Assembly: GCF_014191425.1 (NCBI RefSeq)
Contig: NZ_JACHWP010000002.1
Location: forward strand, 186,001 to 250,000
From: Helcobacillus massiliensis
GTDB taxonomy: Bacteria > Actinomycetota > Actinomycetes > Actinomycetales > Dermabacteraceae
Length of the DNA stretch: 64,000 bases
Direction of reading: 5' to 3'
Part shown: one piece after another, positions 1-64,000 of the stretch
How positions within the stretch are numbered: position 1 is the stretch's first letter
How the letters are laid out: each line of letters starts with the position of its first letter
Program-made: the position numbers and the translations under genes
The notes under the pieces: model-generated
What the model was told of the DNA's origin: nothing
The model's input: the letters and a program-made list of their open reading frames with translations, nothing else
Database searches by the model: none

Positions 1-3000
1 GGTCGCACCGATCGCGGGCGTCACCACGAACGCCTCCGGCACGTTCGGCTGGAAGAAGTCCCGCAGCTCCGGCATCCGGCTCACCGTCGACATGATCCGG
101 TCCATCACGCGCTTCGCGTGCTCCGCCGTCACCGTCACCACCGCGAGCGAACGCTCCGGTGACATGCGGGCATGCTGCACCACCAGGTCAGTGATGCGGC
201 GCAGCTCGGCCTCGGTCGACTCCACGTAGGCGGTGTCCGCGGCGACGGGGCCGCGGCCGTCCTCCACGTGGATGAACAGGTCATCGTCCGGCGGCAGGGG
301 GCTCGGCACCGCGAGCTGGTGGGCGTCCAGTTCATCAGGGCGGCCGGCTCGGGTCACACGGGACACGAAGCGGCGCACACCACCGGTCGCGGGGTGCTGG
401 TCCCGGCGGATCCGCACGATCGGGGCAAGGGCCCGCAGGTCGTCCAGCAGCAGGTTGTTCGCCATCGGCAGCGCCCCCGGCTCCAGCTCCTCCGCCTCCG
501 GCTGCAGCGGCGGCTCCCCCGCGTACTCGTACGCATCACCGATGACCACGGCGCGGTCGGCGCGGGTCAGGGCGGGGACCGCAGCAGCGGTGGGCAGGCG
601 GGCGCCGTCGGCCACAATGACGACATCGAAGTGGACGCCCGACGGGATCAGCTGCGGCACCATGTACGGCGACACCAGCCAGAGGGGGCGGGCGCGGAAC
701 ATGATCTGCTCGTACTTCGCGACCACGTCCTTCACGCTCGTGGTGCCCGGGTTGTTCAGCTCCACGATCGCGGCGCGGGACGTGTCCCGGTAGCGCTTCA
801 TCGTCTCCACGAGGATGCGGTCGGCCTGCTCCCGCACCCGGTACTGCTGCGCGGCGAGGAACTGCGCATCCAGGCGGCGGTAGCGCTCCGCGATCTGCGA
901 CAGGTCCGTGCCCGTGTGCTCACTGAGCAGCGGTTCCTTCGCCGCGATGAACTCGAACACGCTGGACCACCAGGCGAGGTCGAGCTCCGCAGCGACGTTC
1001 TCCTCCTCGAGTTCGCGGGCGCGCAGATCCGCCACAAGGCGGCCCAGGCCCTCGAAGTCGAGCTCGCGCAGAATCGTGGTCTGCTCCGGCAGGTCCTCCA
1101 GCGCCTGCTTGTCCTCCACCAGTTCCCGGATCTGCGCCTGGATGTCGGTGATCGGACGGCGGCCGAACTCGGTGCCGGCGCGGGTTCCGGCGAGCAGCAC
1201 CTCCAGCTCATCCAGGGCGCGCTCACAGCGGTCCACCACCGCGGTCAGGTCATCCAGATCCGCGGGTACCACAGGCTGGGAATCGGGGGCTGTCGAATGG
1301 GTGCGCCAGTCGTGGGCCACCCCGCGCACCCCGGTGAGCGCTTCATGCAGCTCCTGCGGGGTCGCCGAGTCCTTCGCATACCCGGCGGCCTCCTGCCGCA
1401 GGGCGCGGCGCTGCCGCATCCCCTGCTTGATGCCGTGCGCCTGACGGAACTTCTTGTCGCCCGTCGCGGCGATGAGGGCATCCAGATCGGAGAGGAACAC
1501 CTGGGCATCGAACCGGGTCGTCACGGTGCGCACCCGTTCCAGGACGCGGATCTGCGTGCGCAGCGCATCGATCGATTCGGCGGGCTCGAGGTGAGCCTGC
1601 TTCGTCATCTCCCGGCTGCGGCGGATCAGCTCCGGCAGGTGCTCGTCATCGAGCGCCTCAGCGAGCTCCAGGGCTCGGTCCGCCTGCGTGCGCGTGGTGA
1701 TGTGGGCACCGGCCCACGGCGTGACATCGGCCCCCAGGTAGAGGGCGCGGGTGGCGGCGGCACGCTCCAGCAGCTCGCGGTACTCATCGGGCCGCTCCCC
1801 CACTCGGCGGGCCACATCGGCCGGCAGGCGCACCTGCGTGCGCGGCGCGGGGTCACGGCGCAGCAGGCCCGAGAGCGCGTTGATCGCATCGTGCGCGGAG
1901 GCGCCCCAGGGCTCCTGGCGGCGGTGCATCGCCGTCAGATGCTCACGCAGCGACTCCGCCGCCTCCACGAGCGCCGGGTCCTCCTCCATCGAGACCGGCG
2001 GCACGAACGAGTTCGCCTTCGCCAGCGACACCAGCAGCGACTCCACCGTGGTGCGCTGCAGCTGCGGGTCCGGGCTGAGGTCCAGCAGCAGATCGCCGAT
2101 CCCGGCGGCGGTGACCGCCTCCGCAAGGTCCGCGAGGTGGCTGGAGCGCTGCGAGACCACCAGCACCCGCTTCTGCTGCGCGGCGAGCTCCGCCATCAGA
2201 TTCACGATGGTGGAGGTCGCCGGTGCGCCCGGCGCCGTCTCCACCACGAGGCAGTCGGTGTCCTCGATGGCGGACAGGGCGCGGGCCTCGTCCGGGTCGA
2301 CGATCGCAATCGGCGCGGAGGAGGCGTCGGCCTCCTTGTCACCGGTGCCGGCTCGCTTCTCCCCCTCCGGGGAGAGCGCTTCGCGGGCCTCCGGGTCCCC
2401 GGCGAGCGCCGCGATCAGGTCGTTGTCCGCGAGGTCCTCCGACGGGGTGTCGAAGTCCTCCAGCATGGACACCGAGGAGTCGATGAGGCTGCCGACGACG
2501 AGGGCGTGGGAGACCCGGAAGTTCAGCAGCGGTTCGCCGAGGCTGCGGAACGCGTCGATCACCGGGCTCGGATCGAAGCCGTGAATGGACGCGGTGAGGT
2601 CCAGCAGGGACCGGGCGTCGAGGATCACACCGGCTTCGCGCATGGCCTTCAGCAGCACCGGGTTCAGCTCCACCGCGGCGTCGAGGTCGAGGTCGATGTC
2701 CTCGCGGGCGTTGCCCCGCAGGAACAGGTTGATGGGGCGCAGCATGATCGGCGCGTGGATCGCGCTGCCGCCGTCCGACGGCAGCCAGGACGCCTCACCG
2801 ATGCCGAGGTAGCAGGTGGTCAGTCCCCGTTCCTCCGCGAACGACTGCGCGATCTCCCGCAGCGCACGCGCATGGCGGCGCGCCGTCGCGAGCGAGCCGG
2901 GTTCGCGCACGAGGCTGGACAGGCGGGTGGCGCCGCGGGCGGCGAACAGGTGCGCCAGACCCTGCGGGTGGGAGTTGGTCAGGTCGAGGTACTCGGGGCC

Positions 3001-3459
3001 GCCGCGCAGGTCCAGGAGGAAGCCGCGCCCGTCGGCGAGGTCGGACATGGTCAGGCGCCAGCGGTCCAGGGCGCGCTCCACGCGGTCCTCGCGGGTCACC
3101 TCATCGACCTGCACCGGCAGCAGGCCCTCGAGGCGGGGGACGTCCCCGGTGAAGTGCTGAATATCGTCCACGCTGGACGTGCCGGTGTCGGCGATCTCAG
3201 CGGCCGGGACGGCGGATGCGCCGGCCTGCCGTTCGCGTTCGCGTTGGGCGGCGTGCCGCTCAGCGAGAGTGCTGGGGGCGGCGTCCGCTTCCGCCGCCGG
3301 GGAGGAGGCGCTGGCGGGGGCGTCGGCAGGGCCGGTGGCGGCGCTGTCGGCGGAACCGGTGCCGCCGCGGGCAGAGGCGGCCGACGGCTCCGCTGCCTTC
3401 GTGGGCTCCTCGCCCTCAGCACCGGCAGCGTTCTTCTTCGATCGACCGAAAATCCACAT
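1..3459 (-). CDS. DUF4011-type superfamily 1 helicase homologue, motifs degenerate, 3' end cut by window
   Basis: The frame is open from an ATG at 3459 (protein starts MWIFGRSKKN) to the left edge, giving 1153 residues without the C-terminus. GGAG lies six bases upstream of the start. Residues 1-90 are a low-complexity Ala/Ser/Glu tail. The next part resembles the N-terminal domain of DUF4011/DNA2-NAM7-like helicases (LRPINLFLRG near residue 235, HALVVGSL further on). The ATPase motifs are recognisable by position but altered. The P-loop, normally GPPGTGKS, reads APGAPATS (409-416), with Ala414 where the lysine should be. The DEAS box reads ADGA (950-953), and the GDPKQ box reads GDAYE. A long helical region lies between them. 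I infer a catalytically inactive paralogue, perhaps a scaffold or nucleic-acid-binding protein. Motifs beyond the left edge could not be checked. Confidence 0.8.
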   Translation of the reverse strand, partial: MWIFGRSKKNAAGAEGEEPTKAAEPSAASARGGTGSADSAATGPADAPASASSPAAEADAAPSTLAERHAAQRERERQAGASAVPAAEIADTGTSSVDDIQHFTGDVPRLEGLLPVQVDEVTREDRVERALDRWRLTMSDLADGRGFLLDLRGGPEYLDLTNSHPQGLAHLFAARGATRLSSLVREPGSLATARRHARALREIAQSFAEERGLTTCYLGIGEASWLPSDGGSAIHAPIMLRPINLFLRGNAREDIDLDLDAAVELNPVLLKAMREAGVILDARSLLDLTASIHGFDPSPVIDAFRSLGEPLLNFRVSHALVVGSLIDSSVSMLEDFDTPSEDLADNDLIAALAGDPEAREALSPEGEKRAGTGDKEADASSAPIAIVDPDEARALSAIEDTDCLVVETAPGAPATSTIVNLMAELAAQQKRVLVVSQRSSHLADLAEAVTAAGIGDLLLDLSPDPQLQRTTVESLLVSLAKANSFVPPVSMEEDPALVEAAESLREHLTAMHRRQEPWGASAHDAINALSGLLRRDPAPRTQVRLPADVARRVGERPDEYRELLERAAATRALYLGADVTPWAGAHITTRTQADRALELAEALDDEHLPELIRRSREMTKQAHLEPAESIDALRTQIRVLERVRTVTTRFDAQVFLSDLDALIAATGDKKFRQAHGIKQGMRQRRALRQEAAGYAKDSATPQELHEALTGVRGVAHDWRTHSTAPDSQPVVPADLDDLTAVVDRCERALDELEVLLAGTRAGTEFGRRPITDIQAQIRELVEDKQALEDLPEQTTILRELDFEGLGRLVADLRARELEEENVAAELDLAWWSSVFEFIAAKEPLLSEHTGTDLSQIAERYRRLDAQFLAAQQYRVREQADRILVETMKRYRDTSRAAIVELNNPGTTSVKDVVAKYEQIMFRARPLWLVSPYMVPQLIPSGVHFDVVIVADGARLPTAAAVPALTRADRAVVIGDAYEYAGEPPLQPEAEELEPGALPMANNLLLDDLRALAPIVRIRRDQHPATGGVRRFVSRVTRAGRPDELDAHQLAVPSPLPPDDDLFIHVEDGRGPVAADTAYVESTEAELRRITDLVVQHARMSPERSLAVVTVTAEHAKRVMDRIMSTVSRMPELRDFFQPNVPEAFVVTPAIGAT

Positions 3460-3546
3460 CACAACTCCAGAGTATCGCCTCATCAGGTCCGATCCGGGTT
3501 CCGCCGTTCACCCTCCGCAGGGGCGGGCCACCGAACCCGACGGGAG

Positions 3547-4371
3547 TCACACGGCGTGCAGGCGCACGTGACGCTCAGCGCAGGCCTCCCGCAGCTGAGC
3601 GGGCACATCCCCGGTGACGATGAGGTCGGTGAGGGCCGAGAGCGGGCAGATCCCCGCGAGCGCCCGCTTGCCGATCTTGTCGCCGGTCGCGAGGCCCACC
3701 ACGCGCCGGGAGTGGGAGATCATCGTGCGGGTGACGCCCGCTTCGGCGTCGGAGTCGCAGGTGATGCCGGCATCGACATCGACCCCGATGACGCCCACGA
3801 ACATGATGTCCAGCCACAGGTCCCGCATGGTGTACTGCGCCAGCGGGCCGGTCAGCTCGAACGATCGCGGCTCCGCCACACCGCCGAGCACCACCGTGCG
3901 CACTGCCGGACGCAACACCGTCTCCATCGCAATGTTGAGGGCGGCGCACACCACGGTCAGGCCGGGGACGGAGCCGCCGGTGTCGAGGTCGGAGCGGGCG
4001 ACGATGCGGCGGGCCGAGGCCGTGGTGGTGCGGCCCCCGTTGAAGCCGACGATGCTGCCGGGCTGCACCATGGCGGCCGCGGCGGCAGCGATGCGCTCGC
4101 GCTGATCACCGGCGCCGTCGCCGCGCGGAGAGGCGGCGAGGTTGTAGGCGATGTCCACGGCCACGAGGCCACCGTGGACGCGGCGCGCGAGCTGCGCCTT
4201 CTCCATGTCGACGAAGTCGCGCCGCACAGTGGACTCGCTGATGCCGAGCTGCGCGGCGACGTCGGCGACGGACAGTCGCTTGGTCTGCGCGAGCTGTCCG
4301 AGGACGAAGTCCCAGCGGGAGGACTTGTCGTGACCGACGGGTGGCACGTGACGATCGCTGCTCATTTCCAC
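3547..4371 (-). CDS. DeoR/GlpR-family transcriptional regulator
   Basis: The 274-residue protein has a DeoR-type N-terminal winged helix (around residues 20-75, with LSVADVAAQLGISESTVRRD) followed by a sugar-phosphate sensing DeoRC domain (about 95-255). Within the sensor domain VGFNGGRTTTASAR, VVLGGVAEPRSFELTGPLA and a late TGDKIGKRA can be seen. Such regulators usually repress sugar or nucleoside catabolic genes and respond to phosphorylated sugars. No catabolic gene lies beside it, so the target is unknown. The start is an ATG at 4371, and a second in-frame ATG two codons later is equally possible. A CACATGTG palindrome lies about 45 bases upstream. Confidence 0.88.
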   Translation of the reverse strand: MEMSSDRHVPPVGHDKSSRWDFVLGQLAQTKRLSVADVAAQLGISESTVRRDFVDMEKAQLARRVHGGLVAVDIAYNLAASPRGDGAGDQRERIAAAAAAMVQPGSIVGFNGGRTTTASARRIVARSDLDTGGSVPGLTVVCAALNIAMETVLRPAVRTVVLGGVAEPRSFELTGPLAQYTMRDLWLDIMFVGVIGVDVDAGITCDSDAEAGVTRTMISHSRRVVGLATGDKIGKRALAGICPLSALTDLIVTGDVPAQLREACAERHVRLHAV

Positions 4372-4414
4372 GCCTCGATTATGACCGAATGCGCAGACTG
4401 GGACACAGGCTGTT

Positions 4415-4422
4415 CACATGTG
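4415..4422. promoter_or_regulatory. CACATGTG palindrome upstream of the deoR-type gene
   Basis: A perfect 8-bp palindrome, flanked by TGTT on the left and CTCA on the right, sits in the 150-base gap between the DeoR-type regulator and the small gene at 4521. It is a candidate autoregulatory operator. Eight bases alone could be chance. Confidence 0.3.
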
Positions 4423-4520
4423 CTCAAATCGCCCCGAGCTCATGACGGACCTGTGATCTCGAACGGAGACGGCATGTAGCGTGGGGGTCGCCAATGTTCC
4501 CGATGGAAAGGACACCCACC

Positions 4521-4697
4521 ATGGGCTTCGACGACGCACTCAACAAGGGCAAGCAGGCACTCGACGGCCACAGCGACAAGGTCGACGGCGCCATCGACAA
4601 GGCTTCGCAGAAGGCTCAGGATGCCGCCCCTGACCAGGCCGACGGCGCGATCCAGAACGCTGCCGACAAGGCCAAGGACTCCCTCCGCAACAACTGA
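4521..4697 (+). CDS. Small helical antitoxin-like protein (Rv0909 type)
   Basis: The 58-residue product starts MGFDDALNKGKQALDG and has the amphipathic repeat pattern SDKVDGAIDKA...DQADGAIQNAADKAKD. This resembles the Rv0909 family annotated as antitoxins and related CsbD-like stress peptides. I chose the ATG at 4521 because AAAGGA precedes it at a good distance. An in-frame upstream ATG at 4494 would add nine residues that do not fit the family. No Rv0910-like (SRPBCC) toxin gene is adjacent: the neighbours are a DeoR regulator on the left and copC on the right. It may therefore be an orphan or a plain stress peptide. A strong terminator follows. Confidence 0.7.
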   Translation: MGFDDALNKGKQALDGHSDKVDGAIDKASQKAQDAAPDQADGAIQNAADKAKDSLRNN

Positions 4698-4738
4698 GGC
4701 GAATACGCCTCCCACAGCGGGACAGCTCCCGCACAGAA

Positions 4739-4773
4739 GAAGGACCGGCGCCCTGCGGGGCCGCCGGTCCTTC
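4739..4773. terminator. Bidirectional terminator between the antitoxin-like gene and copC
   Basis: Perfect 12-bp arms GAAGGACCGGCG / CGCCGGTCCTTC enclose an 11-base loop. The hairpin lies between two convergent genes and can serve both. Confidence 0.8.
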
Positions 4774-4828
4774 GCTTCTCCACCATGGCCGTACGCGCCT
4801 CGGAGGCATCACTCACGAGGCGCTGTGA

Positions 4829-5518
4829 TCACGCCTGCGAGCCGGGATGCCGGTCGTCGCCGGCGGCGGAGCCGCGATCCGGGTTCTTGTCCTTGCGGGT
4901 CACCAGCACCACGATTCCGACGATCAGCGCCGCAGCCACGACAACAGCCGCGGCGATGAGCGACTTGCCGATGCCGCCATCGTCACCGTCCGTCCCCTCA
5001 TCGACTTCGGACGCGGCGGGGGCGGAACTGGAGGCATCCGTCGGCTGGGACGACGGCGAGGCAGACGCTGCCGGGGCGGACTCCTCACCGCCGCCGTCCG
5101 ATGCGGCGGCCCCGCCCTCGGTGACGGTGAAGGTGGTGGTGCCCTCGATCGGGTGGCCGTCCGAGGAGACGACCCGCCAGTCGACGGTCACCGGGCCGGC
5201 GGCGGGTGCCTCAGAGAAGTCCGCGGTGACCGACGTGCCGTCGATCGTCGGCGCGCCGTCGAACAGGACGGTGCCGGCGGAGTCCTTCACCACAACGCGG
5301 GCAGACAGGTCCAGCGGCTCCGCGGAATAGGTGAGCGTGATGCTGTCGGCGGTCGCAACGGACTCGCCGTCCGCCGGCGAACTGCCGGTGAGGCTGTCAT
5401 GGGCCAGGGCAGCCGGTGCTGCGAACAGGGCGGCGACGAGCGCCAGCGCGGCCGAGGCCGCGGCGGCCAGCAGGAGACGCAGCCGGTTCTGCTCGGCCCG
5501 TCGGGGTGCGATGGTCAT
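4829..5518 (-). CDS. copC: CopC-domain copper-binding membrane-anchored protein
   Basis: The 229-residue protein has an N-terminal signal peptide ending near ALAHDSLTGSSPADG. His40, immediately after the likely cleavage site, is the usual N-terminal copper ligand of CopC. The CopC beta-sandwich spans about 40-135 and ends with the conserved SSDGHPIEGTTTFTV. A Ser/Ala/Glu-rich spacer (about 136-180) leads to one transmembrane helix (about 183-207) and a short charged tail, so the domain faces the outside of the cell. No CopD follows. The gene overlaps mobA by four bases and is translated after it. The copper link fits with the copper nitrite reductase gene at 22.1 kb, but that connection is inference. 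Confidence 0.88.
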   Translation of the reverse strand: MTIAPRRAEQNRLRLLLAAAASAALALVAALFAAPAALAHDSLTGSSPADGESVATADSITLTYSAEPLDLSARVVVKDSAGTVLFDGAPTIDGTSVTADFSEAPAAGPVTVDWRVVSSDGHPIEGTTTFTVTEGGAAASDGGGEESAPAASASPSSQPTDASSSAPAASEVDEGTDGDDGGIGKSLIAAAVVVAAALIVGIVVLVTRKDKNPDRGSAAGDDRHPGSQA

Positions 5519-6192
5519 GGGGTCGTCCTTTCCACGGCGATGCGGGCGCGCTGCAGGTCCTCCGCGGTGTCCACATCCGAGACCGCATCATCGACCCCGT
5601 CCAAGGCCGGTCGGATCGTCAGGCGCGCCGGTGCCAGCTGTCCGTACAGCCGGCGCAGGCTCAGCCCCATCCAATCACCGCCATTCCCGCGGACCTCGTT
5701 CAGCGTGGTGCGCAGCACGCCCAGCGGCCACGCGGCGCACAGGAACTGCAGATGGCCCGAGGAATCTTCGATGCCGCGCACAGCAGTGCTGTCAGCCGGG
5801 GCGGACCCGTCGGCCCCTTCCCCCAGGACGTGCTGCAGCAGCTCAGCGCTGAGGGTCGGCATATCACCGCCAAGCACCAGCACATCCACCTCGCCGCCCA
5901 GATCCGACAGCTCATCGACCGCGGCCGCCAGACCCGCCACGGGACCGCTGAAGCGCGGCTCCTCCAGAGTGCGGATCGTCTCCACCCCGTCGATCGTGAA
6001 CGGCGCCGCGCGCAGATCAGACCCTTCGGCCCCTACCACCACGATGCGGCAGGGCAACCCGAGCGCCGCGATGGCCGCCCCCGCGACTCGGGCACGCATC
6101 GACAGGCCGTTGATCGACAGCTGGGGCTTGTCGACCCCGCCGAGGCGGGAGCCCTGTCCGCCGGCAATGATGATCGCAGCGCGTGAAACCAT
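5515..6192 (-). CDS. mobA: Molybdenum cofactor guanylyltransferase MobA
   Basis: The 225-residue protein begins with the nucleotidyltransferase signature AAIIIAGGQGSRLGGVDKPQL, the GTP-binding loop with its conserved Lys. VLGGDMP (near residue 115) carries the metal-binding Asp. MobA transfers GMP to molybdopterin to make the MGD cofactor required by NarG. The gene is divergent from the nar operon that starts 165 bases away, a common arrangement for a cofactor gene and its client enzyme. It forms a two-gene unit with copC through a four-base overlap. Confidence 0.88.
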   Translation of the reverse strand: MVSRAAIIIAGGQGSRLGGVDKPQLSINGLSMRARVAGAAIAALGLPCRIVVVGAEGSDLRAAPFTIDGVETIRTLEEPRFSGPVAGLAAAVDELSDLGGEVDVLVLGGDMPTLSAELLQHVLGEGADGSAPADSTAVRGIEDSSGHLQFLCAAWPLGVLRTTLNEVRGNGGDWMGLSLRRLYGQLAPARLTIRPALDGVDDAVSDVDTAEDLQRARIAVERTTP

Positions 6193-6228
6193 GGAAGCAC
6201 CCTCGATGAAGTCGGATCGTCACCCAAG

Positions 6229-6250
6229 ACGATATCGGCACGATATCGGC
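6229..6250. promoter_or_regulatory. Tandem 11-bp repeat with CGATATCG cores in the mobA-narK gap
   Basis: ACGATATCGGC occurs twice in immediate succession, at 6229-6239 and 6240-6250. Each copy contains the palindrome CGATATCG. The two centres are exactly one helical turn apart, as expected for side-by-side binding of a regulator. The repeat lies between the divergent mobA and narK genes. Confidence 0.5.
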
Positions 6251-6271
6251 CGACCTCGGGAAACACGTCCT

Positions 6272-6287
6272 CAGGACAATCGTCCTG
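6272..6287. promoter_or_regulatory. Inverted repeat over the narK -35 region
   Basis: CAGGACAATCGTCCTG is a perfect 6-4-6 inverted repeat. It lies about 36 bases upstream of the start point predicted from the TATGAT box at 6303-6308. There is no good -35 hexamer in that position, so an activator-dependent promoter is plausible. The sequence does not match the FNR consensus. Confidence 0.5.
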
Positions 6288-6302
6288 TCCACCCGATACC
6301 CC

Positions 6303-6308
6303 TATGAT
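6303..6308 (+). promoter_or_regulatory. -10 box of the narKGHJI operon
   Basis: TATGAT lies 48 bases before the narK GTG. AAAGGAG at the usual distance gives the ribosome binding site. The -35 position is occupied by the inverted repeat at 6272-6287. Confidence 0.45.
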
Positions 6309-6356
6309 TAGAGTCATCGGGAACCCTCGAATCGGCTGCACCGAAAGGAGCACGCA

Positions 6357-7631
6357 GTGACCGCGTCCCCATCCCTCCGCCCTTCCGGTTCCACCGCCAC
6401 CCCCCTCGACGAGCATGCCCGTGACCGCACGTTCATGCTGCTGATGGCCACCGTCGGCTTCGCCATCAACTTCTGGGCCTGGGCCCTCCTCTCCCCCCTC
6501 GCCGCGACCGTCATCAAGAAGGGCCTGACAACCGACGCCGCTCTGCTCGTCGCCGTGCCCGTCCTCGTCGGCTCCATCGGCCGCATCCCCATCGGCGCCC
6601 TCACCGACCGCTTCGGCGGCCGCCTGATGTTCCCGCTCATCTCCGTCATCACCATCGTCCCGGTGCTGTTCCTCGGATTCTTCGGGTTCACCAGCTACGC
6701 GGCGCTGCTCGTCGGCGGCTTCTTCCTCGGCATCGCCGGCACCACCTTCGCCATCGGCGTGCCCTACGTGAACTCCTGGTACCCGCCGAAGAGCCGCGGC
6801 ACCGCCCTCGGCATCTACGGCATGGGCATGGGCGGCACCGCCGTCTCCGCCTTCACCACCGTGCGCATCTTCCAGGGCCTCGGCGAGAAGGCGCCGTTCC
6901 TCATCGCCGCCACCGCCCTGCTCATCTACGCGGTGCTGGCCTACCTGCTGATGCGCAACGCCCCCGGCTGGAAGCCGAAGACCGGCTCCATGATCGCCAA
7001 CACCCTCGGCACCACCAAGCTGCTCGTCACGTGGCAGGCCTGCTTCCTGTACGCCCTCAGCTTCGGCGGCTACGTCGCTTTCTCCGTGTACCTGCCGACC
7101 TTCCTCATCAACGCCTACGGCCTCGGCGCCGAAGACGCCGCCCTCCGCATGGGCGGGTTCGTCATCATCGCCGTGTTCATGCGCGCCGTCGGCGGTCAGC
7201 TGTCCGACCGCTTCGGCCCCGTCCGCACCCTCGTGGTCGCCAACACCATCGTGGCGGTCATGGCACTGATCGTCGCCGCCACCGGCGAACTCACCCTGGT
7301 GGGAACCTTCGCCTTCCTCGTCATGGCGATGGCGCTGGGCACCGGCAGCGGCGCCGTGTTCGGCCTCGTCGGCCAGGCTGCGGACCCCGCCCAGGTCGGG
7401 TCGGTCACCGGCTTCGTCGGCGCCGCCGGCGGTCTCGGCGGCTTCGTCCCGCCCCTCCTGCTGGGCTCCCTGTGGAACTCCACCGGCTCCTACGCCATCG
7501 GCCTGATCCTGCTCGCCCTCACCGCCCTCGTCGCGGTCGGCGTGGCGATCTGGACCGGCCGCACTGGGCGCGCCGCTGCTGACGACCCGGATGCGGATGC
7601 TGCGCCCGCTACGACAACCAAGGAACAGTGA
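6357..7631 (+). CDS. narK: Nitrate/nitrite transporter NarK (MFS)
   Basis: The 424-residue integral membrane protein has the twelve-helix MFS pattern. The GRIPIGALTDRFGGR loop lies after helix 2, and the glycine-rich nitrate signature region GTTFAIGVPYVNSWYPPKSRGTALGIYGMGMGG spreads over residues about 130-165 (that stretch is a NarK hallmark). It imports nitrate or exchanges it for nitrite to feed the reductase encoded directly downstream. The start is a GTG at 6357, preceded by AAAGGAG. narG begins nine bases after the stop, so this is the first gene of the nar operon. Confidence 0.92.
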   Translation: MTASPSLRPSGSTATPLDEHARDRTFMLLMATVGFAINFWAWALLSPLAATVIKKGLTTDAALLVAVPVLVGSIGRIPIGALTDRFGGRLMFPLISVITIVPVLFLGFFGFTSYAALLVGGFFLGIAGTTFAIGVPYVNSWYPPKSRGTALGIYGMGMGGTAVSAFTTVRIFQGLGEKAPFLIAATALLIYAVLAYLLMRNAPGWKPKTGSMIANTLGTTKLLVTWQACFLYALSFGGYVAFSVYLPTFLINAYGLGAEDAALRMGGFVIIAVFMRAVGGQLSDRFGPVRTLVVANTIVAVMALIVAATGELTLVGTFAFLVMAMALGTGSGAVFGLVGQAADPAQVGSVTGFVGAAGGLGGFVPPLLLGSLWNSTGSYAIGLILLALTALVAVGVAIWTGRTGRAAADDPDADAAPATTTKEQ

Positions 7632-7640
7632 GGTCCGACA

Positions 7641-10600
7641 ATGACGACGACTGACCCGAAGCCGCAGGTCGACTCCTCGCTGATGAACTCCCTCATCAGC
7701 AAGCGCCGCCTGCTCTCCCCCACCTCGCGCGTCTCCGACGACAAGCGCGAGATCCACCACCGCGGCGGCCGCCAGGGCGACTCGTTCTACCGCGACCGCT
7801 GGAGCCACGACAAGGTGGTGCGCTCCACCCACGGCGTGAACTGCACCGGCTCCTGCTCCTGGCAGATCTACGTCAAGGACGGGATCATCACCTGGGAGGC
7901 CCAGCAGACCGACTACCCCTCCACCGGTCCCGACCGCGCCGAGTACGAGCCGCGCGGCTGCCCCCGCGGCGCCGCCTTCTCCTGGTACACCTACTCCCCC
8001 ACGCGCGTGCGCTACCCGTACATCCGCGCCGCCCTGCTCACCATGTTCCGCGAAGCGAAGCAGCAGGTGGGCGGCGACCCCGTCCTCGCCTGGGAGTCCA
8101 TCGTGGAGGACCCCGAGAAGTCCGCAGCGTACAAGAAGGCACGCGGCCACGGCGGCCTGGTCCGCGCCACGTGGGAGGAGGCCGTGGAGATGATCGCCGC
8201 GGCGTACGTCTCCACCACGAAGAACTACGGCCCCGACCGCACCGCCGGGTTCACGCCGATCCCGGCGATGTCCATCGTGTCCTTCGCCTCCGGTGCGCGC
8301 TTCCACCAGCTCATCGGAGGCGCCATGCTGTCCTTCTACGACTGGTACGCGGACCTGCCCGTCGCCTCCCCGCAGATGTTCGGCGACCAGACCGACGTCC
8401 CCGAATCCGGCGACTGGTGGGACGCCGGCTACCTCATCATGTGGGGCTCCAACGTGCCGCTGACCCGCACCCCGGACGCCCACTGGATGGTGGAGGCCCG
8501 CTACCGCGGCCAGAAGGTCATCGCGGTCTCCCCCGACTACGCCGACAACGTGAAGTTCGCCGACGAATGGGTCGCGCCCCAGCCCGGCACCGACGGCGCC
8601 CTCGCCCTCGCCATGGGCCACGTGATCCTCCGCGAGTTCTATGAGAACCCCGACGGCAGCGCCCGCCCCGAATACTTCGACAACTACGCGAAGACCTACA
8701 CCGACCTGCCGTTCCTCGTGCAGCTGGAGGAGCGCGCCGACGGCACCGTGGTGCCCGGCAAGTTCCTCACGGCCTCCGACCTCACCGCGGAGATCACCGA
8801 CGAGTTCGGCACCGAGCACGACCAGTTCAAGCCCGTGCTGATCGACGGCAACACCGGCCGGCCGATGGTCCCCCAGGGCACACTCGGCCACCGCTTCAGC
8901 GAGGACGGCAAGGGCCGCTGGAACCTGGACCTGCAGGGCGCTGACCCGCAGCTCTCCCTCCACGGCCGCGGCGAGGGCGTGCAGGAGATCCTCCTGCCCC
9001 GCTTCGACGCCGTCTCCACCCCCGCCGAGGACGAAGCGCACAACGCGCACTCCGCGCCGGGCACGATGCGCCGCGGTGTGCCGACCACGCAGGTCAACGG
9101 CCGCACCGTCACCACGGTGTACGACCTCCTGCTCGCCTCCTACGGCATCAGCCGCGACGGCCTGCCCGGCACCTGGCCGACGGGCTACGACGACCCCAGC
9201 GAGGTCGGCACCCCCGCCTGGCAGGAGCGCATCACCGGTGTGCCCGCCGCACAGGTGCAGCGCATCGGCCGCGAATACGCGCAGAACGCCGTGGAGTCCC
9301 GCGGCCGCTCCATGATCATCATGGGCGCCGGCGCGAACCACTGGTTCCACTCGGACACCATCTACCGCACGTTCCTCACCCTCACCACCCTCACCGGCGG
9401 CCAGGGTGTCAACGGCGGCGGCTGGGCGCACTACGTGGGCCAGGAGAAGGTCCGCCCCATCACGGGCTGGCTGCACCTCGCCAACGCCCTGGACTGGTCG
9501 CGGCCGCCGCGCCACCAGACCCAGACCTCGTACTGGTTCATGCACACCGACCAGTGGCGCTACGACCAGATGACCGCGGACGCGTTCACCGCCGCCACCG
9601 CCGACGGGCGCCTCAAGGGCATGACCAACGCGGACGTGGTCGCGATGGCGCAGCGTCTCGGGTGGATGCCGCACTTCCCGCAGTTCGACCAGAACCCGCT
9701 CGCGCTCACCCAGGCCGCCGATGCCGAGGGCCGCAGCGTACAGGACTTCATCATCGAGCACCTGAAGACCGGGAAGCTGAAGTTCGCCGCGGAGGACCCG
9801 GACGCGCACAACAACCATCCGCGCATCCTGTCGCTGTGGCGGGCGAACCTCCTCGGCTCCTCCGCCAAGGGCACCGAGTACTTCATCAAGCATCTGCTCG
9901 GCACGAAGAACGACGTGCGCGCCGAGGAGACCCCGGAGCATCTGCGCCCCCGCGACGTCGTGTGGCGCGAGAAGGCCCCGGAGGGCAAGCTGGACCTGCT
10001 GCTGTCCCTGGACTTCCGCATGACCAGCTCCACCCTGTTCTCCGACGTGGTGCTGCCGGCCGCGACCTGGTACGAGAAGAGCGACCTGTCCACCACGGAC
10101 ATGCACCCGTTCGTCCACTCGTTCAACCCGGCGATCGCCCCGCCGTGGCAGGCCCGCAACGACTGGGACACGTGGAAGGAGATCGCGAAGAAGTTCTCCG
10201 AACTGGCCCGCAATCACCTCGGCAAGCAGCGCGACGTGGTGGCGCTGACCCTGCAGCACGACTCCACCGACGCCCTCGCCTACCCCCACGGCGTGGTCCG
10301 CGACTGGAAGCACGACGAGGGCGTGGAGCCGATCCCCGGCATCACCATGCCGAAGCTCGTCGAGGTGGAGCGCGACTACCGCGAGATCTACGACAAGTTC
10401 GTGGCGCTCGGCCCCCTGGCGGAGAAGCTCGGCTTCACCACGAAGGGCATCACCTTCGATGTGAAGCGCGAAGTCGAGTACCTCGGCAAGAAGAACGGCC
10501 TCATCAAGGAGGGCCCGGCCAAGGGCCGCCCGTCCCTGGAGACCGATGTGCGGGCCGCGGAGATGGTGCTGGCGTTCTCCGGCACCACCAACGGCCACCT

Positions 10601-11405
10601 CGCCACCCAGGGATTCCGCACACTGGAGAAGCGCACCGGCACCCAGCTGCACGACCTCTCCGCGGAAGCGGAGGGCAAGCAGATCACGTTCGCGGACACC
10701 AAGGCCGCGCCGGTGCCGGTGATCACCTCGCCGGAGTGGTCCGGCTCGGAGTCCGGCGGCCGCCGCTACTCCTGCTTCACCATCAACACGGAGCGGCTGA
10801 AGCCGTGGCACACCCTGACGGGCCGCCAGCACTTCTACCTCGACCACGACTGGATGAGGGAGATGGGCGAGAACCTGCCCGTGTACCGCCCACCGCTGGA
10901 CATGAACGCCCTGTTCAACGAGGGCGAGATCGGCTCCACGAACGAACTCGGCCTCGCAGTGCGGTACCTGACGCCGCACAACAAATGGTCGATCCACTCG
11001 GAGTACCAGGACAACCTGTTCATGCTGTCGCTCTCGCGCGGCGGCCAGTCGATCTGGATGAGCGCGGAGGACGCCGCCAAGGCCGGCATCCGCGACAACG
11101 ACTGGGTGGAGGCAGTGAACCGCAACGGGGTGGTGGCGGCGCGGGCGGTCGTCTCGCACCGCATGCCGGAGGGCACGGTGTACATGCACCACGCCCAGGA
11201 TCGCGTGGTGAACGTGCCGCTGACCGAAACCAGCGGGAAGCGCGGCGGCATCCACAACTCGCTCACCCGCATCATGATCAAACCCACCCATATGGTCGGC
11301 GGGTACGCCCAGCAGACCTTCGCCTTCAACTACCTGGGGCCCACCGGCAACAACCGTGATGAGGTCACCCGCATCCGCAAGCGCACTACGGAGGTGACGT
11401 ACTGA
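7641..11405 (+). CDS. narG: Respiratory nitrate reductase catalytic subunit NarG
   Basis: The 1254-residue length is normal for NarG. The N-terminal FS0 cluster ligands His64, Cys68, Cys72 and Cys107 have the spacing seen in E. coli NarG (49, 53, 57, 92). The YADLP motif near residue 238 carries the Asp that ligates molybdenum. This subunit reduces nitrate to nitrite at Mo-bis-MGD on the inner face of the membrane and passes electrons on from NarH. There is no twin-arginine signal at the N-terminus, consistent with the cytoplasmic Nar type. The stop codon overlaps the narH start by one base. Confidence 0.97.
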   Translation: MTTTDPKPQVDSSLMNSLISKRRLLSPTSRVSDDKREIHHRGGRQGDSFYRDRWSHDKVVRSTHGVNCTGSCSWQIYVKDGIITWEAQQTDYPSTGPDRAEYEPRGCPRGAAFSWYTYSPTRVRYPYIRAALLTMFREAKQQVGGDPVLAWESIVEDPEKSAAYKKARGHGGLVRATWEEAVEMIAAAYVSTTKNYGPDRTAGFTPIPAMSIVSFASGARFHQLIGGAMLSFYDWYADLPVASPQMFGDQTDVPESGDWWDAGYLIMWGSNVPLTRTPDAHWMVEARYRGQKVIAVSPDYADNVKFADEWVAPQPGTDGALALAMGHVILREFYENPDGSARPEYFDNYAKTYTDLPFLVQLEERADGTVVPGKFLTASDLTAEITDEFGTEHDQFKPVLIDGNTGRPMVPQGTLGHRFSEDGKGRWNLDLQGADPQLSLHGRGEGVQEILLPRFDAVSTPAEDEAHNAHSAPGTMRRGVPTTQVNGRTVTTVYDLLLASYGISRDGLPGTWPTGYDDPSEVGTPAWQERITGVPAAQVQRIGREYAQNAVESRGRSMIIMGAGANHWFHSDTIYRTFLTLTTLTGGQGVNGGGWAHYVGQEKVRPITGWLHLANALDWSRPPRHQTQTSYWFMHTDQWRYDQMTADAFTAATADGRLKGMTNADVVAMAQRLGWMPHFPQFDQNPLALTQAADAEGRSVQDFIIEHLKTGKLKFAAEDPDAHNNHPRILSLWRANLLGSSAKGTEYFIKHLLGTKNDVRAEETPEHLRPRDVVWREKAPEGKLDLLLSLDFRMTSSTLFSDVVLPAATWYEKSDLSTTDMHPFVHSFNPAIAPPWQARNDWDTWKEIAKKFSELARNHLGKQRDVVALTLQHDSTDALAYPHGVVRDWKHDEGVEPIPGITMPKLVEVERDYREIYDKFVALGPLAEKLGFTTKGITFDVKREVEYLGKKNGLIKEGPAKGRPSLETDVRAAEMVLAFSGTTNGHLATQGFRTLEKRTGTQLHDLSAEAEGKQITFADTKAAPVPVITSPEWSGSESGGRRYSCFTINTERLKPWHTLTGRQHFYLDHDWMREMGENLPVYRPPLDMNALFNEGEIGSTNELGLAVRYLTPHNKWSIHSEYQDNLFMLSLSRGGQSIWMSAEDAAKAGIRDNDWVEAVNRNGVVAARAVVSHRMPEGTVYMHHAQDRVVNVPLTETSGKRGGIHNSLTRIMIKPTHMVGGYAQQTFAFNYLGPTGNNRDEVTRIRKRTTEVTY

Positions 11406-13075
11406 TGCGCATCATGGCTCAGATGTCGATGGTGATGAACCTCGACAAGTGCATCGGCTGCCACACCTGCTCAGTCACCTGCAAGCAGGCATGGACGAAC
11501 CGATCCGGCACCGAATACGTCTGGTTCAACAACGTGGAGACCCGGCCCGGGCAGGGCTATCCGCGCCGCTACGAGGATCAGGAGAAGTGGAAGGGCGGCT
11601 GGGTCCTGGACCGCAAGGGCCGCCTGAAGCTGAAGGCCGGCGGCAAGTTCCGCAAGCTCGCGCAGATCTTCTCCAACCCGATCATGCCGAGCATCGAGGA
11701 CTACTACGAGCCGTGGACCTACGACTACTCGAACCTGCTGGATGCTCCGGCGCAGGAGCACATCCCGGTGGCGAAGCCGAAGTCGCTGCTGACCGGTGAG
11801 GACATGTCGATCGAATGGTCGGCGAACTGGGACGACGACCTCGGCGGCTCCACGGAGCACCTCCACGAGGACCCGATCCTGGAGCGCATCCAGACGGAGG
11901 TGAAGGCCGAGTTCGAGAAGACCTTCATGTTCTACCTGCCGCGCATCTGTGAGCACTGCCTGAACCCGTCGTGCGTGGCGTCCTGCCCCTCGGGCGCGAT
12001 GTACAAGCGCGAAGAGGACGGCATCGTCCTGGTGGACCAGGACCAGTGCCGCGGTTGGCGCATGTGCATCTCCGGCTGCCCCTACAAGAAGGTGTACTTC
12101 AACCACCGGACGGGCAAGGCCGAGAAATGTCATTTCTGCTACCCGCGCATGGAGCAGGGCATCCCAACGGTGTGCTCGGAGACCTGCGTGGGCCGCCTGC
12201 GCTACCTCGGCCTCGTGTTCTACGACGCCGACCGCGTCACCGAAGCGGCGTCCACCCCGAACGAGAAGGACCTGTACGAGGCGCAGCGCTCCCTGATCCT
12301 CGACCCGAACGACCCGGCCGTGGTGCAGGCCGCCCGCGAGGCGGACATCCCGGAGGACTGGATCCTCGCCGCGCAGCGCTCCCCCATCTACCGGCTCATC
12401 AACGAGTGGAAGGTGGCGCTGCCGCTGCACCCGGAGTACCGCACCATGCCGATGGTCTGGTACATCCCGCCGCTGAGCCCCGTCGTCGACGAGGTCGCGA
12501 AGACCGGTGAGGACGCGGAGGATCAGCGCAACCTGTTCGCCGCGATCGAGCAGCTGCGCATCCCTATGGACTACCTGGCGGAGCTGTTCACCGCCGGGGA
12601 CGTCTCCGTAGTGGACGGTGTGCTGCGCAAGCTCGCCGCGATGCGCTCCTACATGCGAGACATCTCCATGGGCCGGGAGGGCCAGGAGGAGATAGCGGCA
12701 TCCGTCGGTATGACGGGGCAGGAGATCCGGGAAATGTACCGCCTGCTGGCGATCGCGAAGTACGAGGAGCGGTACGTGATCCCGCCCGCGCACTACAGCG
12801 ACGCGCACTCCCTCGAGGGCATCTCCACCGACTGCTCGCTGAACACGGACGGCGGGCCCGGCATGGGCGGCCCGTCCTCGATCTTCGGTGAGGATTCGGG
12901 GGCCGACGGCCTCACCCCCGTCGGTGTGGAGAACTTCAACATCCTGAAGAACCGCGCCCAGATGGACCGCGTGCCGCCGGTGGAGCCGGGCCGCATCAAC
13001 CTGCTGAACTGGGACGGCAAGGGCACGCCCGACGGGCTCTTCCCCTCCGACAGCAGCGGGACTGATCGATCATGA
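11405..13075 (+). CDS. narH: Respiratory nitrate reductase iron-sulfur subunit NarH
   Basis: The 556-residue protein has the four cysteine groups of NarH: CIGCHTCSVTCK near the N-terminus, CEHCLNPSCVASCP, CRGWRMCISGCP and a later CHFCYPR...CSETCVGR. In the third group a Trp replaces one Cys, which is the family hallmark of the [3Fe-4S] cluster. It relays electrons from NarI to NarG. The ATG at 11405 overlaps the narG stop by one base. A downstream Met (MAQMSMVMNL) could also start the protein. The last 60 or so residues are poorly conserved and contain one copy of the iterated GGCCGACGG motif. Confidence 0.96.
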   Translation: MRIMAQMSMVMNLDKCIGCHTCSVTCKQAWTNRSGTEYVWFNNVETRPGQGYPRRYEDQEKWKGGWVLDRKGRLKLKAGGKFRKLAQIFSNPIMPSIEDYYEPWTYDYSNLLDAPAQEHIPVAKPKSLLTGEDMSIEWSANWDDDLGGSTEHLHEDPILERIQTEVKAEFEKTFMFYLPRICEHCLNPSCVASCPSGAMYKREEDGIVLVDQDQCRGWRMCISGCPYKKVYFNHRTGKAEKCHFCYPRMEQGIPTVCSETCVGRLRYLGLVFYDADRVTEAASTPNEKDLYEAQRSLILDPNDPAVVQAAREADIPEDWILAAQRSPIYRLINEWKVALPLHPEYRTMPMVWYIPPLSPVVDEVAKTGEDAEDQRNLFAAIEQLRIPMDYLAELFTAGDVSVVDGVLRKLAAMRSYMRDISMGREGQEEIAASVGMTGQEIREMYRLLAIAKYEERYVIPPAHYSDAHSLEGISTDCSLNTDGGPGMGGPSSIFGEDSGADGLTPVGVENFNILKNRAQMDRVPPVEPGRINLLNWDGKGTPDGLFPSDSSGTDRS

Positions 13076-13872
13076 GCATCCTGAAGCGACTGGCGGGCCG
13101 GGCCGTTCCCGGCCTCGCCGCCTCCCCCATCGACGGGGACGCGAAGCAGGTGGCGTGGGCGATCGGCTCGCACCTGATGGCGTACCCCGATGGGGAGATC
13201 GTGGAGCGGCTGCCGCTGCTGCGGGACGCCTGCTCCCTGCTGCCGGAGCCGTACGGCTCGGAGGTGGCAGCGGTCGTGGACCGGATGCTCGCCGAGTCCC
13301 GCACCGATGACCTCGCGGCCCTGCAGCAGGAGTACGTGGCGACGTTCGACACCCGTCGGCGCGGTTGCCTGTTCCTGACGTACTTCGGCAGCGGCGACAC
13401 CCGCCGCCGCGGGATGGCGCTGCTGGAGATCAAGCAGACCATGCGCGAATCCGGGGTGGAGCTCGCCGCGGACCGCGAGGACGAACTGCCCGACCACCTG
13501 TGCGTGGTGCTGGAGTTCGCCGGCACCGTCGACGCGGAGGCCGGTGAGCGGATCCTGCTGGACAACCGCGCCGGCATCGAACTGCTGCGCACTCACCTGC
13601 AGGAGATCGACTCCCCGTGGGCGCCGGTGATCCGGATGGTCTGCGCCACCATGCCCGCCCTCAATGACGACGACCGCACCGCGATCGCAAAGCTTGCTGA
13701 ACAGGGCCCCGCTGAGGAATCCGTCGGCCTCTCCGGCTACGGCACGGACGCGGACTACATGGCGAGCCCGCCCACGAACGCGCCCGTCGCCTTCACCGCC
13801 CCGTCGGGCCCGGTCCCCCTGCCGACCCCACGTATCCGACCGACCCAGCCGTCCAGCGCTCGAAGGAGCTGA
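13072..13872 (+). CDS. narJ: Nitrate reductase assembly chaperone NarJ
   Basis: The 266-residue all-helical TorD/NarJ-type chaperone overlaps narH by four bases (ATGA). The core about 20-190 carries the family features AIGSHLMAYPD and DTRRRGCLFLTYFGSGDTRRRG, followed by LPDHLCVVLEFA. NarJ binds apo-NarG and is needed for cofactor insertion and membrane docking. The C-terminal 60 residues are Pro/Ala-rich and look variable, including one iterated CCGTCGGCC copy at 13721. Confidence 0.92.
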   Translation: MSILKRLAGRAVPGLAASPIDGDAKQVAWAIGSHLMAYPDGEIVERLPLLRDACSLLPEPYGSEVAAVVDRMLAESRTDDLAALQQEYVATFDTRRRGCLFLTYFGSGDTRRRGMALLEIKQTMRESGVELAADREDELPDHLCVVLEFAGTVDAEAGERILLDNRAGIELLRTHLQEIDSPWAPVIRMVCATMPALNDDDRTAIAKLAEQGPAEESVGLSGYGTDADYMASPPTNAPVAFTAPSGPVPLPTPRIRPTQPSSARRS

Positions 13873-13873
13873 C

Positions 13874-14590
13874 ATGCGTGACGTGACGATCCTCGACACC
13901 CTTCTCTGGGTTGTCTTCCCCTATGTGTGCATGGCGTTCTTCGTGCTCGGGCACATCTGGCGCTACCGCTACGACCAGTTCGGCTGGACCACCCGGTCGA
14001 GCCAGATGTACGAGGACCGGATCCTGCGGTGGGCATCGCCCATGTTCCACTTCGGCATCCTGTTCGTCGCCATCGGCCACTTCGGCGGCCTGGTGATCCC
14101 GAAGTCCTGGACGCAGGCGATCGGCATCAGCGACCACGTGTACCACCTGCTGGCGATCACCCTCGGCACCGTGGCGGGCGTGTGCACACTCGTGGGTCTG
14201 CTGCTGCTGATCTGGCGCCGACGCTCCAACAAGCGCCTCATGGGCGCGACCACGCTGATGGACAAATTCATGTTCCTGATGCTCGCGGTCGTGGCCGGCC
14301 TCGGCGTGTGGGCGACCATCGCGAACAACGTGTTCGGCTCCTACGACTACCGCTCCACCATCTCCGTGTGGTTCCGGCAGATCTGGACGCTGCGCCCCGA
14401 CGCAGCGATGATGGTGGACGTGCCGCTGACGTTCCAGCTGCACGCCCTGGTCGCCATCACCCTGTTCGCGGTGTGGCCGTTCACGCGCCTCGTGCACGTG
14501 TTCTCGGTGCCCGTGGGCTACCTGGGCCGCCCGTACATCGTGTACCGCTCGCGGGATGACAAGCGCGTCGCCTCGAAGGCCGGCTGGTGA
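13874..14590 (+). CDS. narI: Respiratory nitrate reductase cytochrome b subunit NarI
   Basis: The 238-residue membrane protein has five predicted transmembrane helices. His residues suitable for two b hemes are found in HIWRYRYDQFGW, FHFGILFVAIGHFGG, DHVYHLLAI and FQLHALVAI. NarI oxidises menaquinol and anchors NarGH to the membrane. I chose the ATG at 13874 because AAGGAG precedes it at good spacing one base after the narJ stop. An upstream in-frame extension would run back through narJ. A strong hairpin follows at 14636. Confidence 0.95.
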   Translation: MRDVTILDTLLWVVFPYVCMAFFVLGHIWRYRYDQFGWTTRSSQMYEDRILRWASPMFHFGILFVAIGHFGGLVIPKSWTQAIGISDHVYHLLAITLGTVAGVCTLVGLLLLIWRRRSNKRLMGATTLMDKFMFLMLAVVAGLGVWATIANNVFGSYDYRSTISVWFRQIWTLRPDAAMMVDVPLTFQLHALVAITLFAVWPFTRLVHVFSVPVGYLGRPYIVYRSRDDKRVASKAGW

Positions 14591-14635
14591 TCTGCACCGT
14601 CTGATTGGGTGCGCCCCGCGCATCCCGCTACACTG

Positions 14636-14680
14636 AACGGGTCCGAGCCGCGGCTCTTCTGCCGCAGGAGCGGACCCGTT
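14636..14680 (+). terminator. Terminator of the nar operon
   Basis: Arms AACGGGTCCG (14636-14645) and CGGACCCGTT (14671-14680), with a further pairable GC-rich stretch inside, lie 46 bases after the narI stop. The rest of the 136-base gap before the tRNA holds one iterated CCGTCGGCC copy (14692-14700) and nothing else I can name. Confidence 0.7.
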
Positions 14681-14726
14681 CCGTTCAGCATCCGTCGGCC
14701 TTCCGGCCGGGTTCGCTCGGCGATCA

Positions 14727-14799
14727 GCCCCCGTAGCTCAGGGGATAGAGCACGGCTCTCCTAAAGCCGGTGTCGGACGTTCGAATCGTCTCGGGGGCA
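14727..14799 (+). tRNA. tRNA-Arg (anticodon CCU)
   Basis: The 73-base sequence folds as a full cloverleaf. The acceptor stem is GCCCCCG/CGGGGGC, the D-arm contains AGCTC and AGAGC, and the anticodon stem CGGCT/AGCCG has loop CTCCTAA and so anticodon CCT. The T-loop is TTCGAAT, and the discriminator is A. CCA is not encoded. Confidence 0.95.
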
Positions 14800-14807
14800 C
14801 ACATAGG

Positions 14808-14846
14808 ACCCCAGGTCAGCGCCTTCTTCAGGCGCCGACCTGGGGT
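14808..14846 (+). terminator. Terminator after tRNA-Arg
   Basis: Arms ACCCCAGGTC and GACCTGGGGT enclose a second pairing GCGCCT/AGGCGC, giving a long stable hairpin nine bases after the tRNA. It also lies downstream of the convergent gene ending at 14888. Confidence 0.8.
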
Positions 14847-14887
14847 TCAGTCATCGCAGAGGGGATTTCGCGCCGCGGCCGTTCGCG

Positions 14888-15628
14888 TCAGCGCTTCTTC
14901 TGCGCCTTCGCCGCTGCCTTCAGCTCCTTGCGGGACAGCGGCGGGAACGTCGCCTTCGCCGTCTGCGCGATCTTCTTCAGCGCGCGGCGGTCCGCCCACG
15001 CACCGAGGACGCCACCAGCGCCGGGGATCGCCTTGCCGAACAGGCGGGCGGAGCGCAGGCTGAAGCGGCGCACAGCGCGGGCGCCGATCGCCTTGGTGAT
15101 GCGGGAGACGTCCGACTGCGGCAGACGCTTCGCCACCTGGCGGCTCGCCGCGCCGGCGACCGGGCCGAGTCCGATCGAGCCGAGCAGGTCCCCCGATTCC
15201 TCCCCGACAAGGGCGGCGAGGATACGGGTGCGGATCTCCTGGTCGTTGATGTCGTAACCGCGCACGCTCGCGATCGCGGCGGTCATGCGGGTGGCGATGA
15301 CGTAGAACTCGAGCACGTTGGCGGGCAGCATCACCGGCAGGGTGATGGCGCCGCCGAGACCGGTGACGAAGCCGCCGACGGTGGCGCGGCGTCGGTGGCT
15401 CGCAATGATCTTCTTGACGGCGCGTTCGGTGGAGCGGCGCCGCTTCGCGCGCTTGGCAACGGTCTTTGCAGACGCGAAGGTGGCCTTGCCGTCGATGCCG
15501 ATGTCGCGGAAGGTGTTGACGAGGCTCTCGAGCGCACCCGCGTCCTTACCGGTGCGGGCTTCCTTCATCGCCTTCTTGGCGTCGTCGGTCGCGGTCTTGT
15601 CTGTGCGCAGGAAGGAGAGGACCCCCAT
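14888..15628 (-). CDS. EcsC-family protein
   Basis: The 246-residue protein matches the EcsC family pattern: a basic N-terminal helical part, then the hydrophobic signature GGFVTGLGGAITLPVMLPANV (about 85-105; the family uses it as a membrane-associating hairpin), then RGYDINDQEIRTRI and a late IPGAGGVLGAWADRRALKKI. EcsC proteins are linked to ABC transporter or secretion regulation in Firmicutes, and the role in Actinobacteria is not known. I prefer the ATG at 15628 because GGGAG lies six bases before it. An ATG at 15640 has GGGGAG directly abutting it. The C-terminus is Lys-rich. Confidence 0.75.
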   Translation of the reverse strand: MGVLSFLRTDKTATDDAKKAMKEARTGKDAGALESLVNTFRDIGIDGKATFASAKTVAKRAKRRRSTERAVKKIIASHRRRATVGGFVTGLGGAITLPVMLPANVLEFYVIATRMTAAIASVRGYDINDQEIRTRILAALVGEESGDLLGSIGLGPVAGAASRQVAKRLPQSDVSRITKAIGARAVRRFSLRSARLFGKAIPGAGGVLGAWADRRALKKIAQTAKATFPPLSRKELKAAAKAQKKR

Positions 15629-15733
15629 GACTGCTCCCATCTCCCCGTCAGGGGTGTGCGTTCGAAGATGCCAGTGTAACCGGTTGATAACAATCGGACC
15701 TGGGCGGGGCGGCGCACCCGTCGGCTGCTGGTG

Positions 15734-16741
15734 TCAGCGACCCGGCGCGCAGCTGCCGCCCTCGGGGGCGCAGCTGCCGCCTCCCCCGCCGCCAGCGCTG
15801 CCGGGGCGGCCGACGGGTGCCGGCGCCGCAGCGTGCCCAGCCGCCGGGCCGGGCCAGCTCTGGCCTCGAGCCCCGCTCCCACTGCTGGTGGGGCCACGGC
15901 CCGTGCCGGTGCGGTTGCGGTGATCGCGGGCGGCCCGCATCGCCATCAGCACGATGCCGATGAGCGCGCTGACCGCCGCCAGGGCGATGCCGAGGTTCAC
16001 GCCGTGGGGCAGGTCCTTGATCGCCTTCTCTTCGAACGCCGTCACGATCTGGCCGACGAACGGGGCCCTGTCGATCACGTTCGGCACCAGCGCGGGGAGG
16101 TTCGTCACCGTGAACCACATGAGCGCCGTGAACACGGCGGCGAAGATGCCGTACATGATGAGCGACGCTCCGCGATGGGTGGCGGTCAGCAGCATCAGCG
16201 CCAGGCCCAGGAGGGCGATGGCGCCGAGAGCTGCGCGGTTCTCGGTGAGCAGGAGGATCCACTGCATCCATCCCGCATCGAACGAGGCAATGGTGGGCTG
16301 CAGGGTGGCGGGGCGCGGCACGGGCACCGGCAGGACATCCTCGATCGGGCCGGCGATCGAATCGTACGCCGGCATCAGGTCCGGCTTCACCTCGACCCTG
16401 CCGCCCTGCACCATCGACTCATGCAGGTCGCGCATGGTCTGGTCCCAGATCTGCTGGTACTCCCGTGTGCCGGTGACGGTCTTGACGCCCTTCGCGATCA
16501 GGGCATCGACCTGCCCCTTCAGGAATTCGGGGACGTCCACGAGGCTGTGGATCTGGTCGACCGCCGGGGCGGTGAGGTCCTGGCGGGTCTGCGGGGTGTC
16601 AGCGATCGGTCGGGTGACGGCGAGGAACCCGCCGCGGTCCACGATGTTGTCCTGCAGCCAGGTGGCGGGCACGAGCAGGAGTGCCGCCGCAAGGGAGACG
16701 ATCCCCGCGAGCACGCTGATGAGGTTCCGGAGCAGAAGCAT
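15734..16741 (-). CDS. Multi-pass membrane protein of unknown function
   Basis: I do not recognise the family. The 335-residue product has one N-terminal transmembrane helix (LLRNLISVLAGIVSLAAALL), an extracytoplasmic-looking domain of about 150 residues, and three more hydrophobic helices in the second half. It ends in a Gly/Ser/Pro/Ala-rich tail that contains GSCAPEGGSCAPGR, two near copies of a six-residue unit. The start at 16741 (ATG, MLLLRNLISV) is chosen over an in-frame TTG at 16774 because the membrane helix follows directly. The tail includes a full 14-bp copy of the iterated element at 15808. Confidence 0.7.
   Translation of the reverse strand: MLLLRNLISVLAGIVSLAAALLLVPATWLQDNIVDRGGFLAVTRPIADTPQTRQDLTAPAVDQIHSLVDVPEFLKGQVDALIAKGVKTVTGTREYQQIWDQTMRDLHESMVQGGRVEVKPDLMPAYDSIAGPIEDVLPVPVPRPATLQPTIASFDAGWMQWILLLTENRAALGAIALLGLALMLLTATHRGASLIMYGIFAAVFTALMWFTVTNLPALVPNVIDRAPFVGQIVTAFEEKAIKDLPHGVNLGIALAAVSALIGIVLMAMRAARDHRNRTGTGRGPTSSGSGARGQSWPGPAAGHAAAPAPVGRPGSAGGGGGGSCAPEGGSCAPGR
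15808..15821 (+). repeat. Full-length copy of iterated element GGCCGACGGGTGCC
   Basis: A perfect 14-bp copy within the low-complexity tail of the membrane protein gene. See the finding on the iterated element for all positions. Confidence 0.6.
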
Positions 16742-16776
16742 GGGTCTCACAGTAGTCGGGCCGGGTGCAGGCAATG

Positions 16777-16818
16777 CGAGAACCCCACCGGCCCGACAGG
16801 GCTGCGGTGGGGTTCTCG
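16777..16818 (-). terminator. Terminator of the NlpC/P60 gene
   Basis: Perfect 14-bp arms CGAGAACCCCACCG / CGGTGGGGTTCTCG lie 63 bases downstream of the hydrolase stop and just upstream of the next minus-strand gene. Confidence 0.8.
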
Positions 16819-16880
16819 CTGAGCGGCGGCGTGGTCAGCGCCGGAATCCGCTCGTCACAGTGTCGAAGAGGCGACTGGCA

Positions 16881-17879
16881 TCAGCCGACGCGGTAGTAGC
16901 TCCAGTTGGCGTTCCAGAGCTTGCGCTCGGTGGTGAGCTTGCCGGAGCGGCCGGCGTCCACGATCTTGCCGTTGCCGGCGTAGATGCCGACGTGGCCCGG
17001 GGTGTAGACGAGGTCGCCGGGGCGGGCCTCGGAAGCGGAGATGCGCTTGGCGCCGGCCACCTGGCCAGCAGCCGAGTGCGGAAGGTGGATGCCGTGCTGG
17101 GCGTAGACCCAGGAGGTGAAGCCGGAGCAGTCCCAGCCGGACGGGGTGGAACCGGCCCAGACGTAGGGGGTGCCGATGCCGCTGCGGGCGGTGGCGAGGA
17201 TGGAGCTGCCGCGCCCTGCGTTGGAGGGAGCAGAGGAGCGCTTCTTCTTGGAGCCGCGGTCGGACTGCTGGTCGTTGTTGTCGGAGCGGTCGCTGGTGCG
17301 GCGCTCGGAGCGCTGGCCGTCGCGGCTGCTGCGGCGGTCGTCGTCACCCTGGCGCTCATTGCGGCGCTCGCTGCGGTTGTTCTCGCGCTCCTGGTTGCGC
17401 TCGCGGTTGTTCTCGCGCTCCTGGTTGCGCTCGCGGTTGTTCTCGCGCTCCTGGTTGCGCTCCTCGCGCTGCTGGGCCTCGCGGCGCTCCTGACGCTCCT
17501 GGCGCTCGGCACGCTCCTGACGCTCCTGCTCACGCTGCTGGGCCTCGCGCTGCTCAGCCTCGCGACGCTCCTGCTCACGCTGGGCGTCGGTCTTCTCGTC
17601 GGTCTTGACCTCGACCCTGTCCTTCTTCACGATCGCGCCGTAGGCACCCTCGGCCTTGTCGCCCTCCGCGAGAGCGACCGGGATGGTCACGGTGGAGGGA
17701 GCGGTGGACGCACCGGCGTTCTTGCCGGTCTCGGAGGAACCGTTGGCCATGGCGGCCGAAGCGGAACCGGAGACGACGAAGCCGGCAGCGAGCATCACGC
17801 CGGCGGTCTTACGACCGATCGGTGCGGACAGGATGCCGCGCGGGGTGCCGCGGTGAGTGGGCATGGAGCGAGGAGCCAC
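16881..17879 (-). CDS. Secreted NlpC/P60 peptidoglycan hydrolase with repeat-rich spacer
   Basis: The 332-residue protein has a basic N-terminus and a signal sequence (about 23-46, ending SASAAMANG), a short linker, and then about 110 residues of Glu/Arg/Gln-rich coil. That coil contains three perfect copies of a ten-residue unit (RNQERENNRE). A second charged spacer leads to a C-terminal NlpC/P60 domain (about 228-332). The catalytic Cys251 (WDCSGF), His296 (PGHVGIYAG) and a third residue Asp308 are visible. The enzyme should cut cell-wall peptides outside the cell, with the spacer reaching through the wall. The leader of about 210 bases upstream is long and may carry regulation. Confidence 0.88.
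   Translation of the reverse strand: MAPRSMPTHRGTPRGILSAPIGRKTAGVMLAAGFVVSGSASAAMANGSSETGKNAGASTAPSTVTIPVALAEGDKAEGAYGAIVKKDRVEVKTDEKTDAQREQERREAEQREAQQREQERQERAERQERQERREAQQREERNQERENNRERNQERENNRERNQERENNRSERRNERQGDDDRRSSRDGQRSERRTSDRSDNNDQQSDRGSKKKRSSAPSNAGRGSSILATARSGIGTPYVWAGSTPSGWDCSGFTSWVYAQHGIHLPHSAAGQVAGAKRISASEARPGDLVYTPGHVGIYAGNGKIVDAGRSGKLTTERKLWNANWSYYRVG
17371..17460 (-). repeat. Three 30-bp tandem repeats in the NlpC/P60 gene
   Basis: The unit occupies 17371-17400, 17401-17430 and 17431-17460. The last two copies are identical, and the first differs only in its first two or three bases. Because 30 is a multiple of three, gain or loss of units keeps the frame and only changes the length of the charged spacer. 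Confidence 0.9.
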
Positions 17880-18090
17880 AGGAGACCTTCCGGATCGTTC
17901 GCGGGCCGGCGCCCGTCAGGGCTGCGAGGCGGTCCGCGGAGTTCTTGAGCACTGTTGTTTCGGAACGGATTCCGACCCGGGTCGCCCCGGGAACCGACAT
18001 CCAACCTACGGAAGGCGGGGACTGTTCCCCACTGGACCAAACGAACCTCTACCCGGGCTTTGACAGACCTTTACCCTCGGGGAAGGGGCC
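17880..18090 (-). other. Long leader of the NlpC/P60 gene, no gene seen
   Basis: This 211-base stretch upstream of the hydrolase is rich in short inverted repeats on the minus strand (GTGGGGAACAGTCCCC, GACCCGGGTCGG). In Actinobacteria such positions often hold a c-di-AMP riboswitch, but I could not match the conserved blocks of that RNA. I report only a structured leader of unknown function. Confidence 0.3.
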
Positions 18091-18804
18091 TTACCTTTGG
18101 GTCACGCAGATATGACCGGCATCACTGGGGGTCAGGGTGATCTCCCGGCCCGACGGCCCCGTCATCACCAGCGAATCCGCATCCGAGGCGACCGTGACGC
18201 GCGCCCCGGGAACGATCCCGCAGTCCTTCAGATCCCGCAGGAATTCGACGTCCGACTGGATGACCTCACCGATGGCGTCGACCGTCAGCTCCACCTCGTC
18301 GCCCTCCGGCAGCTCCACCTGCACGAGGCGCTGAACACCGTCGCCGATCCGGCGGCTGCCATGGGGGCCGGACCCGTCGGCCGTCACCCCCAGCGCGCCC
18401 AGGCCCGGGATGGGGTTGCCGTACGGGTCGGCGTACGGCGGCGTGAGCATGGCGGCGATCTTGCGCTCCACGTCTTCGCTCATCACGTGCTCCCAGCGGC
18501 AGGCTTCGTCGTGCACGAGCTCGTACTCGAGGCCGAGGACGTCCATCAGGTGGCGTTCGGCGAGTCGGTGCTTGCGCATGACCGCACCGGCGATCCCGCG
18601 GCCCTCCTCGGTCAGGTGGATGACGCGGGAGTCATCGAGGTACAGCAGGCCGTCGCGCTCCATCCGACCGACCGTCTGCGACACCGTGGGGCCGGACTGT
18701 CCGAGCCGTTCGGCGATGCGGGCGCGCATCGGCGTGATGCCGAGCTCCAGCAGCTCGAACACTGTCTTCAGGTACATCTCGGTGGTATCGATCAGATCGC
18801 TCAC
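18091..18804 (-). CDS. ideR: DtxR/IdeR-family iron-dependent repressor
   Basis: The 237-residue protein has the three-part layout of the family. A winged helix (1-73) contains SGPTVSQTVGRMERDGLL. A dimerisation and metal-binding domain (74-140) contains MRKHRLAERHLMDVLG, the metal-ligand region HDEACRWEHVMSEDVE and CxxPYGNPIPG-like TPPYADPYGNPIPG. A C-terminal SH3-like domain (about 155-237) follows. With iron bound it should repress uptake genes, and a good IdeR box sits on the feoA promoter at 25768. The start is a GTG at 18804, preceded by AAAGGGAGG. The normally conserved Cys102 equivalent is present in DEACRWEH. Confidence 0.88.
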   Translation of the reverse strand: MSDLIDTTEMYLKTVFELLELGITPMRARIAERLGQSGPTVSQTVGRMERDGLLYLDDSRVIHLTEEGRGIAGAVMRKHRLAERHLMDVLGLEYELVHDEACRWEHVMSEDVERKIAAMLTPPYADPYGNPIPGLGALGVTADGSGPHGSRRIGDGVQRLVQVELPEGDEVELTVDAIGEVIQSDVEFLRDLKDCGIVPGARVTVASDADSLVMTGPSGREITLTPSDAGHICVTQR

Positions 18805-18930
18805 GGCGCGCCCTCCCTTTCAGCTGGTCACACTGTATCGGGTTGGGCGGCGTCTCGCGGGAGAGCAGCGTGGCCACCACGAGAAGCGCTCTGGAAGCCG
18901 ACGGTCGGCCGGGGCGCCGGGAACGGCGAA

Positions 18931-18968
18931 CGCCGCCCTGCCCACCGGGTGCGGTGGAGAGGACGGCG
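18931..18968 (-). terminator. Probable terminator of sucCD
   Basis: An imperfect hairpin (CGCCG...CCCACC / GGTGG...CGGCG, two or three mismatches) lies about 70 bases past the sucD stop. The remainder of the 230-base gap between the regulator start and sucD holds no gene that I can see. Confidence 0.45.
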
Positions 18969-19034
18969 TCCGACGGGTGCCGCCGCGACCAGGGCCCAGC
19001 CCATCAGGGCGCGGCCGGATGCGGCGGTGAGGGC

Positions 19035-19922
19035 TCAGAGGCCCTTGATGATCTCGCGCATCAGCTCAGCGGTTTCGGTGGGGGTCTTGCCGACCTTCAC
19101 ACCAGCGGCCTCCAGGGCCGCCTTCTTCGCCTCCGCGGTGCCGGAGGAGCCGGACACGATGGCGCCGGCGTGGCCCATGGTCTTGCCCTCCGGGGCGGTG
19201 AAGCCCGCAACGTAGCCGACGACCGGCTTCGTCATGTTCGCCTTGATGTAGTCGGCTGCGCGCTCCTCGGCGTCGCCCCCGATCTCACCGATCATGACGA
19301 CCGCGGCGGTCTCCGGGTCGTTCTCGAATGCTTCGAGGGCGTCGATGTGGGTGGTGCCGATGATCGGGTCGCCGCCGATGCCGATGGCGGTGGTGAACCC
19401 GATGTCGCTGAGCTCGTACATCATCTGGTAGGTCAGCGTGCCGGACTTCGACACCAGGCCGAGCTTGCCGGGACCGGTGATGTTCGAGGGGATGATGCCG
19501 GCGTTGGACTGTCCCGGGGAGATGATGCCGGGGCAGTTCGGGCCGATGAGGCGCGTGGTGCCCTTGTCCTTCGCGTAGTTGAAGAACTCGGCGGCGTCCT
19601 TCGCGGGGATGCCCTCGGTGATGACGATGGCGAGCTCGATGCCGGCGTCAACGGCCTCGATGACCGCGTCCTTCGCGAACTTCGGCGGCACGAAGAGGAC
19701 GGACACGGTGGCGCCGGTCTCCTTCATGGCGTCGGCGACGGAACCGAACACGGGCACGGAGCGGCCGCCGTCGAACTCGACGCTCTGGCCGGCCTTGCGG
19801 GGGTTGACACCGCCGACGACCTGGGTGCCGGAGTCGAGCATCCGCTGCGAGTGCTTCATGCCCTCGGAACCGGTCATGCCCTGAACGATGACCTTGCTGT
19901 TCTTGTCAAGAAAAATCGACAT
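19035..19922 (-). CDS. sucD: Succinyl-CoA synthetase alpha subunit
   Basis: The 295-residue length is typical. The CoA-binding Rossmann domain has [17 protein letters not shown] near residue 15. The second domain carries the active-site His in [13 protein letters not shown] (about residue 243), which is phosphorylated during the reaction. [18 protein letters not shown] is the second family signature. With SucC it converts succinyl-CoA to succinate with ATP or GTP formation in the TCA cycle. The gene follows sucC after 18 bases and is translated from the same message. Confidence 0.96.
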
Positions 19923-19940
19923 GCTTCTTCAGGCTCTCTT

Positions 19941-21104
19941 TCAGTTCGCAGCGAGTTCGGCTGCCTTGGCGGCGCCGCCGTCCATGGTGTCGGCCAGGGT
20001 GACGAGGGGGTGGTTCGCCTCGGTGAGGATGGCGCGGCCCTCATCGACCTTGTTGCCGTCGAGGCGGACCACGAGCGGCTTGGTGGCGTTCTCGCCCAGC
20101 TTGCTGAGCGCGCCGACGATGCCCTCGGCGACCTTGTCGCAGGCGGTGATGCCGCCGAACACGTTGACGAACACGGACTTCACCTGGTCATCTCCGAGGA
20201 TGACGTCCAGGCCGTTGGCCATGACCTCAGCGGAGGCGCCGCCGCCGATGTCCAGGAAGTTCGCCGGCTTCACGCCGTGCTCCTCCCCCGCGTAGGCGAC
20301 GACGTCCAGGGTGGACATGACCAGGCCGGCGCCGTTGCCGATGATGCCGACTTCGCCGTCGAGCTTGACGTAGTTGAGGTCCATGGCCTTCGCCTTGGCC
20401 TCCAGCGGGTCCTCGGTCTTGGTGTCGACCAGGGCGGCGTGGTCCTCGTGGCGGAAGTCGGCGTTCTCGTCGATGGTGACCTTGCCGTCGAGGGCGAAGA
20501 TGTCGCCGTCAGCGGTCTTGACCAGCGGGTTCACCTCGACCAGGGTGGCGTCCTCGTCGCGGTACACGGCCCACAGCTTCTGCAGAACCGGGGCGATCTT
20601 CTCGCCGGTCTCGGCATCGAAGCCGGCGGCGTCCACGATCTCCTTCGCCTTCGCGTCGTCGATGCCGACGTTCGGGTCCACGGCGATGCGGGCGAGGGCC
20701 TCGGGGCGCTCCACGGCGAGCTGCTCGATCTCCATGCCGCCCTCCTTGGAGCACATGGCGAGGTAGGTGCGGTTCGCGCGGTCCAGCAGCAGGGAGAAGT
20801 AGTACTCCTCGGCGATGTCCGCACCGGCCGCGATCATGACGCGGTGCACGGTGTGGCCCTTGATGTCCATGCCGAGGATCTGCTCGGCGTACTGCTCGGC
20901 TTCGTCCAGGGACTTCGCCACCTTCACGCCGCCGGCCTTGCCGCGACCGCCGGTCTTCACCTGTGCCTTGACGACCACAACGGGGGTGCCGATCCTCTCG
21001 GCTGCTTCACGGGCGCTGGCAGGATCCTCGGCGACGGCGCCGGGCAGCACGGGGACTCCGTGCTTCTCGAAGATGTCGCGCGCCTGGTATTCGAACAGGT
21101 CCAC
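19941..21104 (-). CDS. sucC: Succinyl-CoA synthetase beta subunit
   Basis: The product is 387 residues from the GTG at 21104 ([12 protein letters not shown]), a normal length. An ATP-grasp domain (about 1-235) begins with the [16 protein letters not shown] signature. The CoA ligase domain shows [25 protein letters not shown] and [26 protein letters not shown] lies about ten bases before the GTG. The reading frame stays open far upstream, but nothing there resembles the family. It is the first gene of the sucCD unit. Confidence 0.96.
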
Positions 21105-21320
21105 GGAGATAACGTCCTCTCGTCTTGACGTGGGCGGGTGACCCTCGTTGGTCAGCGTGCCGCCTGCGTTCGGGCATAACTGTATCGCGCGCCACCGTCG
21201 TCCCACTCCTGCTTGCCGGGCAGCGGACGGGGCAGTCTCCGGCAGGGATCCGAACACCCGGGCACGGCGGTGCCGCGGTCCAGGGCGATGGGGTCCAGGG
21301 CGATGCGGCATCATGGGGGC

Positions 21321-21584
21321 ATGTTCTTCTACTCCGGCAGCTCGCGCCGCGGCGGATGCGGCTCGAGCCTGCTGTTCCCGCTGGGCGTGGTGCTCGCACT
21401 GTTCCTGGTCCTGCGCCTGGTGGGTGTGCGCAGCACGTTCTCCTCCCTGATCCTGTCGCTTGTGCTGACGGTGGTCCTCAATGTGGGGCTGAACGCGCTG
21501 ATGAACCGCCGCAGCCGTCGGCCGGGACCGTCCCGCCGCGGCGTGGACGACCAGCGCGGCACCGACATCCGCTTCCGCGACTGA
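21321..21584 (+). CDS. Small membrane protein of unknown function
   Basis: The 87-residue product starts [12 protein letters not shown], has two adjacent hydrophobic segments (about 17-31 and 39-58) and a basic, Arg-rich tail. I do not recognise it. The ATG at 21321 is preceded by GGGGG. The gene lies 36 bases ahead of the next small membrane protein gene on the same strand, so they may be co-transcribed. One CCGTCGGCC copy falls in the variable tail. The coding call rests on codon bias and the membrane pattern only. The 216-base gap between sucC and this gene holds the sucC leader and no other gene that I can see. Confidence 0.6.
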
Positions 21585-21619
21585 CAATCACACCCATCCG
21601 TTCCCGACGAGGAGGCTCC

Positions 21620-22078
21620 GTGGCCGACTGGAAGACCTACGCGAAGGCAGCGCAGCGCACTGCGCAGAAGCAGGCGCCCGCCGCGAAGGAGTCCCTGCGC
21701 CGCGGCATGGACGACGCGCGCCTGCATGCCCGCGCCGCCGCCCGCACCGCTGACAGGACCACCCGCGACTCCCGCGCAAACGCCCGCCGCACCGCCGCCG
21801 CCACCGCCGTCGCCGCGCAGAACCACTACCGTCGGGCGAATGTGGGGACCCGTCTGAAGAACGGGGTGCGCGACGCCCTGCTGATGGCGCTGGCCGTGTT
21901 CGTCCTGTGGGCCGTCATCTCCCGCGTGGCGCCGATCCCGTGGCAGGCCGTGGTGATCGTGGCGCTCGCCCTCGTGGTGGTGCGCATGGCATGGACCCTC
22001 TTCACGATCTGGAAGCCGGAGGAGGAGCCGCTCGACGAGCAGGACCGCGGCGAGCGCGCTTCCCGAGGTCGCCGCTGA
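21620..22078 (+). CDS. Small membrane protein with Ala/Arg-rich helical N-terminus
   Basis: The 152-residue product starts at a GTG with GAGGAGG directly upstream. Residues 1-75 are an Ala/Arg-rich, strongly helical region. Two transmembrane helices follow (about 82-101 and 104-125), and the tail is acidic. The family is unknown to me. It ends 53 bases before the nitrite reductase gene and has no obvious functional link to it. Confidence 0.7.
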   Translation: MADWKTYAKAAQRTAQKQAPAAKESLRRGMDDARLHARAAARTADRTTRDSRANARRTAAATAVAAQNHYRRANVGTRLKNGVRDALLMALAVFVLWAVISRVAPIPWQAVVIVALALVVVRMAWTLFTIWKPEEEPLDEQDRGERASRGRR

Positions 22079-22131
22079 CCGGGACCTGGGCCCTCCCCCA
22101 CCATCGCGGCCGCGCGTAGCCTGGGGCCACT

Positions 22132-25059
22132 ATGGCTTCTGCGCGCACCCCCTCCCTCGACACTCAGCCCAGCACTCCAGGCCCCCGGCCGAAGCGCCGT
22201 GCCTCGTGGCATCGACAGGCCTCGAGGCCGATCATCTGGTGGATGGCGGCGCTGCTGATCTCCGTCGGGGTCCACCCGGTCATCCCGCAGTACCGGTGGC
22301 TGCTGGTGCACATGGTGACGCTGGGCCTCGTCACCACGTCGGTCATGCTGTGGGGCCAGCACTTCGCCGAAGCCCTCCTGAAGACCCGCCTGGCGGAGGA
22401 GACCCGGCCCACGCAGGTGCGGCGCCTGTGGATCCACACAGGCATGATCGCCGTGACGATGATCGGCATGGTCGCCGGTCTGCCGGTGGTGACCGTGCTC
22501 GGTGCGGTCGGGGTGAGCGCCACCGTGCTGTGGTGGGCGGGCTTCCTCATCCAGCAGATCCGGGCCGCGGTCGCGCCCCGGTTCGCGTTCGTCATCCGCA
22601 CCTACGCCACCGCCGCGATGCTGCTGCCGATCGGGGCGGCTCTCGGCGCGGTCCTCGCGTTCTCCCCCGGTGAGCCGTGGCAGGGCCGGCTGCTGCTCGC
22701 GCACCAGCTGGTGAACATCCTCGGCTTCCTCGGCCTGACTGCGTGCGCCACCCTGTTCACCCTGTGGCCCACGATCCTGCGCACCCGGATGCGGCTCGAG
22801 CGGGCGCAGCGCACCTCCGCGATGCTGATCGTGATGCTGGTCGGGCTGCTGATCGCGGTCGGCGGCGCGCTGATGAACAACGTGCTGATGGGTGCGGCGG
22901 GGCTCGTGCTGTACCTGGTCGGGTTCCTGGTGATCGCATCCGAGCTGGCGCGCCTGGCGGTGCAGTCGGCACGGCAGAAGCATGCGGCGGAGGTGCCGCT
23001 GTTCCCGGCGCTGTCGATGGGTGCGGGCATCGTCTGGTTCGCCGGGACGCTGGTGGCGCTGCTGGTGATGTGGATCAGTCACACGGGCGCCCCCGTGGGC
23101 GAAGCAGCCGCCTCCCCGTTGAACTTCTCGCTGCTGGCGTCCACGGTGAAGGCGCTGACGGTGCCGTTCGTGGTCGGCTTCGGCCTGCAGCTGCTGCTGG
23201 GAGCGATGAGCTTCCTGATGCCCACCATCATGGGCGGCGGGCCGCGCGCGGTGCAGGCGGGCCTGGCGGAGATGAGCCGCCTCGCCGTGTTCCGGGTGGT
23301 GGCGCTGAACCTGGCCATCGCCCTGTTCGCGCTGTCGGAGTCCGACGCGCTTCTCCCCCGCGCCCTGTTCCTCGGCCTGACGTTCGGCACGGGAGCACCG
23401 GAGCAGTTCGGGTCCGTCTCGCGGATCCTCGTGTCGCTGCTGGCACTGCTGGTGCTCGCTTCGTTCATCGTGCTGATGAAGCGGATGGTGCGGGCGAGTG
23501 TCCGCGAGCGCCTCCAGCAGCGCGCAGACCTCGGGATGCCCGCAGCGCCGCCGACGCAGACGGGGCAGCTGGCTCAGGCGGGGCGGCCGGCGGAGACTGC
23601 ACGCCCGACGGATTCCGCCGCGACGAACCTGAACCGCCGCCACCTGACGGGCGCGGTGCTCGCCGTGGCGAGCGTGCTGGGGCTGTCGGCGATGGGCCGG
23701 GCCGCCGACCCGGCCGCCACCGGAAGCGCAGCAAGCGGGTCGGGCAGCTCCCCGGGCGCGGGCACCGGCGATGGGACGGCTGCGGTGCTCCCGACGGGCC
23801 GGACCACCTCCGTCACGGTCCGTGCGAAGGACACGATGCGGTTCGACCCGGACCGCATCACCGTGCCCGCGGGCGATGAGCTCGTCATCACCGTCATCAA
23901 CGACGACCCCACCCAGATCCACGACCTCGTCCTCGACACCGGCGCCGCCTCCGGCCGCATCAGCGCCGGGCAGAGGGCCACCCTGAAGGCCGGTGTGATC
24001 GACCGGAGCATCACCGGCTGGTGCTCGATCGTGGGCCACCGGTCCATGGGGATGGAGCTGCAGATCGTCGCCGACGGCGCACCGAGCGGCACCGAGAGCA
24101 GCAGTGACTCCCGCACCGCAGGACACAGTCACCACGGCGCCGAGCCGGGCGATGCCGGAGCCGATCCGCTGGCCCGAGTCACCGCCGACTTCGGTGAGGT
24201 CCCATCGGTCACGGCCCGGGACCCGCGGATGCCGGAACCCGTCGGCCCCGCCCTGGAGATCACCGCCGGTGAGAAGGAGCTCGAGATCGCGCCCGGTGTC
24301 ATGATGCAGGCGATGCCGTTCAACGGCACCGTGATGGGGCCGGTGATCCGCGCCGACCTCGGTCAGGAGATCGCCGTCACCGTGACGAACCGCGGCGCCA
24401 TGGAGCACTCCATGGACTTCCACGCCGGCACCGTCTCCCCCAGCGTCTACATGCAGGGGATCAAGCCTGGTGCCTCCCTCCACTACCCGCTGACCACGGA
24501 CCACGCGGGGATCTGGCTGTACCACTGCTCCACCATGCCGATGACCCACCACCTGTCCGGCGGCATGTTCGGCGCCGTCATCGTGCCGCCGCGCGGGATC
24601 GCGGCCGCGGACCGCGAATACGTCCTCGTCCAGTCCGACCACTACCTCTCCCCCACCGAGAAGTCCGGCACGGGAGCACACGCCATCAGCGCGGACAAGA
24701 TCCACGCCGAACGGCCCGATTTCACCGTGTTCAACGGCCACGCCACCCAGTACGTGCATGAGCCGCTCACCGCGAAGGTCGGCGAACGCATCCGCATCTG
24801 GGTGCTCGCCGCCGGCCCCACCCGCAGCCTGTCGTTCCATGTGGTCGGCGCCGTGTTCGACACCGTGTTCAAGGAGGGCGAGTACCTGTTGCGGCCCGAC
24901 AACCCGAACGGCGGCGGCGCGCAGGCGCTTGACCTCTCCTCAGCCCAGGGCGGGTTCGTGGAGATGGTGTTCCGTGAGCCCGGCACCTACACCGCCGTCA
25001 ACCACGCGTTCGCCGACATGGAGCGCGGCGCCCGCGCCCTCATCACCGTCACCCAGTGA
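22132..25059 (+). CDS. nirK: Fusion nitrite reductase: multi-TM domain, cupredoxin, copper NirK
   Basis: The 975-residue protein has three parts. Residues about 30-470 form a polytopic domain with roughly ten to twelve helices and conserved-looking His residues (LLVHMVTLG, WGQHFAEAL), reminiscent of NnrS-type domains. After a Gln/Ala-rich linker and one more hydrophobic segment, a blue-copper cupredoxin domain (about 565-650) has ligands His597, Cys631, His636 and Met641. A complete NirK two-cupredoxin unit (about 675-975) has type 1 copper ligands His759, Cys799, His807 and Met812. Its type 2 ligands are His764, His798 and His958, with catalytic Asp762 and His903. It should reduce nitrite to nitric oxide outside the membrane, fed by quinol through the fused domains. 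It complements the nar operon. Confidence 0.9.
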   Translation: MASARTPSLDTQPSTPGPRPKRRASWHRQASRPIIWWMAALLISVGVHPVIPQYRWLLVHMVTLGLVTTSVMLWGQHFAEALLKTRLAEETRPTQVRRLWIHTGMIAVTMIGMVAGLPVVTVLGAVGVSATVLWWAGFLIQQIRAAVAPRFAFVIRTYATAAMLLPIGAALGAVLAFSPGEPWQGRLLLAHQLVNILGFLGLTACATLFTLWPTILRTRMRLERAQRTSAMLIVMLVGLLIAVGGALMNNVLMGAAGLVLYLVGFLVIASELARLAVQSARQKHAAEVPLFPALSMGAGIVWFAGTLVALLVMWISHTGAPVGEAAASPLNFSLLASTVKALTVPFVVGFGLQLLLGAMSFLMPTIMGGGPRAVQAGLAEMSRLAVFRVVALNLAIALFALSESDALLPRALFLGLTFGTGAPEQFGSVSRILVSLLALLVLASFIVLMKRMVRASVRERLQQRADLGMPAAPPTQTGQLAQAGRPAETARPTDSAATNLNRRHLTGAVLAVASVLGLSAMGRAADPAATGSAASGSGSSPGAGTGDGTAAVLPTGRTTSVTVRAKDTMRFDPDRITVPAGDELVITVINDDPTQIHDLVLDTGAASGRISAGQRATLKAGVIDRSITGWCSIVGHRSMGMELQIVADGAPSGTESSSDSRTAGHSHHGAEPGDAGADPLARVTADFGEVPSVTARDPRMPEPVGPALEITAGEKELEIAPGVMMQAMPFNGTVMGPVIRADLGQEIAVTVTNRGAMEHSMDFHAGTVSPSVYMQGIKPGASLHYPLTTDHAGIWLYHCSTMPMTHHLSGGMFGAVIVPPRGIAAADREYVLVQSDHYLSPTEKSGTGAHAISADKIHAERPDFTVFNGHATQYVHEPLTAKVGERIRIWVLAAGPTRSLSFHVVGAVFDTVFKEGEYLLRPDNPNGGGAQALDLSSAQGGFVEMVFREPGTYTAVNHAFADMERGARALITVTQ

Positions 25060-25078
25060 CCGCACCGAAGGAGCCCCC

Positions 25079-25681
25079 ATGACCCCCAGCAGAAGCGCAG
25101 ACCGAGGCGACGACCGCAGCGTCGCGATCCTGTTCGCCTCCTGCTACGGCCACACCCGCCGCTACGCCGACTGGCTGACCGAGCAGCTGCAGGCGACGGG
25201 CTGCACCGTCCGACTGATCGACGCCCGTGCCGCAGAGGACCCCGTCGGCCTCCTCGCCGGTGCGGAGGGCATCCTCGACGTCATCATCGGCCTCGGCGGC
25301 AACTACGGCGGCAGCGTGCAGGGGATGGGCGCCTTCGCCGACGCTGTGCGCGCCCGCCCCGACGCGCGCGCCCTGTTCGCCACCGTCGCGTGGGCGTCGC
25401 CGACCCAGACCGAGACGATCCGGAAGCTGCACGAGAAGGCGATCCCGGCCGATATCGCCCCGCGCGTCACCGCGTTCCACCTGCGCGGCGGCATCGACCA
25501 TCCGCGCCTGTCGCTGAAGCACCGCACCAAAATGCTCGCGCTGAAGACCTATCTGATGTCCAAGCCGGAGTCGGCTCGCACCGAGGACGACCGTGAAACG
25601 CTGCAGTTCTGGGGGCAGACGAAGGACTTCACCGACCCGGCGGCTCTGGAGCCGATCGTGGCAGCGGCGCTCGCGGAGTGA
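25079..25681 (+). CDS. Flavodoxin-like protein (HemG/menaquinone-linked type)
   Basis: The 200-residue protein starts at an ATG with GAAGGAG in front, 19 bases after nirK, so the two are likely one operon. AILFASCYGHTRRYADWL is the FMN phosphate-binding loop of flavodoxins. GLGGNYGGSVQGMGAFAD occupies the second FMN loop. The C-terminal part (FHLRGGIDHPRLSLKHRTKM) resembles menaquinone-dependent protoporphyrinogen oxidase HemG and related flavodoxin-domain proteins. A role in heme supply or as electron carrier to nitrite reduction is inference. Confidence 0.75.
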   Translation: MTPSRSADRGDDRSVAILFASCYGHTRRYADWLTEQLQATGCTVRLIDARAAEDPVGLLAGAEGILDVIIGLGGNYGGSVQGMGAFADAVRARPDARALFATVAWASPTQTETIRKLHEKAIPADIAPRVTAFHLRGGIDHPRLSLKHRTKMLALKTYLMSKPESARTEDDRETLQFWGQTKDFTDPAALEPIVAAALAE

Positions 25682-25767
25682 GGACGTCAGTCCCGGATCA
25701 CATCGATGGTCACCTCGGGTTTCGGGATTCTGCTCCTTTGAGGTTGCGCAGAGTCTTGCTCAGCGGC

Positions 25768-25786
25768 TGAGGGGAGCCTAACCTCA
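25768..25786. promoter_or_regulatory. IdeR/DtxR box over the feoA -10 region
   Basis: TGAGGGGAGCCTAACCTCA matches 15 of 19 positions of the IdeR/DtxR consensus TTAGGTTAGCCTAACCTAA. The -10 hexamer TAACCT (25779-25784) lies inside it, with TTGCTC (25756-25761) 17 bases upstream as -35. The start codon comes six bases after the -10 and lacks a Shine-Dalgarno, so the feoA message is probably leaderless. Iron-loaded IdeR would block the promoter directly. Confidence 0.8.
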
Positions 25787-25790
25787 GGCC

Positions 25791-26033
25791 ATGACCGATT
25801 CGACTCTGCTGAGCGCACCCCTCTTCTGCGAGCTCGTCCTCGCCGCGGCCCACCCCGATCCCGGGCTGCGTCTGCGCCTGGGTGAGATGGGGCTGCGGCC
25901 CGGGTCGCGTCTGCGGGTCGTGCAGAGAACAGTCGGCGGCGGCCGCGTCATCGAAGTCGCGTCCACCCGCATCGCGCTGGACCGGCGCACCTGCCGCGCC
26001 CTCGCGGCCGCTGAATCCGCCCACGCCGCCTGA
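25791..26033 (+). CDS. feoA: Ferrous iron transport protein A
   Basis: The 80-residue protein is an SH3-like FeoA domain, with LRLRLGEMGLRPGSRLRVVQRT as its core (the typical GL-PG turn) and a final EVASTRIALDRRTCRALA. FeoA is thought to bind FeoB and support iron transport. The stop overlaps the feoB ATG by one base. Transcription should be iron-repressed through the IdeR box directly upstream. Confidence 0.9.
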   Translation: MTDSTLLSAPLFCELVLAAAHPDPGLRLRLGEMGLRPGSRLRVVQRTVGGGRVIEVASTRIALDRRTCRALAAAESAHAA

Positions 26034-28003
26034 TGGCCCGCGTCTCCCCCGCCGCTCCGTCCTGCCACGGCGAATCCTCCACCCGCACCGCCCCGGCGCT
26101 CTCACCGGTGGTGGCGTTCGTCGGCGCCCCGAACGTCGGCAAATCCACCCTGTTCAACACCCTCACCGGGTCGAAGCGCACCATGGGCAACTGGCCCGGC
26201 ACCTCAGTGGAGATCGGCCGCGGCGCCTGGCCCACCACGCGCGGCCCCTTCGATGCGATCGACTTCCCCGGCGCCTACTCCCTGGACCCGCAGTCCCCCG
26301 ATGAGGAGCTCACCCGTGACCTGCTGATCGACGCCCCGATCCAGGAGCGGCCCGACGCTGTCCTCGTCGTCGCCGACGCCACCGCCCTCACCCGCTCCCT
26401 CTACATCGCCGCCCAGGTGCGCGAGCACCCCTACCCGGTGGTGCTCGCGCTGACGATGCTGGATGTGGCGCGCCGCCGCGGCATCCGCGTGGACACCACC
26501 GCCCTGGAGAACCACCTGGGCTGCGCCGTCGTCGCGATCGACCCCCGCAAGGGCACCGGGTTCGACGAGCTGGAGGACGCTGTCGGCCGCGCCCTCGAGC
26601 ACGCCGACCAGGCAGCGCCGCGCGAGCGGGACCTGCCCACCGGAGAGGCCGACGAGTTCGCCCTCGCCGACGAGCGCTTCGCGTGGATCGACGCCGCGGT
26701 CGAGGCCTCCACGGTGCGCGCCGCGAACGCGCCGGTCGCGCTCACCTCCCGCATCGATTCGGTCGCCCTCCACCCGATCCTCGGCCCGCTGCTGTTCCTC
26801 GCGGTCATGTGGGGCGTGTTCGAACTGACCACCACGATCGCCGCGCCGCTGCAGGACGGGCTGGATCAGCTCGTCTCCGGCCCCGTCTCCGACGGCGCGC
26901 GCTGGCTGCTCGCAGCGCTGCACATCGACCACCCAGTGGTGACCGGGTTCCTCGTGGACGGCCTCATCGCCGGCGTGGGCGCCCTGCTGACGTTCGTGCC
27001 GCTGATGGCGATCATGTTCCTGCTGCTCGCGCTGCTGGAGGACTCCGGGTACATGGCCCGCGCCGCTGTCGTCTCCGACCGCGCCATGCGCGCCATCGGT
27101 TTGCCCGGCAAGGCGTTCCTGCCGCTGCTGGTCGGCTTCGGCTGCAACGTGCCCGCGATCGCCGCGACCCGCGTGCTGCCGGACGCGAAGCAGCGCATCC
27201 TCACCAGCCTGCTGATCCCGTTCACGTCCTGCTCCGCGCGGCTGACGGTGTACGTCATGCTCGCCTCCACGTTCTTCCCCGACCGCGCCGGCACCGTCGT
27301 GTTCGCGATGTACGTCATCTCGGTGGCGCTCGTGATCGTGGTGGGTCTGCTGCTGCGCACCACCCTGTGGCGCACCATGGGGTCCAGCCCCCTCGTGCTG
27401 GACCTGCCGCCGTACCAGGTGCCGGTGCCGCGCATCATCGCATCGGTGACGTGGGTGAAGCTGCGGGCGTTCCTGCAGACCGCCGCCGGCATCATCGTGG
27501 CGTGCGTGACCCTCGTGTTCCTGCTCCAGGCCACCCCGGCTCCAGGGGCCGACGGCCGCTTCGGCGCCGTGGCTCCGCAGGATTCGCTGTACGCCGCGAG
27601 CGCCGAGGTGATCACCCCGGTGTTCGCCCCGGCCGGGTTCGATGACTGGCGCACCAGCGGCGCCCTCGTCACCGGCTTCGTGGCGAAGGAAGCGGTGATC
27701 TCCAGCTGGGCGCAGACCTACGCGCTGGAGGACCCGTCGGCCCAGGACGCTGAGCAGCAGGGCCGCAGCCAGCTCGGCCGCGCCATCCACCACACGTTCG
27801 AGACCACCAGCGGTGGGCACACCACGGCCGCGATCTGGGCGTTCATGATCTTCACCCTCGCCTACACCCCGTGCGTGGCGACCCTCGCGGCGCAGAAGCG
27901 GGAGATCGGCTGGGGCTGGACCCTGTTCGGCATCGCCCTGCAGCTTTCGATCGCGTGGGCACTGGCCGTCGCGGTGTTCCAGATCCTGTCGCGGGTGCTG
28001 TGA
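26033..28003 (+). CDS. feoB: Ferrous iron transporter FeoB
   Basis: The 656-residue protein has an N-terminal G domain with P-loop GAPNVGKS (31-38), a GTS switch I (NWPGTSVEIG), DFPGAYSL as G3 and a weak G4. The C-terminal polytopic domain carries the two Gate motifs, including GFGCNVPAIAATR, LLIPFTSCSARLTVY and a late FTLAYTPCVATLAAQKRE. It imports Fe2+ across the membrane and is most useful in low oxygen, in line with the anaerobic respiration genes beside it. It overlaps feoA and feoC by one base at each end. Confidence 0.95.
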   Translation: MARVSPAAPSCHGESSTRTAPALSPVVAFVGAPNVGKSTLFNTLTGSKRTMGNWPGTSVEIGRGAWPTTRGPFDAIDFPGAYSLDPQSPDEELTRDLLIDAPIQERPDAVLVVADATALTRSLYIAAQVREHPYPVVLALTMLDVARRRGIRVDTTALENHLGCAVVAIDPRKGTGFDELEDAVGRALEHADQAAPRERDLPTGEADEFALADERFAWIDAAVEASTVRAANAPVALTSRIDSVALHPILGPLLFLAVMWGVFELTTTIAAPLQDGLDQLVSGPVSDGARWLLAALHIDHPVVTGFLVDGLIAGVGALLTFVPLMAIMFLLLALLEDSGYMARAAVVSDRAMRAIGLPGKAFLPLLVGFGCNVPAIAATRVLPDAKQRILTSLLIPFTSCSARLTVYVMLASTFFPDRAGTVVFAMYVISVALVIVVGLLLRTTLWRTMGSSPLVLDLPPYQVPVPRIIASVTWVKLRAFLQTAAGIIVACVTLVFLLQATPAPGADGRFGAVAPQDSLYAASAEVITPVFAPAGFDDWRTSGALVTGFVAKEAVISSWAQTYALEDPSAQDAEQQGRSQLGRAIHHTFETTSGGHTTAAIWAFMIFTLAYTPCVATLAAQKREIGWGWTLFGIALQLSIAWALAVAVFQILSRVL

Positions 28004-28287
28004 TGGCCGCGGTCCGGCTCAGCATGCCCCGCACTCGCCGCGGCAGCGCCGCCGGGGGCCGACGGGGCCCGCTGTCCCTCGTCGCTGACGCCGTCGACGC
28101 CGGCGCCGGGACAGCGGAGGCCGTGCAGCGGATGACCGGTCTGGACGCCGGCACCGTCGACGCCGCCCTCGGCCACCTGGAGCGCATGGGCCGGGTGGAC
28201 CGGACCCTGTCGCAGGCGAGCTGCCCGACGGGCGGCTGCCGCACCTGCCCCCTGTCCGAACAGGGCTGCGGGGCGCCGCTCACCTGA
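28003..28287 (+). CDS. feoC: FeoC-like small protein with a cysteine cluster
   Basis: The 94-residue product starts at the ATG overlapping the feoB stop. Residues about 25-70 form a winged-helix-like region (TAEAVQRMTGLDAGTVDAAL). The C-terminus has CPTGGCRTCPLSEQGC, a four-cysteine group suitable for an iron-sulfur cluster as in FeoC. FeoC proteins regulate FeoB stability or feo transcription. The N-terminal 22 residues are basic and variable and include a GGCCGACGG copy. The assignment rests on position and the Cys pattern. Overall similarity to enterobacterial FeoC is low. Confidence 0.7.
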   Translation: MAAVRLSMPRTRRGSAAGGRRGPLSLVADAVDAGAGTAEAVQRMTGLDAGTVDAALGHLERMGRVDRTLSQASCPTGGCRTCPLSEQGCGAPLT

Positions 28288-28302
28288 GTCGACGCCCCGC
28301 AG
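28266..28302. terminator. Bidirectional terminator between feoC and pntB
   Basis: Arms CTGCGGGGCG (28266-28275) and CGCCCCGCAG (28293-28302) pair across the feoC stop codon in a convergent intergenic region. Confidence 0.6.
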
Positions 28303-28351
28303 GGGGTGCTGGCCCGTCAGCGCCGGGATGCCCGCGCCCGAACGGCCCGGG

Positions 28352-29806
28352 TCACAGTGCCGCGCTGATGGCCTCCACGGAGTCCTTCGCGTCACCGAGC
28401 AGCATGTCCGAGTTCTCGTTGAAGAACAGGGGGTTCTGCACGCCCGCGTATCCGGCGCCCATGGACCGTTTGAACACGATGACCTTCTTCGCGTCCCACA
28501 CCTTCAGCACCGGCATGCCGGCGATCGGCGACCCGGGCTCTTCGGCGATCGGGTTGACGGTGTCGTTCGCGCCGATCACGAGGACGGTGTCGACGGAGTC
28601 GAAGTCGTCGTTGATGTCGTCCATTTCGTGGACGATGTCGTACGGGACCTTCGCTTCGGCGAGCAGCACGTTCATGTGGCCGGGCAGGCGGCCCGCCACC
28701 GGGTGGATGCCGAAGGTGACGTCCACGCCGCGTTCGCGCAGCTTCTTGGTGAGCGACGCGACCGGGTACTGCGCCTGAGCCACCGCCATGCCGTAGCCGG
28801 GGGTGATGACCACGTGCTCGGATCCGGCGAGCAGCTGCGCGACCTCCGCGGCGGTGGTTTCGGTGTGGGCACCGTAGTCACGGTCGGCGCCGGAGGCGGC
28901 ACCGCCGTCGGAGCCGAAGCCGCCGAGGATCACGGAGATGAAGGACCGGTTCATCGCCTTGCACATGATGTACGACAGGTACGCACCGGAGGAGCCGACG
29001 AGGGCGCCGACGATGATCAGCAGTTCGTTGCCGAGCATGAAGCCGGCCGCTGCGGCCGCCCAGCCGGAGTACGAGTTCAGCATGGAGACGACCACCGGCA
29101 TATCACCGCCGCCGATCGCGGCGACCATGTGGAAGCCGAGCCACAGCGCGATGACGAGCATCAGCATCAGCGAGATCCAGGCGAGCACGCCGGTGCCGCC
29201 GGTGGCGACGAACACGACCCCGAGCACGAGGGTGAGGATCAGCGCCGCGAGGTTCAGCAGGTGGCGGCCGGGCAGCACCAGGGGCGCGCCCTTCATCTTC
29301 GCGGACAGCTTCAGGTACGCCACGATCGAACCGGTGAGGGTGATCGCGCCGATGAAGATGCCGAGGAACACTTCGGCGAGGTGGAAGCGGGCGATGTCGG
29401 CGGTGACGCCGTGCGGGTGCAGGAACGAGTTCAGGCCGATGAGGACGGCGGCTGCACCCACGAAGGAGTGCAGCATCGCGATCAGCTGCGGCATCCCGGT
29501 CATTTCGACCTTCTTCGCCATCGGCAGTCCGATGGCGGCGCCGATGCCCATGGCGAGGGCGATGAGCATGAAGGTGACGAGGGGGCCGTGGAAGTTCGCC
29601 GGGTCCACGTGGGACTGCACGAGGGCGCGGGCGATGGTGGCGACCAGGGCGATGACCATGCCGATGGCGCCGAAGGTGTTGCCGCGCTGCGCGGTGGTCT
29701 GCTTCGACAGGCCGGCGAGCGCGAGGATGAACAGGATCGCGGAGGCGAGGTACGCAAGGTTGGTGAGCCGTCCGGTCCACTCGATGAGCTGCAGGGTGGT
29801 GTCCAT
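28352..29806 (-). CDS. pntB: NAD(P) transhydrogenase beta subunit
   Basis: The 484-residue protein has about nine membrane helices in the first 290 residues. These include [19 protein letters not shown]-like [19 protein letters not shown], a family signature of the proton channel. The C-terminal NADP-binding Rossmann domain shows [50 protein letters not shown] and [13 protein letters not shown]. With PntA it couples hydride transfer from NADH to NADP+ to proton entry, giving NADPH. It follows pntA with only a two-base gap. Confidence 0.95.
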
Positions 29807-29808
29807 GC

Positions 29809-31374
29809 TCAGGCCTCCGTTCGGAACATGGCGAGCATGCGGTGGGTGACCGCGAAGCCGCCGAAGATGTTGATGGATGCCACGACGATCGCGAGGAAGG
29901 CGAGGATCGTGACGGCGATGTTCGAGGACCCGACCTGGAGGATCGCACCGACCAGGACGATGCCGGAGACGGCGTTGGTCTCACTCATCAGCGGCGTGTG
30001 CAGGGAGTGCGTGACCGCGGTGATGACGTAGAAGCCGACGACCACGGCGAGCAGCAGCACCATGTAGTCCTGCGCGACCGCGAGCGGGGAGGCGAGCACG
30101 AGCGCGGCGCCGAGGATGCCGGCGGCACTCATCCAGAGGCGCTGCAGGGTGCGCTTGCGGGACGCTTCGGCGGCGAGGGCCTGCTCGTCCACGGGTTCCG
30201 GTTCGGGGGTGGGCGCCGTGACCGGCGCGGCGGACACGGTCACCGGGGGCGGTGGCCAGAGGACGTCGGCGGGGCCGACGGGTTCCGGGCGCGCCTGGGT
30301 GACGGTGATGGAGCGGACGATCTCGTCCTCGAGGTCGAGGGTGAGCTGCCCGTCCTTGCCGGGGGTGGTGAGGGCGAGGAGGTTCACCAGGTTCTGGCCG
30401 TACAGCTGGGAGGACTGGCCGGGCAGGCGGCTGGCGAGGTCGGTGTAGCCGATGATGTGGACGCCGCCGTCGGTGGTGTGGATTTCGCCGGGCCGGGTGA
30501 GTTCGCAGTTGCCGCCGTTGGCTGCGGCCATGTCGACGATGACGGAGCCGGGCTTCATGGCGGCGACATCGGCTGCGGTCAGCAGGATGGGCGCGGTGCG
30601 TCCGGGGATGTTGGCGGTGGTGATGACGATGTCGGCCTGCGTGGACTGTTCGGCGTAGAGCTTCGCGGCGGCGCGGGCCTGGTCCTCGGTCATCTCCTTC
30701 GCGTACCCGTCGGCTGATTTCTCGGTGGCGGCGGGGATGGCGACGAATTCGGCGCCCATGGATTCGACCTGTTCGGCGGTTTCGGGCCGGAGGTCGGTGG
30801 CTTTGACGATGGCGCCCATGGAGTTGGCGGTGCCGATGGCTGCGAGGCCGGCGACACCGGCGCCGATGACGTACACGGTGGCGGGCGGCATCTGGCCGGC
30901 GGCGGTGATCTGGCCGGTGAAGAGGCGGCCGAAGCGGGAGGCTGCTTCGACGACGGCGCGGTATCCGGCGATGTTGGCCATGGAGCTGAGGACGTCCATC
31001 GACTGGGCGCGGGAGATGCGCGGGACGGCGTCGACGGCGAGGCCGGTGATGTTGCGTTCGGCGAGCAGGTCGATCAGTTCGGGGCTGCGGCCGGGCGCCA
31101 TGCGGGTGATGAGGGTGGATCCGGGCGCCATGGCGGTGATGCGGTCACCGCGGGGTGCGTCGAGGGCGAGGACGATGTCGCTGGTCCAGACGTCGTCGCC
31201 GACGATGTGGGCGCCTGCGTCGGTGTAGGCGGTGTCGGGGAAGGCGGCGGGGACGCCGGCTCTGGTCTGGACGGCGACCTCGTAGCCGAGGCCGATGAGT
31301 TTCTTGACGGTGGCGGGGGTGGCGGCGACGAGTGTGCCGCCTTCCGCCGCTTCGTTGGGGACGCCGATTCGCAC
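29809..31374 (-). CDS. pntA: NAD(P) transhydrogenase alpha subunit
   Basis: The product is 521 residues from the GTG at 31374 ([13 protein letters not shown]), with AAAAGGAG upstream. This is the undivided PntA form. The NAD-binding domain I (1-380) includes [22 protein letters not shown] and the mobile-loop region. A Pro-rich linker follows (about 385-415), then domain II with four membrane helices (about 425-521). The frame is open far upstream but shows no homologous sequence there. It is the first gene of a pntAB unit. Confidence 0.95.
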
Positions 31375-31480
31375 GCATCTGCTCCTTTTCTCAGCGGGGG
31401 CGGCCGGAGGGGTGGCCGCTCCCCCAGAGTAGGGGCGGTGCGGCGCCCCGTTTGAGGCACAAGGTCCCCCGCTGGGAGTG

Positions 31481-34294
<2,814 letters not shown>

Positions 34295-34295
34295 G

Positions 34296-34637
34296 TCAGA
34301 GGAACGCGACGCCGAGGATCATGTTGATCACGAGGCCCACCGGGATGGCGAACCAGAGGGCGCTGCTGGTGTTCTCACGCTGCTTGATGGCGATGAACGC
34401 GGCAACGGCCACGAGGACCGCGATCAGCAGCTTGATGCCGAGGATCATGTGGTCCACCTGCATGCCGGCCATGACCGCGGTGACCATGGCGAGAGCGCCG
34501 AACACGGCGGCGCCGGCGGAGGCGTGCGCCATGCCCGGGTTGGGCTGGCGGGTCTTCGCCGCGGCGACCCAGATGCCGAACGCGGCGGCCCAGCAGATGA
34601 CGTGGAGCAGAACGAGAATGGTGGTGACTGTAGCCAT
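34296..34637 (-). CDS. Four-helix membrane protein of unknown function
   Basis: The 113-residue product has four predicted membrane helices with few loops. HVICWAAAFGIWVAAAKTRQPNPGMAHASAGA is the most distinctive stretch (about residues 11-42), and the family is not one I can name. The ATG at 34637 has GGGAG only two bases before it. An in-frame ATG at 34667 has a weak site, so the start is uncertain. Its stop lies one base ahead of the pcrA start, so the two are likely one transcript. It is divergent from the gene at 34697. Confidence 0.65.
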   Translation of the reverse strand: MATVTTILVLLHVICWAAAFGIWVAAAKTRQPNPGMAHASAGAAVFGALAMVTAVMAGMQVDHMILGIKLLIAVLVAVAAFIAIKQRENTSSALWFAIPVGLVINMILGVAFL

Positions 34638-34696
34638 GGCTCCCACTGTACTGAGGGGGTGCGACATTTAAAGTCTCGGGTGCGGCGCGTGCAAGA

Positions 34697-35731
34697 ATGA
34701 CCACGATGACTGAGCCCGATGTCACTGCTCGACCCCCGCTGTGGAGGGTCGTCGTCGCCGTGCTGTCCCTCGCGCTGACGGCGCTGATCGTGCTCGTCCT
34801 GATCCCCCGCGCCGCGCGCTCCGGCTGGCCCGAGATCCTGTCGTCCCTGACCTCCACCAGCCCTCTGTGGGTGGGCGCGCTGCTGGTGGTGGCGGCTCTG
34901 GCGGCTCTGATCGACACCGCAGGGTTCCGCCGATGCTTCCCCGGCGTCGCGTTCGGGCCGGCGCTGCGCACGAACACGGCCGCCGGCGCTCTGTCCGCTG
35001 TGGTGCCGCTGGGCTCGACCCTGGCGGTGACGCTGATCGTCACCCGCATGCGCACCGCGGGCCTGCGCCGCTCGGTGATTGCGGCGGGCACCGCGGTGGC
35101 CTCCGCCGCGGACATCCTCACCTCGATCGCGCTGCCCGTGATCGGTGCGGCACTGCTCGCGACCTCCGCCCGCATCACCGGCGGCACGGCCGCGGCCCTC
35201 GCCGTCGGGGCGGTGCTGGGGCTGGTCCTGCTGGCCGCGGTGGGCGCACTGGCTGTGAACCGACGGGTCGTCGCGGCGCTGCTGAAGCGCGCCCAGGGCA
35301 TTGAACAGGGCTTCTCCGAGGGGTTCGGGCGCAGCTCCGTGGACTTCACGGCCGACGGGGCCGCGATGCACGATGAGTCCCTGCGGATCGCCCGCGCCGG
35401 CGGCGGCGCCGCGGTGTGGCTGCCGCTGCTGGCCCGCATCCTGCAGGCGGCGGCGTTCGCGGCGCTGTGCACGAGTGCGTTCGGTCTGGACGTGACGGTG
35501 CTGGAGGCCGCGGCGGTGTTCGCTCTGGGCCGTCTGCTGACCCTCGTGCCGCTGACCCCGAGCGGACTCGGCGTGGTGGAGACCGGCATGACCGGGGCCC
35601 TCGTGGCCCTGGGTGCCGACGCCTCCGGGGCCGCCGCGGCGGTCCTGCTGATGACGATCACGCAGACGCTGTTCCCGGCGGCTGTCGGCGCTCTGCTGCT
35701 GCCGACGGGTGCGGGCCCTGCCCGCGAATGA
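34697..35731 (+). CDS. Lysylphosphatidylglycerol synthase-type membrane protein (UPF0104)
   Basis: The 344-residue protein has seven or eight membrane helices and the family features of the LPG synthase transmembrane domain (PF03706-like). These are TAAGALSAVVPLGS near residue 95 and LVPLTPSGLGVVETGMTG near residue 290, the glycine-rich signature before the last helix. There is no aminoacyl-transferase domain, so it may flip or export lipid-linked products. Two closely spaced ATGs (34697, 34706) could start it. The substrate is unknown. Confidence 0.78.
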   Translation: MTTMTEPDVTARPPLWRVVVAVLSLALTALIVLVLIPRAARSGWPEILSSLTSTSPLWVGALLVVAALAALIDTAGFRRCFPGVAFGPALRTNTAAGALSAVVPLGSTLAVTLIVTRMRTAGLRRSVIAAGTAVASAADILTSIALPVIGAALLATSARITGGTAAALAVGAVLGLVLLAAVGALAVNRRVVAALLKRAQGIEQGFSEGFGRSSVDFTADGAAMHDESLRIARAGGGAAVWLPLLARILQAAAFAALCTSAFGLDVTVLEAAAVFALGRLLTLVPLTPSGLGVVETGMTGALVALGADASGAAAAVLLMTITQTLFPAAVGALLLPTGAGPARE

Positions 35732-35778
35732 CGAAGCCGCACAGCAGATCATCCGATGGTGATCCGTGTGCGGCTTCG
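35732..35778. terminator. Bidirectional terminator, UPF0104 gene / bldC
   Basis: Perfect 11-bp arms CGAAGCCGCAC / GTGCGGCTTCG enclose a second stem GATCA/TGATC. It begins right after the upstream stop codon and lies between convergent genes. Confidence 0.85.
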
Positions 35779-35802
35779 ATGACGGCGCGTTCAGCGCGCG
35801 GT

Positions 35803-35994
35803 TCAGCCGGCCTGGTCGCGCAGCAGAGCTTCCACCTCGCCGCGGCGGTAGCGCCGGTGACCACCGAGCGTGCGAATGGCCGACAGCTTGCCGGCCTGCG
35901 CCCACCGCGTGACAGTCTTGGGATCAACGCGGAACAGCTTCGCCACCTCTGATGGGGTCAGCAGTCCGTCCACGGCCTCCTGGGTATGCGGCAT
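35803..35994 (-). CDS. bldC: BldC-family MerR-like DNA-binding protein
   Basis: The 63-residue protein is almost entirely a MerR-type winged helix. LLTPSEVAKLFRVDPKTVTRWA and GKLSAIRTLGGHRRYRRGEVEALL match BldC of actinobacteria. BldC binds DNA as head-to-tail oligomers on direct repeats and controls development in Streptomyces. In non-sporulating relatives its role is less clear. The start ATG has CGGAGG nine bases upstream. It is divergent from the DUF3073 gene across a 406-base gap. Confidence 0.92.
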   Translation of the reverse strand: MPHTQEAVDGLLTPSEVAKLFRVDPKTVTRWAQAGKLSAIRTLGGHRRYRRGEVEALLRDQAG

Positions 35995-36188
35995 GGCTCA
36001 GCACCTCCGTTATTGTGTGGGTCGTTCACCACGGGGGGGGATGGGAACGAGCCGAACCATGGGTCGCACGGTCCGACATGTCCAACTCTAGGACACCGTG
36101 GAAGGCGCCTGACCATTGGTTTTGTCTCAGTTCTATCGTAAACCCAGGTCAGAACTGAAAATTTTCTTTGCGACGATGCCGTGAAGGC

Positions 36189-36205
36189 GATTCCGTAACG
36201 GAATC
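36189..36205. promoter_or_regulatory. Perfect 17-bp palindrome in the bldC upstream region
   Basis: GATTCCGTAACGGAATC is an 8-1-8 perfect inverted repeat in the divergent intergenic region, a strong candidate for a dimeric regulator site. Confidence 0.5.
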
Positions 36206-36315
36206 GTGATCAGAATCCCCCGAATCGGATGACGCAGCTCACACAATGACGCCCTGATGATCGGCGATCGCCCGGCTGATTCCCAGCTTCCTGTCACGGT
36301 GATTACGCGTATCCA

Positions 36316-36331
36316 GGTACCACGGGGTACC
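36316..36331. promoter_or_regulatory. GGTACC-N4-GGTACC repeat upstream of the DUF3073 gene
   Basis: Two self-complementary GGTACC hexamers separated by ACGG lie 70 bases ahead of the start codon. The spacing is one helical turn (10 bp). Confidence 0.4.
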
Positions 36332-36400
36332 CTTGGTGAGCGTAACTATCAATTCCCGGGGGCAGCAGCCCGATTCGTCGACGCACAGGGGGTCTTACCT

Positions 36401-36586
36401 ATGGGTCGTGGCCGTCAGAAAGCCAAGCAGGCCAAGATTGCTCGGGACCTCAAGTACTACAGCCCGGAAACCGACTTCTCCGCGCTGCAGCGCGAGCTGT
36501 CCGGTCAGCAGTCCCAGTCGTCATGGAGTGATGACGACGATGACGAGTACCCCGAACAGTGGGCTGAGAAGTACTCCGACGAGTGA
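36401..36586 (+). CDS. DUF3073 small protein
   Basis: The 61-residue protein starts MGRGRQKAKQAKIARDLKYYSPETDF, the conserved N-terminus of DUF3073, and ends in a Ser/Asp/Glu-rich tail. The family is actinobacteria-specific, without known function. A basic start plus an acidic tail suggests binding to RNA, DNA or a basic partner. The ATG at 36401 is chosen because the family begins there and AGGGGG precedes it. A strong terminator follows at 36630. Confidence 0.88.
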   Translation: MGRGRQKAKQAKIARDLKYYSPETDFSALQRELSGQQSQSSWSDDDDDEYPEQWAEKYSDE

Positions 36587-36629
36587 GCGCACAGCCACTC
36601 GACGATGACGCAGTCACCGAACCAGGTGC

Positions 36630-36657
36630 TGACGGGCGGATGGGAATCCGCCCGTCA
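36630..36657 (+). terminator. Terminator of the DUF3073 gene
   Basis: Perfect 12-bp arms TGACGGGCGGAT / ATCCGCCCGTCA with a GGGA loop are followed by TCGTCTT. The rest of the gap to purM shows nothing clear. Confidence 0.85.
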
Positions 36658-36738
36658 TCGTCTTAAGCACCCACGCGCTGCGGCGCCGCACCCTCACCGA
36701 GGAGGGCGCAGCCGCCGTCACCGCCGAGGGGCTGGCCG

Positions 36739-37863
36739 TCACTGGGAGGCGTAGTCCCCGGTGATCAGCACCGCTCCCCCGTCGACGCCCTTCGCGCCCT
36801 GGGTGAGTGAATCGCTCTCGGCTGAGGTGCCGGGCAGGTCGGATGCGGCCATGACCTCACCGACCACGCGGGAGCCGACACCGAGGCGCTGCAGGCAGGC
36901 GAGGGCGTCATCAGCAGCGTCAGCGGAGACGACGGCGACCATGCCGAGGCCCATGTTGAGGGTCGCTTCCAGGTCCAGCAGCGGCACCCGGCCCCACGCC
37001 TGCACCTGGTGGAACACCGGGGCGGGCGCCCAGCTGGAGCGGTCGATCCGCACCGAGAGGTCCGTCGGGATCACGCGCGCCACGTTCGCCGCGAGGCCAC
37101 CGCCGGTGATGTGGCTGAGGGCGTGCAGCTTCTCGCAGCCGAGCTCGGCGAGCAGCGCGAGCATGTCCGCGGAGTAGATGCGGGTGGGCTCCAGCAGCTC
37201 CTCACCGAGGGTGCGGCCGAAGTCGTCGATGTGGTCCTCGAACTTCTTCCCGGCGCTGGCGACGACGGCGCGGACCAGGGAGTAGCCGTTGGAGTGGAGA
37301 CCGGAGGCGTCCATGCCGATGACCACGTCACCGGCCTGGACCCGGTCGGCGCTGAGCATCTGGTCGGCTTCGACCACACCGACGGCCGCGCCGGCGACGT
37401 CGTAGTCGTCCTCGGCCATCACACCGGGGTGCTCGGCGGTTTCGCCGCCCACCAGCGGGGTCTGGGCGAGCTGGCAGCCTTCGGCGACGCCGCGGACGAT
37501 GTCGGCGATCTTCTCGGGGACCACTTTTCCGCAGGCGATGTAGTCGGTCATCGCCAGGGGCTTGGCGCCGGAGACGACGATGTCGTCCACGACCATGGCG
37601 ACGAGGTCGCGGCCGATGGTGTCGTGGATGTCGAGGCCCTGGGCGATGGCGAGCTTGGTGCCGACCCCGTCGGTCGAGGAGGCAAGGAGGGGGCGGCGGT
37701 AGTCCTTGAGCTCGCTGACGTCCACCAGGCCGGCGAAGCCGCCGACGCCGCCGAGGACGGTGTCGCCGTGGGTCTTGGCGGTGGCGCTCTTCATGAGCTC
37801 AACGGCGCGGTCGCCCGCGTGGATGTCGACGCCGGCGCTGGCGTAGGTGACGCTGTCGTTCAT
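36739..37863 (-). CDS. purM: Phosphoribosylformylglycinamidine cyclo-ligase
   Basis: The 374-residue protein has the AIR synthase layout. The N-terminal part has YASAGVDIHAGDRAVELMK and SSTDGVGTKLAIAQ. The central part has VDDIVVSGAKPLAMTDYIA and LVGGETAEHPGVM. The C-terminal domain has HITGGGLAANVARVIP. It closes FGAM to AIR with ATP in purine synthesis. It overlaps purF by four bases (ATGA) and is translated after it. Confidence 0.95.
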   Translation of the reverse strand: MNDSVTYASAGVDIHAGDRAVELMKSATAKTHGDTVLGGVGGFAGLVDVSELKDYRRPLLASSTDGVGTKLAIAQGLDIHDTIGRDLVAMVVDDIVVSGAKPLAMTDYIACGKVVPEKIADIVRGVAEGCQLAQTPLVGGETAEHPGVMAEDDYDVAGAAVGVVEADQMLSADRVQAGDVVIGMDASGLHSNGYSLVRAVVASAGKKFEDHIDDFGRTLGEELLEPTRIYSADMLALLAELGCEKLHALSHITGGGLAANVARVIPTDLSVRIDRSSWAPAPVFHQVQAWGRVPLLDLEATLNMGLGMVAVVSADAADDALACLQRLGVGSRVVGEVMAASDLPGTSAESDSLTQGAKGVDGGAVLITGDYASQ

Positions 37864-39338
37864 GATCCGGTCTCTGCCTCCGTGATGTCGAGCTGCTCGT
37901 GGTCGGTGGAGAGCGCCTCGGGCAGCGGGATGGGATAGTCACCGGTGAAGCATGCGGAGCACAGGGTCTCGCGCGGCTGTTCGGTGGCGGCGATCATGCC
38001 GTCGTAGCTGATGTAGCCGAGGGAGTCGGCGCCGATGGAGCGGGCGATGTCCTCGGTGTCGAGTCCGTTGGCGATCAGTTCGGCACGGGACGCGAAGTCG
38101 ATGCCGTAGTAGCAGGGCCAGCGCACGGGCGGCGCGGAGATCCGCACGTGCACCTCGGTGGCGCCGGCCTCGCGCAGCATGCGCACCACGGCGCGCTGGG
38201 TGTTGCCGCGCACGATGGAGTCGTCGATGACCACGAGGCGCTTGCCGTCGATCATCTCCTTCAGCGGGTTGAGCTTGAGGCGGATGCCGAGCTGGCGGAG
38301 CGTCTGCGTGGGCTGGATGAAGGTGCGGCCCACGTAGGCGTTCTTCACCATGCCCTGGCCGTAGGGGATGCCGGACTCCTGCGCGTAGCCGATAGCCGCG
38401 GGGGTGCCGGACTCCGGGGTGGGGATGACGAGGTCCGCATCGACCTTGTGCTCGCGGGCGAGCTGGCGGCCCATTTCGATGCGGGATTCGTTGACGGAGC
38501 GGCCGGCGATGCGGGTGTCGGGGCGGGCGAGGTACACGTATTCGAACACGCACCCCTTGGGCTTCGGCTCCATCACCTGTTCGCTGTGCAGGCCCTGCGC
38601 GTTGATCCAGATCATTTCGCCGGGGCGCACTTCGCGCACGAAGCTGGCGCCGACGATGTCCAGCGCTGCCGTTTCGGAGGCGACGACCCAGCCGCGCTCG
38701 AGGCGCCCGAGGACGAGCGGCCGCACACCCTGGGGGTCGCGGCAGGCGAACAGGGAGTCCTCGGTCATCATCACGAAGCAGTAGGCGCCGCGGATCATCG
38801 GCATGACTTCGCGGATCGCCTGATGCATCGTGCCGGGGCGGTTGAGCAGGGCGGTGACGACGGCGGTGTCGGTGGTGTTGCCCTTGGAGATCTCTCCGAT
38901 GGCCTTGGCGCCGGCCTGGTGCTCTTCGAGCAGGCGGACCAGTTCGCCGGTGTTGACGAGGTTGCCGTTGTGGGCGAGGGCGACCGTGCCGTTCGGGCGG
39001 GGCCCGAGGGTGGGCTGGGCGTTGACCCATTCGGAAGCGCCGGTGGTGGCGTAGCGGGTGTGGCCGATCGCAATATGGCCGGTGAGGGACTTCAGGGTGC
39101 CGTCGTCGAACACTTGGGAGACGAGCCCCATGTCCTTGTAGACGAGGATCTGCTCACCGGTGGAGGTGGCGATTCCTGCTGACTCCTGGCCTCGGTGCTG
39201 CAGGGCGTAGAGACCGAAGTAGGTCAGAGTCGAGACGTCCTCGCCGGGGGCGAATACTCCGAAGACCCCGCATTCGTCCTGGGGGCGCCGATCGCCGGGC
39301 AGAAGGTCGTGCGAGAGCTGTCCATCACCGCGTTTCAC
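37860..39338 (-). CDS. purF: Amidophosphoribosyltransferase
   Basis: The 492-residue protein has a short propeptide (KRGDGQLSHDLLPGDRRPQDE) before the nucleophile Cys of CGVFGVFAPGE, then the class II glutaminase domain with YALQHRGQESAGIA. The C-terminal PRTase domain has VIDDSIVRGNTQRAVVRMLREAGA. It makes phosphoribosylamine from PRPP and glutamine, the first step of purine synthesis. I favour the GTG at 39338 over the ATG at 39353: homologues start at the KRGDG stretch. A CATAAT -10 lies six bases before the GTG, which implies a leaderless message. Confidence 0.92.
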   Translation of the reverse strand: MKRGDGQLSHDLLPGDRRPQDECGVFGVFAPGEDVSTLTYFGLYALQHRGQESAGIATSTGEQILVYKDMGLVSQVFDDGTLKSLTGHIAIGHTRYATTGASEWVNAQPTLGPRPNGTVALAHNGNLVNTGELVRLLEEHQAGAKAIGEISKGNTTDTAVVTALLNRPGTMHQAIREVMPMIRGAYCFVMMTEDSLFACRDPQGVRPLVLGRLERGWVVASETAALDIVGASFVREVRPGEMIWINAQGLHSEQVMEPKPKGCVFEYVYLARPDTRIAGRSVNESRIEMGRQLAREHKVDADLVIPTPESGTPAAIGYAQESGIPYGQGMVKNAYVGRTFIQPTQTLRQLGIRLKLNPLKEMIDGKRLVVIDDSIVRGNTQRAVVRMLREAGATEVHVRISAPPVRWPCYYGIDFASRAELIANGLDTEDIARSIGADSLGYISYDGMIAATEQPRETLCSACFTGDYPIPLPEALSTDHEQLDITEAETGS

Positions 39339-39375
39339 CCATCCATTATGCATGACGGGCGCACGCGGTGGTCAT

Positions 39376-39732
39376 TCAGGGCCGACGGGTGCCGGCCCTG
39401 CGGGGTTCGGCGCTGCCGCGCTGGGTGCGCTTGTCCATGATCATGTCGATGATGACGGCGATGAGGGCGAGGGCGCCGCCGATGAACAGGGCGCCGTTGA
39501 GCACGCCGAGCATCAGGGTGTTGAGGGAGTCCACGCGGGCGATGAGTCCCCAGACGAGGCCGACGAGGGCGCCGATGAGCAGGGCGATGACCACGGCGCC
39601 GCCGAGGTTGAGGCGGCGGCCGCGGCGCACGAGGATGACGTCGCCGCCGTGGTCGATCGTGCCGTCCTCGGCGGTGTGGGGCTGCTGCTCGGTGGGGCGG
39701 TTGTCGGGGGTGTCAGCGGCGTGGGAGTTCAT
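39376..39732 (-). CDS. Two-helix membrane protein of unknown function
   Basis: The 118-residue product has a polar N-terminus of about 45 residues, two membrane helices (about 47-68 and 77-99) and a basic tail. The start at 39732 (MNSHAADTP) has GAAGGA upstream. An in-frame GTG at 39783 overlaps the cutC stop and lacks a ribosome site. The gene lies between cutC and purF on the same strand. A full copy of the iterated element covers its last codons (39380-39393). I cannot name the family. Confidence 0.65.
   Translation of the reverse strand: MNSHAADTPDNRPTEQQPHTAEDGTIDHGGDVILVRRGRRLNLGGAVVIALLIGALVGLVWGLIARVDSLNTLMLGVLNGALFIGGALALIAVIIDMIMDKRTQRGSAEPRRAGTRRP
39380..39393 (+). repeat. Full-length copy of iterated element GGCCGACGGGTGCC
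   Basis: A perfect 14-bp copy in the last codons of the small membrane protein gene. Confidence 0.6.
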
Positions 39733-39783
39733 GGATCCTTCTTCTGTCTGGTGGTGGGCGCTCAGCAGCTGTGGCTGCGGCAC

Positions 39784-40647
39784 TCAGAGGTCGAGCAGGT
39801 CGGCGATGGCGCGCACCTGCGCGGGGTCGGTCAGGGTGGTGGGCGCGGTTGCGCTGCGTCCGTCGGCCTTCAGCAGTGCGCGCAGCGCTGCCGGCACGTC
39901 GGTCAGTTCCTGTGGTTCGGTGCCGCGGGCGGACAGATGCACGGCGGGCACTCCGGTGGCCTGCAGCAGGTCGCGGGTGGTTGCGGCGCGGATGCCGGCG
40001 CCGGCCTGGATGTCGATCAGGTCCTCGGCCTGCTCCACCATGGCGCGCAGGCAGTCGGTCCCGTCGGGGGCGCGGTCGGCGCCGCCGGAGGTGAGGATGC
40101 GGTGGAAGCCGGCAGCGAACAGGTCGGTGACGGCGGCGATGCGGGCCGCGTCCGTGAGGCGGTCGATGGCGCGGTGGCAGGTGAGCTGCAGGCTGCGGCC
40201 CTGGGCCTGTGCTTCGGCGAGCGCCGCGTCGCGCCAGATGGCGAGGGCGTCCATGTCGAGCGCCGGCTCGGCACTGCCGGTGAGGGCGCCGATGACGATG
40301 CCGTGCGCCCCGGCCCGGACCGCCTCAACGGCCTGGGCGCGCATCTGCTCGATCTCGTCGGCGCTGTAGACGAACGAGCCGGGCCGCGAGCGCACGAGCA
40401 CGTGCACGCCGAAGAGGGGCCGGGCGTCGCGGGAGGCGACCAGGTCGTCGGCGAGGGCGACAGCGGCGCGGGTCAGGTCGATCGGCGGGGTGAGCCCGTC
40501 GGCCTCCAGGTCCACGCAGAGCTCCACGCGGTCGGCGCCGCCGTGGGCGGCGACCACGAGGCCGGGCAGGTCCTGGACGGCGATCTCCAACTGCACGCGG
40601 GCGCGCTCGGGCGTGTGGTCGAGGGCATCGGCGAGCGGGTCGGTCAT
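39784..40647 (-). CDS. cutC: CutC-family protein
   Basis: The 287-residue TIM-barrel protein shows the CutC features QLEIAVQDLPGLVVAAHGGADRVELC near the N-terminus and GIVIGALT with LTCHRAID mid-protein. ILTSGGADRAPDG and IQAGAGIRA come later. CutC was linked to copper tolerance in E. coli, but the activity is unresolved. The N-terminal overlap with the upstream sterol-carrier gene (four bases) indicates co-translation. The Arg/Glu/His pattern of the barrel is intact. The iterated motif occurs twice, at 39860 and 40496. Confidence 0.85.
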   Translation of the reverse strand: MTDPLADALDHTPERARVQLEIAVQDLPGLVVAAHGGADRVELCVDLEADGLTPPIDLTRAAVALADDLVASRDARPLFGVHVLVRSRPGSFVYSADEIEQMRAQAVEAVRAGAHGIVIGALTGSAEPALDMDALAIWRDAALAEAQAQGRSLQLTCHRAIDRLTDAARIAAVTDLFAAGFHRILTSGGADRAPDGTDCLRAMVEQAEDLIDIQAGAGIRAATTRDLLQATGVPAVHLSARGTEPQELTDVPAALRALLKADGRSATAPTTLTDPAQVRAIADLLDL

Positions 40648-41111
40648 CGGGGCCCCTCCCCCGCCGCGTCGGCGGCGCCGGCATCGGTGCGGCCTGCGTC
40701 GGCGGCGCCGGTGTCAGCAGCGTGGGCGCGGGCGGTGCGGCGGGCGATCGGGACGGGCAGGACGTCGGCGAGGTTCGAGCGCTCACCGGATGCGGTGATG
40801 CCCCCGCCGGGCGCGCATCCGTCGGCCCAGGACAGCTCCCCGGTGGCGAGGCGCAGCCAGGTCTCGGCAGGCATCTCCACCACGGCCGGCGGGGTGCCGC
40901 GGGTGTGGGTGGTGCCGGCGATCAGCTGGACGGCGCCGAACGGCGGGACGCGCAGCTCGACCGACCGGCCGGGGTGCTCCTCGGCGAGGACCTGCAGGGT
41001 GAAGCGGACCGCGGTGGCGCGATCGGTGCGGGTCGCATTCTCGCGCTCGGTCAGCCAGCTGCGCAGGGCGGCTGTGCCGGTGTCGATGGGGATGGGGCGA
41101 GGGGGTGCCAC
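40644..41111 (-). CDS. Sterol-carrier (SCP2-like) family protein
   Basis: The 155-residue protein matches the actinobacterial sterol carrier family seen beside purA. IDTGTAALRSWLTERENATR, then GRSVELRVPPFGAVQLI, HTRGTPPAVVEM and TWLRLATGELSWADG are its hallmarks. The C-terminal 40 residues are Ala/Asp-rich low complexity. The ligand is unknown. A purine link is suggested only by neighbourhood. It abuts the purA stop and overlaps cutC, forming a purA-scp-cutC unit. Confidence 0.8.
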   Translation of the reverse strand: MAPPRPIPIDTGTAALRSWLTERENATRTDRATAVRFTLQVLAEEHPGRSVELRVPPFGAVQLIAGTTHTRGTPPAVVEMPAETWLRLATGELSWADGCAPGGGITASGERSNLADVLPVPIARRTARAHAADTGAADAGRTDAGAADAAGEGPR

Positions 41112-42419
41112 TCAGCTCCCTTCGCCGACGGGTTCCGGCAGCAGCGGGTGCACCTGGATGGTGGCTTCGCGGCCGGGCCCCACACCGATGGCGGAGATGC
41201 GGCAGCCGGCGAGCTCTTCGAGGCGCTTGACGTAGTTCTGCGCGTTCTGGGGCAGGTCCTCGAAGGTGAGGGCGCCGGTGATGTCCTCAGTCCAGCCCGG
41301 CATCGTCTCGTACACGGGCTGGGCGTGGTGGAACTCAGTCTGGGTCATCGGCATGTCGTGGTGGACCTCCCCGTCGACCTCGTAGCCGATGCACAGGGGG
41401 ATCTCCTCGATGCCGGTGAGGACGTCGAGCTTGGTGAGGACGATGTCGGTGAAGCCGTTGATGCGGACGGCGTGGCGGATCATGAGGGAGTCGTACCAGC
41501 CGCAGCGGCGGGGGCGACCGGTGTTGACGCCCACCTCACCGCCGGTGGTCTGAAGGAACTCACCCCACTCATCGAACAGTTCGGTGGGGAACGGGCCGGC
41601 GCCCACGCGGGTGGTGTACGCCTTGACGATGCCGATGACGCGGTCCACGCGGGTGGGGCCCACTCCGGAGCCGACGCAGGCGCCGCCGGAGGTCGGGTTC
41701 GAGGACGTCACGAACGGGTAGGTGCCGTGGTCGACGTCCAGGTACGTGGCCTGGCCGCCCTCCATCAGCACCACCTCGCCCTTGTCGAGGGCGTCGTTGA
41801 GCATGATGGTGGTGTCCACGACCATGGGACGCAGGCGCTCGGCGTAGCTCAGCAGCTGCTCGGTGATCTCATCGGCGTCCACCGCGCGGCGGTTGAACAG
41901 CTTCACCAGCAGTTCGTTCTTCTGGTGAAGGGCGCCTTCGACCTTCTGGCGGAGGATCGAGGCGTCGAAGAGGTCCTGCACGCGGATGCCGAGGCGCCCC
42001 ACTTTGTCCATGTAGGTGGGGCCGATGCCGCGGCCGGTGGTGCCGATGGCGCGCTTGCCGAGGAACCGTTCGCTGACCTTGTCGATGGTCTGGTGGTAGG
42101 GCGCCACGATGTGGGCGTTGGCGCTGATGCGCAGGCGGGAGGTGTCCACGCCGCGGGACTGGAGGGCGTCGATCTCCTCGAAGAGCGCTTCGAGGTTGAC
42201 CACCACGCCGTTGCCGATGACGGGGGTGGCGTTCTCGGAGAGGATGCCGGCGGGCAGGAGCTTCAGCTCGAACTTCTCACCGCCCACCACCACGGTGTGG
42301 CCGGCGTTGTTGCCGCCGTTGGGTTTGACGACGTAGTCGACGCGCTCACCGAGCAGGTCGGTGGCCTTGCCCTTTCCTTCGTCGCCCCACTGGGCTCCGA
42401 CGATCACAATGGCGGGCAT
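41112..42419 (-). CDS. purA: Adenylosuccinate synthetase
   Basis: The 435-residue protein starts [23 protein letters not shown], the GTP-binding P-loop variant of Pur[11 protein letters not shown] and [14 protein letters not shown] carry the IMP site, and later [15 protein letters not shown] is another signature. It makes adenylosuccinate from IMP and aspartate. The ATG at 42419 is chosen on family alignment and on TTAGGAG eight bases upstream. Confidence 0.97.
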
Positions 42420-42494
42420 GAGAACTCCTAACGCACACACGAAACGGCGGGGCCGACCGCTGCACGTGCACCGGCACTGTGCTGCGAGCCCCGC

Positions 42495-43574
42495 TCACTC
42501 CTGCAGTCTACCGGTCGCTCCCTTGTCCTTTCCCTCACGAGCCTCCCGACGGTGACGGATCTGCTCCCCGACGCCCAGCACCACCAGCAGCACCCACAGT
42601 CCGATGAAGACCCACTCCCCCACCGACGGGGAACCGTCGCTGAACGCCGTGGAGATGAGGACCCCGCCGATGCCGAGCAGCGCGATGAACCGGATCAGGG
42701 ATGTGCGCCGCTTCGCGAGGCCGGGCTCTTCGATCAGACGCTGCGCGTAGCCCTCCGGGCTGCCGAACTCCTCCTGCATCGATGCCCCGGTCTCGGCAAC
42801 GTGGGTGCGGGCCTCCGCGAGCGCCTGCGTGCGCTGCGCCTCCCGCACGGAGCGGCGCCGGCGGGCAGCGGCGAGGAAGCGCTTCTCCCAATCGGCATCG
42901 CTGAGGGGGCCGACGGGCGCCGCTGCCGCGGATCGGCTCTCCGGCGCAGGGATGAGGGTGAGCACAACGGCGGAGACCACCGCGGTGAGCAGGGCGTATC
43001 CGGCGACCAGCGCCAGGCCCCAGAAAGTGGAGGCCTCACCGAAGCCGATGTTGCCGAACGCGGCGGCCAGGGCGATGAGACTCGCGCCTGCGAGGCCCAG
43101 CACCACGCAGACCGCGCCCGCGATCAGCATCCCGGCCCTCGCTTCGATCCGTTCGTACACGGCGATGAGGATGAGCATGAGCACGGACAGCAGGAGGGGG
43201 AACAGCACCGACATCAGGGAGTGCTGCATGCGCAGTCCGTCCTGGATCAGCTCCACCACGAAGAAGAGGACGGACAGCACGGTCGCACCGGCGGGGACGC
43301 CGATGAGGAAGGTGCGCAGGTCCACGGTGGGGCCGGTTTCGAACACGGGGGCGGCGTCCTCCCGCCACTGCGCTGCTTGGGCGTCCGCCCACTCGTCGGG
43401 ATCGCCGAGGGCGTCGTCAGCGCTCTGGCCGGAGCCGTCGATGTCGCGCAGGGCTCGCTGAATCGCCGCGTCAGCGGCATCAGCGTCCGCTTCGTGGCGC
43501 ATGACGAGGGCGAATTCGGCGCGTGCGGCCCACCCGGCGCCCTCGGGGCTGCGGTCGTCGCCACTGGTGCTCAT
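42495..43574 (-). CDS. PadR-partner membrane protein (HAAS-like)
   Basis: The 359-residue protein is predicted to have seven or eight membrane helices in several pairs, around residues 88-108, 118-142, 147-172 and 185-210. After a cytoplasmic segment rich in Arg/Ala (about 225-285), two final helices occupy 290-335. The N-terminal polar part and the EEFGSPEGYAQRLIEE segment resemble the HAAS/DUF1700 type proteins that sit next to PadR regulators. Its ATG overlaps the padR stop by four bases, so the regulator controls its own operon with this gene. The function is unknown. Confidence 0.7.
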   Translation of the reverse strand: MSTSGDDRSPEGAGWAARAEFALVMRHEADADAADAAIQRALRDIDGSGQSADDALGDPDEWADAQAAQWREDAAPVFETGPTVDLRTFLIGVPAGATVLSVLFFVVELIQDGLRMQHSLMSVLFPLLLSVLMLILIAVYERIEARAGMLIAGAVCVVLGLAGASLIALAAAFGNIGFGEASTFWGLALVAGYALLTAVVSAVVLTLIPAPESRSAAAAPVGPLSDADWEKRFLAAARRRRSVREAQRTQALAEARTHVAETGASMQEEFGSPEGYAQRLIEEPGLAKRRTSLIRFIALLGIGGVLISTAFSDGSPSVGEWVFIGLWVLLVVLGVGEQIRHRREAREGKDKGATGRLQE

Positions 43575-44008
43575 GAGTCCTCTCCTTCGTGCTGATCGCT
43601 GTCCTGCCCTGTGCTGTGCGGGGCGATGGCGGATCGGACCGCGGTCCAGGCGGCGCGCTCATCGGCGAGCCGGTCGCGGCCTGCCGCGGTGATGGCGTAC
43701 TGCTTGCGGCCGGGGCCGGCGTCGCCGTCGACCCAGGTGGCGGTGATGCACCCGTCGGCCTCCAGGCGGGCGAGGACGGGGTAGAGCGAACCGCCCTTCG
43801 GCTTGCCGAGACCCCGCTCGTCCAGCCGCAGCGCGAGGGCGTACCCGTGGAGGTCCTCGGCGGTGAGGCACGCGAGGATCGCGGTGGGCATGACGGCGCG
43901 CGCCCAGGCCTGCGGGACCACGGGGGGCGCCGCGGCGCCCGGTGCGGCAGGGGCTGCGGGAGCTGCGGGCTCTGCTGCCCGCTTCGAGGGGCGGACGGAT
44001 TGGTTCAC
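43571..44008 (-). CDS. PadR-family transcriptional regulator
   Basis: The 145-residue protein has an Ala/Pro-rich start (about 1-38), then a PadR winged helix with LACLTAEDLHGYALALRLDERGL, GSLYPVLARLEADGCI and PGRKQYAITAAGRDRL. The GTG at 44008 is favoured: a promoter lies immediately before it (TTGCGT at 44044-44039, CATACT at 44020-44015), leaving six bases, so the mRNA is probably leaderless. An upstream TTG at 44044 would place the operator inside the gene. Confidence 0.85.
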   Translation of the reverse strand: MNQSVRPSKRAAEPAAPAAPAAPGAAAPPVVPQAWARAVMPTAILACLTAEDLHGYALALRLDERGLGKPKGGSLYPVLARLEADGCITATWVDGDAGPGRKQYAITAAGRDRLADERAAWTAVRSAIAPHSTGQDSDQHEGEDS

Positions 44009-44023
44009 CCACTCAGTATGAAA

Positions 44024-44037
44024 CCTATCTAGATAGG
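44024..44037. promoter_or_regulatory. PadR operator: 14-bp perfect palindrome between -35 and -10
   Basis: CCTATCTAGATAGG is a perfect palindrome in the 18-base spacer of the promoter that reads into the padR gene. Binding here would block RNA polymerase, the classic autorepression layout. Confidence 0.75.
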
Positions 44038-44157
44038 AACGCAACCATCATGGCCCGGCATCCGTCGGCCCGCCGGGACGACGAACGGCCGCCCACCCCA
44101 CAGGGTGAACGGCCGTCGGCACAGGGTCAGGCGGCAGGGACGCCGCGCAGGCAGCGG

Positions 44158-44646
44158 TCAGGAGCAGCAGGCGCCGCCGCAGCAGCCGCCCTCCGCAGGA
44201 GCCACCAGGCTCGGGTCGCAGTCACGGATGAAGTCGTTGATGCGGGCCACTTCATCGTCCTCACCGATCATCTCGGCGGCGCGGCCGAGGATCACCAGGC
44301 ACTGCAGGAACCCGCGGTTCGGGGCATGGTCCGCCGGCACCGGGCCCTGCCCCCGCCACCCAGCGCGGCGCAGCGCATCCAGCCCACGGTGGTAGCCCAC
44401 ACGGGCGAAGGCGTAGGCGGCGACCACGTCACCATCGAGCATGGACTCATCGGCCAGCATCGCCCACGCGAGCGACGAGGTCGGATGCTCCGCGGCGATG
44501 GCGCGCAGGTCACGGCCCTCACCGAACGCCTGTGACACGGCCTCATCGGGGCCGTCCTCGGGCAGCAGCGTGGGCTCGGGGCCGAGCAGATTGCCGCCCA
44601 GCTCCGGCTTCGGCGCGGACAGCTTCAGGTCATTGTCAGAGCTCAT
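44158..44646 (-). CDS. DUF3151 protein with Cys-rich tail
   Basis: The 162-residue protein matches the actinobacterial DUF3151 family: LSAPKPELGGNLLGPEPTLL at the start, then SSLAWAMLADESMLDGDVVAAYAFARVGYHRGLDALRRAGW (about 58-98, TPR-like helices) and a late GFLQCLVILGRAAEMIGEDDE. It ends in GGCCGGACCS, giving four cysteines in the last seven residues. That tail looks like a metal or cluster ligand and may be lineage-specific. The ATG at 44646 is close to the divergent kinase-like gene start at 44695. The function is unknown. Confidence 0.8.
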   Translation of the reverse strand: MSSDNDLKLSAPKPELGGNLLGPEPTLLPEDGPDEAVSQAFGEGRDLRAIAAEHPTSSLAWAMLADESMLDGDVVAAYAFARVGYHRGLDALRRAGWRGQGPVPADHAPNRGFLQCLVILGRAAEMIGEDDEVARINDFIRDCDPSLVAPAEGGCCGGACCS

Positions 44647-44694
44647 GCCCGCCATCGTAGGCGGCACGGATGAAAGCCTGCCAGAATAGCCCCC

Positions 44695-46389
44695 ATGGTT
44701 CTCTCTCTGGACGGTTCGGAACTGCTGACGAGTCCCCAGGCCGGCAGCGTTCTGGAGGCGGCCGTCACCAACGCCGGCGGCATCCTCGACTCCTGGTCCC
44801 TCGACCAGGTGGACCACCGACCCTCCCGCTCCACCAAGGCCCTGTTCCGCACCCGCGTGCGCTGGCCGAAGCTCGACGGCCCCGACGCCGAACCCCGCGA
44901 CGAACTGTTCGGCGTCGCCGCCCACATCGGCGAAGCGGAGAAGAACGTCCTCAGCCCCGAGCAGTCCCTCGTCATGACCGACGGCGACATGAACGTCCGC
45001 GTCTGGCGCTACCCGAACGACCCGTGGCTGCCCGCCCTCCAGCACGTCTGCTACCCCGACGTACTGCACCGCACCCTCATCGACCTCGGCATCCCCACCG
45101 GTTACGCCCCGGGCACCCCCATCCCCGTGGAGGTCGTCTCCTACCGGCCCGGCCGCCGCGCAGTCCTCAAGGCCGCGCTCGCGGACCGCACCGTGTACCT
45201 CAAGGTGATGCAGCCGCACACCTCCGGCGAAGTGGTCGCCCAGCACAACGAGCTGCTGCGCGCCGGCGTCCCGGTCCCGCAGGTCCTCGCCCACCGCTCC
45301 GGTCTCGTGGTCCTCGCCGAACTGCCCGGCACCGTCCTCGCGCAGGCCCTCGTGGAGGACGGCCCCGAGGCCTGCTCTGCGGAGGACCTCATCGCCCTGC
45401 TCGACCGGTTCCCCTCGCACATGTTCGCCGGCACCCACCGCCCGGCCTGGACCGAGTCCGCCGGCTTCTACGCCGGTGTGGTCGCCAGCTCGATGCCGCA
45501 GCTGCAGGACCGCCTCGACGTGCTCGTGCACCGCATCACCACGGGCCTGGCGCGCGTTGAGTCCCGCATCGGGCAGCAGCCCACCGATGTGGTCCACGGC
45601 GACTTCTACGAAGCGCAGGTGTTCGTGGACCGCGGCCGCGTGGTCGGCGTCCTGGACATCGACACCATCGGCCCCGGCCGCCGCGCGGACGACCTCGCCT
45701 GCATGTTCGCCCACATCTCCGTGCTCGCCGACTACGCGAACCTCAAGCGCATCCCGCTGGACGTGCACGAGCGCGTCGCCGGGGTGATCCGCCAGTGGTA
45801 TCCGGTGTTCGCGCGCCGCGTGGACCCGCAGGAGTTGGCGCTGCGCGCCGCCGGCGTGGTGCTGTCGCTGGCCACCGGCCCGCACCGCCAGCAGGAGCGC
45901 GACTGGGAGGTCGCCACCGAAGCGATGGTGCGCGTGGCGGAGACCTGGGTGGAGGTCTCCGAACAGGGCCGCCGCTACACCGGCCCCATGCCGGGAGGTC
46001 TCATCATCGACCCCTCCACCGCCGTCCCACCGGTCGAACCACCCGCGGAGCTCGAATCGGAGGTGCTGTCCTCCGGTGCGCCGACCACCGACACCCGGCA
46101 GGCGATGGACGAGGGCGTGCAGGAATCGGCGGACGGGCAGGGCCCGTCGGCCGCGGACTTCCACCACGACCCCACAATCCCGATGGCGCCGGTCCCCCAG
46201 CCCAGCGCGATGGAGATCCACCTCGCGGCCACCGCCAACCGCGCCGACGAACAGGACGAGCACTCTCTGTGGCGGCGCCCCACACTGTCCCCGCCGACGC
46301 CGGTCAGGGCGCCGTGGAACCGCCGACGGGTGCCACAGCCGTCCCACCTGCCGAACCCCACCACGTTCGACCAGCACCGCCAGGGCTGA
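44695..46389 (+). CDS. Aminoglycoside phosphotransferase-fold protein
   Basis: The 564-residue protein has an APH/choline-kinase fold in its middle. The nucleotide-binding Lys is in TVYLKVMQP, the catalytic loop is VVHGDFYEAQVFV, and GVLDIDTIGPGRRADDLA carries the metal Asp. The first 130 residues are family-specific, and the last 150 are Pro/Ala/Glu-rich low complexity. The substrate is not evident: maltokinase-like or sugar kinases are possible. It sits 13 bases ahead of dtd, so the two may share a message. Confidence 0.72.
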   Translation: MVLSLDGSELLTSPQAGSVLEAAVTNAGGILDSWSLDQVDHRPSRSTKALFRTRVRWPKLDGPDAEPRDELFGVAAHIGEAEKNVLSPEQSLVMTDGDMNVRVWRYPNDPWLPALQHVCYPDVLHRTLIDLGIPTGYAPGTPIPVEVVSYRPGRRAVLKAALADRTVYLKVMQPHTSGEVVAQHNELLRAGVPVPQVLAHRSGLVVLAELPGTVLAQALVEDGPEACSAEDLIALLDRFPSHMFAGTHRPAWTESAGFYAGVVASSMPQLQDRLDVLVHRITTGLARVESRIGQQPTDVVHGDFYEAQVFVDRGRVVGVLDIDTIGPGRRADDLACMFAHISVLADYANLKRIPLDVHERVAGVIRQWYPVFARRVDPQELALRAAGVVLSLATGPHRQQERDWEVATEAMVRVAETWVEVSEQGRRYTGPMPGGLIIDPSTAVPPVEPPAELESEVLSSGAPTTDTRQAMDEGVQESADGQGPSAADFHHDPTIPMAPVPQPSAMEIHLAATANRADEQDEHSLWRRPTLSPPTPVRAPWNRRRVPQPSHLPNPTTFDQHRQG

Positions 46390-46402
46390 GGAAGGACCAC
46401 CG

Positions 46403-46846
46403 ATGCGCGCAGTTCTGCAGCGAGTGAGCTCCGCGTCCGTCGCCGTGCTCGACGACGACACCGGAGAGCGCCGCGACCACTCCCGGATCGACTCCGAAGG
46501 CCTGCTGGTCCTGCTCGGCGTCACCCATGACGACGGCGAGGAGCAGGTGCAGACCATTGCCCGGAAGATCGCGGAGCTGCGGATCCTCTCCGGTGAGAAG
46601 TCCGCGACCGATCTGGACGCCCCGATCCTGGTGGTCTCACAGTTCACCCTGTACGCGGACGTCCGCAAGGGCCGCCGGCCGTCGTGGAACCAGGCGGCGC
46701 CCGGCCCGGTCGCCGAGCCGCTGGTGGCGCGGGTGGTCGAGGAGCTTCGCTCCCGGGGCCTCACCGTGGCGGAGGGCGAGTTCGGGGCACATATGCAGGT
46801 GTCCCTGGTGAACGACGGACCGGTGACGATCCTCGTGGAGGCTTGA
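46403..46846 (+). CDS. dtd: D-aminoacyl-tRNA deacylase
   Basis: The 147-residue protein has both DTD signatures, SQFTLYADVRKGRRPSW and the cross-subunit cis Gly-Pro motif NDGPVTI. It hydrolyses D-aminoacyl-tRNAs (and Gly-tRNA(Ala)) for translation quality control. The ATG at 46403 is preceded by GAAGGA, and the family begins MRAVLQRVS. The insertion DDDTGERRDHSRID after residue 15 is longer than in E. coli DTD. Confidence 0.94.
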   Translation: MRAVLQRVSSASVAVLDDDTGERRDHSRIDSEGLLVLLGVTHDDGEEQVQTIARKIAELRILSGEKSATDLDAPILVVSQFTLYADVRKGRRPSWNQAAPGPVAEPLVARVVEELRSRGLTVAEGEFGAHMQVSLVNDGPVTILVEA

Positions 46847-46870
46847 GGGTGCGCCGGTAGACTGCGGGGC

Positions 46871-47617
46871 ATGACCCACACATTGATTCTGCTCCGCCAC
46901 GGCCAGAGCGACTGGAACGAGAAGAACCTGTTCACCGGTTGGGTGGACGTCCCCCTCACCGCCCAGGGTGAGAAGGAGGCCGTCAACGGCGGCCGCCTCA
47001 TCAAGGAGGCCGGCCTGCTCCCGGACGTTGTGCACACCTCCCTGCTGCGCCGCGCCATCTCCACCGCGAACCTGGCGCTCAATGAGGCCGACCGCCACTG
47101 GATCCCCGTGAAGCGCGACTGGCGCCTCAACGAGCGCCACTACGGCGCCCTGCAGGGCCTGGACAAGGCGGAGACGCTGGAGAAGTACGGCGAGGAGCAG
47201 TTCATGGCATGGCGCCGCTCCTTCGACACTCCCCCGCCGAACATCGAAGCGGACAGCGAGTTCGCGCAGGACAACGACCCCCGCTACCAGGGCCTCGGTG
47301 ACGAGATGCCTCACGCGGAGGCGCTCAAGCAGGTCATCGACCGCTTCCTGCCGTATTGGGAGTCCAGCATCAAGCCGGACCTCGCCGACGGGAAGACCGT
47401 GCTGGTCGCCGCGCACGGCAACTCCCTGCGCGCCCTCGTGAAGTACCTGGACGACATCTCCGATGAGGACATCGCCGGCCTCAACATCCCCACCGGCCAG
47501 CCGCTGGTGTACACGCTGGATGAGGACTTCCGGCCGACGGTCCGCGGCGGCGAGTACCTCGACGCCGAAGCCGCCCGCAAGGCCGCCGAAGCGGTGGCGA
47601 ACCAGGGGCGCAAGTGA
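46871..47617 (+). CDS. gpmA: 2,3-bisphosphoglycerate-dependent phosphoglycerate mutase
   Basis: The 248-residue protein begins [20 protein letters not shown], the catalytic phospho-His motif, with [15 protein letters not shown] next to it. The second His is in [16 protein letters not shown]. Length and residues match GpmA, the dPGM of glycolysis. The promoter may be the TAGACT box seven bases before the ATG, which would make it leaderless. A strong terminator follows. Confidence 0.96.
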
Positions 47618-47673
47618 TCGTGTGACCGTCCCGCCGGCTGCGGTGGGGCGAGTCCGACGGACTCCCCGCAACA

Positions 47674-47707
47674 GAGGGCCCGTGCTGCTGAGGCAGTGCG
47701 GGCCCTC
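47674..47707 (+). terminator. Terminator of gpmA
   Basis: Arms GAGGGCCCG / CGGGCCCTC with an additional inner GCTGC/GCAG pairing lie 56 bases after the stop. The remaining part of the 287-base gap (47708-47904) holds the promoter of the next gene, probably TTCTTT-17-TATGGT, and no other gene. Confidence 0.8.
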
Positions 47708-47904
47708 CTCGCGCCTGGAGCCCACGGGAGTCTCCTTCGACCGAACTCAAAACCTTCATGCGATCGTCCTACCCCTCTGACCTGGGGTTCCGCTCTGCTG
47801 ACCACCGAGCGCCCGACCACCAAGGCGGGTAACCTTCTTTTCCGGTCGGTCGGTGAATATGGTGAGGGCGTTGCACCGCACCACCATTCCCGCCAGGAGG
47901 CACC

Positions 47905-48633
47905 ATGTCCACACCCCCGACCACTGAGCCACGAATCCGCCGCCGGGCACTCATGCGAGGTGCGGCGTGGGCCAGCCCCGTCGTCGCCGTCGCGACTGCC
48001 GCGCCGGCATATGCCAAAAGCGGCGCCCAGCCCAGGTACGACCTGTCCACCTCCTGGTCGAGCATGTACAGCTACACCTGGGACAACTACGGCAATTGCT
48101 GTGCCACCCAGCTGCGATACTCCAACATGGTCAACAACGAGAACACGGCCGCGTACGGCTTCTCCGTATTCAACCGGAGAATGGTCATCGACGGCACGGA
48201 GACCACCGACCTCTCCCCCACCGTGGACGCCACCGCAACGAACGTGACCACTATCCTGTACTACCCGCTCGGCATGGTGAACACCTCCGCCCGGAACTAC
48301 GGGGTGACCATCGATTCCCGGGACGCCCCCTACTGGCGACTCACCGACCTGAGGACCGTGACCCTGTCAGACGGGCGCCGCTACAGCGCCTTCACCTTCT
48401 CCTGGCGCGGCACCGCCACGCAGAAGACGGTGACCGCAACCAGGGGCCAGCGGGTTCCCAGTTGGGCGACCACCAGTCTGCGCGTGCACTTCAGCCCCAG
48501 CAACCGCTACTGCCCCGGAAACTCGGTCACCTGGTGGGTCGCACACACCGGCACGTTCACAACGACCAACGGCTGGTCCGCCACTGTCACCGCCAATCCG
48601 CAGAGACAGGTCATGACGCCCGGCAACTGGTGA
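47905..48633 (+). CDS. Tat-exported protein of unknown function
   Basis: The 242-residue protein has a twin-arginine signal, RIRRRALMRGAAWASPVVAV, ending near PAYAKS, so it should be folded in the cytoplasm and then exported. The mature part (about 205 residues) is Thr/Ser/Tyr/Trp-rich, beta-like, and has three cysteines (GNCCATQ and RYCPGN). I do not recognise a domain. AGGAGG lies four bases before the ATG. A convergent terminator follows. It is a likely surface or secreted protein with no functional clue from the neighbours. Confidence 0.78.
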   Translation: MSTPPTTEPRIRRRALMRGAAWASPVVAVATAAPAYAKSGAQPRYDLSTSWSSMYSYTWDNYGNCCATQLRYSNMVNNENTAAYGFSVFNRRMVIDGTETTDLSPTVDATATNVTTILYYPLGMVNTSARNYGVTIDSRDAPYWRLTDLRTVTLSDGRRYSAFTFSWRGTATQKTVTATRGQRVPSWATTSLRVHFSPSNRYCPGNSVTWWVAHTGTFTTTNGWSATVTANPQRQVMTPGNW

Positions 48634-48647
48634 TTCCCCGACCACAC

Positions 48648-48686
48648 GAAGCGCCCCACCGGACTTCCCGTCCGGTGGGGCGCTTC
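48648..48686. terminator. Strong bidirectional terminator
   Basis: Perfect 17-bp arms GAAGCGCCCCACCGGAC / GTCCGGTGGGGCGCTTC with a TTCCC loop lie between convergent genes. Confidence 0.92.
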
Positions 48687-48717
48687 TTCATGTGCGCTCA
48701 GGGGCGCGTCAGTGCCA

Positions 48718-49623
48718 TCAGATGTCGCGCTTGTCGCCCGTGACGTCGCCGCGCTGCTCGCCGGTCTCGAGGTCGACCTCTTCGTGAGCAACGGTGGTGC
48801 TGACGGTCTCGGTGTCCTCAACGGTCTTGGTGCCGAGGCGGACCTTTTCGGTCTCCACGGTCTCCTTGGAGACGACCGGGCGCTCCTCGTGGAGGGTCAC
48901 GGTGATATCCTCGTCGGTGCCGCCGCCGATGGTGCCGCCGGTCTTGCCGCTGCCGGGCTCGCGCTCGAGGACGACCTCTTCGCGACGAACCGGGACTTCG
49001 ACCTGCTCGGTCTCCTCGACCACGTACTTGCGCAGGCGTGCCTGGCCGGTCTCCTTGCGCTCGGTGCCGACCTCAGCGCGCTCGGCGTGCAGGGTGACAC
49101 CGTCGGCGTCGTCGACGTCGGTGCGGTCGCGGTCAGCGACATCGCGACGGTCCTGGTCAGCAGCATCGCGGCGGTCGTGGCCGACGCCGCCGTCGACACC
49201 GGCTTCGCGGTCGAGGTCGTTGTCGCGGCGATCATGGCCGGCGCCGCCGGCGACACCGGCTTCGCGATCGAGGTCGTTGTCGCGGCGACCGCCCTGGCCG
49301 GCAGCGCCGTGACCGGCGACGCCGTAGTAGCGGTAGAGCTCTTCCTCTTCCTTGTGGTCGATCTTGCCGTCGTCCTCCACGTTCGGAGCATCCTTGATGA
49401 AGGACTTCTCGTAGGGAACGGTGATGACGCCGTTGTCGAACTTGGCGTCAGCCAGCGGAATGAAGGTCTCCTTGCTGCCGAAGAGACCCAGGTTCACGGT
49501 CACCCACGACGGCTCCTGTGAACCATCGGTGAGGTACAGCTGGCCGACCTTGCCCAGCTTGTCGCCGGTGGAGTCGACGACCTCGGCGCTCTGCAGTTCG
49601 TTGATGTTGCCCTTGAAAGTCAT
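48718..49623 (-). CDS. PRC-barrel / DUF2382 stress protein
   Basis: The 301-residue protein has an N-terminal PRC-barrel (about 1-85: INELQSAEVVDSTGDKLGKVGQLYL and ADAKFDNGVITVPYEK). A charged middle with two copies of a 19-residue unit (NDLDREAGVAGGAGHDRRD) follows. The C-terminal DUF2382/YsnF-like domain (about 175-301) has VTLHAERAEVG and VPVRREEVVLER with repeated E-rich strands. These proteins are usually stress-induced. The ATG at 49623 is preceded by AAGGA. The second half is entirely hydrophilic, so it is cytoplasmic. Confidence 0.85.
   Translation of the reverse strand: MTFKGNINELQSAEVVDSTGDKLGKVGQLYLTDGSQEPSWVTVNLGLFGSKETFIPLADAKFDNGVITVPYEKSFIKDAPNVEDDGKIDHKEEEELYRYYGVAGHGAAGQGGRRDNDLDREAGVAGGAGHDRRDNDLDREAGVDGGVGHDRRDAADQDRRDVADRDRTDVDDADGVTLHAERAEVGTERKETGQARLRKYVVEETEQVEVPVRREEVVLEREPGSGKTGGTIGGGTDEDITVTLHEERPVVSKETVETEKVRLGTKTVEDTETVSTTVAHEEVDLETGEQRGDVTGDKRDI
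49195..49308 (-). repeat. Two 57-bp tandem repeats in the DUF2382 gene
   Basis: The units start at 49195 and 49252 and encode a 19-residue repeat with two or three substitutions. Partial degenerate units continue on the left (HDRRDAADQDRRDVADRDR). Confidence 0.7.
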
Positions 49624-50055
49624 GAGGATTCCTTCCCTCGGTAATCGTGGCGGCCCGGCGCCGATCGGTGCGACACCGCGGCCCAGCACCAACCGGCGCT
49701 TCCGAAAAAGAATGTACACACCGCTTCCTGATCACGACCTGGAATCATTCAGGATGCGAGAACACTTTCTCGGTTCATTGTTATCCGAACATGAAGCGGG
49801 CGAGATGGTCGCACGCAGTCAATCAGACCGCTCTCAGGACGGACATAACGGCATATAGCGGGCACCCGCTCGAGGCATCGCCGGACACTATGGCCGCTCA
49901 CACATTGTCACGCTTCTGCAACAAATGGGCCTCACTCGGATGAACATCAGATCACGGGAGTATCACGGCGTCGAGGCCAGACAATTGTTGCGCACCACTG
50001 GGTGCGGCGCTGCCGCAGCGCGGCACCGGTGCAGGACGAAGACCCGTCGGCCCCC
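49624..50055. other. 432-base intergenic region
   Basis: The region between the DUF2382 start and the tetR stop is A+T-richer than its surroundings. It has a CGAGAA-CACT-TTCTCG hairpin (49757-49772), a TACATT element on the minus strand at 49716-49711 as a possible -10 for the DUF2382 gene, ACAATTGT near 49982, and one iterated motif copy (50044). No coding region with family similarity is visible. Confidence 0.55.
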
Positions 50056-50709
50056 TCAGGCGCGCGCGCCGCGCTCCTGAATGATGGCCGCGCGCACCGC
50101 CTCGATCGACTCCAGCGCCTCAGCGACCGACACGTTCTGCCGCATCGCGGTCACGAACGCCGCCCGGATAGAAGCGAACGCATGCAGCACCACCAGAGCC
50201 GAGCGCTGCCACGCTTCGTCATCACCCAGGTCAGGCGACTGCTCCAGCAGTCGCTCATGCATGATCTGGATCAGCTCCCACTGGACCTCATTGGCGGCAT
50301 CCATGGAGAGATGACCGAGCGCGGGCTCGCGCTTGAGCACCGCGCGGCGCATCTCCTGCAGCTCCGGATCGTTCGGTGCCGTGTCGATATACGCACGGCT
50401 GAGCACGATCATGGAGTCCTCGGGAGCCTCGTCGCCCGGGCGCTCCCGCAGCAGCGTGCCGAGGTGGGCGATGCGGTGCGGGTCGTGCCCGAGGATCGCC
50501 TGTTCCTTCGTGTGCCAGTAGTTGAAGAAGGTGCGCGGGGACACCCCTGCCCGGTCGGCGATCTGCTCCACGGTGATGCAGGTGCTGCCGTGCTCACAGG
50601 TGAGCTCAAGGGCGGCGCGGTGCATCGCTGCGCGCGCCTGCTCCTTCTTCCGCTCCCGCAGGCTCGGGGTGGGGCGGCATCCGTCGGCCGACGGGTTCTG
50701 GGCGTCCAT
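50056..50709 (-). CDS. TetR-family transcriptional regulator
   Basis: The 217-residue protein has a TetR helix-turn-helix (about 20-65: LTCEHGSTCITVEQIADRAGVSPRTFFNYW) and an all-helical ligand domain. It is divergent from an MFS exporter gene, with an inverted repeat in the shared promoter region, so it probably represses that exporter. The ATG at 50709 is close to the promoter and lacks a clear Shine-Dalgarno. The first 15 residues contain a head-to-head pair of the iterated motif. Confidence 0.88.
   Translation of the reverse strand: MDAQNPSADGCRPTPSLRERKKEQARAAMHRAALELTCEHGSTCITVEQIADRAGVSPRTFFNYWHTKEQAILGHDPHRIAHLGTLLRERPGDEAPEDSMIVLSRAYIDTAPNDPELQEMRRAVLKREPALGHLSMDAANEVQWELIQIMHERLLEQSPDLGDDEAWQRSALVVLHAFASIRAAFVTAMRQNVSVAEALESIEAVRAAIIQERGARA
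50681..50694. repeat. Head-to-head dyad of the iterated element
   Basis: CCGTCGGCCGACGG is a perfect 14-bp palindrome formed by two overlapping copies of the iterated core in opposite orientation. It lies in the N-terminal codons of the tetR-type gene. Confidence 0.6.
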
Positions 50710-50730
50710 TTGGTCAGTGTCACACAAGGC

Positions 50731-50753
50731 CTGCACACAGTGCAATTGTGCAG
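50731..50753. promoter_or_regulatory. Operator of the TetR-MFS divergent promoter
   Basis: CTGCACA-N9-TGTGCAG forms a 23-bp inverted repeat. It overlaps the -35 of the MFS promoter (TTGTGC at 50746-50751, then 17 bases to TAGGGT at 50769-50774), as expected for a repressor site. Confidence 0.65.
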
Positions 50754-50841
50754 TGACTGCAATAACCGTAGGGTTGGAGGCGTTCGGATCGCACGTTCAC
50801 TCAGACCCTCCGCCGATCCCCCCCCTAACAGAAGGACTTCG

Positions 50842-52503
50842 ATGAACGCACCTATGGACAGGGGCGCCGTCACCGGCAGCGCCGTCCGCGCGAGCGGCAC
50901 CATCAGCGGCACCACCACCTCGGACATGCCGGCGCTGACCCCCGAACAGATCGAACACGCCCCGGCGCCCGTGGAGTTCACCGGCCTGGACCGCAGCGGC
51001 AAGCTCATCTTCGCCGGCCTCATGCTCGGCATGTTCGTGGCGTCGATCTCCCAGACCATCGTGGGCCCCGCCCTCCCCCGGATCGTCGCTGAGCTGCACG
51101 GCATGGAGCACTACTCGTGGATCGCGACCTCCGCCATGCTGGCGAGCGCGGTCGCGGTGCCGATCGTCGGCAAGTTCTCCGACATCTTCGGCCGCCGCGC
51201 CTTCTACATCGGCGGGCTCGTAGTGTTCCTGCTGGGCTCGATCCTCGCCGGCGCATCCCAGAACTTCTGGTTCCTCGTCTTCGCGCGCGCCGTACAGGGC
51301 ATCGGCATGGGCACCCTCATGCCGCTGTCGCAGACGATCATCGGCGACATCATCCCGCCGCGCCAGCGCGGCAAGTACCAGGGCCTGATGGGCGCCACCT
51401 TCGGCATCTCCTCCATCGCCGGCCCACTGCTCGGCGGCGTCATCACCGACGCCCTCGGCTGGCGCTGGCTGTTCTACATGACGCTGCCACTCGGCGCTCT
51501 CGCCCTCTGGTTCATCATCCGCTACATGCACCTCGACCACCGCGGTGACCGCTCCCCCATCGACTACTGGGGCATGGCGACCCTGATTCCAGGCCTCGTA
51601 CTCGCCCTGCTCGCCACCTCCTGGGGCGGCTCGCAGCATCCGTGGACCAGCCCCGTCATCCTCGGCATGTACGCCGCGGCTGCGGCCCTGCTGATCGTGT
51701 TCGTCCTCATCGAGCTGCGCGTGCCCTCCCCGCTGATCCCGCTGAGGATCCTCGCGAACCGGGTGGTGGCGGTGTCGATCCTGGCGAGCTTCGCGATCGC
51801 TGTCGCCATGTTCGGCGCCATCATCTACATCCCCGTGTTCGCGCAGGCATCCCTCGGGGTGTCCGCGACCGAGTCCGGCGCGATCCTGATCCCGCTGAAC
51901 ATCGCCCTCGTGCTGTCCTCCATCGTGATGGGCCTCGTGATCACGAAGATCGGCCGCTACAAGATGATCCTCATCGGCGGCGCGGCAACCATGCTCGTCG
52001 GCTACATCCTGCTGACCCTGCTGGACCACCAGTCGTCCTCGTGGGCCCTGACCGGCGCGATGAGCGTGATCGGCATCGGACTGGGCATGTCGATGCAGAC
52101 CTACATGCTGGTGGTGCAGAACGCGGTCGCGCAGACGGACCTCGGCGTGGCGACCTCGTCGGTGCAGTTCTTCCGCAATGTCGGATCCACGGTCGGCATC
52201 GCCGTGCTCGGCTCCGTCCTCGCCGCGAACACCGAACCGTCGATTCAGAAGCGGATCGCGGAGCTGCCCGCACCGCTGAAGGAGAAGCTCGCCGCATCCG
52301 GTGGTGTGCCCGCCGGCGGCGAATCCAACGCCGTGCTGGACCCGGGGGCGCTGTCCCACATGCCGGCGCCGCTGGTGGAGGCCATCCAGGCCGGCATGGG
52401 CGATGCAATGCACTCCGTGTTCATGGCTGCCGTCCCGTTCGCGGTGCTGGCACTGATCCTGTCGCTGTTCGTCAAGCAGCTGCCGCTGCGCACCCACAAC
52501 TGA
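50842..52503 (+). CDS. MFS drug-exporter of the DHA2 (EmrB/QacA) type
   Basis: The 553-residue protein has fourteen predicted membrane helices. Family signatures include QTIVGPALPRIVAEL in helix 1, SDIFGRRAFYIGG after helix 2, ARAVQGIGMGTLMPLSQTIIGDI and GISSIAGPLLGGVITDALGWRWLF (motif C region). The polar N-terminal 50 residues and the loop near residue 485 are variable. It should export drugs or toxic organic compounds with protons. The ATG at 50842 has GAAGGA upstream. The TetR-type gene is divergent. Confidence 0.88.
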   Translation: MNAPMDRGAVTGSAVRASGTISGTTTSDMPALTPEQIEHAPAPVEFTGLDRSGKLIFAGLMLGMFVASISQTIVGPALPRIVAELHGMEHYSWIATSAMLASAVAVPIVGKFSDIFGRRAFYIGGLVVFLLGSILAGASQNFWFLVFARAVQGIGMGTLMPLSQTIIGDIIPPRQRGKYQGLMGATFGISSIAGPLLGGVITDALGWRWLFYMTLPLGALALWFIIRYMHLDHRGDRSPIDYWGMATLIPGLVLALLATSWGGSQHPWTSPVILGMYAAAAALLIVFVLIELRVPSPLIPLRILANRVVAVSILASFAIAVAMFGAIIYIPVFAQASLGVSATESGAILIPLNIALVLSSIVMGLVITKIGRYKMILIGGAATMLVGYILLTLLDHQSSSWALTGAMSVIGIGLGMSMQTYMLVVQNAVAQTDLGVATSSVQFFRNVGSTVGIAVLGSVLAANTEPSIQKRIAELPAPLKEKLAASGGVPAGGESNAVLDPGALSHMPAPLVEAIQAGMGDAMHSVFMAAVPFAVLALILSLFVKQLPLRTHN

Positions 52504-52664
52504 CGCCAGCTCAGCGGCGCCGGAACGGGGCCGACGGGGTCCGTGGTGGCAGCGGGCTGAGCCGCGGGGGACCGACCGGGTCGTCGGACACCGCTGCCCG
52601 AATTCGGTCCCGGCCGACCGCCCTCCCGGACTGCCCGGGCACCCTTCTCGGTACCCTGGAGACC

Positions 52665-53699
52665 ATGACCAACGCTGCACCGGCCATCACTGTCCGACCG
52701 ATCGATCCTGACACCGCCGGCACTGACGCCGCCCGCGAGGCCTGCGCCCGCGTCGCACGACTGAGCGCCGGCTCGCACACCATCGACGTCACCGAGAGCC
52801 TCAACAAGTTCGAATCCCGCCACCACACGATGTTCGTGTACGCCGGCGATGCCCCGGAGGTCGCGGACGAAGCGTCGATCCAGGCGGGACCGGACCCCGT
52901 CGGCTGGGCGATCGCGCAGGACCGCGCGGCCGGTCGCATCAACGCGGTGTGGGCCATCGATCCGACGCACCCGTCGGCCGACGCGGTCGCCGACGTCATG
53001 GTGCAGTGGCTGATGCAGACCGCCGGGGAGATCTCCGCGGAGCGCGGCCTCGCCGAGTCGATGCTGGTGGCGGAGGTCGAGGCTGAGCACGCGGTGCGCA
53101 TGGCAGCACTGGAGCGCGCGGGGTTCGAGAAGGTCCGCACCTGGCTGACCATGCAGATCCCGCTGAGCCCCGCTGCGACCACCGAGTCCGAGCGGGACGA
53201 CCCGCGCTACGCCGCCACGAACACCGCCGATTCGGGCGACCTCGTGATCCGCACGGTCGAGTCGCAGGAGGACAAGGAGGAGCTGCACCGGGTCCTCGAG
53301 CTCGCGTTCCGCGATCACTTCAACTACTACCGGGAGACGTTCGAGGAGTTCGAGGAGCGGGTCGAGATGCTCGCCGGCCACGCATGGGACCTCGATTTCG
53401 TTGCGGAGCACCCGGAGCGCGGCATCGTCGGCGCCCTCATCACGGGGTCCTCGGCCGACGGGACCACGGCGCACGCCGAATACCTCGGGGTCAGCGGGGA
53501 CGCGCGCGGCCTCGGCGCCGCTTCCAGCCTGCTGACCGTGTTCCAGGAGACGTACCGCGCCGCCGGGTTCACCACCGCAGAGCTGCAGGTCGATGCCGAC
53601 TCCCCCACCGGCGCCGACAAGCTGTACCGCAAGCTCGGCTACACCCCGACCGCGCAGCAGTTCACCTACCACCATCCCGTGTCAGCGCCGCAGGGCTGA
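52665..53699 (+). CDS. Tandem GNAT acetyltransferase
   Basis: The 344-residue protein has two GNAT domains. The N-terminal one (about 5-165) is divergent. The C-terminal one (about 185-335) shows IRTVESQEDKEELHRVLELAF, AEYLGVSGDARGLGAASSLL (acetyl-CoA binding signature, R/Q-x-x-G-x-G/A type) and LYRKLGYTPTAQQF. The tandem layout resembles mycothiol synthase MshD and related enzymes. The substrate is uncertain. The ATG at 52665 is preceded by TGGAG. There is a long open frame upstream without homology. Confidence 0.75.
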   Translation: MTNAAPAITVRPIDPDTAGTDAAREACARVARLSAGSHTIDVTESLNKFESRHHTMFVYAGDAPEVADEASIQAGPDPVGWAIAQDRAAGRINAVWAIDPTHPSADAVADVMVQWLMQTAGEISAERGLAESMLVAEVEAEHAVRMAALERAGFEKVRTWLTMQIPLSPAATTESERDDPRYAATNTADSGDLVIRTVESQEDKEELHRVLELAFRDHFNYYRETFEEFEERVEMLAGHAWDLDFVAEHPERGIVGALITGSSADGTTAHAEYLGVSGDARGLGAASSLLTVFQETYRAAGFTTAELQVDADSPTGADKLYRKLGYTPTAQQFTYHHPVSAPQG

Positions 53700-53725
53700 G
53701 GGCGGCGGCCCCCTTTCCGCGTTGC

Positions 53726-53771
53726 ATGCGTTTCAGCGCGCTCGATCGTGAACGAGTGCGCTGAAACGCAT
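53726..53771. repeat. 46-bp palindromic repeat, copy A
   Basis: Arms ATGCGTTTCAGCGC / GCGCTGAAACGCAT (14 bp, perfect) continue after one mismatch into CTCG/CGAG. It is followed by GGAACCGGGG. The same element in the same orientation recurs at 54897. It lies between convergent genes and could also end transcription. Confidence 0.8.
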
Positions 53772-53811
53772 GGAACCGGGGTCGCCCGGCGCCGGGCCCC
53801 TGACGGGCCGG

Positions 53812-54891
53812 TCACGCCGCTTCGAGCGCGCGTCGCACCAGCGCCACCGCCGGGCTGTTCGCGAGTGCCGCTCGGACCTGGTCGTCGGACGCATGCAACC
53901 GCGGCGCAGGCAGGTGATCTCGGAACAGACGCAGCACCGTGAAACCGAGCGCCTGCAGGTCCAGCGCCCGATCCTGATCATGGACTGCACGGTCGCTGGT
54001 GAAGTGCGGCTGCCCGTCGTACGCCACGAGCAGCCGAGCGTGTCGCCACAGAAAATCCGGTTGGAACAGCCACCGGCCGCCTGCCCCTCTCAGGACCGGG
54101 TTCAGCTCCGGCTCATCCAGCCTGCCGAAGTGGCAACCGAGCCGGCACCGCGTCTCCTGGGGCGAGTCCGACCCGACCCGCGTCAACGCCAGCGCCGACC
54201 GCGCAGCGGCGATCCCATGCTGGCGTACTCGGGACTCCACTGCGGCACGCAGATCCTCCACGGACGCATACGGCAGCGCCCGACGCTCCAGTCCCCGCCG
54301 CGGATGCCGAACCAGATGATCCGCAATGACGACCCGCGCATCCAGCGGAAGCATGGGACAGGGATCCAGCCACGTGTCCACCCGGGACGCCAGCACCACC
54401 CGGCCCGACACGAACGCGGTCCCGATGTCCACACGGCGATGGCTCCATGACACGAGACCGCTGTCCCGCCGGCGCGTGCCCGCCGGCGCGTTCAGGTGGA
54501 TCGGCTGGCCGACCTGCCAGGTCTGCAGCTCCCGCGGCAGCGGCAACCGGTGAATGCGCGCCGCCGTCGGTCCCGTGATCGCCGCTCCCGGGTAGTGCTC
54601 GACCACCGCACTCGCGAGCATCGATTCGGTGACCTCGATGTCGCGGTGCGCATAGAAGCCGCATCCGAGTGACCGCAGGTCCACGGCCTTCACCCGGTGG
54701 GGGCCGAGGCCGTGCGCCTCGGCATCGGACCGGTGGAACACGCGGTGGGCGAGGGTGGGCGGCAGCGGGGGCAGAGCGGATCGACATGTCCACAGCCTCG
54801 CCGGTCCCCGGCGGCCGGCCGACGGGCTCCGCGGATGTGGGGACGGCTGGGGGTGTGGACAAACGGCGCCAGCACAATGGGCCGGCGGCAC
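53812..54891 (-). CDS. AbiEi-like/DUF559-type nuclease-domain protein
   Basis: The maximal frame is 359 residues from a GTG at 54891. The first 50 residues are Pro/Ser/Arg-rich and probably not translated; a GTG at 54741 (VFHRSDAEAHGLG) fits better with relatives. An AbiEi-like winged-helix part (about 50-190) has ITGPTAARIHRLPLP. A C-terminal endonuclease-like fold (DUF559/Vsr type) has QPDFLWRHARLLVAYDGQPHF and LGFTVLRLFRD. The Asp in PDF and the YDG motif are the probable active-site residues. It could act in defence or as half of a toxin-antitoxin pair. It is flanked on both sides by copies of the same 46-bp palindrome. Confidence 0.7.
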   Translation of the reverse strand: MPPAHCAGAVCPHPQPSPHPRSPSAGRRGPARLWTCRSALPPLPPTLAHRVFHRSDAEAHGLGPHRVKAVDLRSLGCGFYAHRDIEVTESMLASAVVEHYPGAAITGPTAARIHRLPLPRELQTWQVGQPIHLNAPAGTRRRDSGLVSWSHRRVDIGTAFVSGRVVLASRVDTWLDPCPMLPLDARVVIADHLVRHPRRGLERRALPYASVEDLRAAVESRVRQHGIAAARSALALTRVGSDSPQETRCRLGCHFGRLDEPELNPVLRGAGGRWLFQPDFLWRHARLLVAYDGQPHFTSDRAVHDQDRALDLQALGFTVLRLFRDHLPAPRLHASDDQVRAALANSPAVALVRRALEAA

Positions 54892-54896
54892 GGTTA

Positions 54897-54942
54897 ATGC
54901 GTTTCAGCGCCCTCGATCGGAATCAAGAGCGCTGAAACGCAT
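54897..54942. repeat. 46-bp palindromic repeat, copy B
   Basis: Arms ATGCGTTTCAGCGC / GCGCTGAAACGCAT are identical to copy A at 53726. The centre differs (CTCGAT/ATCAAG around CGGA) but still pairs. It is followed by the same GGAACCGGGG. It lies between the nuclease-like gene start and the guaA stop. Confidence 0.8.
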
Positions 54943-56662
<1,720 letters not shown>

Positions 56663-56663
56663 C

Positions 56664-57080
56664 CTATCGCTTCGCGGAGCGCTCACTGTCGCCGAGGGTG
56701 GGGCGTTCGCGCAGCTCCGTCTCGACCTTCTGGCTGGTCCACTTCTCACCGAAGAACGACAGCACCGGGACCACGCCGAACAGCATGAGCAGCAGGAGCC
56801 GGCCGATCTGCCAGCGCATCTTCAGCCACAGGTCGAAGCACAGCACCACGTACAGCATGTAGATGAGGCCGTGGATCGGGCTCCAGGTCTTCGAGATCGA
56901 CTCCCACAGCTGCACATCCGACGCGCTCGCGTCAGCCCCGCCGAACACGAGGTAGCGGAAGATCATGATGACCACGAGGATCAGCAGGGCGACGCCCTCC
57001 ACGATCGACGCCACTTTGAAGCGCGCGAGCGAAGTGCGGACCTGGGTCTCATCGAGCGGACGGGGTTCAGTCACCGGCAT
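56664..57080 (-). CDS. DUF3817 membrane protein
   Basis: The 138-residue protein has three membrane helices. The DUF3817 pattern [24 protein letters not shown] and [24 protein letters not shown] (with the conserved His) is clear. The C-terminus is charged. Its function is unknown, and in actinobacteria it often lies near guaA. The ATG at 57080 has AAAAGGACA before it and overlaps the end of the SURF1-type gene by 14 bases. Confidence 0.85.
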
Positions 57081-58044
57081 TGTCCTTTTCTTGGCGAGGG
57101 GTGGTGGGCTCGGTCCCGCCGAGCATCGCCTCCAGCTCCTCGCGGCGCGCGGCGCGCTCATCGAGGTACTGGGTGCGCACGGAGCGGTACCAGATGTAGA
57201 GGAAGAAGAGACCGAACGCGACCCACTGCAGCATGTACGACACATTCTGCAGATCCAGTCCCTCCCGGAACTGGCTGCGGGCCGCCGGCAGGGTGCGCAG
57301 ATCCTTCGGCTGCGCAGCACCGGCCTTCTGGTTGTGGTCGGCGGCCTCGTCGGTCACCGCGAGGTAGCCGCCGGCCATGGGGCCGCCCCACTCGTTCACC
57401 AGCAGCGGGGTGGAGATCTCGGCGAGGACCCCGTCGCGCACGAACCCGTCGGCCGCCGCTTCGGACGCCTCCAGGCGGCCGACGAACGTGACGGTGCCCT
57501 CCGGCGCAGGGGTCACGTCAACGGCGGCGGGGTCGAGGGTGCGCGGGTCAATGGGCTGCGGGACAGCGTCTCCGCCGGTCTCCTGCTCCTGCCCGCCGAC
57601 GCCGTCGCCGACGTGCGAGCCGGCCTCACCGCCGGTGGCGGGGGCGGTGCCGTCGATGCTGTCCTGCGGGATCCAGCCGCGCGCGATCGGGATGTGCGTG
57701 CCGGCGAGCGGACCGTCGGTGACCTCGAAGTCGGTGACGATGACGGCGGCGTCCTCGCCGTCGAGGAAGCGGTTGGGGACGATCACTTCGCGCTGCGGGT
57801 CGAACCGGCCGGTGACGGTGATGAGGCGCCCCTGGTCGGCGTTCGTCACCACGTCCCCGTCCTGGAGGACCTCCTCGAGGCCGACGGGTGCCGCCGCCTG
57901 CACCTGTTCGGACGTGTCGCGGGCCCGGTTCGCGCGGTCCCACTGCCAGTTCGCCAGCAGGCCGCACACAATGGTCGCAACGACCATCAGGGCGAGCAGC
58001 CCCAGGAAGCGGGGCCGAAGAGCGACACGGAGCATGCCAGCCAT
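57067..58044 (-). CDS. SURF1-family cytochrome oxidase biogenesis protein
   Basis: The 325-residue protein has an N-terminal membrane helix (about 11-32: RPRFLGLLALMVVATIVCGLLANWQWDRA) and a C-terminal helix (about 270-290). The domain between them contains VTGRFDPQREVIVPNR and IPIARGWIPQDS, typical of SURF1. A 60-residue low-complexity insertion (GEAGSHVGDGVGGQEQ) interrupts it. SURF1 helps heme insertion into cytochrome c oxidase. The start may be the ATG at 58044 or the one at 58035. It is divergent from pta. Confidence 0.85.
   Translation of the reverse strand: MAGMLRVALRPRFLGLLALMVVATIVCGLLANWQWDRANRARDTSEQVQAAAPVGLEEVLQDGDVVTNADQGRLITVTGRFDPQREVIVPNRFLDGEDAAVIVTDFEVTDGPLAGTHIPIARGWIPQDSIDGTAPATGGEAGSHVGDGVGGQEQETGGDAVPQPIDPRTLDPAAVDVTPAPEGTVTFVGRLEASEAAADGFVRDGVLAEISTPLLVNEWGGPMAGGYLAVTDEAADHNQKAGAAQPKDLRTLPAARSQFREGLDLQNVSYMLQWVAFGLFFLYIWYRSVRTQYLDERAARREELEAMLGGTEPTTPRQEKDNAGD
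57879..57892 (+). repeat. Full-length copy of iterated element GGCCGACGGGTGCC
   Basis: A perfect 14-bp copy in the SURF1-type gene, read in the opposite direction to the gene. It is in the region after the first membrane helix that varies between homologues. Confidence 0.6.
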
Positions 58045-58191
58045 GCTACTGCCGAGCCGCCGGGACGTGCCGCTCCCCCGGCCCGGCCTGAGCCGCCCCT
58101 CACACGGCACCGCCGGGCAGCGCCGCCCACCTCACAGCAGGGGACGTTCCGCCCAGCTCGCGGCGGCGCGGCCCCGCCTATGCTGGATGCC

Positions 58192-60291
58192 GTGAGTCAC
58201 TGCGTCTACATTGCATCGCCCGAAGGCAGAACCGGGAAGTCGTCCGTCGCTCTCGGTCTGCTCGAAGCCCTCATCCCCACCTCGGAGAGCGTGGGCGTGT
58301 TCCGCCCCGTCTCCAAGAAGAGCAGCGAACCCGACCACGCGGTGGAGCTGCTGACCGGCCATCCCGCCGTGGACCAGACCTACGAGGACGCGCTCGGCGT
58401 GGACTACGACCTCGTGTTCTCCGACCCCGCCGCCGCGCAGTCCCGCGTGCTGCAGCGCGCCCAGGAGCTGCAGGAGCGCTTCACCACCCTGGTGATCCTC
58501 GGCTCCGACTACGACGAGGTCGCCAACCCCGTTGAGCTGCAGTTCAACGCCACCGCCGCCGCGAACCTCGGCGCCTCCGTGGTGCTCGTGGTCTCCGGGC
58601 TGGACCGCACCGCGGAGGAGGTCGCGACCGTCGCGGCGCTGTCGGTCCAGGAGTTCGACTCCCACCATGCGCAGCCCGTCGCCGTCATCGCGAACCGCTG
58701 CAGCCAGGACCGCCTCGCCGACGTCCGCACCGCCCTGCGCGCCCGCGTGCCGGAGGGCATCGCCGTGGGGGCGCTGCCGGAGAGCCCCATCATCATGGCG
58801 CCGACGGTCGCCGGTCTGCGCGACGCGATCGACGGCCAGCTGATCCAGGGCGCCCACGAATGGCTGTCCCGCCCCAGCCTCGGCAACGTGGTCGCCGCGA
58901 TGAGCCTGCCGAACGTGCTGCGCCGCCTCACCGAGAACTGCACGGTCATCGCCCCCGGTGACCGGTACGACCTGCTGCCGGGTCTGCTGCTCGCTCAGCA
59001 GTCCGGCACGTTCCCGTCGCTGTCCTCCATCGTCCTCACCGGCGGCTACGACCTGCCCGACGAGGTCAAGCGCCTCACCGAGGGTGTGCAGCAGGACCTG
59101 CCGATCCTCTCCACCGAACTGTCCACGTTCGATGCCGCGATCCGCGTGGCCGGCGCATCCGGCCGCCTCACGGCGAACTCGCCGCAGAAGCTGGATGCGG
59201 CGCGGCGCAACGTGTCGGAGAACCTCGATCTGGACGAGCTGCTCGGCGTCATCGACGTCGCCAAGTCCGAGGTGGTCACCCCCATGATGTTCCAGTTCGA
59301 ACTGTTCGCCCGCGCCCGCGGCGCGAAGAAGACCATCGTGCTGCCCGAAGGCGATGAGCCGCGCATCCTCGCCGCCGCTGAGGCGATCCTCGCCCGCGGA
59401 GTCGCGAACCTCATCCTCATCGGGGACGAGAACGCCATCCGCTCCACCGCATCGCAGCTCGGCCACGACATCTCCGAAGCCCGCATCATCTCCCCCACCG
59501 ACCCCGAGCTGGTGGAGAGGTTCGCCGAGGAGTACGCGCGGCTTCGCGCCCACAAGGGCGTCACCGTGGACCAGGCCCGCGAGAAGGTGCAGGACGTCTC
59601 CTACTTCGGCACGATGCTCGTCCACATGGGACTCGCCGACGGCATGGTGTCCGGGTCCGTGAACTCCACGGCGCACACCATCCGCCCCTCCTTCGAGATC
59701 ATCCGGACCCGCCCGGACGCGAAGATCGTCTCCTCCGTATTCCTCATGGCACTGGAGGACAGGGTCCTCGTCTACGGCGACTGCGCCGTCAACCCGGACC
59801 CGTCGGCGGAGCAGCTCGCCGACATCGCCGCCCAGTCCGCCGCCACCGCCCAGCAGTTCGGGGTGGAGCCTCGCGTGGCGATGCTGTCCTACTCCACCGG
59901 TTCGTCCGGGTCCGGCGCCGATGTGGACAAGGTGCGCGAAGCCACCCGCATCGTCCACGAGAACCACCCGGACCTGAACGTGGAGGGCCCGATCCAGTAC
60001 GACGCCGCTGTGGACGCGTCCGTCGCGAAGACGAAGCTGCCGGACTCCGCCGTGGCGGGTCGTGCCACCGTGTTCGTGTTCCCCGATCTCAACACCGGCA
60101 ACAACACGTACAAGGCGGTGCAGCGCTCCGCCGGCGCCGTCGCGATCGGCCCGATCCTGCAGGGCCTGAACAAGCCGGTCAACGACCTCTCCCGCGGCGC
60201 CCTCGTCGAGGACATCATCAACACTGTCGTGATCACCGCGATCCAGGCCCAGGCCGATGCTCCGGCGGCACCCGTCGGCGACCAGAAGTAA
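58192..60291 (+). CDS. pta: Phosphate acetyltransferase (long form)
   Basis: The 699-residue protein has the long Pta layout. A P-loop-like N-terminal domain begins SHCVYIASPEGRTGKSSVALGLLEAL, a DRTGG domain lies about 210-330, and the catalytic PTA_PTB domain (about 370-695) has KKTIVLPEGDEPRILAAAE, SYSTGSSGSGADVDKVREA and VFPDLNTGNNTYKAVQRSAGA. It interconverts acetyl-CoA and acetyl phosphate. I chose the GTG at 58192. The TATGCT box at 58179-58184 is seven bases upstream, so the message is likely leaderless. An ATG at 58180 would overlap that box. Confidence 0.95.
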   Translation: MSHCVYIASPEGRTGKSSVALGLLEALIPTSESVGVFRPVSKKSSEPDHAVELLTGHPAVDQTYEDALGVDYDLVFSDPAAAQSRVLQRAQELQERFTTLVILGSDYDEVANPVELQFNATAAANLGASVVLVVSGLDRTAEEVATVAALSVQEFDSHHAQPVAVIANRCSQDRLADVRTALRARVPEGIAVGALPESPIIMAPTVAGLRDAIDGQLIQGAHEWLSRPSLGNVVAAMSLPNVLRRLTENCTVIAPGDRYDLLPGLLLAQQSGTFPSLSSIVLTGGYDLPDEVKRLTEGVQQDLPILSTELSTFDAAIRVAGASGRLTANSPQKLDAARRNVSENLDLDELLGVIDVAKSEVVTPMMFQFELFARARGAKKTIVLPEGDEPRILAAAEAILARGVANLILIGDENAIRSTASQLGHDISEARIISPTDPELVERFAEEYARLRAHKGVTVDQAREKVQDVSYFGTMLVHMGLADGMVSGSVNSTAHTIRPSFEIIRTRPDAKIVSSVFLMALEDRVLVYGDCAVNPDPSAEQLADIAAQSAATAQQFGVEPRVAMLSYSTGSSGSGADVDKVREATRIVHENHPDLNVEGPIQYDAAVDASVAKTKLPDSAVAGRATVFVFPDLNTGNNTYKAVQRSAGAVAIGPILQGLNKPVNDLSRGALVEDIINTVVITAIQAQADAPAAPVGDQK

Positions 60292-60300
60292 GGACTCCCC

Positions 60301-61512
60301 ATGACCTCGACCATCCTCGTGATCAACTCCGGCTCCTCCTCGATCAAGTTCGAGCTGGTGGACCCCGTCTCCGAGCACACCACCGCAGTGGGCATCGTGG
60401 AGCGGGTCGGGCAGCGCAACGGCACCGCCCGCATCGAGGCCGACGGCCGCACGGAGACCTATGAGGGGCCCGTCCCGAACCACGTGGCGGGCATGGAGGT
60501 CATCCAGAACCTGTTCGCGAAGATGGGTGTGGAGCTGAACGAGTCGACGGTCCGCGCCGTCGGCCACCGGGTGGTGCAGGGCGGCGCCCAGTTCGCCGAA
60601 CCCACCCTGATCGACGATGAGGTCCGCGGCGCGATCTACGCGCTCGGCGCACTCGCCCCGCTGCACAACTACCCCGCGGTGGACGGCATCGACGGTGCGA
60701 AGGCGCTGCTGCCGTCCATTCCGCACGTGGCCGTGTTCGACACCGCTTTCTTCACCGCCCTGCCGGACTCAGCTGCGACCTACGCGCTCAACAAGGAGGT
60801 CGCCGAGGAGCACCGGATCCGCCGCTACGGGGCGCACGGCACCAGTCACCGCTTCATCTCTGAGCGCGTCCCGCAGTTCCTGCGCGAGCAGGACCTGCTG
60901 GAGGGGGCCGACGGGCCCCTGCGTCAGATCGTTCTGCACCTGGGCAACGGCGCGTCCGCGTCGGCCGTGGTCGACGGCGCTCCGGTGGACACCTCCATGG
61001 GGCTGACCCCGCTGGAGGGCCTGGTGATGGGCACCCGCTCCGGCGACGTCGACGCCAGTGTGTACGTGCATCTGCATCGCCGCGCCGGCATGTCCCCCAC
61101 CGAGGTGGACACCCTGCTCAACAAGAAGTCCGGCCTGGTCGGTATGCTCGGCTACTCCGATTTCCGCGACCTCGAGGCCGCTCTCGACGCCGGTGACGAG
61201 GACGCGCAGCGGGCGTTCGCCGTGTGGGCGCACCGGGTGCGCAAGTATGTGGGGTCGTACGCGTTCGTGATGGGCGGGGTGGACATCATCGCGTTCACCG
61301 CCGGCATCGGGGAGAACGCTGATTTCGCCCGCGCTGAGGCGCTGAAGGGCCTGGAGGCGTTCGGCATCGAGGTGGATCCGCAGCGCAATGCGGGCCGGGT
61401 GAAGGAGCCGCGGATCATCTCCACGGATGACTCCGCCGTCACCGTGGTGGTGTACCCGACGAACGAGGAGCTCGCGATCGCGCAGCAGACCCTCAGCCTC
61501 GTGGAGGGCTGA
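60301..61512 (+). CDS. ackA: Acetate kinase
   Basis: The 403-residue protein begins TSTILVINSGSSSIKFEL, the ASKHA phosphate-binding loop of AckA. AHNYPAVDGIDG-like LHNYPAVDGIDGAKALLP, RYGAHGTSHRFIS and VLHLGNGASASAVVDG are further signatures, with GEN and TAGIGENADF late. It makes ATP and acetate from acetyl phosphate. It follows pta after nine bases. Three iterated motif copies fall inside (60438, 60557, 60906). Confidence 0.97.
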   Translation: MTSTILVINSGSSSIKFELVDPVSEHTTAVGIVERVGQRNGTARIEADGRTETYEGPVPNHVAGMEVIQNLFAKMGVELNESTVRAVGHRVVQGGAQFAEPTLIDDEVRGAIYALGALAPLHNYPAVDGIDGAKALLPSIPHVAVFDTAFFTALPDSAATYALNKEVAEEHRIRRYGAHGTSHRFISERVPQFLREQDLLEGADGPLRQIVLHLGNGASASAVVDGAPVDTSMGLTPLEGLVMGTRSGDVDASVYVHLHRRAGMSPTEVDTLLNKKSGLVGMLGYSDFRDLEAALDAGDEDAQRAFAVWAHRVRKYVGSYAFVMGGVDIIAFTAGIGENADFARAEALKGLEAFGIEVDPQRNAGRVKEPRIISTDDSAVTVVVYPTNEELAIAQQTLSLVEG

Positions 61513-61550
61513 GCGCCGCAGCGGGGCGCAGCCCGGCCCCGCGGCGGCGA

Positions 61551-61610
61551 CGATCCGTCGACGCATTCGGGAATCCGAGCCCGGACGTCCCCGAATGCGC
61601 AGACGGATCG
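61551..61610. repeat. 60-bp palindrome between ackA and guaB3
   Basis: Arms of 21 bp, CGATCCGTC-GA-CGCATTCGGG and CCCGAATGCG-CA-GACGGATCG, pair except at the central two positions. They enclose an 18-base loop. It sits in a convergent gap and may be a bidirectional terminator. The layout resembles the palindromes at 53726 and 54897, but the sequence differs. Confidence 0.75.
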
Positions 61611-61614
61611 CGTC

Positions 61615-62727
61615 TCAGGCGCTGGTGACGACCTCGACGCGCTGGAAGTCCTTCAGCTCCGTGTAGCCGGTCGTCGCCATCGCGTGCCGCAGCGCCCCCA
61701 TGAGATTGGTGGTGCCGTCGGCCTCCAGACCGGGACCGAAGAGGATCTGCTCCAGGGGCGCCACGCGGCCCACCTCCACGCGGTGACCGCGCGGCAGGGT
61801 GGGGTGGTGCGCTTCGCTGCCCCAGTGGAATCCGCCGCCGGGGGCGTCCGTGGCGCGGGCGAGGGCGGCGCCGACCATGAGGCCGTCGGCCCCGCAGGCG
61901 AGTGCCTTGACGAGGTCGCCGGAGCGGCCGAGGCCGCCGTCGGCGATGACGTGGACGTAGCGGCCGCCGGACTCGTCCATGTAGTCGCGGCGCGCAGCGG
62001 CAACGTCCGCCACCGCAGTGGCGAGGGGCACGGAGATGCCGAGGGTCTCCCACGTGGTCTGGGAGGCGCCGCCGCCGAAGCCGACGAGGACGCCGGCCGC
62101 GCCGGTGCGCATCAGGTGCAGGGCCGCGGAGTAGGTGGCGCAGCCGCCGACGATGACGGGGACGTCGAGTTCGTAGATGAAGCGCTTGAGGTTCAGCGGT
62201 TCGCGGTTGCCGGAGACGTGCTCGGCGCTGACCGTGGTGCCGCGGATGAAGAAGAGGTCCACGCCGGCGTCCACCACGTGCTTCCAGTACTCCTGGGTGC
62301 GCTGCGGGGACAGGGAGCCGGCGGCGACGACGCCGGCGTCGCGCAGCTGCTGGATGCGTTCGCGGATCAGCTCCGGCTGGATGGGGGCGGAGTAGATCTC
62401 GCGCATGCGGCGGGTGACATCCGCGCGGTCGAATTCGGCGATCTCCCTCAGCAGGGAGGTGGGGTCCTGGTAGCGGGTCCAGAGGCCTTCGAGGTCGAGG
62501 ACGCCGAGGCCGCCGAACCTGCCGAGCTGGATGGCGGTGTCCGGGCTCATCACCGAGTCCATCGGTGCGGCGAACAGGGGGATGTCGAAGTTGTAGGCGT
62601 CGACCTGCCAGGACAGGGAGACGTCTTCGGGGTCGCGGGTGCGGCGGCTGGGGACGACCGCGACCTCATCGAGGCTGTAGGTGCGGCGCCCGCGCTTGTT
62701 CCGGCCGATTTCGATTTCGTTGAGCAC
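61615..62727 (-). CDS. guaB3: GuaB3-family IMP dehydrogenase/GMP reductase homologue
   Basis: The 370-residue protein starts MLNEIEIGRNKRGRRTYSLDEVAVVPSRRTRDP, typical of actinobacterial GuaB3. The barrel lacks CBS domains. PLFAAPMDSVMSP, then VIVGGCATYSAALHLMRTGAAGVLVGFGGGASQTTWETLG is the substrate loop, with no Cys at the position used by IMP dehydrogenase. YVHVIADGGLGRSGDL binds phosphate. The reaction is debated: GMP reductase-like or regulatory. It contains three iterated motif copies nearby or inside (61715, 61883 and, just upstream, 62786). Confidence 0.9.
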   Translation of the reverse strand: MLNEIEIGRNKRGRRTYSLDEVAVVPSRRTRDPEDVSLSWQVDAYNFDIPLFAAPMDSVMSPDTAIQLGRFGGLGVLDLEGLWTRYQDPTSLLREIAEFDRADVTRRMREIYSAPIQPELIRERIQQLRDAGVVAAGSLSPQRTQEYWKHVVDAGVDLFFIRGTTVSAEHVSGNREPLNLKRFIYELDVPVIVGGCATYSAALHLMRTGAAGVLVGFGGGASQTTWETLGISVPLATAVADVAAARRDYMDESGGRYVHVIADGGLGRSGDLVKALACGADGLMVGAALARATDAPGGGFHWGSEAHHPTLPRGHRVEVGRVAPLEQILFGPGLEADGTTNLMGALRHAMATTGYTELKDFQRVEVVTSA

Positions 62728-62862
62728 GGCCCCATCCTATCCGGGGCCCCTGGGCTCCCGGGCAGGACGGCGGCACCGGCGCGGCGGCCGACGGGTGCGC
62801 ACGGCGGCGCGGGCGGGCCGAGGAGTGGGCCGGGGCTGGCCGACGGGTGCGCGGAGCGCGGC
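62728..62862. other. Intergenic gap with two iterated element copies
   Basis: The 135-base gap between the exonuclease stop and the guaB3 start holds two close copies of GGCCGACGGGTGC (62786-62798, 62838-62850), 52 bp apart in the same orientation. No gene is visible. Confidence 0.6.
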
Positions 62863-63564
62863 TCAGAGGGGCCAGGTGGTGGACGCGTCCGGGGTCTTCC
62901 CCTTCTTCTTCAGGAACTCGTTGAAGTTCTCCGCCCACGCGCGGTGCAGTTCGATCTGCTTCTTGTGCAGCTCCGGCAGCTCCGTGCCGCCCACCTCCGG
63001 GAACTTCTCCGCCATGGCGCGCAGAACATCCAGGGTCATCGAGACATCGACATCGGCGGTGTGCATAGTGCCGTCGGCCTGGACGCCGTAGTGCTCCATC
63101 ACCGCGGACAGGGTGCGCTTGCCCTTGCGGAAGCGGTCGAGGCCGCGGTCCAGCACGAGAGGGTCGATGACGGGCGCGATGTCGTGGCCGAGCCGGTCCG
63201 CGAGGGTGGGCAGGTCGTGGCGGGTGAGCTCGGCTTCGATGATGCGCAGGTCGAAGCTGCCGTTGAACGCGACGATCGGGGTGCCCTGCTGCAGCGCCTC
63301 GGTCAGGCGCGCGGCGATCTCTTCGAGAGCGGGACGACTGGGCACGCCGTACTGCTGGGCGTGAGCGGTGGAGATGCCGTGGACGCGGGCGGCGGCTTCG
63401 GGGATCTCCACACCGGGGTCGATCAGCCAGGTGGCGACCGTTTCGCCGGCGCGGCCGGGCCCGGTGGAGAACACGAGGGCGGCGGTGACGATGCGGTCGG
63501 TGTCCGTGTTGGTGCCTGTGGTCTCGGTGTCGAAGCCGAGGAGGGGCCCGTTGATCCAGCTCAT
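62863..63564 (-). CDS. DEDDh 3'-5' exonuclease (DnaQ-like)
   Basis: The 233-residue protein has all DEDDh residues: Exo I in LGFDTETTG, Exo II in IVAFNGSFDLRIIE and Exo III in HTADVDVSMT (the His and Asp). The last 45 residues (ELPELHKKQIELHRAWAENF) are a helical tail found in actinobacterial homologues. It is a stand-alone proofreading or RNA-trimming type enzyme, since there is no polymerase or BRCT domain. The start ATG at 63564 is the family N-terminus. Confidence 0.85.
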   Translation of the reverse strand: MSWINGPLLGFDTETTGTNTDTDRIVTAALVFSTGPGRAGETVATWLIDPGVEIPEAAARVHGISTAHAQQYGVPSRPALEEIAARLTEALQQGTPIVAFNGSFDLRIIEAELTRHDLPTLADRLGHDIAPVIDPLVLDRGLDRFRKGKRTLSAVMEHYGVQADGTMHTADVDVSMTLDVLRAMAEKFPEVGGTELPELHKKQIELHRAWAENFNEFLKKKGKTPDASTTWPL

Positions 63565-63921
63565 GGCCCCAGCCTACGCCGGCGGGTTCGGGGCGGCGCG
63601 CCGCTGGGGAGGAGTGGCGGTGTGGACGGGCCGACGGGGCCGGGAAAAGCGAATGGCCCACCGACCCCCCGATCGATGGACCATCGCGCTCTCCTCCGCA
63701 TGTGTTCGGCAGGAACGCAGTGCTGAGGAAATCTGTGTGCCGCAGCGGCCTCGTCACGGGGCCGCTCTGTGCGACTTCCACAAGTGTAGAATTCCGGTGT
63801 TCACCGTTTCCGCCCCCTGTGTGAACACCCGCGGCGCCCAGCGTGAACACCTCCACTGCGACTGTGAAAAGTCCGATTCCTCCGCAGTCCTTCGCCCGGT
63901 GAGCGTGGCACACTGTGACAC
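63565..63921. other. 357-base intergenic region with GTGAACAC boxes
   Basis: Between the exonuclease start and the right-edge gene lie one iterated motif (63629) and three GTGAACAC-type boxes (63797, 63821, 63843). A final short stretch leads to a GTG. I see no gene in it. Confidence 0.6.
63797..63850 (+). promoter_or_regulatory. Three phased GTGAACAC boxes
   Basis: GTGTTCAC at 63797-63804 (reverse orientation), GTGAACAC at 63821-63828 and GTGAACAC at 63843-63850. Centres are 24 and 22 bp apart, about two helical turns each, so all boxes face the same side. They lie 70-120 bases ahead of the right-edge gene. Confidence 0.6.
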
Positions 63922-64000
63922 GTGAACGACACCTCTGCGGGCGAGGAACACCGCCCGACAAGCGGGCCCGCCCCGTCCGGGCCGCGCCCGCCCGAGCCCA
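63922..64000 (+). CDS. Start of a gene cut by the right edge
   Basis: A GTG at 63922 opens a frame that stays open to the edge (VNDTSAGEEHRPTSG...), with a Pro/Gly-rich beginning. CACACT lies seven bases upstream and could be a -10, giving a leaderless start. The boxes at 63797-63850 would regulate it. Only 26 codons are visible, so I cannot name it. Confidence 0.4.
   Translation, partial: MNDTSAGEEHRPTSGPAPSGPRPPEP

Follow-up and report, generated by a model that had tools for sequence, protein, structure and literature searches.

A lineage-private set of nine palindromes at gene 3' ends, two of which frame a nuclease-like gene, in Helcobacillus massiliensis

Described palindromic repeats and the pair in the window

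The attC sites of integron cassettes are imperfect palindromes with a variable centre that lie beside genes, and their ends have the consensus polarity RYYYAAC ... GTTRRRY. REP elements are short, dispersed, intergenic, asymmetric and species-specific palindromes, and the uniformity of their arms in each genome has been proposed to arise via Y1 transposases (PMC3733652, PMC2817692). Stem-loops concentrate at bacterial gene 3' ends generally, and some of them form repeat families (Petrillo et al. 2006, PMC1590033). In mycobacteria, terminators without a U-tract have been described soon after stop codons, although such hairpin termination in actinobacteria is disputed in work that the same paper cites (PMC12288462).

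We analysed a window, that is, the whole stretch of 64,000 nucleotides at C2:186001-250000 of the 2.6-Mb draft genome of Helcobacillus massiliensis (28 contigs), whose gene content and relatives point to Dermabacteraceae. A first-pass annotation of the window had described two palindromes in the same orientation, with identical arms and trailing sequence, at 53726 and 54897, and sequence comparison confirmed them. They lie among the following features:

52665-53699, plus strand, GNAT acetyltransferase gene, with its start deduced from the translation; in relatives its 3' end faces that of guaA
53726-53771, plus strand, palindrome copy 1, 46 bp with 14-bp arms and an 18-nt centre
53812-54891, minus strand, nuclease-like gene with a C-terminal DUF559 domain
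54897-54942, plus strand, palindrome copy 2, in the same orientation as copy 1, 46 bp with 14-bp arms and an 18-nt centre
55028-56662, minus strand, guaA (GMP synthase), followed directly by a different long palindrome in many relatives

The 14-bp arms of the two copies are identical (ATGCGTTTCAGCGC/GCGCTGAAACGCAT), and the right-hand flank, GGAACCGGGG, is also the same, with GGAACC on the same side in both. When its paired flanks are included, copy 1 reaches about 53716-53781. It lies 26 nt downstream of the stop codon of GNAT, and 40 nt separate it from the 3' end of the nuclease gene, which is convergent. Copy 2 is located 85 nt downstream of the stop codon of guaA, a minus-strand gene, and upstream of the nuclease gene.

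The palindrome family, its gene contexts and its folding

As had been noted, the window holds no third copy; the genome beyond it adds five intact and two decayed ones. The arm search gave seven intact copies in the genome, and a covariance model built from these seven recovered all of them together with two decayed copies (C3:41282-41347 and C4:51384-51449), a total of nine, with the next match at E 1.3. Copies 1 and 2 each scored about 1e-18 with this model, partly by construction because both are contained in it. The arm pattern read backwards had no match in the genome. When the intact copies were aligned in one orientation, GGAACC stood on one side in all of them and GTTG on the opposite side in most, and pairing of GTT with AAC lengthens the stem beyond a small internal loop. 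The mean difference between copies was 1.7% in the arms versus 50.5% in the centres, and the centres are often still paired, including G-U pairs on one strand. The centre halves of the seven intact copies fall into about two types, YCTYGATC and YCATTCC, which are variously combined as if halves had been exchanged.

An uptake-sequence type of repeat, in which arms occur alone, was rejected, as arm matches with one mismatch all lie within the intact or decayed palindromes except C7:13612. A phage or plasmid origin was likewise set aside, similar DNA not being found. The search of known RNA families gave a single weak, sub-threshold match inside guaA, a GTDB search with the palindrome returned nothing, and in the literature we found no report of such palindrome families in this group of bacteria.

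Every one of the nine copies follows the 3' end of a gene, in most cases at 23-111 nt from its stop codon; five are convergent, four are tandem, and none is divergent or inside a gene. The neighbouring genes are given below, with names read from translations except those of GNAT, guaA and the nuclease gene, for which Pfam was used:

after GNAT/nuclease, convergent
after guaA, tandem
after purQ, tandem
after CobW-like/siderophore-interacting protein, convergent
after glycosyltransferase/L31, convergent, decayed
after DUF456, tandem
after ABC permease/aminotransferase, convergent, decayed
after a reductase, tandem
after phosphopantetheinyl transferase/CPBP, convergent

Three close pairs take in six of the nine copies, namely the window pair, C4:49211/51384 and C3:41282/43992, with spacings of 1.2, 2.2 and 2.7 kb, for which the simulated chance was 3e-5 in a post hoc calculation. 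Between the copies of each pair lie one or two short transcription units, and the contents are unrelated (the nuclease gene, a divergent L31...CobW pair and an ABC transporter). The centres of the C4 pair are 89% alike. The close pairing may reflect a duplication in place, gene conversion or a cassette-like process. In the pair at C3:41282-44047, the bracketed L31-type ribosomal protein gene cluster is divergent from the CobW-like gene and resembles a zinc-limitation module, the CobW part of which is missing in the four nearest-looking relatives (genus g6).

When we compared the folding of the window copies with that of shuffled sequences, the z values were -5.8 to -9.8 on either strand, and none of 200 shuffles matched the hairpin stability. 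Copy 1 folds with -48.8 kcal/mol on the plus (GNAT) strand versus -42.9 kcal/mol on the other, and copy 2 with -41.4 kcal/mol on the minus (guaA) strand versus -35.3 kcal/mol on the other. The strand of the upstream gene was the stabler one for three of the four tandem copies (guaA, purQ and the reductase), and for the DUF456 copy the wrong strand was stabler by 2.7 kcal/mol. As in an intrinsic terminator, a stable hairpin stands shortly after the stop codon; the U-tract that would follow the stem is missing behind the window hairpins, and no T-run flanks any copy. The mycobacterial 'I-shaped' intrinsic terminators (PMC12288462) also place a strong hairpin close behind the stop codon and have no U-tract, as here in a high-GC actinobacterium, but the present copies have their arm sequence in common and mostly stand 23-111 nt from the stop codon, and their terminating role is putative. 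The stem-loop families of Petrillo et al. (2006, PMC1590033) are similarly stable, located at 3' ends and in convergent spaces, and in some cases repeated, whereas their sequences and taxa are different, and in our case each tested species has its own family at the guaA end.

From these comparisons, we think it fairly probable that the palindromes form a small family of hairpins that is private to this lineage and dispersed between genes, most likely ending transcription or defining or protecting mRNA 3' ends, with which the nuclease gene does not travel. The suggestion builds on direct observations, i.e., the copy number, the contexts, the folding, the absence of linkage with nuclease genes, and other private families with one copy after guaA in relatives. 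Transcribed at gene ends, each palindrome would fold into a highly stable, U-tract-less hairpin of ~20 base pairs, which would most likely stop transcription, or set and protect the mRNA 3' end. Copy 1 would serve GNAT, and possibly the nuclease gene from the opposite side, while copy 2 would serve guaA. The nuclease gene would be bracketed because it is placed between two gene 3' ends, each with a hairpin, in a junction of variable gene content. A REP-type element recruited as terminator on both sides, which was one of the two proposals of the first-pass annotation, fits with nine copies after unrelated genes, all at 3' ends, as far as position is concerned; the terminating activity itself is something we infer. 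The family presumably spread or was homogenised within the lineage. Several points speak against the terminator reading. The stems lack a U-tract, termination by U-less hairpins is disputed for actinobacteria, and the DUF456 copy is stabler on the wrong strand. A terminator needs no fixed sequence, yet the arms differ by 1.7% and the centres by 50%; near-constant arms around variable centres point to selection acting on the arms, or to the arms being copied. In a relative, G009, at least one copy of that genome's own palindrome family may lie between divergent genes.

The nuclease-like gene, the GNAT-guaA junction and rival explanations

The protein encoded between the palindromes had been described as AbiEi-like plus DUF559. 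The DUF559 part stood, with a match above the Pfam cut-off at the C-terminus, while for the AbiEi-like N-terminus AbiEi_4 matched below the cut-off and in relatives only. The true start of the gene is uncertain because relatives align only from about residue 42. Such relatives are common in the bacterial family, often with several per genome. When ten members were aligned, the window protein had Ala, and one other Gln, in place of the Glu of the V-E-Y-D-G-x-x-H motif; judging from this replacement, the window nuclease may be catalytically dead. NCBIfam gave no match for the protein and the PDB a single weak one, a small endonuclease-like protein, and a GTDB search with the nuclease returned nothing. 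A known defence system was rejected as well, since PADLOC gave no match. In the tree, the window nuclease is nearest to a paralogue of its own genome at C4:89843 (support 98/86). Palindrome arms are absent within 8 kb around this paralogue (C4:86-94 kb) and within 4 kb around a partial paralogue on C27 (C27:1-4 kb).

In the relatives examined, the 3' ends of GNAT and guaA face each other, separated by other DNA or by little, and the gap ranges from 96 bp to 16.6 kb (39 regions). Its contents differ by species: by our reading, G008 carries an acetyl-CoA synthetase-like gene there, and G010 a pair of transposase genes. The nuclease gene is absent from the junction in nearly all relatives; only G007 has a relative of it there, in the same orientation and ~37% identical, and the palindrome at that junction differs and stands on the guaA side only, so that there is no flanking pair. 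A single junction nuclease inherited jointly with G007 was rejected, since the window gene groups with the C4 paralogue and the grouping with G007 was marginally rejected (AU p 0.04). Family-level junctions without the nuclease gene carry other palindromes or none, and other genes at the junction also vary in presence without window-type palindromes. The varied contents suggest a place where genes come and go, and from the sequences compared the junction looks like one where this happens independently of window-type palindromes.

The other proposal of the first-pass annotation was that a nuclease gene moves with its palindromes. A unit of this kind, or direct palindrome pairs that bound modules exchanged by recombination in a somewhat integron-like way, would agree with the concentration of copies in close pairs, the direct orientation of the window pair, the missing nuclease gene at the junction in nearly all relatives, and the DUF456 neighbourhood and L31-CobW module, whose neighbours differ from those in relatives. 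We nevertheless regard it as very improbable. The pairs bracket unrelated contents, and five of the nine copies are singletons or paired solely with decayed ones, all of which suit plain 3'-end positions. The seven copies outside the window border no nuclease gene, no nuclease paralogue is flanked, and the G007 junction and the tree offer no support either. A cassette travelling with its own palindromes was rejected because no further copy is near a nuclease gene, and the link of palindrome and nuclease, which had been called unusual, looks coincidental. Integron attC sites were rejected on their polarity: the palindrome ends read GTT ... AAC on either strand, the reverse of attC, and unlike cassettes in an array the copies are scattered, with varying contents and orientations. 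It had also been reasoned that many copies beside unrelated genes, with a nuclease gene constant in its presence, would indicate plain terminators; the nine copies are indeed scattered in this manner, but the nuclease gene does vary at the junction, as do other genes.

Single palindromes may instead transpose as non-autonomous REP/MITE-like elements that prefer gene ends and use a transposase in trans, with the terminator role being secondary. In line with this, the families of four lineages are multi-copy, dispersed and lineage-private, with an asymmetric end (GGAACC), and REP families are likewise species-specific (PMC3733652, PMC2817692). The family does consist of dispersed, multi-copy, short intergenic palindromes, but with nine copies versus hundreds, and its near-invariant arms enclose a variable centre; a GTAG or CGTC tag at one end is not seen, the conserved ends being GTTG-N and GGAACC. 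The Y1/RAYT transposase (PF01797) had no match in the 99.9% complete genome, while control genomes responded, and a RAYT-type REPtron was rejected on this result. Moreover, after recent transposition the centres should resemble each other as closely as the arms do, and they do not; we consider this explanation unlikely. Finally, the palindromes could be sites that a DNA-binding or recombination protein recognises by their sequence, the hairpin being incidental; near-invariant arms, a variable centre and an invariant one-sided GGAACC do resemble a recognition site. This appears highly improbable when all copies lie at gene 3' ends, none lies between divergent genes, and pairing is often kept in the centres, with G-U pairs on one strand. 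Hairpins of gene 3' ends remain our preferred reading.

Palindrome families at the guaA end in related species

Many relatives have a long perfect hairpin with other arms just after guaA, and the window arms occur in none of 57 relatives. When we searched the guaA-end arms of three relatives in 47 genomes of the bacterial family, TGTGAGCTGGGGACC formed palindromes six times in G009 and once, at guaA, in each of G035 and G064; GTGGAGGATTTCGT formed four in G007 and occurred as a lone stray arm in two further species; and GCAGATGATGCGCTATTA gave 21 sites in G023 and none elsewhere. The post-guaA palindrome thus belongs to a dispersed, essentially lineage-private family in four of four lineages tested (that of the window and three others), which are not a random sample because the three relatives were picked for conspicuous hairpins.

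The claimed mobile nuclease cassette gives way here to a general pattern, species-private long-hairpin families at gene ends in this actinobacterial family. Tentatively, each species of the family might keep a private "dialect" of long 3'-end palindromes, typically including the guaA end, with arms that are uniform per genome and replaced wholesale between species; we hold this to be possible, though rather doubtful. If so, it would call for a fast-evolving sequence-specific partner (a termination, RNA-processing or mobilising factor), or for a copying mechanism that homogenises arms and not centres. The feature in the window is real and ordinary in kind, and what deserves to be followed is the species-private turnover of palindromes at the guaA end: with a different family per lineage tested, the guaA site is a natural comparison for how repeated palindromes spread and change together, and for whether they end transcription without U-tracts. 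As a further observation, the palindrome of G023, absent from the 46 other genomes of the family, is near-perfect over 52 bp (GGGACTAATAGCGCATCATCTGCCATATATGGC...), and one of its 21 sites lies between guaA and GNAT.
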